From Gammaproteobacteria bacterium (lineage in GTDB: Bacteria; Pseudomonadota; Gammaproteobacteria; Steroidobacterales; Woeseiaceae): 40,633 nt of DNA. Below the pieces are notes generated by a model that ran no database searches, was not told the DNA's origin, and saw only the letters and a program-made list of their open reading frames with translations. The translations under genes and the position numbers were made by a program. How positions within the stretch are numbered: position 1 is the stretch's first letter; the number at the start of each line of letters is the position of its first letter. Below, one piece after another: positions 1 through 40,633 of this stretch. The DNA lies in NCBI GenBank assembly GCA_030425905.1, contig JAUHZT010000013.1:1-40633 (forward strand), read 5' to 3'.

Positions 1-2
1 AC

Positions 3-143
3 TGCGCCGGGTTCCTCTACGGCTGGGCCAACGAATGGACGTTGCAGGACTGCGCCAAACTCGGCACGCACTGCGCGACCCGGGTTATCCAGCAGGTTGG
101 TGCGCGCATCGAACCCGGACTGCTCGACAGTTACTCCGGGTAG
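3..143 (+). CDS. PfkB-family (adenosine kinase-like) carbohydrate/nucleoside kinase, C-terminal fragment (starts before window)
   Basis: Frame 3 reads CAGFLYGWANEWTLQDCAKLGTHCATRVIQQVGARIEPGLLDSYSG*, resembling the C-terminus of PfkB/adenosine kinase-like proteins. Confidence 0.6.
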   Translation, partial: CAGFLYGWANEWTLQDCAKLGTHCATRVIQQVGARIEPGLLDSYSG

Positions 144-212
144 GTACAGCCGCTGCCGCAGGCTGGCCATTTTACCCGCAGCAGCGCCTGCCAGGCTGCT
201 ACGTGTTGGACG

Positions 213-1082
213 TCAACTACCGATCGGATGCCAGGTCGTTTTGACTTCCTGGGTATCGCGGATCAGGTAAGGGCTTTCGCCTTCATCCGACATCCAGTCA
301 ATTTTTGGCCGCGCAATGACGCGCTTTATATTTTCTGCCGCCAGTGTTTGCACGCTGCGCGCCATCTTTCGACCATCACCTGGCCAGGCAATTGCGTTTA
401 CATCCATGTGCGAGGCGAACTGTTCCGTAAGCTCATCGCGAAAACCGGTCAGGATGTTAACCACGCCAGCCGGCACATCGGATGCGTGCAGCACTTCGGC
501 GAAACTGACAGCACTCAGCGGCAGGCTTTCGGAGGCTAATGCCACACAGGTATTGCCACCAACGATGGCTGGCGCAATGTAGGAAACGAGCCCGATCAAA
601 CCGCTGTCATCGGGTGCGATTATCGACACGACGCCTGTCGGTTCCAGTACCGAGAAATTGAAGTGCGCGGAACTGACCGGGTTAACCGAACTAAAAACCT
701 GCTGGTACTTGTCTGCCCAGCCAGCGTAATAAATCAGCCTGTCGACGGCGATCTCGACTTCCTTTCGCGCCTGTCGCTCGGTACGGCCCTGCAACTGCAA
801 TTCAGCGACGAACTGCTCGATGCGACCTTCAAGCATTTCGGCAATGCGGTACAGGATCTGGCCGCGCAAGTAAGCACTCGCACGCGCCCAGCCCGCCTGC
901 GCTTTGCGCGCCGCTACCACCGCATTGCGAAAATCCTTGCGGCTGCCTCGGCATACGTTGGCGATGACGGCGTCCTGCTTGTTCTTCAATGGGAAGTAAC
1001 GCCCTGACTCCGTACGCGGAAACTTGCCGTCGATGTAGATTTTGTAGGTTTTTGCAACCGACAGTCGATTCGCTGCTGCCAT
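213..1082 (-). CDS. Aldehyde dehydrogenase-family protein, truncated and lacking catalytic residues (probable pseudoenzyme)
   Basis: Start ATG at 1080-1082 overlaps the TAA of the upstream ALDH (TAATG). N-terminal ALDH homology (YKIYIDGKF...PAGVVNILTG); ends before the Cys-containing catalytic domain. Confidence 0.8.
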   Translation of the reverse strand: MAAANRLSVAKTYKIYIDGKFPRTESGRYFPLKNKQDAVIANVCRGSRKDFRNAVVAARKAQAGWARASAYLRGQILYRIAEMLEGRIEQFVAELQLQGRTERQARKEVEIAVDRLIYYAGWADKYQQVFSSVNPVSSAHFNFSVLEPTGVVSIIAPDDSGLIGLVSYIAPAIVGGNTCVALASESLPLSAVSFAEVLHASDVPAGVVNILTGFRDELTEQFASHMDVNAIAWPGDGRKMARSVQTLAAENIKRVIARPKIDWMSDEGESPYLIRDTQEVKTTWHPIGS

Positions 1083-2557
1083 TATCGCGCCCCCAGTTTC
1101 ACGTAAGCGTCGAGTCCGTGTAAACCACCTTCGCGACCAACGCCGGATTCCTTGTAACCGCCAAACGGTGAAGTCGGGTCGAATTTGTTGAACGTGTTTG
1201 CCCACACCACACCGGCACGCAAACCCTGGGTCATCTTGAAAATCTTGGCGCCCTTGTCAGTCCAGACACCGCCTGAGAGCCCATAAGGCGTGTTGTTCGC
1301 TTTGGCCAGCGCCTCGTCAAAGCTGCGGAACGTCTGGATAGCGAGCACGGGACCAAAAATCTCTTCCTGCACGACACGGTTCGACTGCGCCACTCCCGTG
1401 AAAATTGTCGGCCGGCACCAGTAGCCCTTCTTCGGCAAACGGCAGGCACTCTGGTGCATCTCACCGCCTTCTTCCTTGCCGATTTTCAGGTACGACTGGA
1501 TCTTCTCAAGCTGCATGGACGAATTGATCGCGCCGATATCAGTGTTCTTGTCGAGCGGATCGCCAACTATCAGCGTCTCCATCCGCTCCTTGAGTTTCGC
1601 CACGACCTCGTCGGCAACCGACTCCTGCACCAGCAGGCGTGAGCCCGCACAGCAGACATGCCCCTGGTTGAAGAAGATACCGTTGACGATGCCTTCAACG
1701 GCCTGGTCAATTGCGGCATCCGCAAACACAACGTTCGCCGCTTTGCCGCCGAGTTCGAGCGTGTATTTCTTGCGCGTGCCGGCCAGCGCGCGCTGGATGA
1801 TGCGCCCGACATTGGTCGACCCGGTAAATGCGATCTTGTCCACGCCCGGGTGGTTCACGATGGCGGCGCCAGTCTTGCCGGCACCGGTTACGATATTTAC
1901 GACGCCCGGCGGCAGACCGGCATCCGCAATTACTTCGGCCAGTTTGAGCGCCGTCAGCGGCGTGGTCTCGGCAGGCTTGAGCACCACTGTGTTACCCGTT
2001 GCCAGCGCCGGCGCAATTTTCCAGGCCGCCATGAGCAGTGGAAAATTCCACGGAATAATTTGTCCGGCCACGCCCAGCGGCTTCGCTCGCTGCCCTGGGA
2101 ACGCATAGTCGAGCTTGTCGGCCCAGCCTGCATAGTAGAAAAAATGTGCGGCAGCGAGCGGCACATCGATGTCGCGCGATTCACGGATAGGCTTGCCACC
2201 GTCGAGTGATTCGATGGCTGCAAATTCCCGTGCACGCTCCTGCATGATCCGCGCGATCCGGTAAATATACTTGCCACGCTCTTTGGCAGGCATGCGCGAC
2301 CAGACACCGCTATACGCAGCGCGCGCCGCCTTCACCGCGCGATCGACATCCGCTTCGCTGGCCTCGGCAACACGTGCCAGCTTCTGCTCATTCGCAGGGT
2401 TGATCGTGTCGAAGTAACGGCTGTTCTCGGGTGCGACAAACTCGCCACCGATAAACAGGCCATAACGCTTTTTGAGCGAAATGTGGTCAGTACTTTCCGG
2501 TGCCGGGTCGTAGGCCCAGCCACCATCAAAAGCCAGTTTGTTTTCGGGCGTCGCCAT
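1082..2557 (-). CDS. NAD(P)-dependent aldehyde dehydrogenase (full length)
   Basis: 491 aa; IIPWNFP, LKPAE, LELGGK and GHVCCAG motifs; directly downstream of deoC. Confidence 0.93.
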   Translation of the reverse strand: MATPENKLAFDGGWAYDPAPESTDHISLKKRYGLFIGGEFVAPENSRYFDTINPANEQKLARVAEASEADVDRAVKAARAAYSGVWSRMPAKERGKYIYRIARIMQERAREFAAIESLDGGKPIRESRDIDVPLAAAHFFYYAGWADKLDYAFPGQRAKPLGVAGQIIPWNFPLLMAAWKIAPALATGNTVVLKPAETTPLTALKLAEVIADAGLPPGVVNIVTGAGKTGAAIVNHPGVDKIAFTGSTNVGRIIQRALAGTRKKYTLELGGKAANVVFADAAIDQAVEGIVNGIFFNQGHVCCAGSRLLVQESVADEVVAKLKERMETLIVGDPLDKNTDIGAINSSMQLEKIQSYLKIGKEEGGEMHQSACRLPKKGYWCRPTIFTGVAQSNRVVQEEIFGPVLAIQTFRSFDEALAKANNTPYGLSGGVWTDKGAKIFKMTQGLRAGVVWANTFNKFDPTSPFGGYKESGVGREGGLHGLDAYVKLGAR

Positions 2558-2572
2558 AGTTAAGGGCCTGTC

Positions 2573-3499
2573 CTAATCTTTCGAAAAATAATCAGCCGAC
2601 TGGTAGAGCCCGGTCGACTGTTTCATGAGCTGCATGAGCACGTCATTCGCGAGCGAACTCGCACCAAACCGAAACCACTCCGGCGTCATCCACGCGTTGC
2701 CCAGCGTTTCGTGCAACATGACGAGATAATGAATGGCCAGCTTTGACGTCGAGATACCGCCGGCCGGCTTCATACCAACCATGCGACCTGTATCGCGATA
2801 GTAGTCTCGAATTGCTTGCAACATCACCAGCGTGACCTGCATGGTGGCCGCCGGCTGAACCTTGCCGGTCGATGTCTTGATAAAGTCAGCGCCGGCATGC
2901 ATCGCGAGCACGCTCGCACGACGTACCCGGTCGAGCGTGCCCAGCTCACCTGTCTCCAGGATCACCTTCAGGTGTGCGTCACCGCAAGCTTCTTTAACGG
3001 CAACGATCTCGTCGAAAACATAGCGGTAATTGCCCGCCAGGAACTCGCCGCGGGAGATAACCATATCGATTTCATCGGCACCCGCTGCAACTGCCGTGCG
3101 CGTATCTTCCAGTTTTACCTTGCGCGATGACATGCCACTTGGGAACGCCGTCGCCACGGAGGCAATTCTAATATCGTGTCCGGCAAGCGCTTCTTTCGCG
3201 ACGCTCACCATGTTGGGGTAGACACACACGGCCGCAACGTGCGGCAAACCCGGGTAGGCATCGTGCAGATGAATCGCCTTCTGGCACAACTGCCGCACTT
3301 TGCCCGCTGTGTCCTGGCCTTCCAGTGTGGTGAGGTCGATCATGCTCAGAATCAGCTTGAGCGCCTCGACCTTGGCAGACTTCTTGATCGACCGCGTCTG
3401 AAACCGGGCGACACGCTCGTTGACACCGACCTCATCGACGGCGGGTACGCATGACAGGTCAGGCAGGCGTCGCGCTTTCTTGACCGCTGCAACGCTCAT
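2573..3499 (-). CDS. deoC: Deoxyribose-phosphate aldolase
   Basis: 308 aa with [18 protein letters not shown] (Schiff-base Lys) and GMKPAGGI motifs; start overlaps the deoD stop. Confidence 0.93.
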
Positions 3500-4203
3500 G
3501 CGATCGCCGTGTCGAGTGCAACATCGATCATTTCATCGAAGGTCGTTGCGCGTTCGTCCGAGGTCAATGCCGCGCCGCTTGGAATATCGTCGCTTACTGT
3601 GCAGATGGCGAGCGCTTCAACGCCGTGCTCGGCAGCAATGGGAAAGATGCCGGCCGCCTCCATCTCAACACCGTAAATATTGTATTTGGCCATCGTCTCG
3701 AACATAGCCGGGTCCGGCGTGTAAAAAAGGTCGGCGGAAAAAATATTACCCACGTGATAACGAACATCGCGCGCCCTGGCAGCAGCAACGGCCTTTTGCA
3801 CGAGATCAAAACTCGCCAGTGCCGCGAGATCGTAGCCACCGAAACGCATCCGGTTCACATTCGAATCCGTGGAAGCTCCCTGGGCGATGATGATATCGCG
3901 CAATTTCACCTGCGGGTGCGAGGTGCCGCAGCTACCGACGCGCATCACACGTTTTACGCCATAGGACTCGATCAACTCGCTCGTATAAATCGAGGCAGAC
4001 GGTATCCCCATGCCGTGCGCCATCACCGAAATCGGCTGGCCTTTGTAGCTGCCGGTGAAACCCCACATATTGCGCACGTCAGTGACACGACGCGGGTTTT
4101 CAAACCAGTTATTAGCGATATATTCCGCGCGCAGCGGGTCGCCGGGCATCAGCACCGTCTCGGCGAAGTCGCCGGGTGCCGCATTCATGTGTTTGGTTGC
4201 CAT
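3496..4203 (-). CDS. deoD: Purine-nucleoside phosphorylase, DeoD type
   Basis: Likely start [40 protein letters not shown] and SDD motifs. Confidence 0.95.
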
Positions 4204-4213
4204 AGCTTTCTTT

Positions 4214-4243
4214 AATTTAGTGTGGCTTGAATTTAGTGTGGCT
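4214..4243. repeat. Two 14-bp perfect direct repeats (aatttagtgtggct) at 16-bp period in the deoD leader
   Basis: 4214-4227 and 4230-4243 are identical; 11 bp upstream of the deoD start codon on the minus strand. Confidence 0.85.
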
Positions 4244-4261
4244 AGTGAAATTGCGCTGTAG

Positions 4262-5023
4262 TCACCATCGAGACTGTGCAGACATGCCGCCGTCCACAAC
4301 CAGGTTCGCGCCCGAAATCCAGCGCGCAGCGGGACTCAGCAGGAACAATACCGCGTCGGCAACGTCGTTGGGAACCCCGAGCCGACCCAGCGGCGCCCGG
4401 TTCTGCCAGCGCTCCACCCCTTGCGGCCATTCATCACCCAGGCCCGGCCGATCGATCAGGCCCGGCGACACGGCGTTGACGCGAATACTGTCGCCACCGT
4501 ATTCAAGCGCAGCGGCACGCGTAAACATCAACACGCCCGCTTTGCTGCTCGCATAGTGTGCGTGCCCAACGGCCGGGTCCAGGCCCTCAATTGACGCAAT
4601 ATTGACAATGGCCCCACCCAGCGACTGGCGGCGCCAGGACTTCGCCGCCTGCTGGGTCACGAGGAACGCACTGTCGAGTGTGGCTTGCTGCATCCTGCGC
4701 CAGTCATCCAGCGAGAGTCCGGGCAGGCCGTGGAGGTGCTGCGCAGCGGCATTGTTGACGACACCGTGCGGGCGAATGTGCTCGAATAACGCGACCACAG
4801 CGGCTTCATCGCGCAGGTCGGCACGCACAACGTCGCCGCGCCCGAGTGATTCGATCAACGCCTCGGCCGCCGCGAAATTGCGATGGCAATGCGCAATGAT
4901 CGTAGCGCCAGCCTCGTGCAAGCGCCTGGCGATACCCTGGCCGATATTGCCACTCGCGCCGGTCAGCAAAATCGACTGGCCTTCGAGATCGAGCAATTGA
5001 CTGACTGCCGGTACCGTGTGCAT
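4262..5023 (-). CDS. SDR family NAD(P)-dependent oxidoreductase
   Basis: [10 protein letters not shown] Rossmann motif, NNAA, YASSK active site, C-terminal VDGGMS. Confidence 0.9.
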
Positions 5024-5043
5024 TGCGTTATGGTTGCCCCCGT

Positions 5044-5397
5044 ATGAATAAATCAAGCAATACCGATAGCGAATTCTGGACCCTCGAGCGCTGTTTCATA
5101 CGCGAACTGCTCAATGCCGCCACCTGCCCGGAAGTCTCGCTGGCCCGAACTCGCGTTGAGCCCGGCGTTCGCACCCAGTTGCACAGCTTATCGGTCCTCG
5201 AATGGTACGTCATCGAGGCCGGCGAAGGCCTGATGAAAGTGGGCGACGAGCCCGCGTACCCGGTCAGTGCCGGCGACACTGTCCGCATACCGGTCGGCAC
5301 GGCGCAACAAATCACTAACACCGGAACCGCCGATTTGTTGTTTTTTTGCATCTGCGTGCCGCGCTTTACACCAGACGCCTACACAGCGCTGGAATAG
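5044..5397 (+). CDS. Cupin-domain protein
   Basis: Cupin pattern LEWYVIEAGEGLMKVGDEPAYPVSAGDTVRIPVGTAQQITNTG. Confidence 0.85.
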   Translation: MNKSSNTDSEFWTLERCFIRELLNAATCPEVSLARTRVEPGVRTQLHSLSVLEWYVIEAGEGLMKVGDEPAYPVSAGDTVRIPVGTAQQITNTGTADLLFFCICVPRFTPDAYTALE

Positions 5398-5465
5398 CAG
5401 TGGCCGATGGGTGACGGTATACTCCGCGCTTGCATTTCCGCCCGCAAACGATCAGGAGAATCACC

Positions 5466-7805
5466 ATGTGTGGCCAGAACCCAACAAATTCACGCCGCGC
5501 CGCCCGCGCGCTGACGCTGGCTGTCGGCACACTTGCCTTTGGCATGAGCGGTGCGCCTCTTAAGGCGCAGACAGGCGGCGTACTTGAAGAAATAACCGTC
5601 ACCGCGCAAAAGCGTGAAGAATCACTGCAGGACGTGCCTATTTCAGTCGCCACCCTGTCAGGCGAGCGTCTCAATGTGCTGTTTTCAGGCAGCGAGGATA
5701 TTCTGGCGTTGTCCGGCCGCATTCCCGGTTTGTACGCCGAGTCGTCAAACGGCCGTGCGGCACCGCGCTTTTACCTGCGCGGCCTTGGCAATATCGACTT
5801 CGATCTCGCCGCCTCGCAGCCTGTGTCGGTCATCATGGACGACGTCGTCATGGAAAATGTCGTCCTGAAAAGCTTCCCGCTGTTCGACATGCAGAACGTG
5901 GAAGTGATTCGTGGCCCGCAAGGCACCTTGTTCGGCCGCAACACGACCGCCGGTATCATCAAGGTGAACACCAGGCGGCCGACGCACGAGACAACGGGCT
6001 ACGTCAAAGGCTCCTGGGCCACTTTCGATACAATCAATCTTGAGGGTGCGATCGGCGGCAGCCTGATCGAAGATACGCTCGCCGCCCGGGTATCTGTACT
6101 GCAACGCTCCCGCGACGAATGGATCACCAACGGCCACACCGGCGAAAAATCGCTGGGCGATTACGACGAGACCGCGGGACGTGCGCAACTGTTGTGGACA
6201 CCGAGCGACTCGTTCAGCGCACTGCTTTCATTCCAGTCGCGCAATCTCGACGGCACGTCATCGATCTTCCGGGCGAATGTTTTCACGACCGGCTCGGCTT
6301 CACTGAATCAGAACTACGACCGTGAAACTGTGTATTACGATGGCGGCGACAACAACCCGCAGGGTTACGACTCGCAGGGCACCACGCTGAACCTGCAATG
6401 GGACTTTGACCACGCCACGGTTTCCTCAATTACTTCCTGGCAGGAAGCAGAAGGCTTCAGCCGCGGTGACATTGACGCCGGCGTCATCGATTTCACGCAG
6501 TCGGTGCAGGTTCCCTCGGGTATTACTTTCGATCCGAACGCGCTGGTATTCGGCGTTCCGGCGTTAACCTTCCCGGGCACGATCACGGTTGATTCGGTCA
6601 CCCAGGACGGCGCAGACACCGATCAGTTCACGCAGGAGTTCCGGATTGCGAGCCAGAATGACGGTCGTTTCAACTGGCAGATTGGTGCGTTCTACTTTGA
6701 TTCCGACCTGACCGTGACAACCGAATCGTTTGCCTCGTTTGGTTTTGTGCCCGGCTCCAGGCAAGACACCGTTATCAAGCAGACCAACAAGACCTGGGCA
6801 GTGTTTGGCCAGAGCTCATTTGACCTGACCGACACCTTCACGGTGACCGCGGGTGTGCGTTACACCGACGATGAAAAAGACTTCGAAGTGCTGCAGTTCG
6901 GGCAGCTCTGGCTCGACATCGGTATTCCAACCTTTATTGCCGGCCCGATTCACGCTGAAGATGACCAGACGAGCTGGGAGCTGAGTGCCAATTGGGCGCT
7001 TTCAGACACTTCTAGCTTGTACGGTCGTTACTCGACGGGCTTTCGTGCACAAACCATTCAGGGTCGCGACGTCGCGTTCCTGGAAACACCCAGTGTTGCC
7101 GCGCCCGAGACCATCGATTCGATTGAGGCAGGCTGGAAAGCCACCTTGTTTAACAACCGTATGCGCCTGAATGCCGCGCTGTTCATGTACGAGGTCGATG
7201 ACATGCAGCTATCCGTTATCGGCGGCGCTGCGAACGTTAACCAGGTTATCAACGCCGACAAGGGCGAAGCCGTTGGCTTCGAACTGGATGCCGAATGGCT
7301 GATCACGGAAAACCTCCTCGTCACGGCGGGCGCAAGCTGGAACGACACCGAGATCAAGGACCGCACACTCTCTACAGTGCCTTGCGGCTCCGGCCAGTGC
7401 ACACCGCTCGACCCGGTCGACCCGACGGACGGTACAGGTAGTCGCGTATTGCTCGACGGCAACCCGTTCCCGCGCGCGCCGGAAACAACCTACAACCTGA
7501 CCATCCAGTACACGGCAGAACTGGGCAATGCGTCGGAAATGTATTTCATGACCGACTGGGCTTACACCGGCAAGATCAACATGCCACTGTACGAAGCCGT
7601 GGAGTTCAAGACTGACGGTCAGTTCGAAGGTGGCCTGCGCGTTGGCTACCGCAACCTCGACACGGGTTGGGACATCGCCCTGTTCGGTCGCAACATCACC
7701 GATGAGCACAACGTGCTCGGCTTCGTCGACTTCAGTAACAACACCGGCTTTGTGAACGAGCCGCGTATCTGGGGTATCGAAGCAGGCTACAAATTCGGCG
7801 AATAA
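5466..7805 (+). CDS. TonB-dependent receptor
   Basis: Signal peptide then GGVLEEITVTAQKREESLQDVPISVATLSGERL plug and NVEVIRGPQGTLFGRNTTAGIIKVNTRRP; aggagaatcacc precedes ATG; C-terminal Y-K-F-like end. Confidence 0.93.
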   Translation: MCGQNPTNSRRAARALTLAVGTLAFGMSGAPLKAQTGGVLEEITVTAQKREESLQDVPISVATLSGERLNVLFSGSEDILALSGRIPGLYAESSNGRAAPRFYLRGLGNIDFDLAASQPVSVIMDDVVMENVVLKSFPLFDMQNVEVIRGPQGTLFGRNTTAGIIKVNTRRPTHETTGYVKGSWATFDTINLEGAIGGSLIEDTLAARVSVLQRSRDEWITNGHTGEKSLGDYDETAGRAQLLWTPSDSFSALLSFQSRNLDGTSSIFRANVFTTGSASLNQNYDRETVYYDGGDNNPQGYDSQGTTLNLQWDFDHATVSSITSWQEAEGFSRGDIDAGVIDFTQSVQVPSGITFDPNALVFGVPALTFPGTITVDSVTQDGADTDQFTQEFRIASQNDGRFNWQIGAFYFDSDLTVTTESFASFGFVPGSRQDTVIKQTNKTWAVFGQSSFDLTDTFTVTAGVRYTDDEKDFEVLQFGQLWLDIGIPTFIAGPIHAEDDQTSWELSANWALSDTSSLYGRYSTGFRAQTIQGRDVAFLETPSVAAPETIDSIEAGWKATLFNNRMRLNAALFMYEVDDMQLSVIGGAANVNQVINADKGEAVGFELDAEWLITENLLVTAGASWNDTEIKDRTLSTVPCGSGQCTPLDPVDPTDGTGSRVLLDGNPFPRAPETTYNLTIQYTAELGNASEMYFMTDWAYTGKINMPLYEAVEFKTDGQFEGGLRVGYRNLDTGWDIALFGRNITDEHNVLGFVDFSNNTGFVNEPRIWGIEAGYKFGE

Positions 7806-8779
7806 TGCAGCCTTTTTCGAGTCGCAAAATGAAGCCCGGCCACTGGTCGGGCTTTTTTGTGTGCGGTTTGTTCACGCTGGCTGCTAGCGGCTGCGGTGAC
7901 GCACCCGCCAACGCGGCCAGCAGCGCCGGTCGCCCGGTACAACGTATCGACGCCGGCCGACTCGAAAACAAGGACATCGACGAGGCCAGCGGACTGGCCT
8001 GGTCGGCGCGCCAGGACGACCTGCTCTGGACCCACAATGACAGTGGTGACAAGGCAAGACTGTATGCCCTCGGCATGCACGGTGAGGCACGCGGCCGCAT
8101 CAAACTGAAGAATGCCGATAACCGGGACTGGGAGGACATGGCGTCGTTCACACTCGACGGCGAACCCTACCTGCTGGTCGCGGATATTGGCGACAACGAG
8201 AGCAAGCGCGAGTACCTGACGCTTTACGTGATTGCCGAACCGGATCTCAGCCGTGACAGCAAAGTGTCGCTCGAACCGGCATGGCGCATCAATTTCAGTT
8301 ACCCCGAAGGGCCCCGCGACGCAGAAGCCGTTGCCGTCGACACCGAACGCCGCCGTGTGCTGATTATTAGCAAACGGGACCTGCCCGCACGCCTGTACGA
8401 AGTGCCGCTGCAACCGCTAAGCGACGACATCGTGCTCGCCGAACGGGGGCCCGACCTGCGAACGCTGCCACCGCCGAGACGTAACGACGTTGCGACCGCC
8501 CCGATGTCGAAAGACTGGCACTGGCAGCCGACGGCCATGGACATTGCCCACGACGGCGAAACCCTGATCGTGATGACCTACAGCGCTATCTACTATTTTC
8601 CGCGGGCTGACAGCCCGGACTGGTCGCACGCTCTGCAGCGGCCACCGCTGGCGCTTAAGCTGCACAAGCTGCCCAACGCCGAAGCCGCCGCACTCAGCCC
8701 CAATGGCCAGAGCATTGTAGTCACCGTGGAGAAAAAGCATGCTCCGCTGCTGCGTATCGACTTTAAGGACCGCCCCTGA
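7805..8779 (+). CDS. Beta-propeller-like (esterase-like/SdiA-regulated-like) lipoprotein
   Basis: Signal sequence MKPGHWSGFFVCGLFTLAASGC (lipobox); start at 7805 or more likely 7829. IDEASGLAW...LLWTHNDSGD...RDWEDMA...VADIGDN repeats suggest a propeller. Confidence 0.65.
   Translation: MQPFSSRKMKPGHWSGFFVCGLFTLAASGCGDAPANAASSAGRPVQRIDAGRLENKDIDEASGLAWSARQDDLLWTHNDSGDKARLYALGMHGEARGRIKLKNADNRDWEDMASFTLDGEPYLLVADIGDNESKREYLTLYVIAEPDLSRDSKVSLEPAWRINFSYPEGPRDAEAVAVDTERRRVLIISKRDLPARLYEVPLQPLSDDIVLAERGPDLRTLPPPRRNDVATAPMSKDWHWQPTAMDIAHDGETLIVMTYSAIYYFPRADSPDWSHALQRPPLALKLHKLPNAEAAALSPNGQSIVVTVEKKHAPLLRIDFKDRP
7833..7857 (+). terminator. Putative intrinsic terminator of the TonB receptor gene
   Basis: gcccggcc-act-ggtcgggc stem-loop (one G-T wobble) followed by tttttt; lies inside the N-terminal codons of the next ORF. 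Confidence 0.7.
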
Positions 8780-9846
8780 TGCTCAAACTATCGATTGCCC
8801 TGCTATGCGTTGTGACCGCGTGCGTCGGCTGTCAGCGCGATACGGCAAGCCCTGCGACGGCGGCGACACCTGCCGTCACCATCATGACGTTCAACGTACA
8901 AAACCTGTTTGACACCTACGACGACCCGGGCAAGGACGACAAGGCCTACCTGCCAATCGCGGCAAAACAGTCTGCAGCGCACATCGCGGAGTGCAACATG
9001 ATTGAGGTTGCGAGCTGGCGCGAGGAATGCCTTACGCAGGACTGGAATGAGTCGATTCTCGAGCACAAGCTCAAGGTGCTGGCCGATGCGATTCGGCAGG
9101 TTGACGGTGGTCCCGACATTATTGTTTTCCAGGAAGTCGAAAAAGCCGCACTGCTCGACCGCCTGAGCACTGAATTCCTGGCGGATTTTGCTTACGGACC
9201 CGCGATACTGCTTGAAGGTCAGGACCAGCGCGGCATCGACTCAGGGTTTCTGAGCCGCCTGCCATTAATTGGTGAAGCCCGGCTGCATCCGTCGCGTTTC
9301 CCCGAGTTCGCGGACCGCGAGGGCGACACGCGCGGTATTCTAGAGGCCACTTTTGAGCTACCGGATGGCTCCAGCCTGACAGGCTTCGCGGTCCATTTCC
9401 CGGCACCTTTTCATCCAGTGGCCATGCGCGAAGCGGCTTACCGGCAACTGGCGAGCCTGCGCCAGGCCCTGCCCGACGAGCAGCACGCGTTTGCGGCCGG
9501 CGACTTCAACACCGTGAGCACCGAGGTGGAAAGCACCGGCATTCTGGACCGACTCGCCCGTCCGTACTGGCAAATTGCCCACGAACTGGGTTGCGAGGGC
9601 TGCAAAGGCAGCTATTACTACGCGCCAGACGACAACTGGTCATACCTCGATATGATCTTCTGGTCGCCCGCGCGTGGCGAAAACGCAACATGGAAAATTA
9701 GCGCGGATTCGCTGCGAGTTTTGCACCAGACCGAGGCCCAGCGAACGGCCGACGGCACGCCGGCGCGCTTTTCACCTGGCGATCGCAGCGGCGTCTCGGA
9801 CCACTGGCCGCTCGCAATCACGATCGAACCGATAGAAAAACAATAA
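8779..9846 (+). CDS. Endonuclease/exonuclease/phosphatase (EEP) superfamily lipoprotein
   Basis: TFNVQNLFD, DIIVFQEVE, GDFNT and SDHWP motifs; N-terminal VTAC lipobox; start overlaps the preceding stop (TGATG). Confidence 0.88.
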   Translation: MLKLSIALLCVVTACVGCQRDTASPATAATPAVTIMTFNVQNLFDTYDDPGKDDKAYLPIAAKQSAAHIAECNMIEVASWREECLTQDWNESILEHKLKVLADAIRQVDGGPDIIVFQEVEKAALLDRLSTEFLADFAYGPAILLEGQDQRGIDSGFLSRLPLIGEARLHPSRFPEFADREGDTRGILEATFELPDGSSLTGFAVHFPAPFHPVAMREAAYRQLASLRQALPDEQHAFAAGDFNTVSTEVESTGILDRLARPYWQIAHELGCEGCKGSYYYAPDDNWSYLDMIFWSPARGENATWKISADSLRVLHQTEAQRTADGTPARFSPGDRSGVSDHWPLAITIEPIEKQ

Positions 9847-10054
9847 CTTGTAACATTGTCGTAAACTGTTTTCTGCCGCCGCAATGCAGTCGCGCGCAGG
9901 GATGCTTGAGCACGACTGCGAATTGGCCCACAAACCCTTATTGCGCAAGCATTTTCGCTGCGTTAGATTGAGCCGCACAACCGGCAAAACTTAGCCCTTC
10001 CAGCGCTCTGCGTCGGATATTCTGCTTTAAAAAAACCGAGAGCGAAATCAATCT

Positions 10055-10068
10055 GTCACATTCGTGAC
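10055..10068. promoter_or_regulatory. Inverted repeat GTCAC-ATTC-GTGAC upstream of TonB receptor 2
   Basis: Perfect 5-bp arms with a 4-bp spacer, 40 bp upstream of ATG 10108. Confidence 0.4.
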
Positions 10069-10107
10069 CTATTCTCTCGCTCCTTTACTAACCCCTGGGG
10101 ATCACAC

Positions 10108-13100
10108 ATGAAGATAACTAATCGATACCTCGGATCAGGCCTACGGACGTTCTTCAAGAACAGCATCAAAACCGCCACCCTGGCGCTGCTGTTTGCGATA
10201 CCTGTTGCGTCAAACGCACAGGAAACAACGTCTTCGATTCGTGGCAAGATCCTGGACCCGAACGGCAACCCGGTCGCTAGTGCCGCGGTTCTCGTCGAGG
10301 ACTTGCGCAGCGGCACGTCGCGCGGCTACACGTCGAACGACAACGGTCTGTTCCTTGCAACCCGCCTGCTTCCGGGCGGCCCGTACCGGGTCACCGTCAA
10401 CAGCACCAAGACCGTTGACGTACCACTTCTGAGTGTCGGTGATACCTACAACCTGATCGTCAATCTGCAGCAGCAATCGCAAATTGAAGAAATCGTGGCT
10501 ATCGGCCAGGCGGGCAGCATGGTTGAAGTTGCCGCCGGTCCTTCAGCGACGTTCTCGCTCGACGATCTCGAATCGGCGGTTGCCTTCAGCCGTGACATCT
10601 CTGACGTGTACGGCATCGATCCGCGCCTGATGATCGACAATGACGAAGACGGCTTTGGCGTCAACTGCGCGGGCAAGCACCCCCGCTTTAACAACATCAC
10701 GCTGGACGGCGTCAGCCAGTCGGACCGCTTCGGCCTCAACGAAAACGGCTATGCAACGGCCGTCGGCCAGCCCTTCCCGTACGACGCGCTTGAGCAGGTT
10801 GCTGTCGAACTCGCACCGTTTGACGTGACCTACGGCGGCTTCTCGGCCTGTAACATCAACGCTGTTACAAAGTCGGGCAGCAACGAATGGGAAGCCAAGG
10901 TCTTCTACGAGTATTCCAGCGACAGCCTGCGTGGCGACACGGTCGCTGACAGCAACGAAGATTTCGGCACGCCGTCTTACGACAAGACTTACCGCGGCTT
11001 CAACTTTGGCGGCCCGATCATCAAGGATCGCCTGTTCTTCTTCGCCGCCTATGAAGACTCTGAAACACCGCGCTTCATTGCCAAGGGCTATGCAGGTTCA
11101 GGCAATGGCGACGAGCGCCCCTGGTTGAGTCAGGCTGACTACGACCGGATCAACACGATCGCGCAGAATATCTACAGCTACGATCCAGGTGGTCAGCAAG
11201 GTGACGGCACGCAGGAAGACGAGAAATACCTCGTGCGCCTCGACTGGAATATCAACGACAATCACACTGCCTCTGTCATCTACAACTACTACGATGGCTT
11301 CCAGGCACGTGACTCGGACGGCGATGACAATGAATACGAATTCGCTAACCACGGCTACACCAAAGGTGCCGAGTTTACGACCTACACCGGCAAGCTGACC
11401 TCGCAGTGGACCGACACGTTCTCATCCGAGATTTTCTACAGCACCAGCGAAATGAACGACTCGCAGGTAACTGTCGGACCGAAAGACTTCGGTGAAATGC
11501 AGATCAATCTCGACAACAATATCGTGTACCTCGGCGCAGATGACTCGCGGCAGGCGAATGCCCTGAACAACGAGTCCGAGTACTTCAAGCTGTCAGGTAA
11601 CTGGCTCGTTGGCGACCACATCATCACCGCCGGCTACGACCGCGAAACGCTGGACATCTTCAATATCTTTGTGCAGCACTCCAACGGCGGCGAGTATCGT
11701 TTCTTCGATGATTCCGACGGCAATCCCGCTTTCTGTGCGGCGCTTGACGCCCAGGGTCGCTTCGATGACCCGGCCTGCGGTTTGTCCGGTATCGATCGCT
11801 TCGAACTGGGTCGTCCGAGCCGTCTGTATTACGGCAGTGGTGGCGGTACCAACAATCCCAACGATGCGGCAGCGCAGTTCAGCAACACGCTCGATGCCTT
11901 TTACATCCAGGATGAAATGTTCTTTGACCAGCTCGACCTGACTATTGTCGCCGGCCTGCGTTACGAGCGTTTCAGCACCGACGATGCGCCCGTCTACAAC
12001 GACGCATTTACGCAAGCCACAGGCTTTCGTAATGATGCAACGATTGACGGCGTCGACCTCCTGATGCCGCGCCTCGGTTTCACCTGGGGTGTTACCGACG
12101 ATATTACGATGCGTGGCGGTGTTGGCCTGTACTCGGGTGGCAATCCGAACGTCTGGATTTCCAACTCGTACAGCAACGACGGCCTGACCAACGCGCAGTT
12201 CCGTCGTGACGAAGACGACTATGGCGACATTACCGGCACCGATACGTTCACCGTATTGCCGGGCATGGCTGACTCGGTTCCGCTTAGCGACGGCAATCGC
12301 CCGGGCTACGATGTGCCGCAGATCCTCGTCGATGACGTACTCGGTGTCTCGCCTGCCGATGCCAACAACTCATTCCTCGCACTGATCGACCCAGATTTCG
12401 AACAGCCGCGTGAATGGAAAATGGCCCTCGGCGCAACCTGGGACATGCCCTGGTACGACATCACGGTCGATATCGACTACCTGCACTCTCGCGGTGGCAG
12501 CCCGGCCTACTATGTCGACGTAGCCGAAGAGATTGTGGGCATGACCACCGCCGGCACGCCGATCTATGACTACATCCCGGGTCTGCGTGATAACTACATG
12601 CTGACCAACTCGAACGAGAATCCGATTTCCAACAGTTTCTCGATCGTTGCCCAGAAGTCCTTCGAATGGGGTCTGGATGTACTCGTCGGCTATGCCTACA
12701 CGGATGCCGAAGATGTCAGCCCGATGACCTCCTCTACGGCTGGCTCTAACTTCGACAATACGGCGCTGCTGGACGTCAACAACCCGTTGGCAGGCACGTC
12801 AAACTACGTCGTTCCGAATCGCTTCACGCTGCGTCTCGACTACGAGCGTGCCTTCTTCGGCGATAACCTGACACGCTTCACGCTGTTCGGCTATTTCAAC
12901 GAAGGCCAGCCGCAGAGTTACGGCATGGCCAGTGGCGACCTCGAAGGCGACGGTTTCTTTGGCCGCCACCTGCTGTACGTGCCGACCGGACCGAGCGACC
13001 CGAACGTGGTCTTCGATGCCGGTTTCGACCAGGCGGCGTTTTTTGCCTGGGTTAGCGACGAAGGCCTGAGCCCTGGCTTCACCGAACGCAACCAGCGTCA

Positions 13101-13392
13101 TGCAGACTGGTCAACGCGCTTTGACCTGCGCATCAGCCAGGAAATCCCGCTACCGGTTGGCCTGCGTGGCCGCCTGTACGTCAAGGTCGCCAACCTCGGC
13201 AACCTGCTCAACGACGACTGGGGCAAGATCACGGACTCTGTGTTCTTCACCCCGATATTTGTCGATGCTGACGTCAACGGCGCTGGCCAGTTCGTGTTCA
13301 ACGATTTCGACAGGGTTGATATGGAACGGACCATTAACAACAGCAGCCTGTGGGAAGCGCGTATCGGATTTGATGTCCGGTTCGGAGACTAA
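10108..13392 (+). CDS. TonB-dependent receptor with N-terminal carboxypeptidase-regulatory-like domain (Oar-like)
   Basis: 1094 aa; signal peptide; SSIRGKILDPNGNPVASAAVLVEDLRSGTSRGYTSNDNGLF (CarbopepD_reg-like), then a beta-barrel with repeated aromatic/Asp-rich strands. Confidence 0.9.
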   Translation: MKITNRYLGSGLRTFFKNSIKTATLALLFAIPVASNAQETTSSIRGKILDPNGNPVASAAVLVEDLRSGTSRGYTSNDNGLFLATRLLPGGPYRVTVNSTKTVDVPLLSVGDTYNLIVNLQQQSQIEEIVAIGQAGSMVEVAAGPSATFSLDDLESAVAFSRDISDVYGIDPRLMIDNDEDGFGVNCAGKHPRFNNITLDGVSQSDRFGLNENGYATAVGQPFPYDALEQVAVELAPFDVTYGGFSACNINAVTKSGSNEWEAKVFYEYSSDSLRGDTVADSNEDFGTPSYDKTYRGFNFGGPIIKDRLFFFAAYEDSETPRFIAKGYAGSGNGDERPWLSQADYDRINTIAQNIYSYDPGGQQGDGTQEDEKYLVRLDWNINDNHTASVIYNYYDGFQARDSDGDDNEYEFANHGYTKGAEFTTYTGKLTSQWTDTFSSEIFYSTSEMNDSQVTVGPKDFGEMQINLDNNIVYLGADDSRQANALNNESEYFKLSGNWLVGDHIITAGYDRETLDIFNIFVQHSNGGEYRFFDDSDGNPAFCAALDAQGRFDDPACGLSGIDRFELGRPSRLYYGSGGGTNNPNDAAAQFSNTLDAFYIQDEMFFDQLDLTIVAGLRYERFSTDDAPVYNDAFTQATGFRNDATIDGVDLLMPRLGFTWGVTDDITMRGGVGLYSGGNPNVWISNSYSNDGLTNAQFRRDEDDYGDITGTDTFTVLPGMADSVPLSDGNRPGYDVPQILVDDVLGVSPADANNSFLALIDPDFEQPREWKMALGATWDMPWYDITVDIDYLHSRGGSPAYYVDVAEEIVGMTTAGTPIYDYIPGLRDNYMLTNSNENPISNSFSIVAQKSFEWGLDVLVGYAYTDAEDVSPMTSSTAGSNFDNTALLDVNNPLAGTSNYVVPNRFTLRLDYERAFFGDNLTRFTLFGYFNEGQPQSYGMASGDLEGDGFFGRHLLYVPTGPSDPNVVFDAGFDQAAFFAWVSDEGLSPGFTERNQRHADWSTRFDLRISQEIPLPVGLRGRLYVKVANLGNLLNDDWGKITDSVFFTPIFVDADVNGAGQFVFNDFDRVDMERTINNSSLWEARIGFDVRFGD

Positions 13393-13424
13393 ACCAGCAG
13401 CACTTTGCTGATAAAGCACGACCT

Positions 13425-13457
13425 GAAGCGGCACTCATTTGAGTGCCGCTTTTTTTT
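13425..13457. terminator. Bidirectional intrinsic terminator between convergent genes
   Basis: aagcggcactca-tt-tgagtgccgctt stem followed by a T run; lies between TonB receptor 2 and the 5'-nucleotidase. Confidence 0.85.
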
Positions 13458-13462
13458 ATGCC

Positions 13463-15088
13463 CTAGTCGGGCCAGCAAATCCCGTCCGGGGAACCAAGAA
13501 TCACGATGCGCGGGTTGGCCGGATCAACGGCAACGCCAACCTTTTCACCGCGTGACTGTGCGGCCATGATCGCGTCCAGCACGAGGTACTTGAGCTCCGA
13601 TGCCGGACGCGATGCAACAATGTGTTCCGGGAACACATAGCCGTCGCCGCCACCGTAAACGAAATCACTGACCACCAGAGAGTAGTCCCGGTCAGGGTCG
13701 ATTTCCTGCCATCCTTCTGCCGCGGGCACCTGCAGGCTTACGATCCGTTCGAACTCGGGGCGACTGCGATCCACGCATACGCGAAAGCCCGAAACCTGGG
13801 GGAAATACCCCTGGCTCGGCGCAAACCCCCGGTATCCGGCTTCAAGCAATTCCCGGAACTCGGCACCGCTGATCTGAAGGTGTCGCAGGTAGGAGGAAAA
13901 ACCGAAAGTTCGACCAATGTCTTCGAAGCGAATATCGCCTACCACGTAATCGTCAAGCCGCAAGGTACCGCTATTGAGAAACGCGAGATCGGCCGCAGGC
14001 TCGCCGAAGGCCCTGCGCATCTGGTCAACGATAAAGTTGCCCCAGCTCGATTCGCGCTCGCGAATCGATACCTCGCGAGCATCCATCGGCAATGCCGCTT
14101 CGCCTACGCGTGCGGTTATGAAAGGAAACTTCTCGAGCATCCGGCTGCGCCACTTGCCGGCCAGCAGGTCATAGTCAGCATCGCTTGCGACAGACTCATC
14201 CAGCGCAAGTGGTCTTAGCTGCGATAACTGCAGCTCGCCTTGCTCATCGACATCGATATCGATGCGCCAGATCGTTCTCGCATTCGATGCACCCTTTGCA
14301 ATCGCCGCGCTGTTCGCTGTTTCGGCGATAAACTCCGGCTCGTGCTCGTGCCCGCCAACAATGAGACGGAACGTCGGATGTTGCGCTTTGAGTGCCGCAA
14401 TCTCCTTGTCTTCCCACAGGTGCAGGTGCGTTAGCCCTATTATCAGGTCGGCACCCTTTTGTTCCAGCTCGCCAATGACTCGCTCGGCAACGCGTTTGTA
14501 GTCACCGTCGACTGACAGGTAGTCCCTGTCATTGCCACCATCATCCGGGTGCATCGTTAACGACAGGACGCCAATCTTCTTGCCCGCGTAATCCAGCATG
14601 TAGCGGCTGTGAAGCGCGTCATCCACGTCGGCAGCACCTGTCGAGAAACGATAGTTGTCACCCAGCCAGTCGAACTTCGACGCCCGTACCGCGTCGATCA
14701 AATGCTGGGGATTACGACTGTCGGTTTCATGGTTGCCGATAACGACGAGCATCGGGGCGAGATCATGCATGAAATTCATTGCATCTATCATCTGCAGCCC
14801 GTCCCAGAGCTGGCTTTCGAGCGATGGGTACAGGAAGTCGCCTGCGTGCAGCACGCGCGGCTCCCGCCCGTCGGCCCGCGCTTCGCGTAACAGGGTGGTG
14901 ACGCGCCCGAAGCCGCCCTTGGCACCGTCCTCTACGGCGTCGATCCGGTAGGTATCGTTCAGGTGGAAGAAGCTCAGACCGCCACTCTCGGTGGTTACTG
15001 TGCGCTCGGCGAGCGGAGCGCAGGCTACAGCCAGTAACGCCACCCCGCTAACCAGAATTGTGCGAAAGACCTTAATTGCCAAGCTCAT
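13463..15088 (-). CDS. 5'-nucleotidase/metallophosphatase (UshA-like) lipoprotein
   Basis: Start MSLAIKVFRTILVSGVALLAVAC (lipobox); FFHLNDTYRID, HAGDF, VIGNHE, GGHEHE; C-terminal 5_nucleotid_C-like region. Confidence 0.9.
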   Translation of the reverse strand: MSLAIKVFRTILVSGVALLAVACAPLAERTVTTESGGLSFFHLNDTYRIDAVEDGAKGGFGRVTTLLREARADGREPRVLHAGDFLYPSLESQLWDGLQMIDAMNFMHDLAPMLVVIGNHETDSRNPQHLIDAVRASKFDWLGDNYRFSTGAADVDDALHSRYMLDYAGKKIGVLSLTMHPDDGGNDRDYLSVDGDYKRVAERVIGELEQKGADLIIGLTHLHLWEDKEIAALKAQHPTFRLIVGGHEHEPEFIAETANSAAIAKGASNARTIWRIDIDVDEQGELQLSQLRPLALDESVASDADYDLLAGKWRSRMLEKFPFITARVGEAALPMDAREVSIRERESSWGNFIVDQMRRAFGEPAADLAFLNSGTLRLDDYVVGDIRFEDIGRTFGFSSYLRHLQISGAEFRELLEAGYRGFAPSQGYFPQVSGFRVCVDRSRPEFERIVSLQVPAAEGWQEIDPDRDYSLVVSDFVYGGGDGYVFPEHIVASRPASELKYLVLDAIMAAQSRGEKVGVAVDPANPRIVILGSPDGICWPD

Positions 15089-15151
15089 TGATGTGCCTCG
15101 ATTTCGTCTGCATACGTGCCCAATAAGTGCATGCCATGCTAACCTGTTGCC

Positions 15152-16006
15152 ATGATCAAAAACAAAGCAGGCGCGCCACTGCTTGCCATTGCCAGCAGCC
15201 TTTTGCTGGCCGCATGCGCCACTCACAATGCAAGCGTTGAACCGTTAGCAGCCGGTACCAGCGGGAATGCCGATGAATCCGGGCGACCCGGCATGGACCT
15301 GGGCTTGTTCTGGGTGAAGCACGGCGCCGAATACCGCGCGCTCACCCGGCAAACCTACAAGACGGCAACACGCGCACTGCCCGGCTTTATCGCAGATAAG
15401 AGCTGGAGTGCCCTGCCCGAGCAGCAGGATGCCGCCGATTTGCCGCCTGCTGTTATTCTCGATGTGGATGAGACAGTAGTCAGCAATATAGATTTCCAGA
15501 TGAGTTTTGAACCGCCGTTCGAAAACTGGAAGCTCGATGAATTCTCAAGGAACAATCCTGCAACGCCGATCGACGGTGTCAAAGACTTTGTCGCGGCGGC
15601 CCGTGCGCTCGGCGTTGAAGTGTTCTTCGTAACCAACCGGCCCTGTGAGCCGCGTGCCGGCGATCCCGACCCCTGCCCGCAACGGCGCACGACCATTGAT
15701 GACATCGCGGAAACAGGTATCGCGACGGACGCCGAGCATGTCTTTCTCTCGGAAGAGCGCGGCTGGACCCGGGAGAAACTGACGCGGCGTCTGCACGTCG
15801 CGAAAACGCACCGCATCCTCATGCTGATTGGCGACGATTACGGTGACTTTGTACCATGTGTGCGCGACAAGGCCGTTGCACCCTGCACCAGGGCCGCGAC
15901 GCGCGAAAGCCGCGTCGCCGCGCTCGATGAGTTCGACGAGTACTGGGGCAATGGCTGGTACATCTTGCCAAACCCGATGCACGGTTCCTGGACCGCTTTT
16001 GACTGA
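15152..16006 (+). CDS. HAD-superfamily acid phosphatase/5'-nucleotidase lipoprotein, e(P4)-like
   Basis: Lipobox LLAAC; PPAVILDVDETVVSN (DxDxT), VFFVTNR, LMLIGDDYGDF. Confidence 0.87.
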   Translation: MIKNKAGAPLLAIASSLLLAACATHNASVEPLAAGTSGNADESGRPGMDLGLFWVKHGAEYRALTRQTYKTATRALPGFIADKSWSALPEQQDAADLPPAVILDVDETVVSNIDFQMSFEPPFENWKLDEFSRNNPATPIDGVKDFVAAARALGVEVFFVTNRPCEPRAGDPDPCPQRRTTIDDIAETGIATDAEHVFLSEERGWTREKLTRRLHVAKTHRILMLIGDDYGDFVPCVRDKAVAPCTRAATRESRVAALDEFDEYWGNGWYILPNPMHGSWTAFD

Positions 16007-16014
16007 GGCGCCCG

Positions 16015-16425
16015 GTGGCAATGACTAACACGACGACAGATCAGCAACTGGCCGCCCGGGCACTCGCCGTGCGCAAAAGCGCCTACGGCCACTATTCAGG
16101 CTTTAAGGTCGGTGCGGCCTTGCTTGATGACAAGGGCCATGTACATGTCGGCTGTAATGTCGAGAATGCGGCCTACCCCCAAGGCAGTTGTGCTGAAACC
16201 GGTGCGATCGCCGCCATGGTTGCGGCTGGCGGGAAACGGATTCGAACCATTGCCGTAGCCGGAGGACGTGAGCAGGTCAGTACCTGCACACCGTGCGGCG
16301 GTTGTCGGCAGCGTATCAGCGAGTTCGCCGATACCAACACCCGCATCCTCGTTCTGAACGATGCCGATAGCTGGCAGTCTTTCTCTATCCAGGACCTGTT
16401 GCCCGCGTCATTCAAGCTCGACTGA
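16015..16425 (+). CDS. cdd: Cytidine deaminase
   Basis: 136 aa; NVENAAYPQGSCAETGAI and CTPCGGCRQRISEF zinc motifs; GTG or internal ATG (16021) start. Confidence 0.93.
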   Translation: MAMTNTTTDQQLAARALAVRKSAYGHYSGFKVGAALLDDKGHVHVGCNVENAAYPQGSCAETGAIAAMVAAGGKRIRTIAVAGGREQVSTCTPCGGCRQRISEFADTNTRILVLNDADSWQSFSIQDLLPASFKLD

Positions 16426-17284
16426 ATGAAGCCGCCGTGGCGGTGAGAAATCGCTCGAGCGTTACCCGGTCCGGCATCGAAGGCTGTGCTCCCCTGCCGG
16501 TCGCCGCAATCGATCCGGCTGCACAGGCGAACTCCAGCGCGCGCTGCGGCGGCATGCCTTCAACCAGTGCCACGGTAAGCGCAGCGGTGAAGGCATCACC
16601 GGCCCCCGTCGTATCAACGACCTCAACCACCGGTGCGCGTGTTTCTGCAACCATGCGGCCGTGGTCGGTCAGTCTCGCGCCGGCTGCACCGTACGTGGTC
16701 GCCACGAGTCCGCGCCCGAGATCAAGACGATCGCCATACCAGTCCGACTCGGTTTGATTGACGATCAACAGGTCGGCGACGGCGAATAGCTCGTCATCGA
16801 CCTCGCGGGCGGGCGCCAGGTTGATACACACGAGTCCGTGAAAATGTGCGGCGGCAGCAAGAATGGTGCTTGCGGGCACTTCCAGTTGGCAGATCAGTGC
16901 ATCGGCCGCAGGCGGCGGGAGGCGTTCCGGTACCAGGCTCGCATTTGCACCCGGCGCGACCACGATGTGGTTCTCTCCCGATGACGCCACACAAATCATG
17001 GCCACGCCGGTCGGCAATGTTGGGTGCACTGCGCAGTAGCTCAGGTCCACGCCGGCATCGCGCAAAAAGGCCAGCGCTTCTTCAGCAATGGCATCCTGGC
17101 CGACCGCAGCGATGAGGATGACGTTGGCGCCAAGACGGCGCGCCGCAAGCGCCTGGTTCGCACCCTTGCCGCCCGGGAAACGCGCCATCGTCGCGCCGGT
17201 TACCGTTTCGCCCGGCAGTGGCAGACGCTCTACCGACGCGGACAAGTCCAGGTTGACCGAGCCCACGACCACGATATTGGTCAC
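16412..17284 (-). CDS. rbsK: Ribokinase / PfkB-family pentose kinase
   Basis: GSVNLDLSASVERLPLPGETV, FPGGKGANQA and DTTGAGDAFTAAL motifs. Confidence 0.85.
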   Translation of the reverse strand: MTNIVVVGSVNLDLSASVERLPLPGETVTGATMARFPGGKGANQALAARRLGANVILIAAVGQDAIAEEALAFLRDAGVDLSYCAVHPTLPTGVAMICVASSGENHIVVAPGANASLVPERLPPPAADALICQLEVPASTILAAAAHFHGLVCINLAPAREVDDELFAVADLLIVNQTESDWYGDRLDLGRGLVATTYGAAGARLTDHGRMVAETRAPVVEVVDTTGAGDAFTAALTVALVEGMPPQRALEFACAAGSIAATGRGAQPSMPDRVTLERFLTATAASFSRA

Positions 17285-17350
17285 GCGGCGGTCCCTCCGC
17301 GACCGGCTGCATAGCTCGCAAACAACAATTCCAGTACGCCCATTAACAAC

Positions 17351-18571
17351 TCAAAACGTTAGCAGCAGCCCGGCCAGCGCGGCGCTCATCAAGTTGGACA
17401 ATGAGCCGGCCGCGACGGCGCGCAGGCCGAAACGTGCGATCAGTTCGCGCTTTTCAGGCACCAGCACACCGAGGCCACCCAGCAGAATGGCAATCGACGA
17501 CAGGTTGGCGAAACCGCACAGGGAGAATGTCACGATCGCCCGCGTGCGTTCGCTTGCGGCACCCAGATAGTCGTTCAGATGCGAGAAGGCGACGATTTCG
17601 TTGAGCACCAGCTTTTCGCCAAACAAGGCACCCGCGGCCTGCGCTTCAGCCCAGGGAATGCTCAGCATGTACATCACGGGTGCGAAAACCCAGCCAAAGA
17701 TCATTTGCAGGGTGAGCTCATAGCCGAACCAGCCGGCAATAACCCCGACCAGGCCATTGAACATGGCAATCAGCGCCACGAATGCGATCAGCATGGCGCC
17801 AATATTGACGGCCAGCTTGAGCCCGTCGCCAGCACCGACAGCGGCAGCCAGTATAACGTTCTCATGCTGGCTGGGTTCCATCTGCAGGCGTTCCTGACCG
17901 CGTGTGTCGCCAGCTTCGTCAGGCATCAGCATTTTCGCCATCAGCAAGCCACCCGGCGCCGCCATGAAACTTGCCGCCAGCAGGTATTTGAGCTCTGCGC
18001 CCATGAGCATGTAAGCGGCGAGAACCGTTCCCGCGACCGAGGCCAGGCCCGACACCATGACGGCAAACATCTGCGGCTCCGTCAAGCCGCGCAGGTACGG
18101 CCGCACCACTAGCGGTGCCTCCGTCTGCCCAACGAAGATATTGGCCGCCGCATTCATCGACTCGACACCACCCGTGCCAATTATCCGGTGCAAGGTGCCG
18201 CCGACAATACGCACGACCCACTCCATGATGCGCAAGTGGTAAAGCACCGACATCAGGGCCGAGAAGAAAATAATTATCGGCAGGACATTGACCGCAAAGC
18301 TGAAACCGATAACTTCAACGTTTGCGAGCGGCCCGAACACCATGTCGATGCCCACCTGCGAATAATTCACCACGGCGAGCACACCCATGCTGAGCCAGTT
18401 GATCGTTTCACGGCCCCAGCTTGAATACAGGACGAATACTGCAAGCAATACCTGCAGGGCAAACGCAGCACCGACCACCCGCAGGTTGATCGCGCGCCGG
18501 TTGGTTGAGAACATCGCCGCTACAACGAGAATCAGCGCGATCCCCGCAAGTCCAATAAGCTTGGCCTGCAT
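17351..18571 (-). CDS. nupC: NupC/CNT concentrative nucleoside transporter 1
   Basis: [38 protein letters not shown] and [15 protein letters not shown] motifs. Confidence 0.93.
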
Positions 18572-18652
18572 GTTTTCCCCTTTTTCAGAACCTGACGGTC
18601 AACATCGTTATTGTTGTGCGCTTACGCAGACAGGATACCGCAATCCGGCGCC

Positions 18653-19966
18653 CTAGCTGGTCAGAATGTCCACAATCACCGGGCGCGCGGCAACCGCTTC
18701 TTCGGTGATTCGGCAAGCGGCCAGCAAACTATTGGCGGCCTTGTCTGCCGCCGCCGCTGATGCTGCGTGCACGGTTGCCAGCGGTCGATCCTTGTCCAGC
18801 CGCTGCCCGATCGCCGCGAACCCGGAGAAGCCCACCGACAGGTCGAGCGTTTCTCCGACTTTGCGGCGTCCGCCGCCCAGTTCAATGACGGCATTGCCGA
18901 CCCCGCGCGTATTAACAGTATTCAATATGCCTTCTGCGTAAACGGGTCGTACAACTTTTGCCGCTGGCAGGTACTTATCAAACTTGTCGACAAAGTCGGT
19001 GGGGCCGCCAAGCTCTGCACACATACGGCCGAACACATCGGCCGCAGCGCCACTCGTGACAGCCTGTTCGCACCGTGCACGTGCCACCGCCTGATCATCG
19101 CAGATGCCGCCGGCAACCAGCATCTGTGCGCAAAGCCCCATCACCACCTCGTTGAGGCGCGGCTCGCGTTCTTCGTCGCGGAGGTAGCTCATCGACTCGC
19201 GAATCTCGACCGCATTGCCGGCCGTGTAGCCGAGCACCTCGTTCATGTCGGTTATCAGCGCATGTGTCTTGAGGCCGGCCTTGGCGGCAGTGCGGATGAT
19301 GCTCAGCGCCAGCTCGCGCGCCCGTTCTTCGGTTTCCATAAAGGCGCCGCTGCCGACCTTGACGTCCATCACCAGTGCTTCGAGGCCTGCCGCAATTTTC
19401 TTGGAGAGAATGGAAGCCGTGATCAGCGGAACCGACTCAACCGTGCCTGTCACGTCGCGCACTGCGTAGAAGCGACGGTCAGCCGGCGCGAGATCCTCCG
19501 TCTGGCCGATGATGGCGCAGCCCGCCGACTTCACGACACGTCGGAATAGCTCGAAGTCCGGCATCGACTGATAGCCGGGTATGCTTTCCACCTTGTCCGT
19601 TGTGCCGCCCGTATGCCCGAGGCCGCGTCCCGAAATCATCGGCACGTAGCAACCGCAGGCAGCCGCCACCGGCGCAAGCAGGAAGCTCACCTTGTCGCCA
19701 ACGCCGCCTGTTGAGTGTTTGTCGACGACGGGCCCGTCGAGGCTTTCGGCAGACCAGTCGAGCACGGTGCCCGATGCGGCCATGGCCAGCGTCAGCTTGC
19801 CGGCCTCATCGAAACTCATGCCGTTCAGAAATATCGCCATTGCCAGTGCCGATATCTGTTCCGCAGGCAGGCTGCCGTCGGCGAGTCCGTCGACGAAAAA
19901 ACGGATCTGCTCATCGCTGAGCGCGCCGCCGTCACGTTTGTTGCGAATTACGTCAGTAAAAAGCAT
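18653..19966 (-). CDS. deoA: Thymidine phosphorylase
   Basis: Start MLFTDVIRNKRDGG; DKHSTGGVGDKVS, SGRGLGHTGGTTDKVES, KVGSGAFM. Confidence 0.95.
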   Translation of the reverse strand: MLFTDVIRNKRDGGALSDEQIRFFVDGLADGSLPAEQISALAMAIFLNGMSFDEAGKLTLAMAASGTVLDWSAESLDGPVVDKHSTGGVGDKVSFLLAPVAAACGCYVPMISGRGLGHTGGTTDKVESIPGYQSMPDFELFRRVVKSAGCAIIGQTEDLAPADRRFYAVRDVTGTVESVPLITASILSKKIAAGLEALVMDVKVGSGAFMETEERARELALSIIRTAAKAGLKTHALITDMNEVLGYTAGNAVEIRESMSYLRDEEREPRLNEVVMGLCAQMLVAGGICDDQAVARARCEQAVTSGAAADVFGRMCAELGGPTDFVDKFDKYLPAAKVVRPVYAEGILNTVNTRGVGNAVIELGGGRRKVGETLDLSVGFSGFAAIGQRLDKDRPLATVHAASAAAADKAANSLLAACRITEEAVAARPVIVDILTS

Positions 19967-19971
19967 CAGTC

Positions 19972-20871
19972 TTACTCGAAACCTCTGAGTGGCAAGTCGG
20001 GGCTGCGCTGTAACCAGTTCTCTGCCGGGTAGTGACTGGTCCGGTCGATGGCGTGCAGGGTGTAAGCGTGGCGCGAGACCGATGAGCGATTGGCGGCACT
20101 CATGTGCGGTGCGCGCCCGTTGAATACAACCAGTGTGCCCGCCTTGGCTTCTGCGGGCAAACGCTGCTCCTCGGGCCACTCACCAGCGTCGAGAATGTCG
20201 GTCGTCAATGTGCCGTCCGGGCGTCGATAGTTGCGCGCCTTGAGCGGACCTTTGTGCGCGCCAGGGATAAATTGCATGCAACCATTCTCAAGCGTCGCAT
20301 CTTCGAGCGCGAACCAGAACCCGACGCAGGACTCCGGTTCGGTATAGATATACGTTGAGTCCTGGTGTGAAACCACTTCACCGCCAATGCGCGGTGGCTT
20401 GAAGATATACATCGACTGAATAATCGCCGGCTTGCAAAAACCAAGACGCCGGGCCAGCGCAGCCAGTTCCGGCGTACGTGAGAAGCGATCGAAAACCGGG
20501 TCCAGGTCGTGCATCGCGTGCCCCATTTTATTAAGGCTCAGGTGTTTCGGCTGGCGCAGCTCGCCGCGCTCATCGAAAGCGTCGTCTTCCAGGAAAAAAC
20601 GAATCTTGTCGCCGGAATCGATGAAGTAACGGTCATCGAGCTGATTCTGCGTCGTCGTCGAAAAAACACTGCGTACCTCGGTGGGATCAAATGCCTCCAC
20701 AAGCTCCTCGGCGCGTGCTTTCAGTTCGGCGCATTTCCGGACGGAACAGAAGTCGCGCAGAATAATCACGCCGGCCGCGTCAAATGCGGCCCGCATTTCA
20801 TCCGTCAGCCGTCCGCCGGCCGGCGCAGCAAACTGAGGCAACTCTGCAATCCGCCCAGCTACGTGTGTCAT
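19972..20871 (-). CDS. Phytanoyl-CoA dioxygenase (PhyH) family Fe(II)/2OG oxygenase, PHYHD1-like
   Basis: SGDKIRFFLEDDAFDERGEL, QSMYIFKPPRIGGEVVSHQDSTYIYTEP (HxD), EDATLENGCMQFIPGAHKG, distal His and SRHAYTLH Arg. Confidence 0.9.
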   Translation of the reverse strand: MTHVAGRIAELPQFAAPAGGRLTDEMRAAFDAAGVIILRDFCSVRKCAELKARAEELVEAFDPTEVRSVFSTTTQNQLDDRYFIDSGDKIRFFLEDDAFDERGELRQPKHLSLNKMGHAMHDLDPVFDRFSRTPELAALARRLGFCKPAIIQSMYIFKPPRIGGEVVSHQDSTYIYTEPESCVGFWFALEDATLENGCMQFIPGAHKGPLKARNYRRPDGTLTTDILDAGEWPEEQRLPAEAKAGTLVVFNGRAPHMSAANRSSVSRHAYTLHAIDRTSHYPAENWLQRSPDLPLRGFE

Positions 20872-21098
20872 GTCTTTTTCTTCATTGTCTGGTGCTGCCC
20901 CGCGGCCAACAGGCCCGTGGCCCTGGCAAGACGGCAGCATCGCGCCGCTGAATGCCCACTGGCTTGCGCCAAAAGAATACGCCCATTATTCCATAGCCGT
21001 GCGGCGCATGAGCAACTCTTGCCCCGTTATCCGCAGAACGGCTTTTGGCGCTCGCGAGGCGCTTTGGAGTGCTACAATCAGCCGCAAAAGGACGCCCA

Positions 21099-22589
21099 AT
21101 GAAAAGCATAACATTTTGTTTTATATTCGTTTTTTCTCTTTTCGCCGTGTCTGCGTGCGATCCCGGATCGAGTTCCGCCCCTGCCGCGGACAATGCCGAT
21201 GAAGCGGCCCCGGCCGCCGCGAATGACGCTACGATCGACCTGATTATCGACGGCGATCATGTGCTGACGATGGATGCCGATCGTTCGATCATCCAGAATG
21301 GCGCGGTCGCGATCAACAACGGCGTAATTGTTGCCGTCGGCCCGGCTGCTGACATTCATGCGCAATACTCGGCACGCGAAACGCTGGCGGGAACCAACCG
21401 TGTGGTGCTTCCGGGTCTTGTAAATGGCCATTCGCATGCCGCGATGACGCTCCTGCGCGGCGTCGCCGACGACCTGGCACTGATGGACTGGCTCACAAAC
21501 TACATTTTCCCCGCCGAGGTTGAATTCGTAGACTCCGAGTTTGTTCGCATCGGCACCGAACTCGCCTGCTGGGAAATGATTCGCGGCGGCACAACCACCT
21601 TCGTCGATATGTATTACTACCCGGATACCATTGCCGAAGTCGTCGACCAGTGCGGCATGCGCGCAATGATTTCAGCAACCGTTATCGGTCAACGCAGCCC
21701 TGATGCAGAGGGTGCCGATGACTCAATCAGCAAGGGCCTTGGTTTCATTGATCGCTGGCAGGGCCGCAACCCGCGAATTACACCAATATTCGGGCCGCAT
21801 GCAAACTACACACTGGATGCCGAGCAGTTGGCCGCAACGCGCAGGGCAGCCATGCAGCATAACGTGCCGATCAGTATCCACATGGCGGAATCACCCTTCG
21901 AGGTTGAGTACGCGAAAGAGACTTACGGCATGACGAGCATTGCTATGTTTGAGTCCATCGGCTTTTTCGAAGGGCCAACCATTGCGGCGCATGTTGTCTG
22001 GCCCACCGACGATGAAATTCCCGTTCTCGCAAAGCATAACGTTGGCGTGATTCACAACCCGACGTCGAACATGAAAATTGCCTCGGGTATTGCGCCGATC
22101 ACCGCCATGCTCAAAGCCGGCGTACACGTAGGTCTCGGCACCGACGGTGCCGCGAGTAACAATGACCTCGATATGTGGGAAGAAATGCGGCTTGCGTCGT
22201 TACTGCAAAAAGTGGATCGCATGGACCCCGAGGTGTTGCCGGCAATGACCGTATTGTCGATGGCGACGATCAGCGGTGCGACAGCTATTGGACTAGACAA
22301 GACCATTGGTTCAATTGAGGCCGGCAAACAAGCCGATATCATCCAGGTCGCGTTTGAAGATGTGCACCATGTGCCTACGTACGATGTCGTATCACACCTC
22401 GTCTACGTCACTGACGAGCAGGACGTCGCCAGTGTGGTGGTTGACGGCCAGGTTCTGATGCACGAACACGAACTCCGCACGCTCGATACCGCTCGTATTC
22501 GCAAGGAAGCAACGGCGCTTGCGGCCGATATTCAGCGTGCGCTGGTGACCAGAAACAACAATAACAGGGGAGACAAAAATGGAGATTGA
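21099..22589 (+). CDS. Amidohydrolase lipoprotein, MTA/SAH (adenosine) deaminase-like
   Basis: Lipobox FAVSAC; NGHSHAAMTLLRGVADDLALMDWLTNYIFPAE, HMAESPFEVEY, GTDGAASNNDLDMWEEM. Confidence 0.88.
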   Translation: MKSITFCFIFVFSLFAVSACDPGSSSAPAADNADEAAPAAANDATIDLIIDGDHVLTMDADRSIIQNGAVAINNGVIVAVGPAADIHAQYSARETLAGTNRVVLPGLVNGHSHAAMTLLRGVADDLALMDWLTNYIFPAEVEFVDSEFVRIGTELACWEMIRGGTTTFVDMYYYPDTIAEVVDQCGMRAMISATVIGQRSPDAEGADDSISKGLGFIDRWQGRNPRITPIFGPHANYTLDAEQLAATRRAAMQHNVPISIHMAESPFEVEYAKETYGMTSIAMFESIGFFEGPTIAAHVVWPTDDEIPVLAKHNVGVIHNPTSNMKIASGIAPITAMLKAGVHVGLGTDGAASNNDLDMWEEMRLASLLQKVDRMDPEVLPAMTVLSMATISGATAIGLDKTIGSIEAGKQADIIQVAFEDVHHVPTYDVVSHLVYVTDEQDVASVVVDGQVLMHEHELRTLDTARIRKEATALAADIQRALVTRNNNNRGDKNGD

Positions 22590-22827
22590 AAGCATCCTGG
22601 CATTCCTGCTGATCGGCGCCATCGCGGGCTGGCTGGCCGGTAAGCTGATGAAAGGCGGCGGTTTTGGCCTGCTGAAAAATATCGTACTTGGTGTCATCGG
22701 TGCTTTCATTGGCGGATTCGTGTTCAGCGCCGTCGGTATCACCGCGGGTGGCCTGCTCGGCGCGATCGTGATTTCAACCGTCGGCGCGGCAATTGTTTTG
22801 TTCGTTGCCGACCTGTTCAATAAATAG
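22579..22827 (+). CDS. GlsB/YeaQ/YmgE family (transglycosylase-associated) membrane protein
   Basis: 82 aa Gly-rich TM protein GAIAGWLAGKLMKGGGFGLLKNIVLGVIGAFIGGFVF. Confidence 0.88.
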   Translation: MEIESILAFLLIGAIAGWLAGKLMKGGGFGLLKNIVLGVIGAFIGGFVFSAVGITAGGLLGAIVISTVGAAIVLFVADLFNK

Positions 22828-22853
22828 CTGACGCCGAGACGGGAGATAGCCTG

Positions 22854-23270
22854 GTGATAAGAAAAGCAGCAGGTGCGGTTGCGGGCATTGTGTCGGCCGT
22901 ATTGACGGTCATGGCGACACAATGGCTCAGTCATTCGCTGTATCCGCCCCCGGCTGGTCTGGACCTTAGCGACAGTGAAGCAGTAGCCACGCATATCGCC
23001 AATGCACCGGTGCTGGCGCTGCTGCTTGTGGTCGCCGGTTACATCATCGCAAGCTTTGATGGCACGCTCGTCGCCGCCATTGTCGGTCGGGCAAAACCGG
23101 TAGCTTACGCACTGCTGATTGGCCTTCTAATGCTCGTCGCCACTACCAGCAATATCATCATGATTCCTCATCCACACTGGTTCTCTGCAAGCGCCATCAT
23201 TGGCATTATCGCCGCCGCATGGCTGGCTTCGATTTTCGCTGCGCGCATTCTTGGGAGCGATGCAGCGTGA
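22854..23270 (+). CDS. Small integral membrane protein of unknown function
   Basis: 138 aa, GTG start, about 4 predicted hydrophobic segments; GTGA overlap with the next gene. Confidence 0.7.
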   Translation: MIRKAAGAVAGIVSAVLTVMATQWLSHSLYPPPAGLDLSDSEAVATHIANAPVLALLLVVAGYIIASFDGTLVAAIVGRAKPVAYALLIGLLMLVATTSNIIMIPHPHWFSASAIIGIIAAAWLASIFAARILGSDAA

Positions 23271-23728
23271 AGCGAGCAATTCAGGATCTCATTCCCGGCA
23301 ATCACTGCTACGGTTGCGGCCCGGACAACGAGCTTGGCCTGCAGATCAAGAGCTACTGGGACGGAAATGAGTCGCGCTGTGACTATACGCCGCGCCCCGA
23401 ACAATGTGCCGGACCAACACAGTTCGTCTATGGCGGCACAATAGCGAGCCTTATCGATTGCCACTGCGTTTGCACCGCTATTGCGCATCAGTATGACAAG
23501 GAAGGCCGTGCCATCGGAGAAGGCGAAGCCATCTGGTGCGTTACAGGACAACTCACGGTCAACTACCTGGCGCCAACACCGATCGACAGACCCGTCCATC
23601 TGCTTGCGACGATTGCAGAGTCAAGTGGCCGCAAGACCGTTCTGCAGTGCACTGTTACTTCCGGAGATATTGTCACCGCTGAAGGCAAGGTCACCGCCAT
23701 TCGCGTGCCGCCGTCCTGGCGCGACTGA
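23267..23728 (+). CDS. PaaI-like hotdog-fold thioesterase
   Basis: Start GTG KRAIQDLIPGNHCYGCGPDNELGLQIKSY; FVYGGTIASLID; GQLTVNYLAPTP. Confidence 0.83.
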   Translation: MKRAIQDLIPGNHCYGCGPDNELGLQIKSYWDGNESRCDYTPRPEQCAGPTQFVYGGTIASLIDCHCVCTAIAHQYDKEGRAIGEGEAIWCVTGQLTVNYLAPTPIDRPVHLLATIAESSGRKTVLQCTVTSGDIVTAEGKVTAIRVPPSWRD

Positions 23729-23755
23729 CCCGGCGAACTTAGGCGCCCACGTCCT

Positions 23756-24463
23756 TCAATGCATGCTGTGTTGCTCCGACGGGGCTTCGTGCTGGTGCTC
23801 GTGCCCGGCTGATAACTTGTGCAGCAAAGGCAGGACAAGTCCGCTAAGCCCGACGAGCAACAAGACGACACCAAAGAATTGGCGCATACGCGGGTTGCGA
23901 ACAATGCGCGTCAGGCGACCAGCCATCGAGCCGGCGGCAAGCAAAGCCGGCAGTGTTCCCGCCCAGAATGCGAACATAACGGATGCGCCGCCTGTAAAAC
24001 TGGCGGTTGTGGCGGCCATGGCCACCGCGCTGTAAACCAGGCCACAGGGGAGCGCGCCCCAGATAAAGCCCGCCGCCAGTGCGCGCGGCCAACTCGTGGC
24101 AGGCAATACCTTACCCGTGAAGCGCGCAAGATAACGCCACAGCACGGCGCCGCTCTGTTCGAGAAAGCGCAAACTGCCGAGATTAAAAAGCAGGTTAAGT
24201 GCGAGCGCGATCACGATAACCGCCGCCAGCAAACGCAGTATGAAAAGGCCGCCACCAACGCCAGGCACCCGGGTCAATACCAGCCCTGCAGCACCAGCAA
24301 CGCCGCCCAGCAACGTGTAGAAACCAAGCCGGCCGACATTGTAAGTAAGCCGATGCAACCATCGGCCGCCGGGGCGCTCAAGCAGACTGACGATCGCACC
24401 GCACATGCCGAGACAATGCCCGCTGCCGAAAAAGCCCGCGGCAAACGCGGCCGCCAGCAGCAT
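23756..24463 (-). CDS. Sulfite exporter TauE/SafE-like membrane protein of the cbb3 cluster
   Basis: Start MLLAAAFAAGFFGSGHCLGMCGAIVSLL; multi-TM; C-terminal His-rich tail HEHQHEAPSEQHSMH; follows ccoS. Confidence 0.85.
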   Translation of the reverse strand: MLLAAAFAAGFFGSGHCLGMCGAIVSLLERPGGRWLHRLTYNVGRLGFYTLLGGVAGAAGLVLTRVPGVGGGLFILRLLAAVIVIALALNLLFNLGSLRFLEQSGAVLWRYLARFTGKVLPATSWPRALAAGFIWGALPCGLVYSAVAMAATTASFTGGASVMFAFWAGTLPALLAAGSMAGRLTRIVRNPRMRQFFGVVLLLVGLSGLVLPLLHKLSAGHEHQHEAPSEQHSMH

Positions 24464-24464
24464 T

Positions 24465-24644
24465 TCAGTCGTCACCGGCCTCTTGCTCCTGTGCAGGTGG
24501 TGCACGATCGTCGTCCATGATGACTCGCCACGCCGCCGCATCAAGTTCGTCGAACTGACCATTGCGCGTCGCCCAGAAGAACGCAGCAACCGCAAAAGCC
24601 AGCAGCAGCAAACCCAGCGGAATCAGCAGGAACAGGATATTCAC
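24465..24644 (-). CDS. ccoS: cbb3-type cytochrome oxidase assembly protein CcoS (59 aa, not in ORF track)
   Basis: Reverse strand GTG start reads MNILFLLIPLGLLLLAFAVAAFFWATRNGQFDELDAAAWRVIMDDDRAPPAQEQEAGDD*; GTGA overlap with the ccoI stop. Confidence 0.9.
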   Translation of the reverse strand: MNILFLLIPLGLLLLAFAVAAFFWATRNGQFDELDAAAWRVIMDDDRAPPAQEQEAGDD

Positions 24645-27121
24645 GCGCTTGCCTCGCGTGTGTCAGCGGCTGTTGGCGCTACTGGCTCGCCGCCGAGCGG
24701 TTCGTTGCCAACCCGATGCAAGCGCAGCGCATTGCCAACGACCAGCAGGGAACTGAGCGACATGCCCAGCGCTGCCATCCACGGCGCCAGCGCACCGCTG
24801 ACAGCAAGCGGCAAAGCCGCCAGGTTATAGGCAATGGCCCAGCTTATGTTCTGGCGCAGTATCTGCCGCGCGCGTACCGCCGTCCTTGCCAGCAGCACCA
24901 GGCTGTTGAGCCGACGTCCGGGAATGACCGCATCGGCACTGGCCCGCGCCAGTGCCGTGCCCGCATCAATCGCCACGGACGCATCAGCCGCAGCCAGCAC
25001 GGGCGCATCATTGATACCGTCGCCTACCATAACTACGGCGTGATCGTCCTGGCGCAGGCGCGCAACCCGTGCGAGCTTATCCTCGGGCTTCAGTGCCGCG
25101 TGCCAGTCTTCGATCTTCAAAGTTGCCGCCACGCGGGCAACAGCCTGTGCCGTATCGCCGCTCGCAATACTCAACTGATGACCCAGACGCTCGAGCGCGC
25201 GTAGCGCATTGTCGGCATCAGGCCGGATGCTGTCTGCAATTGATATCGCCGCCAGCGGTCCGGTGTCATCGGCCAGGTAGATCACTGTCTGTGACGTACC
25301 GGCCGCCATGACGGGCGCATCGAAACCGGCGCCTGAGCTCACAAATTCCGCAGAGCCAATTTTGTAGCGCTTGCCATCCAGTGTCGCCGCAATACCGGCA
25401 CCAGCAATCACTTCGGGCTGCTGCATGCGAAATCGACCCGGTTCGCGATAATTCGTAAATGCGCGCGACAGCACATGTTCCGAGACTGTCTCCAGCTCCG
25501 CGGCGATTGCAAGACACTCATCACGGGCAAGCCCACGGCGCAGCAAGCGTAAGTCGTCGACACCGGGCCGGCCCTCGGTCAGGGTGCCTGTCTTGTCGAA
25601 GATGATATGTACCGGTTTCGCCAGCACTTCGAGCACCTCGGCATGCACCAGCATGATGCCCTCTTTCGCAAGCCGACCCGCCGCGGCCGCCAGGGTCGCC
25701 GGAGTGGCGAGCGACAACGCACAGGGGCAGGTTACGACCAGTGTCGCCAGCAGCACTTCAAATGCGCGCTGCCCGCTTACTTGCAGCCATGCGAGTCCAG
25801 CCAGCGTGGCAATTGCAATCACCGCCAGCACAAAGCGGCCTGCAATGCGGTCCGCAAGCAGCGCGACAGGTGGCCGGTCAGCTTTTGCTTCATCAATCAT
25901 GCGGCCAATCTCGGCAAGGCTGGTGCTTGCACCGACATTGCTGATCTCTATTGACGCTGTCCCCGAGCGATTGATCCCGCCCGCGAAGATACTCGCACCG
26001 GGACCGCGCAGAACCGGTATCGCTTCGCCCGTTAGCAGCGCCTCGTCGATTGCAAGCTCACCCGAAAGCACCCTGGCGTCAGCGGGAATAACATCACCCG
26101 GCCGCACGAGCACGCGGTCGCCCACCCGCAGCCGATCGACGCTGACCACTTCAAGCTCATCACCGTCGAGGCGTGTCGCCACCTCAGGCAACAAGGCCGC
26201 CATTGCCGCTGCATGGTCTTCAGCACTGTGACGTGCGCGCATTTCAAGGTACCTGGCAGCCCCGAGAAAAAGCACGAACATGGCAACCGAGTCGAAATAA
26301 ATCTCGCCCCGGTTCGCCAGCGTGGCGAAAGTGGACGCCGAGAAAGCCGCCGTGATCGCCAGTGCCACGGGCAAGTCCATGCCCGGTGCGCGAGTGCGCA
26401 GGCCGCGCAGCGCATTGGCGAAGAATGGTCGCGCGCTGTAGAACACAATGGGCAGGCAGACCAGTAAACTGATGATGCGCAGGAATCGTTCGATGTGCGG
26501 TTCAATGCCGAAGAAGTCGCCTGCGTATAAGGCCACGGCAAACATCATCACCTGCATGCCTGCCGCCGCCGCAACGATAAGCCGCCGCAGGGCACTCCGT
26601 TGCTCGTCCCGATTGTGCTCGCTCGCCAGACCTGCCGTGGCCGGAGATGGCTTGAAACCGATCGTTGCGATAGCCGCCAGCAACCCGGAAAAACTCAACA
26701 CGCTTGCATCCCAGGTAATCACGGCACGCCGTGTTGCACCGTTCAGTGCCACGTTCCGCACACCGGCAACCCGATTCAGCGCTGTTTCCAGCAACCAGGT
26801 ACAGGCCGAGCAGTACATGCCGCCAATTTCGACGGTAGCGCGCGCTATATCGCCATCGCGGTGCACGTAACGCGTCAGCAGGTCTTCCTGATCGTAGATT
26901 GCCCAGTCCGAATTTTCTGCGCGCAGTCCCGCATCGCTCGACGGCGGTGTACGATGCGCGTAATAGGCGCCAAGTTCATTGTCGTGGATAAACTCCGCTA
27001 CCGCTTTACAGCCAAAACAGCACATGGGCTGCTGTACAGCACCGAGCTGCGCCCAGATGGGCGGCCCTGGGGGCACTGCTTCACCGCAGTGAAAACAGCT
27101 ACCAGGCTGCCGCGCGCTCAC
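24641..27121 (-). CDS. ccoI: Copper-translocating P-type ATPase of the cbb3 cluster
   Basis: CFHCGE/CCFGC N-terminus, GGMYCSAC HMA site, TCPCALSLATP, DKTGTLTEG, MVGDGINDAP. Confidence 0.93.
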   Translation of the reverse strand: MSARQPGSCFHCGEAVPPGPPIWAQLGAVQQPMCCFGCKAVAEFIHDNELGAYYAHRTPPSSDAGLRAENSDWAIYDQEDLLTRYVHRDGDIARATVEIGGMYCSACTWLLETALNRVAGVRNVALNGATRRAVITWDASVLSFSGLLAAIATIGFKPSPATAGLASEHNRDEQRSALRRLIVAAAAGMQVMMFAVALYAGDFFGIEPHIERFLRIISLLVCLPIVFYSARPFFANALRGLRTRAPGMDLPVALAITAAFSASTFATLANRGEIYFDSVAMFVLFLGAARYLEMRARHSAEDHAAAMAALLPEVATRLDGDELEVVSVDRLRVGDRVLVRPGDVIPADARVLSGELAIDEALLTGEAIPVLRGPGASIFAGGINRSGTASIEISNVGASTSLAEIGRMIDEAKADRPPVALLADRIAGRFVLAVIAIATLAGLAWLQVSGQRAFEVLLATLVVTCPCALSLATPATLAAAAGRLAKEGIMLVHAEVLEVLAKPVHIIFDKTGTLTEGRPGVDDLRLLRRGLARDECLAIAAELETVSEHVLSRAFTNYREPGRFRMQQPEVIAGAGIAATLDGKRYKIGSAEFVSSGAGFDAPVMAAGTSQTVIYLADDTGPLAAISIADSIRPDADNALRALERLGHQLSIASGDTAQAVARVAATLKIEDWHAALKPEDKLARVARLRQDDHAVVMVGDGINDAPVLAAADASVAIDAGTALARASADAVIPGRRLNSLVLLARTAVRARQILRQNISWAIAYNLAALPLAVSGALAPWMAALGMSLSSLLVVGNALRLHRVGNEPLGGEPVAPTAADTREASA

Positions 27122-27309
27122 GGGATGGCCTGTTCAGCCGCGGCTTCGACCGGGTCCCTGACACGCTCGTCAGGATTCGCAATCGCGAGATAAATAGTAA
27201 ATAGGCAACCTGCAACGGTCATGCCCGGAATAGCAATAATGAGCCACACCCAGGCATTGCGGTACCACGGACCGCCCAATGGCTGACTGCTGCTACCCGC
27301 CTTACTCAT
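27118..27309 (-). CDS. ccoH: FixH/CcoH-like protein, shortened (N-terminal TM part only)
   Basis: MSKAGSSSQPLGGPWYRNAWVWLIIAIPGMTVAGCLFTIYLAIANPDERVRD resembles the FixH N-terminus; sits between ccoG and ccoI. Confidence 0.7.
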   Translation of the reverse strand: MSKAGSSSQPLGGPWYRNAWVWLIIAIPGMTVAGCLFTIYLAIANPDERVRDPVEAAAEQAIP

Positions 27310-28687
27310 TGACCGGACCACGGAAGCGACTTTCCTCGATCACTCGAACTGCGGGGTCAGCGATGTCTTGCACGATGAATTCTATCCGGTTGCCACCGCG
27401 CACATTCTCGTGTGGCACCGTCACGCTTACTGGCAGGCTAAAGACAGACTCTGCAGGCACCCGCACGATGTCGGCCGTGCGTACGCTGATGCCGTCCAGC
27501 CCGCGCACGGTCACCGAGTACTCTCTGTCGATATTCTGTTTGTTGACGATGCGCAAGGTGTAGTCGTTCTCGATACCCTGTCGCCCCACGTCCCGGTAAA
27601 GTGCGTTGCGATCGCGCAGCACATCTACAATGACCGGCTTACGCACCACGATGGCCGTCGCCATGCTGGCTATCAACACGACCAGGATCAAGCTGTAGAT
27701 GATCGTTCGCGGGCGCAATATCTGGTAGCGCTTGTGCTGGATCGCATGCTCGGTTGTATACCGGATCAAGCCACGCGGATACTCCATCTTATCCATGACG
27801 GCATCACAGGCATCGATACAGGCCGCGCAGGCGATGCACTCGTACTGCAGCCCTTTGCGGATATCGATACCGGTCGGACAGACCTGCACACACATGGTGC
27901 AGTCGATGCAGTCGCCCAGCCCCTTTTCTTTCGGGTCAACGCCGCGGCGCCGTGCGCCACGCGGCTCACCGCGCTCCTCGTCGTAGGTAATAATCAGCGT
28001 GTCACGATCGAACATTGCACCCTGGAATCGCGCATAGGGGCACATGTACTTGCAGACCTGCTCACGCATGTAACCGGCGTTGCCGTAAGTAGCGAAACCG
28101 TAGAACAGTACCCAGAACCACTCCCAGGGCCCTGCCGTGAAGCTCGCGAGACTTGCGCCAAGTTCACGGATATCCACGAAATAGCCCACGAAGGTGAAGC
28201 CTGTGTACAGGGCCAGCGAGATCCAGAGAAACTGCTTCAGCGACTTGCGCCAGATTTTATTGAACGTCCATGGCGCCTGGTCGAGCTTGATGCGCTTGCC
28301 TCGATCGCCCTCAACAAGTTGCTCGATGCGCACGAATGCTTCTGTCCAGACCGTTTGTGGGCAGGCAAAGCCGCACCAAAGACGACCGGCCAGTGCCGTA
28401 AAAAAGAACAGGCTGACAGCCAGCACGATCAATAACAGTGCGAGGTATATGAAGTCCTGTGGCCAGAGCGTCAGGCCGAAGATGTAAAACTTTCGTGCCG
28501 GAAGATCGAACAGTACGGCCTGACGACCGCCCCACTCCAGCCAGGGCCCGCCATAGAACATACCCAACAGCACGTACATTGCGAGTCGACGCAGCGTGGC
28601 AAAACGCCCCTTGGCCTCGCGCGGGTATATCTTGCCTTCACTGCGATAGAGTTGGCCGTACTCGTAGTTGCCCGATGGCGAATTCAT
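27302..28687 (-). CDS. ccoG: cbb3 oxidase accessory protein CcoG (polyferredoxin)
   Basis: 461 aa; CGFACPQTVWTEAFVRIE, CIDCTMCVQVCPTGIDIRKGLQYECIACAACIDACD. Confidence 0.94.
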   Translation of the reverse strand: MNSPSGNYEYGQLYRSEGKIYPREAKGRFATLRRLAMYVLLGMFYGGPWLEWGGRQAVLFDLPARKFYIFGLTLWPQDFIYLALLLIVLAVSLFFFTALAGRLWCGFACPQTVWTEAFVRIEQLVEGDRGKRIKLDQAPWTFNKIWRKSLKQFLWISLALYTGFTFVGYFVDIRELGASLASFTAGPWEWFWVLFYGFATYGNAGYMREQVCKYMCPYARFQGAMFDRDTLIITYDEERGEPRGARRRGVDPKEKGLGDCIDCTMCVQVCPTGIDIRKGLQYECIACAACIDACDAVMDKMEYPRGLIRYTTEHAIQHKRYQILRPRTIIYSLILVVLIASMATAIVVRKPVIVDVLRDRNALYRDVGRQGIENDYTLRIVNKQNIDREYSVTVRGLDGISVRTADIVRVPAESVFSLPVSVTVPHENVRGGNRIEFIVQDIADPAVRVIEESRFRGPVNE

Positions 28688-28699
28688 TAAAACCTGCCC

Positions 28700-28990
28700 T
28701 CAATGTTCGATGCGATGAGGCCAGTTTCGCTTGCGCCGGACGAGGCGCAAAATAAGCCAGCCGCCAATCCAACCCTGCAACCAGAGAAAGACAAAGCCAA
28801 TTGCGTAACCGGCATTGCGGCTATCCATGTACGGGCAATTAATTGCATCGACAATATCGAGGGGGTCCAGGAAAGCGAATAACAGCACCGAGAATGCAGC
28901 GGCGGTAAGAAAGGAGATCCATGTCAGCACACCCAGCTTTTGCCAGTCTCTTGGCCAATCGTGGACATCATGTGCTGCGGGTTCCGGCAT
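28700..28990 (-). CDS. Uncharacterised small membrane protein in the cco cluster
   Basis: 96 aa with two hydrophobic helices; lies between ccoP and ccoG with short gaps. Confidence 0.65.
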   Translation of the reverse strand: MPEPAAHDVHDWPRDWQKLGVLTWISFLTAAAFSVLLFAFLDPLDIVDAINCPYMDSRNAGYAIGFVFLWLQGWIGGWLILRLVRRKRNWPHRIEH

Positions 28991-28996
28991 CGCGGC

Positions 28997-29878
28997 TCAA
29001 CGAGACAGGCTATAGACGTACGCGGCGAGAATTCGCGCACGATCTGGCCCGATCAAAGCCTCATGCGCTGGCATGACACCGTTGCGGCCTTCCATGATGG
29101 TCTTGCGAATAACCGTGTCAGAACTACCATACAACCAGATGTCGTTGGCAAGATTCGGCGCACCGAAGATCGGGTTGCCGTTACCGGTCGGGCCGTGGCA
29201 GGCGATGCACAGCATCATGTATTTCGCATGCGCCGGCGAACTTGTGTCCTGTCCGTCCTGCATCGACTTTACATACTCAACCATGGCCGTAACTTCACTC
29301 TCGCCGCCGAGCGCCGGGCCGAGTGCCGGCATGACCGCATTGCGCCCCTTGAGAATCGCCTGTTCGATCTGGGCCGGTTCCCCGCCCCATAGCCATTCTT
29401 CATCGGTGAGATTCGGGAAGCCCGGCGCGCCCTGTGCGCTCGATCCGTGGCACTGCGCGCAATAGTTGGCAAACAGGCTGCTGCCGAGGCTCATCGCCTG
29501 CGGATCGTTTACGAGAGCCTCAACGTCCATCGCGGAGAAGCGTTCGAAAAGCGGCGCATAACGCTCTTCGGCCGCCGCCATTTCGGCTTCATACTGAGCG
29601 ACCTGTGACCATTTGGCGACGCCATCCACTACCACAAGTCCCGGGTAATAGATCAGGTAGCCAATACTCCAGATCAACGTGCCGATAAACATCCACAGCC
29701 ACCAGCGCGGCAAGGGGTTGTTCAGCTCCCGGATGTCCTCGTCCCAGACATGCGCCTCCGAGCCGGCAATCTCGTCGGGCGACGGTCCCTGCCGTTTGCT
29801 GAACATGATCAGCCAGAAGCAGGCCAGTATGCTGACGACCGTGCCCACAAAAACATACCAGGCCCACGCACTACTCAT
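28997..29878 (-). CDS. ccoP: cbb3 oxidase diheme subunit CcoP
   Basis: Start MSSAWAWYVFVGTVVSILACFWLIMF; CAQCH and CIACH heme c motifs. Confidence 0.93.
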   Translation of the reverse strand: MSSAWAWYVFVGTVVSILACFWLIMFSKRQGPSPDEIAGSEAHVWDEDIRELNNPLPRWWLWMFIGTLIWSIGYLIYYPGLVVVDGVAKWSQVAQYEAEMAAAEERYAPLFERFSAMDVEALVNDPQAMSLGSSLFANYCAQCHGSSAQGAPGFPNLTDEEWLWGGEPAQIEQAILKGRNAVMPALGPALGGESEVTAMVEYVKSMQDGQDTSSPAHAKYMMLCIACHGPTGNGNPIFGAPNLANDIWLYGSSDTVIRKTIMEGRNGVMPAHEALIGPDRARILAAYVYSLSR

Positions 29879-30077
29879 GACTAGCATCCCTTGTTGATTG
29901 TTGCGCTGCGCGCGGTCGGTCGGCGGCCGCCGGCGGGCGGCTGTCATCTTCAAGTGGCAACAGTTCCGCCTCGTGGAATTCAGCCGTGCGTTTGCGGCTG
30001 AAACTGCGCACGCAGATACCGATAAACAGCAGCATCACGACTGCCGTCACTAAACCGCGAAATACATTGATGTCCAT
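29871..30077 (-). CDS. ccoQ: CcoQ/FixQ subunit
   Basis: 68 aa, single TM, between ccoO and ccoP. Confidence 0.85.
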   Translation of the reverse strand: MDINVFRGLVTAVVMLLFIGICVRSFSRKRTAEFHEAELLPLEDDSRPPAAADRPRAAQQSTRDASHE

Positions 30078-30086
30078 AAGCCCGCC

Positions 30087-30692
30087 CTAACGCGCCGACC
30101 GCGCGGTGCCAAGATTCTGCAGATAGGCAATCAAGGCATCCATCTCGGTAACGCCCTCAACAGCCGCTGCGGCGCCTTCAATATCCGCATCGGTATAAGG
30201 GTCGCCCAGCATCTTCAACGTGCGCAGTTTGCGCTCCATGAGCTCGCCATCAAGCATCGTGGTGGCCAGCCAGGGGTACGACGGCATGTTCGAATCGGGC
30301 ACCAGGTCTTGCGGTTTGAGCAGGTGAATTCGGTGCCATTCGTCGCTGTAACGCTTGCCTACCCGTGCGAGATCCGGACCGGTCCGTTTGGAGCCGAACT
30401 GGAACGGGCGATCGTAAACAAACTCGCCGGCAACCGAATACGGCCCGTAACGTTCAGTTTCACTGCGAAACGGCCTGATCTGCTGCGAATGGCAGTTGTA
30501 GCAACCTTCGCGAACATAAATATCCCGACCGGCAAGCTGCACCGCCGGATAAGGCTTGATCCCCTCATACGGTTCCATCACCGACGAGCTCGCCATCAAC
30601 GGCACGATTTCAACCAGACCGCCGATGCTGATCACAATCACGATCAAAATCGCCATCAGGTTGATATTTTTTTCGACTTTTTGATGATTCAT
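30087..30692 (-). CDS. ccoO: cbb3 oxidase monoheme subunit CcoO
   Basis: [50 protein letters not shown]. Confidence 0.95.
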
Positions 30693-30696
30693 GTCG

Positions 30697-32118
30697 CTAC
30701 GCTCCGGCCGGCTCGATCACTGCAACGGGTTGCGGCTCAACCGAGCGCACTGTCCGGTACACGTTGTAGACCATGATCAGCATGCCCGAGAAAAAGACCA
30801 GCCCACCAAGCAGGCGTATGCCGTAGTACGGGTAGGTGAACTTGACGGTCTCAATGAACGAGTAAGTCAACGTGCCGTCGTCGTTCAGCGCCCGCCACAT
30901 GAGGCCCTGGTTAATACCCGAAATCCACATCGATACGGCGTACAGGACCACACCGATCGTTGAGGTCCAGAAATGCACGTCGATAAGACGGGTGGAGTAC
31001 ATCGATTCCTTGTTATAGAGCCGGGGCAACATGCAGTACAGCGACCCGATGGTCATCATGGCGACCCAGCCGAGCGCGCCCGAATGCACGTGACCAATTG
31101 TCCAGTCCGTGTAGTGCGACAGCGCGTTGACAGTCTTGATCGACATCATTGGCCCTTCGAACGTGGACATGCCATAGAACGACAAGGACACGATCATGAA
31201 CTTGATGATCGGGTCAGTCCGCAACTTATGCCAGGCACCCGAGAGCGTCATGATGCCGTTGATCATGCCACCCCATGAGGGCGCCAGCAGGATTAGCGAA
31301 AAGACCATACCGATCGACTGTGCCCAGTCGGGCAATGACGTGTAATGCAGGTGGTGCGGACCCGCCCACATGTAAATAGCGATCAGGGCCCAGAAATGCA
31401 CAACCGACAGGCGGTACGAATAGATCGGCCGATTCGCCTGTTTTGGCACGAAGTAATACATCATGCCGAGGAAGCCGGCCGTCAGGAAGAAACCAACCGC
31501 ATTGTGCCCGTACCACCATTGCACCATCGCATCGACAACGCCCGTGTAGATCACGTAGGACTTGGTAAGCGACACCGGGATCGCCAGATTATTGAAGATG
31601 TGCAGAACGGCGATGGTGAGAATAAACGCGCCATAGAACCAGTTGGCCACGTAGATATGCTTGACGCGCCGCCGTCCTATCGTGCCGAAAAACACGATCG
31701 CATAGGCCACCCAGACAACGGCTATCAGCAGGTCAATCGGCCATTCGAGCTCGGCATACTCTTTGCTCTGGGTAATGCCCATTGGCAATGTGATGGCGGC
31801 CAGTACGATGACAAGCTGCCAGCCCCAGAAGGTAAACGCCGCAAGCCTGGTAAATGCGAGGCGAACATGGCAGGTCCGCTGTACGACGTAGTACGACGTG
31901 CCGATCAGTCCACAACCACCGAACGCAAAAATAACGGCGTTGGTATGCAGTGGCCGAAGCCGACTGTAGGTCAGCCAGGGCTGTTCAAAGCTCAGGCCCG
32001 GCCAGATCAGTTCTGCTGCGATGTAGAGGCCGACCAACATGCCGACCACACCCCAGACGACGGTCATGATCGTAAATTGCCGAACGACCTTGTCGTTGTA
32101 GGTTGAGTCCAAATCCAT
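30697..32118 (-). CDS. ccoN: cbb3 oxidase catalytic subunit CcoN
   Basis: 473 aa; [57 protein letters not shown]. Confidence 0.95.
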
Positions 32119-32223
32119 ACTCTATTGCCTTATCGTTATTGTTCCGGTGCCAGATCGCCTGACTTGTACCGCAGGGTCCAAATTTATCCGGCGAGCAATC
32201 TGCAATCTGCCCGTTTTTCGCCC

Positions 32224-33048
32224 TTAACTTCGTGGCACAGACGTTATTCCGGCCTCATGCCTTGGAAAAGCGCTTGCATCAACGGTCTGCAAGTAGCCAT
32301 GCCAGGCACCGTAACCAATGACCGGCAGTATGACGACGAGACCGACAAATGCGGTTGCAAACCCAAGCAGCAAACCAAGCGCGATGATAATTAGCCATAC
32401 GAGCATTGCAAGACGATTGCGCAACACAGCATTGACCGACGTAACCACCGCCGTGATTGCGTCGACATCGCGGTGCATGATCATAGGTAATGCGAATGCG
32501 CTGGCACTATACGTAATTGCCGCAAAAACGGCGCCGACAGCGCTGCCAACACCGAGCAGTGCCAGCAAATTCTGTTGCGTGACGCCTTCATTGCCGGTCA
32601 TGAATGCGATAACCAGCATACCCGAACGCGCCCAGATGAAGAAAATAACCAGCAGCACGAGCGCAAAAATCATTTCGTTGCCGAAACAGCGCCGGAAAGC
32701 GGCGCGCAAGCTGCGCATCATCGAGACTGGCTGGCCGCGCTCAAGCTGCGCGCTGATCGCGTACAGGCCCACGCAGGTGAGCGGCGCGAGGAATACAAAG
32801 CCGCAGATCATCGCCAACACCAGCCACTGCGACCCGTACACCCAGGCACTTAGCGAAACCGAAGCAATAATGATTGTCATTACGGCGCCATAGACAAGAC
32901 TGGCCCCTGGCGCGTGCCGCAAATCGGCGATACCCAGCCGGACCCATTGCAGCGGCGCCAGCGGTGCCAATTCCCGACACGGTGCGGCGAATGGCATCGT
33001 GTCGCGATTAACCACCGGACCCGGTGTATTGTTGTCACCGTTTATCAC
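32224..33048 (-). CDS. DUF2189-like multi-TM protein
   Basis: 274 aa, repeated hydrophobic segments, LQWVRLGIADLRHAPGASLVYG; GTG start. Confidence 0.7.
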   Translation of the reverse strand: MINGDNNTPGPVVNRDTMPFAAPCRELAPLAPLQWVRLGIADLRHAPGASLVYGAVMTIIIASVSLSAWVYGSQWLVLAMICGFVFLAPLTCVGLYAISAQLERGQPVSMMRSLRAAFRRCFGNEMIFALVLLVIFFIWARSGMLVIAFMTGNEGVTQQNLLALLGVGSAVGAVFAAITYSASAFALPMIMHRDVDAITAVVTSVNAVLRNRLAMLVWLIIIALGLLLGFATAFVGLVVILPVIGYGAWHGYLQTVDASAFPRHEAGITSVPRS

Positions 33049-33129
33049 CTGGTACTCAGACCCTCGTATCTTCGGTGCCCCCTGATCTTATTCTGTATCA
33101 TCAGGCTTTGCCAAATCCGGAGCAAGAGC

Positions 33130-34848
33130 ATGAACGGATTCGAGTACAGACTGAAGCAGCCACTGCTTGTCGCGGGCTTGTTCATCCTTGCGTGGCTGAG
33201 CGCCTGCCAGCCTGGCAACGAGACTGGCAACACGGCAACATCGCAACCTGCAACACTGGTCGTCACCGACGCGCGGGTCTGGACCGGCGATCCGGCGCAG
33301 CCCTGGGCCGAGGCAGTTGCCGTTACCGGAGAACGTATCAGCGCGGTCGGCGACAACGACGAAATCGCGCGGCTGGTCGGGCCGGATACAGTGCAGATCA
33401 ATGCCAGCGGACAAATGCTCACACCCGGCTTTATTGATACGCACGTGCACTTCGTTGATGGTGGATCCGGTCTCGCATCGGTGCAACTGCGGGACGCCAA
33501 GACACGCGCAGAGTTTGTCCGGCGCATCAAGGATTTCGCGACCTCCATCGAGCCGGGCGAGTGGATACTCTACGGCACCTGGGACCATGAGAACTGGGGA
33601 GGCGAACTGCCAACCCGCGACTGGATCGACCCGGTCACGCCTGACAACCCCGTCTGGATACATCGGCTCGACGGGCACATGGCACTCGCCAATTCACTGG
33701 CGCTTGAAGCCAGTGGCATCGACGCGGACTCACCCGACATCGACGGCGGCACGATTGTTCGCGATGCCAGCGGGCGGCCCACCGGCGTCCTGAAAGACAA
33801 TGCCATGTTCCCGGTCACCGCCGTGGTACCGGCAGCCAGCAACGAACTGCTCGACAACCAGGTGCGGGCGGCCATGCGCGAGGTCGCCAGTCATGGCGTC
33901 ACCACGGTGCACGACATGGCCGACTTCAAGAGCCTGGCATCGTATGAGCGCCTGCATGCCAACCAGGAGCTGATCACGCGCATATATTCCGTCGTACCGC
34001 TGTCCGAATGGGAAGCCCTGCGCGATCGGGTGGCGAAACAGGGCCGTGGCGATGCGATGCTGCGCATCGGCGGGCTCAAAGGCTTCATGGACGGCTCGCT
34101 AGGGTCGCACACAGCGGCCTTCTTCGAGGGTTTTAGCGATGCGCCTGAAGACCGCGGTTTCCTCATTAACGAACTCGACGACATGCACGCCTGGATTGCC
34201 GGCGCCGACGCTGCCGGACTGCACGTTATCGTGCACGCTATTGGCGACAAGGCAATTTCTGACTTGCTGAACATCTATTACGATGTTGCCGAAGAACAGG
34301 GTGCGCGGGATCGTCGCTTCCGAATCGAACACGCGCAACATATCAGGCCAGCGGACATCGACCGCTTTGCCGCGCAAGACATCATTGCAAGTATGCAGCC
34401 CTACCACGCCATAGACGACGGTCGCTGGGCCGAAAAAGTCATCGGCCCGGAGCGGATCAAGACCACGTATGCGTTCCGTTCGTTGCTCGATAGCGGCGCG
34501 CGCGTGGCCTTTGGCAGCGACTGGTCCGTAGCCCCGGCCGAGCCGCTGCTCGGTATTTACGCCGCCGTTACGCGCCGCACCCTCGACGACGCAAACCCGG
34601 ACGGCTGGGTGCCGGAAGAGAAAATCAGCGTTGCAGAGGCTTTGCGCGCCTACACGTCCGCAGGCGCATATGCCTCGTTCGAAGAGCACGAGAAAGGCAT
34701 GCTGCGCGAAGGCCTGCTGGCGGATATGGTGCTGCTGGACCGTGATCTCACGGCCATTGCGCCCGAATCCATCCGCGATACGCGGGTGCTGCGGACGATT
34801 CTCGGCGGCCGGATTGTGTACTCGGCGGACGACCCGGCAGCAAAATAG
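33130..34848 (+). CDS. YtcJ-like amidohydrolase (amidohydrolase_3) lipoprotein
   Basis: Lipobox AWLSAC; LTPGFIDTHVHF, HAIGDKAISDLLN, RIEHAQHI, FGSDWSVAP. Confidence 0.88.
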   Translation: MNGFEYRLKQPLLVAGLFILAWLSACQPGNETGNTATSQPATLVVTDARVWTGDPAQPWAEAVAVTGERISAVGDNDEIARLVGPDTVQINASGQMLTPGFIDTHVHFVDGGSGLASVQLRDAKTRAEFVRRIKDFATSIEPGEWILYGTWDHENWGGELPTRDWIDPVTPDNPVWIHRLDGHMALANSLALEASGIDADSPDIDGGTIVRDASGRPTGVLKDNAMFPVTAVVPAASNELLDNQVRAAMREVASHGVTTVHDMADFKSLASYERLHANQELITRIYSVVPLSEWEALRDRVAKQGRGDAMLRIGGLKGFMDGSLGSHTAAFFEGFSDAPEDRGFLINELDDMHAWIAGADAAGLHVIVHAIGDKAISDLLNIYYDVAEEQGARDRRFRIEHAQHIRPADIDRFAAQDIIASMQPYHAIDDGRWAEKVIGPERIKTTYAFRSLLDSGARVAFGSDWSVAPAEPLLGIYAAVTRRTLDDANPDGWVPEEKISVAEALRAYTSAGAYASFEEHEKGMLREGLLADMVLLDRDLTAIAPESIRDTRVLRTILGGRIVYSADDPAAK

Positions 34849-34871
34849 CGCTTTTCATCGCTAAATCTGGC

Positions 34872-34877
34872 TATAAT
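34872..34877 (+). promoter_or_regulatory. Putative -10 element (tataat) upstream of typA
   Basis: ggcTATAATgcgc 38 bp upstream of the typA start; -35 not clear. Confidence 0.45.
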
Positions 34878-34915
34878 GCGCGCCATTTTGCCCGGCACTG
34901 CCCACGAGTCCCCTT

Positions 34916-36754
34916 GTGTTCCTGACTGATAAAATTCGCAACATTGCGATCATCGCCCATGTTGATCATGGCAAAACCACGCTCGTCGACAAGCTCCTGC
35001 GCCAGTCAGGTACGTTCGACGCTCGCGCCGACGTTGTTGAACGTGTCATGGACTCGAACGACCTCGAACGCGAGCGGGGCATTACGATTCTTTCGAAGAA
35101 CACGGCGATTCGCTGGCAGGACTGGCATATCAATATAGTTGATACGCCCGGACACGCCGACTTCGGTGGCGAGGTAGAACGCGTGCTGTCCATGGTAGAC
35201 GGAGTCCTGCTACTGGTTGATGCCGTAGACGGACCGATGCCACAAACCCGTTTCGTCACACAAAAAGCATTCGCACACGGCTTCACACCACTTGTCGTGA
35301 TCAACAAAATTGATCGTGACGGCGCGCGGCCCGACTGGGTTCTCGACCAGACCTTCGAACTGTTTGACCGCCTCGGCGCCAGTGACGCACAACTCGACTT
35401 TCCGGTGATCTACGCCTCGGCACTGCAGGGCTTTGCCGGCACCGAACCGGACGTCCGAAGCGGCGACGTAACACCGTTGCTCGATGCAATTGTAAAGAAC
35501 GTTCCACCACCGAACGTCAATATCGAAGGCCCTTTGCAACTCCAGGTTTCGAGTCTCGACTACAGCTCCTACGTCGGTGTGTTGGGCATTGGCCGCATTA
35601 ACCGCGGCATTGCGCGCGCGAACAAGGGCATCAGCCTCGTGCGGCGTGACGGCACTGTCAAGAACGCCCGCATCATGCATCTGTACGGTTTCGATGGCCT
35701 GCAGCGGGTGCAGGTTGAGGAAGCGGGGGCTGGCGATATCGTCGTGTTCAGTGGTGTCGACGATCTGCAGATCTCCGACACGCTGTGTGAACGCGACAAA
35801 CCTGAAGGACTCCCTGCGCTACAGGTTGACGAACCGACGATCAGCATGATGTTCCAGGTCAACAAGTCACCGTTTGCCGGGCGCGAAGGAAAGTTTCTTA
35901 CCTCCCGCCAGATCCAGGCGCGGCTGGACCAGGAACTCAAACACAATGTCGCCCTGCGTGTTGAACCCACGAGCGACCCGGATCGCTTCCAGGTGTCCGG
36001 ACGTGGCGAGCTGCATTTATCGGTGCTTATCGAAACGATGCGCCGCGAAGGGTTCGAACTTGCCGTGTCGCGGCCTACCGTTATTGAACGCATGATCGAT
36101 GGCGTCGCGCACGAACCCTGGGAACTGGTAACGGTCGACTTCGAAGAGGAATTTCAGGGAGGCGTCATGACCCGCCTCGCCGACCGCAAGGGTGAATTGC
36201 TGAACATGACACCCGATGGCCGTGGCCGGATTCGCCTCGAATACCGCATCCCGGCTCGCGGACTGATCGGCTTTCGTACCGAGTACCTGACAGCCACGTC
36301 CGGCACAGGACTTATCTATCACGTGTTCGAAAAGTATGCGCCACGCGTGCAGGCCGACATTGGTCAGCGCAATAATGGCGTGCTGGTTTCGAACGTACAG
36401 GGCAAGGCACTGGCCTATGCGCTGTTTAACCTGCAGGAGCGCGGCAGCCTGTTCATCGGCCACGGTGTTGAGGTGTATGAAGGTATGATCATCGGCATTC
36501 ACAGCCGTGGTAATGACCTGCCCGTCAATCCGACAAAGGGCAAACAGCTCACGAACATTCGCGCGGCCGGCACTGATGAAAACATTCAACTTACGACGCC
36601 GGTGAAGCTGTCTCTCGAAGGCGCGCTTGAATTCATCGACGACGATGAACTGGTTGAGATCACGCCAACGAGCATTCGACTGCGCAAGAAGCTGCTTTCC
36701 GAAGGTGAACGGCGTCGCGACCAGCGCGTACGGGCAAAAGAGGCAACCGGCTAG
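34916..36754 (+). CDS. typA: Ribosome-associated GTPase TypA/BipA
   Basis: [51 protein letters not shown]; 612 aa; GTG start. Confidence 0.96.
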
Positions 36755-36859
36755 GCACTCTTTCGACTTACGGGCCACCGCGCGAAACGGGCGTGACCGC
36801 AAGCGGCAACGCAAGGCCGGCCGTCTCGCGGCGGTTCCCGGTGCTGTGAGCGTATTGCG

Positions 36860-37417
36860 TTAGCTAGCGGGCAATGCCTTGTTGTTCCGCAACACGGCGG
36901 CTGCCACCAGACTGGTCAACGCACCGACCGGGAATATCTCCAGCAAAGTCATTGGCAGGCGAAACAGCGGGTTCGCGTACTGTGTTTTCATTGCCTGCGC
37001 CTCGGCAATGGCGGCCTCAAGTGGCGCACCCTTCATGCCATCGGCCATATAAGTATCGATCATCGACTGCACGTAGGCATCGATGAAGGCACTCCCGGTA
37101 AAGTGCAGGTAGACCTCCCAAACTGCCACGTATACCAGGCTGGCAACAAGGGTGATGCCTAAACCAACGCGCAACGCCGTACCAAAACGGATCGTACCGC
37201 CGAGCTGCTGGTCCCGGTATTGCCGGATCGCAACGAAGATCGCCGCGAACGCAATAAACATGACCAGGAAACCAAACCAGGCCTCCATAAGACTGAGACT
37301 GAAACTCAGTATGATGATGCCAATAATAAGCAGCCCTGAAATGACGCCGAATGTGAGTATTGTTCTTTGCATCAATATTGCTCCGTTTGCCGCGGCAGGA
37401 CGTTCAATAGTAGGCAC
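36860..37417 (-). CDS. DUF4199-like membrane protein
   Basis: Four hydrophobic segments; MQRTILTFGVISGLLIIGIIILSF; start GTG 37417 or more likely ATG 37372. Confidence 0.75.
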   Translation of the reverse strand: MPTIERPAAANGAILMQRTILTFGVISGLLIIGIIILSFSLSLMEAWFGFLVMFIAFAAIFVAIRQYRDQQLGGTIRFGTALRVGLGITLVASLVYVAVWEVYLHFTGSAFIDAYVQSMIDTYMADGMKGAPLEAAIAEAQAMKTQYANPLFRLPMTLLEIFPVGALTSLVAAAVLRNNKALPAS

Positions 37418-37434
37418 CCCGCAGCGGCGCTGGC

Positions 37435-37452
37435 ATCAATCGAAAGATTGAT
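37435..37452. repeat. Inverted repeat atcaatc-gaaa-gattgat in the LuxR/DUF4199 intergenic gap
   Basis: Perfect 7-bp arms with a 4-nt loop. Confidence 0.6.
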
Positions 37453-37461
37453 TTTGCGGTT

Positions 37462-37884
37462 TCAGGGCACCAGCCGCAGCTCCTTCGCCTTTTGTACCGC
37501 CTGCGTACGGCGCGCCACGTCGAGTTTCTGGTAGAGCTTGTGCAGATGCGTCTTGACAGTACTCAGCGAGATGAATAGCCGCTCTGCAATTTCCTGGTTG
37601 CTGCAACCCTCGGCCAGCAAGACCAGCACTTCACTTTCCCGCTCGCTGATACCCAGGTACTTCTGCGCCTTGCCATTCCTGACAAAATCCTCGTGCACCG
37701 TGCGATTGCTTAGCTTGACGCCCAGCCAGGCACCGAAGGCCGTGAACAATACGCAAAGTACAACGACGTAGATCTCGGCCGTAAAGGTTCGGAGCGCGTA
37801 CTGGTAGTCGAGCCAGGCAAGCAACAAAAAGCAGGTGGCCAGTGCCAGCCCGTAGATAAGAATGAACTTTCGGGTCTCGTTCAA
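37462..37884 (-). CDS. Membrane-anchored LuxR-family transcriptional regulator
   Basis: Two N-terminal TM segments, then [54 protein letters not shown] start overlaps the deoB stop. Confidence 0.88.
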
Positions 37885-39092
37885 TTGTCCCGATGCAGGA
37901 AACTGCGGCCGTAATCCATCGGTGCAAGCTCGAAGTAACTTGCAAGAGTTTGTCCGATGTCCGCAAATGTGTCGCGTTTGCCGATTGAACCGGGCTTTAG
38001 ATGCGCGCCAAAGCAGACCACGGGAATGTGTTCACGCGTGTGATCGGAACCGGCCCAGGTTGGATCGCAGCCATGATCGGCCGTGATGATCAGCAGATCC
38101 TCGTCTTGCATCGCATCGAGCAGCTCAGGCAGCCGCCGGTCGAAGTATTCGAGCGCAGCCGCATAGCCCTCTACATCGCGCCGATGCCCGTACAGCATGT
38201 CGAAATCGACAAAGTTGGTAAAGACGATTGAACGGTCCGGCGCAGCTTGCAGTTCGGTAAGCGTCGCATCGAACAACGCGGCATTGCCTGTCGCCTTTAC
38301 TTTCTTCGTGATGCCCTGGTGGGCGTAGATATCGGCAATCTTGCCGATACTGATTACTTCGCCGCCCGCCTCGGCCAGTTTGTCGAGCACCGTCTTGGCA
38401 GGCGGCGGCGTGGTGAGGTCGCGGCGATTTCCGGTGCGCGTGTAGTTGTCAGGGCCGGTACCGATAAACGGTCGGGCAATGACCCGGCCGATGTTGTACT
38501 CATCGACCAGCTCGCGCGCAATCTCACAAAGCGAGTAGAGACGTTCGAGACCAAACGACTCCTCGTGGCAGGCTATCTGAAACACACTGTCGGCCGAGGT
38601 ATACACAATCGGCTTGCCTGTCCTGACATGCTCGTCGCCAAGCTCGGCAATAATCGTTGTGCCCGATGAATGGCAGTTGCCCAGCACACCGGGCAGCTCT
38701 GCTTTCTCGATCAGATCGGCGAGCAGTTTTTCCGGGAACGTGTTGGTTTTCTCGGTGAAATAGCCCCAGTCGAACAGGACCGGTACGCCCGCAATTTCCC
38801 AGTGCCCGCTGGGCGTATCCTTGCCGCTGGAGAGCTCGGCCGCATAGCCGTATGTGCCTGTCACCTCGCCCACGCTGCCAGTCCCTTCGGGATAGTCACC
38901 AGCACTGTCGCGCGCCGCCTCGAACAGGCCGAGCCGCGCAAGGTTCGGTAATTTGAGCGGACCTGCGGCCGAACGCGCCCGCACGCGTGCGATGCTGCCA
39001 AGCGTGTTGGCGCCATCGTCGCCGAACGTGTCGGCATCGTCGGTAGAACCGATGCCAAACGAATCAAGGACCAGAACAATTGCGCGTGTCAT
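37881..39092 (-). CDS. deoB: Phosphopentomutase
   Basis: [72 protein letters not shown]. Confidence 0.95.
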
Positions 39093-39099
39093 AGAGTCT

Positions 39100-40338
39100 T
39101 TATAAGCCTTGCAGCGAGAAAAACAAGCCGGCCAGCGCGGCGTTCATCAGGTTGACGAGCGTGCCGCCAATCACCGCCTTCAGCCCGAGCCGCGCGATGT
39201 CGTGGCGGCGCTCTGGAATAACAGCCCCCAGCCCGCCGAGCAGGATGGCAATTGATCCAAGATTCGAAAACCCGCACAGCGCAAACGTGACGACAAGTTG
39301 AGTATACGGCGACAGGCTGTCCTTAACTTCCATAAACGCCGCATATGCATAGAACTCATTAAGCACCAGCTTTTGCCCAATCAGGCTGCCCGCCTGTAGC
39401 GCCTCGCTCCAGGGCACGCCGAGCAAGAACGCAATTGGCGAAAACAGCAAACCGAGCAGGTATTGCATTGTCAGGTCTTCCACCCCGAACAGCGCCCCGC
39501 ACCATCCGAGCAGGCCGTTGAGCATGTAGATAATCGCAACAAAAGCGATCAGCATGGCACCAACACTCATCGCGATGTGCATGCCGGTCATGGCACCGTT
39601 GCCGATAGCCTCAAATATATTGGCGGGCTGCTCTTCATCGGCCAGCGCACCGTCGTCGGTCTGCTCAGCGCGAGTCTCGGTTTCCGGCATCATGATCTTG
39701 GCTATCAGCAGGCCGCCCGGGGCAGCCATGAAACTCGCCGTCAACAAGTAGCCAAGATCAACCCCCATGTTCGCGTAGGCCATCATCACGCCACCAGCGA
39801 TCGTCGCACACCCACCGGTCATAACAGCAAACAACTCGGACTGTGTCATCTTGGCGAGATAGGGGCGCACCACGAGAGGTGCATCCGTATGCCCGACAAA
39901 AATATTTGAAGCGGCCGATACTGACTCCGCCTTGCTGGTTTGTAACAGTCGCTGCAGACCACCGCCGATAAATCCGACGACCGCCTGCATGACGCCAAGG
40001 TAGTAAAGCGCCGACATCAACGCGGCAAAAAACACGATGACGGGCAGCACGTTAAAGGCAATCGTAAAACCGAGCGATGGCGTGATCTGGTCGCCGAACA
40101 CGAATGCAATGCCGTCATTCGCATAGTTGATGACGTGCTGCACGCTGCGCACGACCGACGCAAGCGCCTGCCTGCCCCACGGTGCGCTGATGATAAAGGC
40201 CGCGAGCAGCGCCTGGATAAGGAATGCGAATCCAATCGTGCGCTTGTTGATCGCCGAACGCGCATTCGAAAGTAACCACGCAAGCAAAAGAATTATCGCT
40301 ACTCCGACGATACTCATCAGGTAACTAGGCATGCTCAC
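39100..40338 (-). CDS. nupC: NupC/CNT concentrative nucleoside transporter 2 (variant GHTD motif)
   Basis: [53 protein letters not shown]. Confidence 0.92.
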
Positions 40339-40431
40339 CTCGCAGGCAAGTACTGAGGTCGATTTTTTTCATTCCAGCTATCCATGTGGGCAACATCAGA
40401 TGCCGCATCAATCAAGTGCAAAGCACAGAAA

Positions 40432-40462
40432 AAGTGACAGGACAGGTCAGACCTGATCACTT
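40432..40462. repeat. Imperfect nested inverted repeat aagtgacaggacaggtcagacctgatcactt
   Basis: Core palindrome aggtc-a-gacct (40444-40454) flanked by aagtga/tcactt arms. Confidence 0.6.
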
Positions 40463-40523
40463 CTTAACGTGTGGGAAAATGCGCTACCGGGTACAGTTCG
40501 CCAAGCGCGCGCAGGTTTCGGAT

Positions 40524-40633
40524 TCAATGATGCGGAACTGCCTGCGGTTCAAACGTGCTTTCACCGTAGTGTTCAACACGATTTTGCTCGACGTAGTTGC
40601 CTTCCATTGCCATCAAGGCGATAAGGACGAGGA
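40524..40633 (-). CDS. C-terminal fragment of an unidentified CDS (starts beyond window)
   Basis: Reverse frame reads ...LVLIALMAMEGNYVEQNRVEHYGESTFEPQAVPHH*; too short to identify. Confidence 0.35.
   Translation of the reverse strand, partial: LVLIALMAMEGNYVEQNRVEHYGESTFEPQAVPHH

Follow-up and report, generated by a model that had tools for sequence, protein, structure and literature searches.

A GHTD variant of the base-recognition motif in the second CNT-family nucleoside transporter of a Woeseiaceae nucleoside island, with a predicted preference for purines

The DNA analysed here, a Woeseiaceae stretch of 40,633 nucleotides (hereafter the window), encodes two concentrative nucleoside transporters (CNTs) that differ at the motif contacting the nucleobase, which raises the question whether they import different classes of nucleosides. 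The first, NupC1 (406 residues; 17351..18571, minus strand), reads GQTE at this motif (18119..18130, minus strand), whereas the second, NupC2 (412 residues; 39100..40338, minus strand), reads GHTD (39883..39894, minus strand), at the position of residues 153-156 of the Vibrio cholerae transporter vcCNT, the numbering of which is used below. Both motifs were read from translation on the minus strand, of 18104-18148 for NupC1 and of 39868-39912 for NupC2. The codons of NupC2 are CAT for His154 (39889-39891), ACG for Thr155 (39886-39888) and GAT for Asp156 (39883-39885), compared to CAG for Gln (18125-18127), ACG for Thr (18122-18124) and GAG for Glu (18119-18121) in NupC1. Translation and codons thus bear out the difference between the two proteins pointed out in an earlier note on this DNA.

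The two transporters share 49% sequence identity, and both are vcCNT-like. NupC2 matches the family model TIGR00804 over its full length with 463.8 bits, above the curated cutoff of 442, and NupC1 scores 440.1 bits, slightly below it. NupC2 also aligns end to end with vcCNT (PDB 3TIJ, E = 7.5e-135) and CNTnw (PDB 5L26, E = 8.4e-132), which have the same fold and are 52-55% identical to NupC2 in structural alignment. A structural search of the PDB with the AlphaFold2 model of NupC2 (mean pLDDT 83.5, pTM 0.86) revealed vcCNT and CNTnw as the top matches, with TM-scores of 0.82-0.89, followed by bovine and human CNT3; the model has the CNT fold with its HP1 and HP2 hairpins. The ribose-binding residues Glu332, Asn368 and Ser371 and the stacking Phe366 are all present, as are the Na+-site residues Asn149, Val152 and Ile184, with Ser183 replaced by Thr. 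vcCNT and CNTnw share these ribose-side and Na+-site residues, but differ from NupC2 in reading GQTE. Relative to vcCNT, Gln154 is changed to His and Glu156 to Asp, and Thr155 is unchanged, so that the earlier description of two altered base-motif residues next to an intact ribose side holds. As judged from these residues, NupC2 is a CNT, though not one with the GQ[TS]E-type base site defined by Gln154 and Glu156. It also lacks the Met at the Gln154 position that marks the hCNT2 type, and hence is not of that type, even though it may function as a purine CNT. Escherichia coli NupC is likewise a TIGR00804-type symporter of the CNT family, but is about 30% identical to NupC2, reads GQSE, is H+-coupled and transports adenosine as well as pyrimidines (PMC5465479, PMC11241209).

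Experiments have established position 154 of CNTs as a determinant of base choice (PMC4139061, PMC7440666, PMC5465479). In vcCNT, Gln154 directly contacts uracil, whereas Thr155 and Glu156 act via a shared water molecule, which adenosine and ribavirin displace while binding clearly more weakly (PMC4139061); the affinity of vcCNT for uridine is about ten-fold that for adenosine (PMC4139061, PMC7440666). In hCNT1, the equivalent Gln320 and Ser319 are both involved in switching the transporter from a pyrimidine to a broad or purine preference, and the E343A mutant of hCNT3 binds uridine at ~1.19 mM (PMC7440666). Purine-preferring human CNT2 (SLC28A2) resembles NupC2 in replacing the base-contacting Gln of HP1; however, it uses Met, with Gly/Thr/Val at the other selectivity positions (PMC7440666), whereas NupC2 has His combined with Asp156 and Gly187. 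In Na+ medium, hCNT3 with the substitution Q341C takes up less cytidine and thymidine, and its Na+:H+ uptake ratio is altered (PMC5465479). Such a shift in hCNT3 Gln341 mutants, along with the position of HP1 next to the Na+ site, would fit an alternative in which the His/Asp pair alters cation coupling or pH dependence, through a titratable His near the Na+ site, rather than base choice. We consider it improbable, as Asn149, Val152, Thr183 and Ile184 of the Na+ site are kept in NupC2 and the gene-content signal described below concerns the substrate class.

A search for the degenerate exact pattern [IV]F[VIM]GHTDAP in one genome per species of 84,980 GTDB species matched 38 stretches, 30 of which hold a CNT at that place. 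The titles of these 30 records name Woeseiaceae, Gammaproteobacteria, Chromatiales or an unspecified proteobacterium, and the pattern found no other CNT gene with GHTD in the 84,980 species. The earlier note had proposed a survey of the variant, and this search places it in 30 CNT records of Woeseiaceae-type or unspecified proteobacteria. The other eight stretches, which come from Oscillospiraceae, Bacteroidales, Selenomonas and others, lack a CNT in their vicinity and seem to be chance matches, and a wide spread of GHTD among CNTs is thus ruled out. So is a sequencing error or one-off mutation, given that the motif recurs in these 30 records and in many relatives; the orthologues, 64-88% identical, all have His154, and both codons vary synonymously. 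A search of mainly freely accessible literature found no paper on a His variant at position 154 or on Woeseiaceae nucleoside transporters.

For comparison, 217 non-redundant CNT proteins from the order, class and phylum were aligned with vcCNT (218 in total). In this set, which was seeded with NupC2 relatives so that its counts are not natural frequencies, residues 153-156 read GQTE in 88 proteins, GHTD in 30, GQSE in 22, GMVE in 20, GHTE in 15 and GMIE in nine, besides smaller groups. Residue 154 is Gln in 125 of the 218 aligned sequences, His in 47, Met in 41, Val in two, Pro in two and Leu in one; calling GQTE the canonical CNT motif was too strong. There was no sign that GHTE is common elsewhere in the class: its short pattern matched 12 of 369 genomes, a frequency not exceeding that of its reversed control, and none of the ten loci fetched contains a CNT. 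Two further variants were seen at this site. Two NupC2 orthologues (L073 and L180; G029 and G242) read AHTD and have also lost the otherwise conserved Gly153, and the CNTs of genus g23 (L194 and L195; G208 and G238) read GMDS and thus have Ser where Glu156 is near-universal; the GMDS CNT of G208 is followed by a gene for a nucleoside hydrolase (L342).

Phylogenetic analysis using FastTree grouped 46 of the 47 His154 proteins into a single clade (support 1.0, stem 0.30), in which the 32 GHTD or AHTD tips are nested (support 1.0) in a GHTE grade, which consists of other genera of NupC2's family and of a second family of the same order, termed f9. With the motif columns removed, parsimony gave two changes to His154, in the main clade and in one independent GHTE protein (G790/L155), and two to Asp156, in the GHTD clade and in one GMVD protein. 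The nesting and the parsimony result indicate that the motif likely changed from GQTE through GHTE to GHTD, with Gln to His as the first step and Glu to Asp as the second. The independent GHTE protein (L155/L309) is vcCNT-like and lies outside the Woeseiaceae clade, with none of the marker genes within about 6 kb.

Among the 47 proteins, His154 is encoded by CAT (21) or CAC (26), and residue 156 by GAT (17), GAC (15), GAA (10) or GAG (5). As His154 is invariant in the clade while its codon varies synonymously, it is conserved as a residue rather than as DNA; from these alignments, the GHTD change is fixed in its lineage. The same invariance tells against neutral drift, in which the substitutions are merely tolerated and both transporters have the same substrate range, and so does Glu156, present in 168 of the 171 CNTs outside the His154 set. 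Gln to His and Glu to Asp each take a change of one base, and hitchhiking of the whole nupC1-deoA block could account for the gene-content signal, but we regard drift as quite improbable. In addition, the His154 set carries Ser148 (46/47), Cys181 (45/47) and Ala or Gly at residue 187 (45/47; Gly in NupC2), a position occupied by Thr or Ser in 144 of the 171 others. The smaller side chains at 156, 181 and 187 would fit a roomier base pocket in the His154 transporters.

The window as a whole is a nucleic-acid and nucleoside catabolic island. Its first part comprises aldehyde dehydrogenases, deoC, encoding deoxyribose-phosphate aldolase (2573..3499, minus strand; TIGR00126, 187.4 bits, above cutoff), deoD, encoding purine nucleoside phosphorylase (3496..4299, minus strand; TIGR00107, 324.8 bits, above cutoff), and a TonB receptor. 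The middle part comprises an endonuclease/exonuclease/phosphatase-family protein, a 5'-nucleotidase-domain protein, an e(P4)-like phosphatase, the cytidine deaminase gene cdd (16015..16425, plus strand; TIGR01354, 136.8 bits, above cutoff), a ribokinase-like PfkB kinase gene downstream of nupC1 (16412..17284, minus strand; PF00294, 181 bits; TIGR02152, 226.7 bits, below its cutoff), nupC1 itself, and upstream of it deoA, encoding thymidine phosphorylase (18653..19966, minus strand; TIGR02643, 621.9 bits). The mechanical open reading frame of deoA extends to 20179, with the family match beginning at residue 72. The last part contains a PhyH-family protein, a deaminase-like amidohydrolase, cbb3 oxidase genes, typA and the deoB-nupC2 pair, in which deoB, encoding phosphopentomutase (37881..39092, minus strand; TIGR01696, 537.7 bits), starts seven bases downstream of nupC2.

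The amidohydrolase (21045..22589, plus strand; PF01979, 257.8 bits) belongs to the TRZ/ATZ - adenosine-derivative deaminase group and is conserved in the island and in relatives, including f9. Its scores with the 5'-deoxyadenosine and MTA/SAH deaminase models would be in keeping with NupC2 importing an unusual adenosine derivative, such as 5'-deoxyadenosine or methylthioadenosine, for this enzyme. However, these scores lie below the curated cutoffs, with PRK09045 as the top NCBIfam match, and nupC2 is strictly linked to deoB, the product of which requires a free sugar that can be phosphorylated at the 5' position; we regard such a substrate as very improbable.

Comparison of the relatives revealed distinct partners for the two transporters. 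nupC1 is fixed beside deoA, often with cdd nearby, and deoA is present in all 22 searched genomes that have a full-length nupC1-type CNT, these CNTs being mostly read as GQTE and in a few cases assigned by similarity alone. A RihA-like hydrolase and/or ribokinase-like gene accompanies nupC1-deoA in 11 of the 12 two-CNT loci examined; the hydrolase is absent from that place in the window. By contrast, the gene after nupC2 is deoB in all two-CNT and f9 loci that were examined by tblastn. The context does not split cleanly into purine and pyrimidine sides: adenosine deaminase stands on the nupC1 side in other genera, and NupC1-only genomes retain deoD as well as deoB. Since these genomes keep both genes, purine uptake needs no NupC2, and NupC1 is probably not pyrimidine-exclusive but takes up purines as well.

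The family f9 provides a natural deletion case. Its four genomes (G044, G057, G071 and G091; 96, 94, 81 and 73% complete, respectively) represent one genus and hence one evolutionary event, and their only CNT is the His154 (GHTE) protein. They contain deoB in four of four and deoD in three of four cases, but deoA, the PF01156 nucleoside hydrolase and cdd in none of the four. The locus of G057 runs deoC-deoD, TonB receptor, amidohydrolase and deoB-nupC, with overlapping parts in G044 and G071; the remaining PF01048 protein, inspected in G044 and G057, resembles XapA only weakly and had no Udp match. A further genome, G034, was left out of the nupC1/deoA absence cases, as it has a nupC1-like fragment at a contig end (L343). 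DeoD and DeoB without DeoA, PF01156 hydrolase and Cdd allow purine nucleosides to be catabolised, but not thymidine, uridine or cytidine by those routes. This enzyme set, together with the sole His154 CNT, supports a purine role of the His154 transporters.

A similar linkage is found in Helicobacter pylori: its nupC (HP1180) shares a transcript with deoB and a gene for a purine nucleoside phosphorylase, and normal uptake of adenosine, inosine and guanosine depends on it (PMC3368855). As its closest E. coli relatives, NupX and PsuT (PMC3368855), both read GQNE, by analogy purine uptake by a CNT may not require His154.

Altogether, we propose, at slightly better than even odds (about 0.52), that NupC2 is a purine-favouring importer of the vcCNT branch with a rebuilt base pocket, and that NupC1 serves pyrimidine, perhaps broad, uptake. 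The earlier note had predicted divergent base specificity, with two nucleoside classes taken up by separate operons. The structural reasoning behind it is sound, and the gene neighbourhood and f9 support different classes, but a strict division is not retained, given the probable purine uptake by NupC1; the same two lines of evidence go beyond that note in suggesting a direction, with NupC2 on the purine side and NupC1 on the pyrimidine side. Working against a clean purine assignment are the adenosine deaminase on the nupC1 side in other genera and the fact that DeoB also serves pyrimidine-derived sugar phosphates.

A broader NupC2 also has to be weighed, in which the His/Asp site accepts purines while still admitting pyrimidines, and the two transporters differ mainly in affinity or regulation. 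DeoB is common to both branches, the S319G/Q320M mutant of hCNT1 becomes broad rather than purine-specific, and vcCNT and hCNT3 differ in selectivity despite identical contact residues, which means that contacts alone do not determine it (PMC7440666). Such breadth is nevertheless considered less likely in view of f9, the sole CNT of which is a His154 protein in genomes lacking all three pyrimidine-side enzymes tested.

For the purine-favouring NupC2, the following mechanism is envisaged. The protein would be an elevator-type, cation-coupled importer, probably using Na+, that binds ribose as vcCNT does. Loss of Gln154 would remove the direct pyrimidine contact, and His154 could hydrogen-bond to, or stack on, a purine. 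Asp156 would withdraw the carboxylate that uracil uses through water, leaving room for a purine at the Thr155/Glu156 water site. Na+-coupled elevator movement, for which the site residues are conserved, would then pass the nucleoside to DeoD and DeoB, the former splitting purine (deoxy)ribonucleosides and the latter channelling the products to ribose-5-phosphate or deoxyribose-5-phosphate. NupC1 would supply the branch of DeoA, nucleoside hydrolase, Cdd and the ribokinase-like kinase. More tentatively, and short of an even chance, His154/Asp156 might be a third natural, purine-selective solution to base selection, reached in two ordered steps and serving an island with dedicated pyrimidine and purine lines, besides the known Gln (pyrimidine or broad) and Met (hCNT2, purine).

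The choice between purines and pyrimidines in CNTs is only partly explained, as the vcCNT/hCNT3 pair illustrates (PMC7440666). NupC1 and NupC2, encoded by the same genome, share their ribose and cation sites but not their base motif, and together with the surviving GHTE intermediates this natural pair lends itself to testing whether base choice is set by residues 154 and 156. The two transporters also suggest how nucleic-acid-scavenging bacteria divide nucleoside uptake.

Several features of the neighbourhoods were observed in addition. The PhyH-family protein, of the Fe/2-oxoglutarate type (19972-20940, minus strand), lies directly upstream of deoA-nupC1, its usual place in relatives; 22 loci share this arrangement (e.g. 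L168, L171, L178 and L182). Given its operon with a ribonucleoside hydrolase and a ribokinase-like gene, this dioxygenase might hydroxylate deoxynucleosides. In the window, the cbb3 oxidase genes (27302-32118) separate nupC1 from nupC2, and in relatives an aa3-type cytochrome oxidase operon (subunits I, II, two subunit III-like, and IV) often precedes nupC2-deoB (L076, L079, L166-L168, L171 and L175). Among 20 non-Gln154 loci, taken as a Met154 calibration and mostly uninformative, a nucleoside-cleavage marker gene was found only at two: a GMAE CNT adjoins a XapA-like phosphorylase gene at L305, and a GPIE CNT adjoins a DeoD-like gene at L308.
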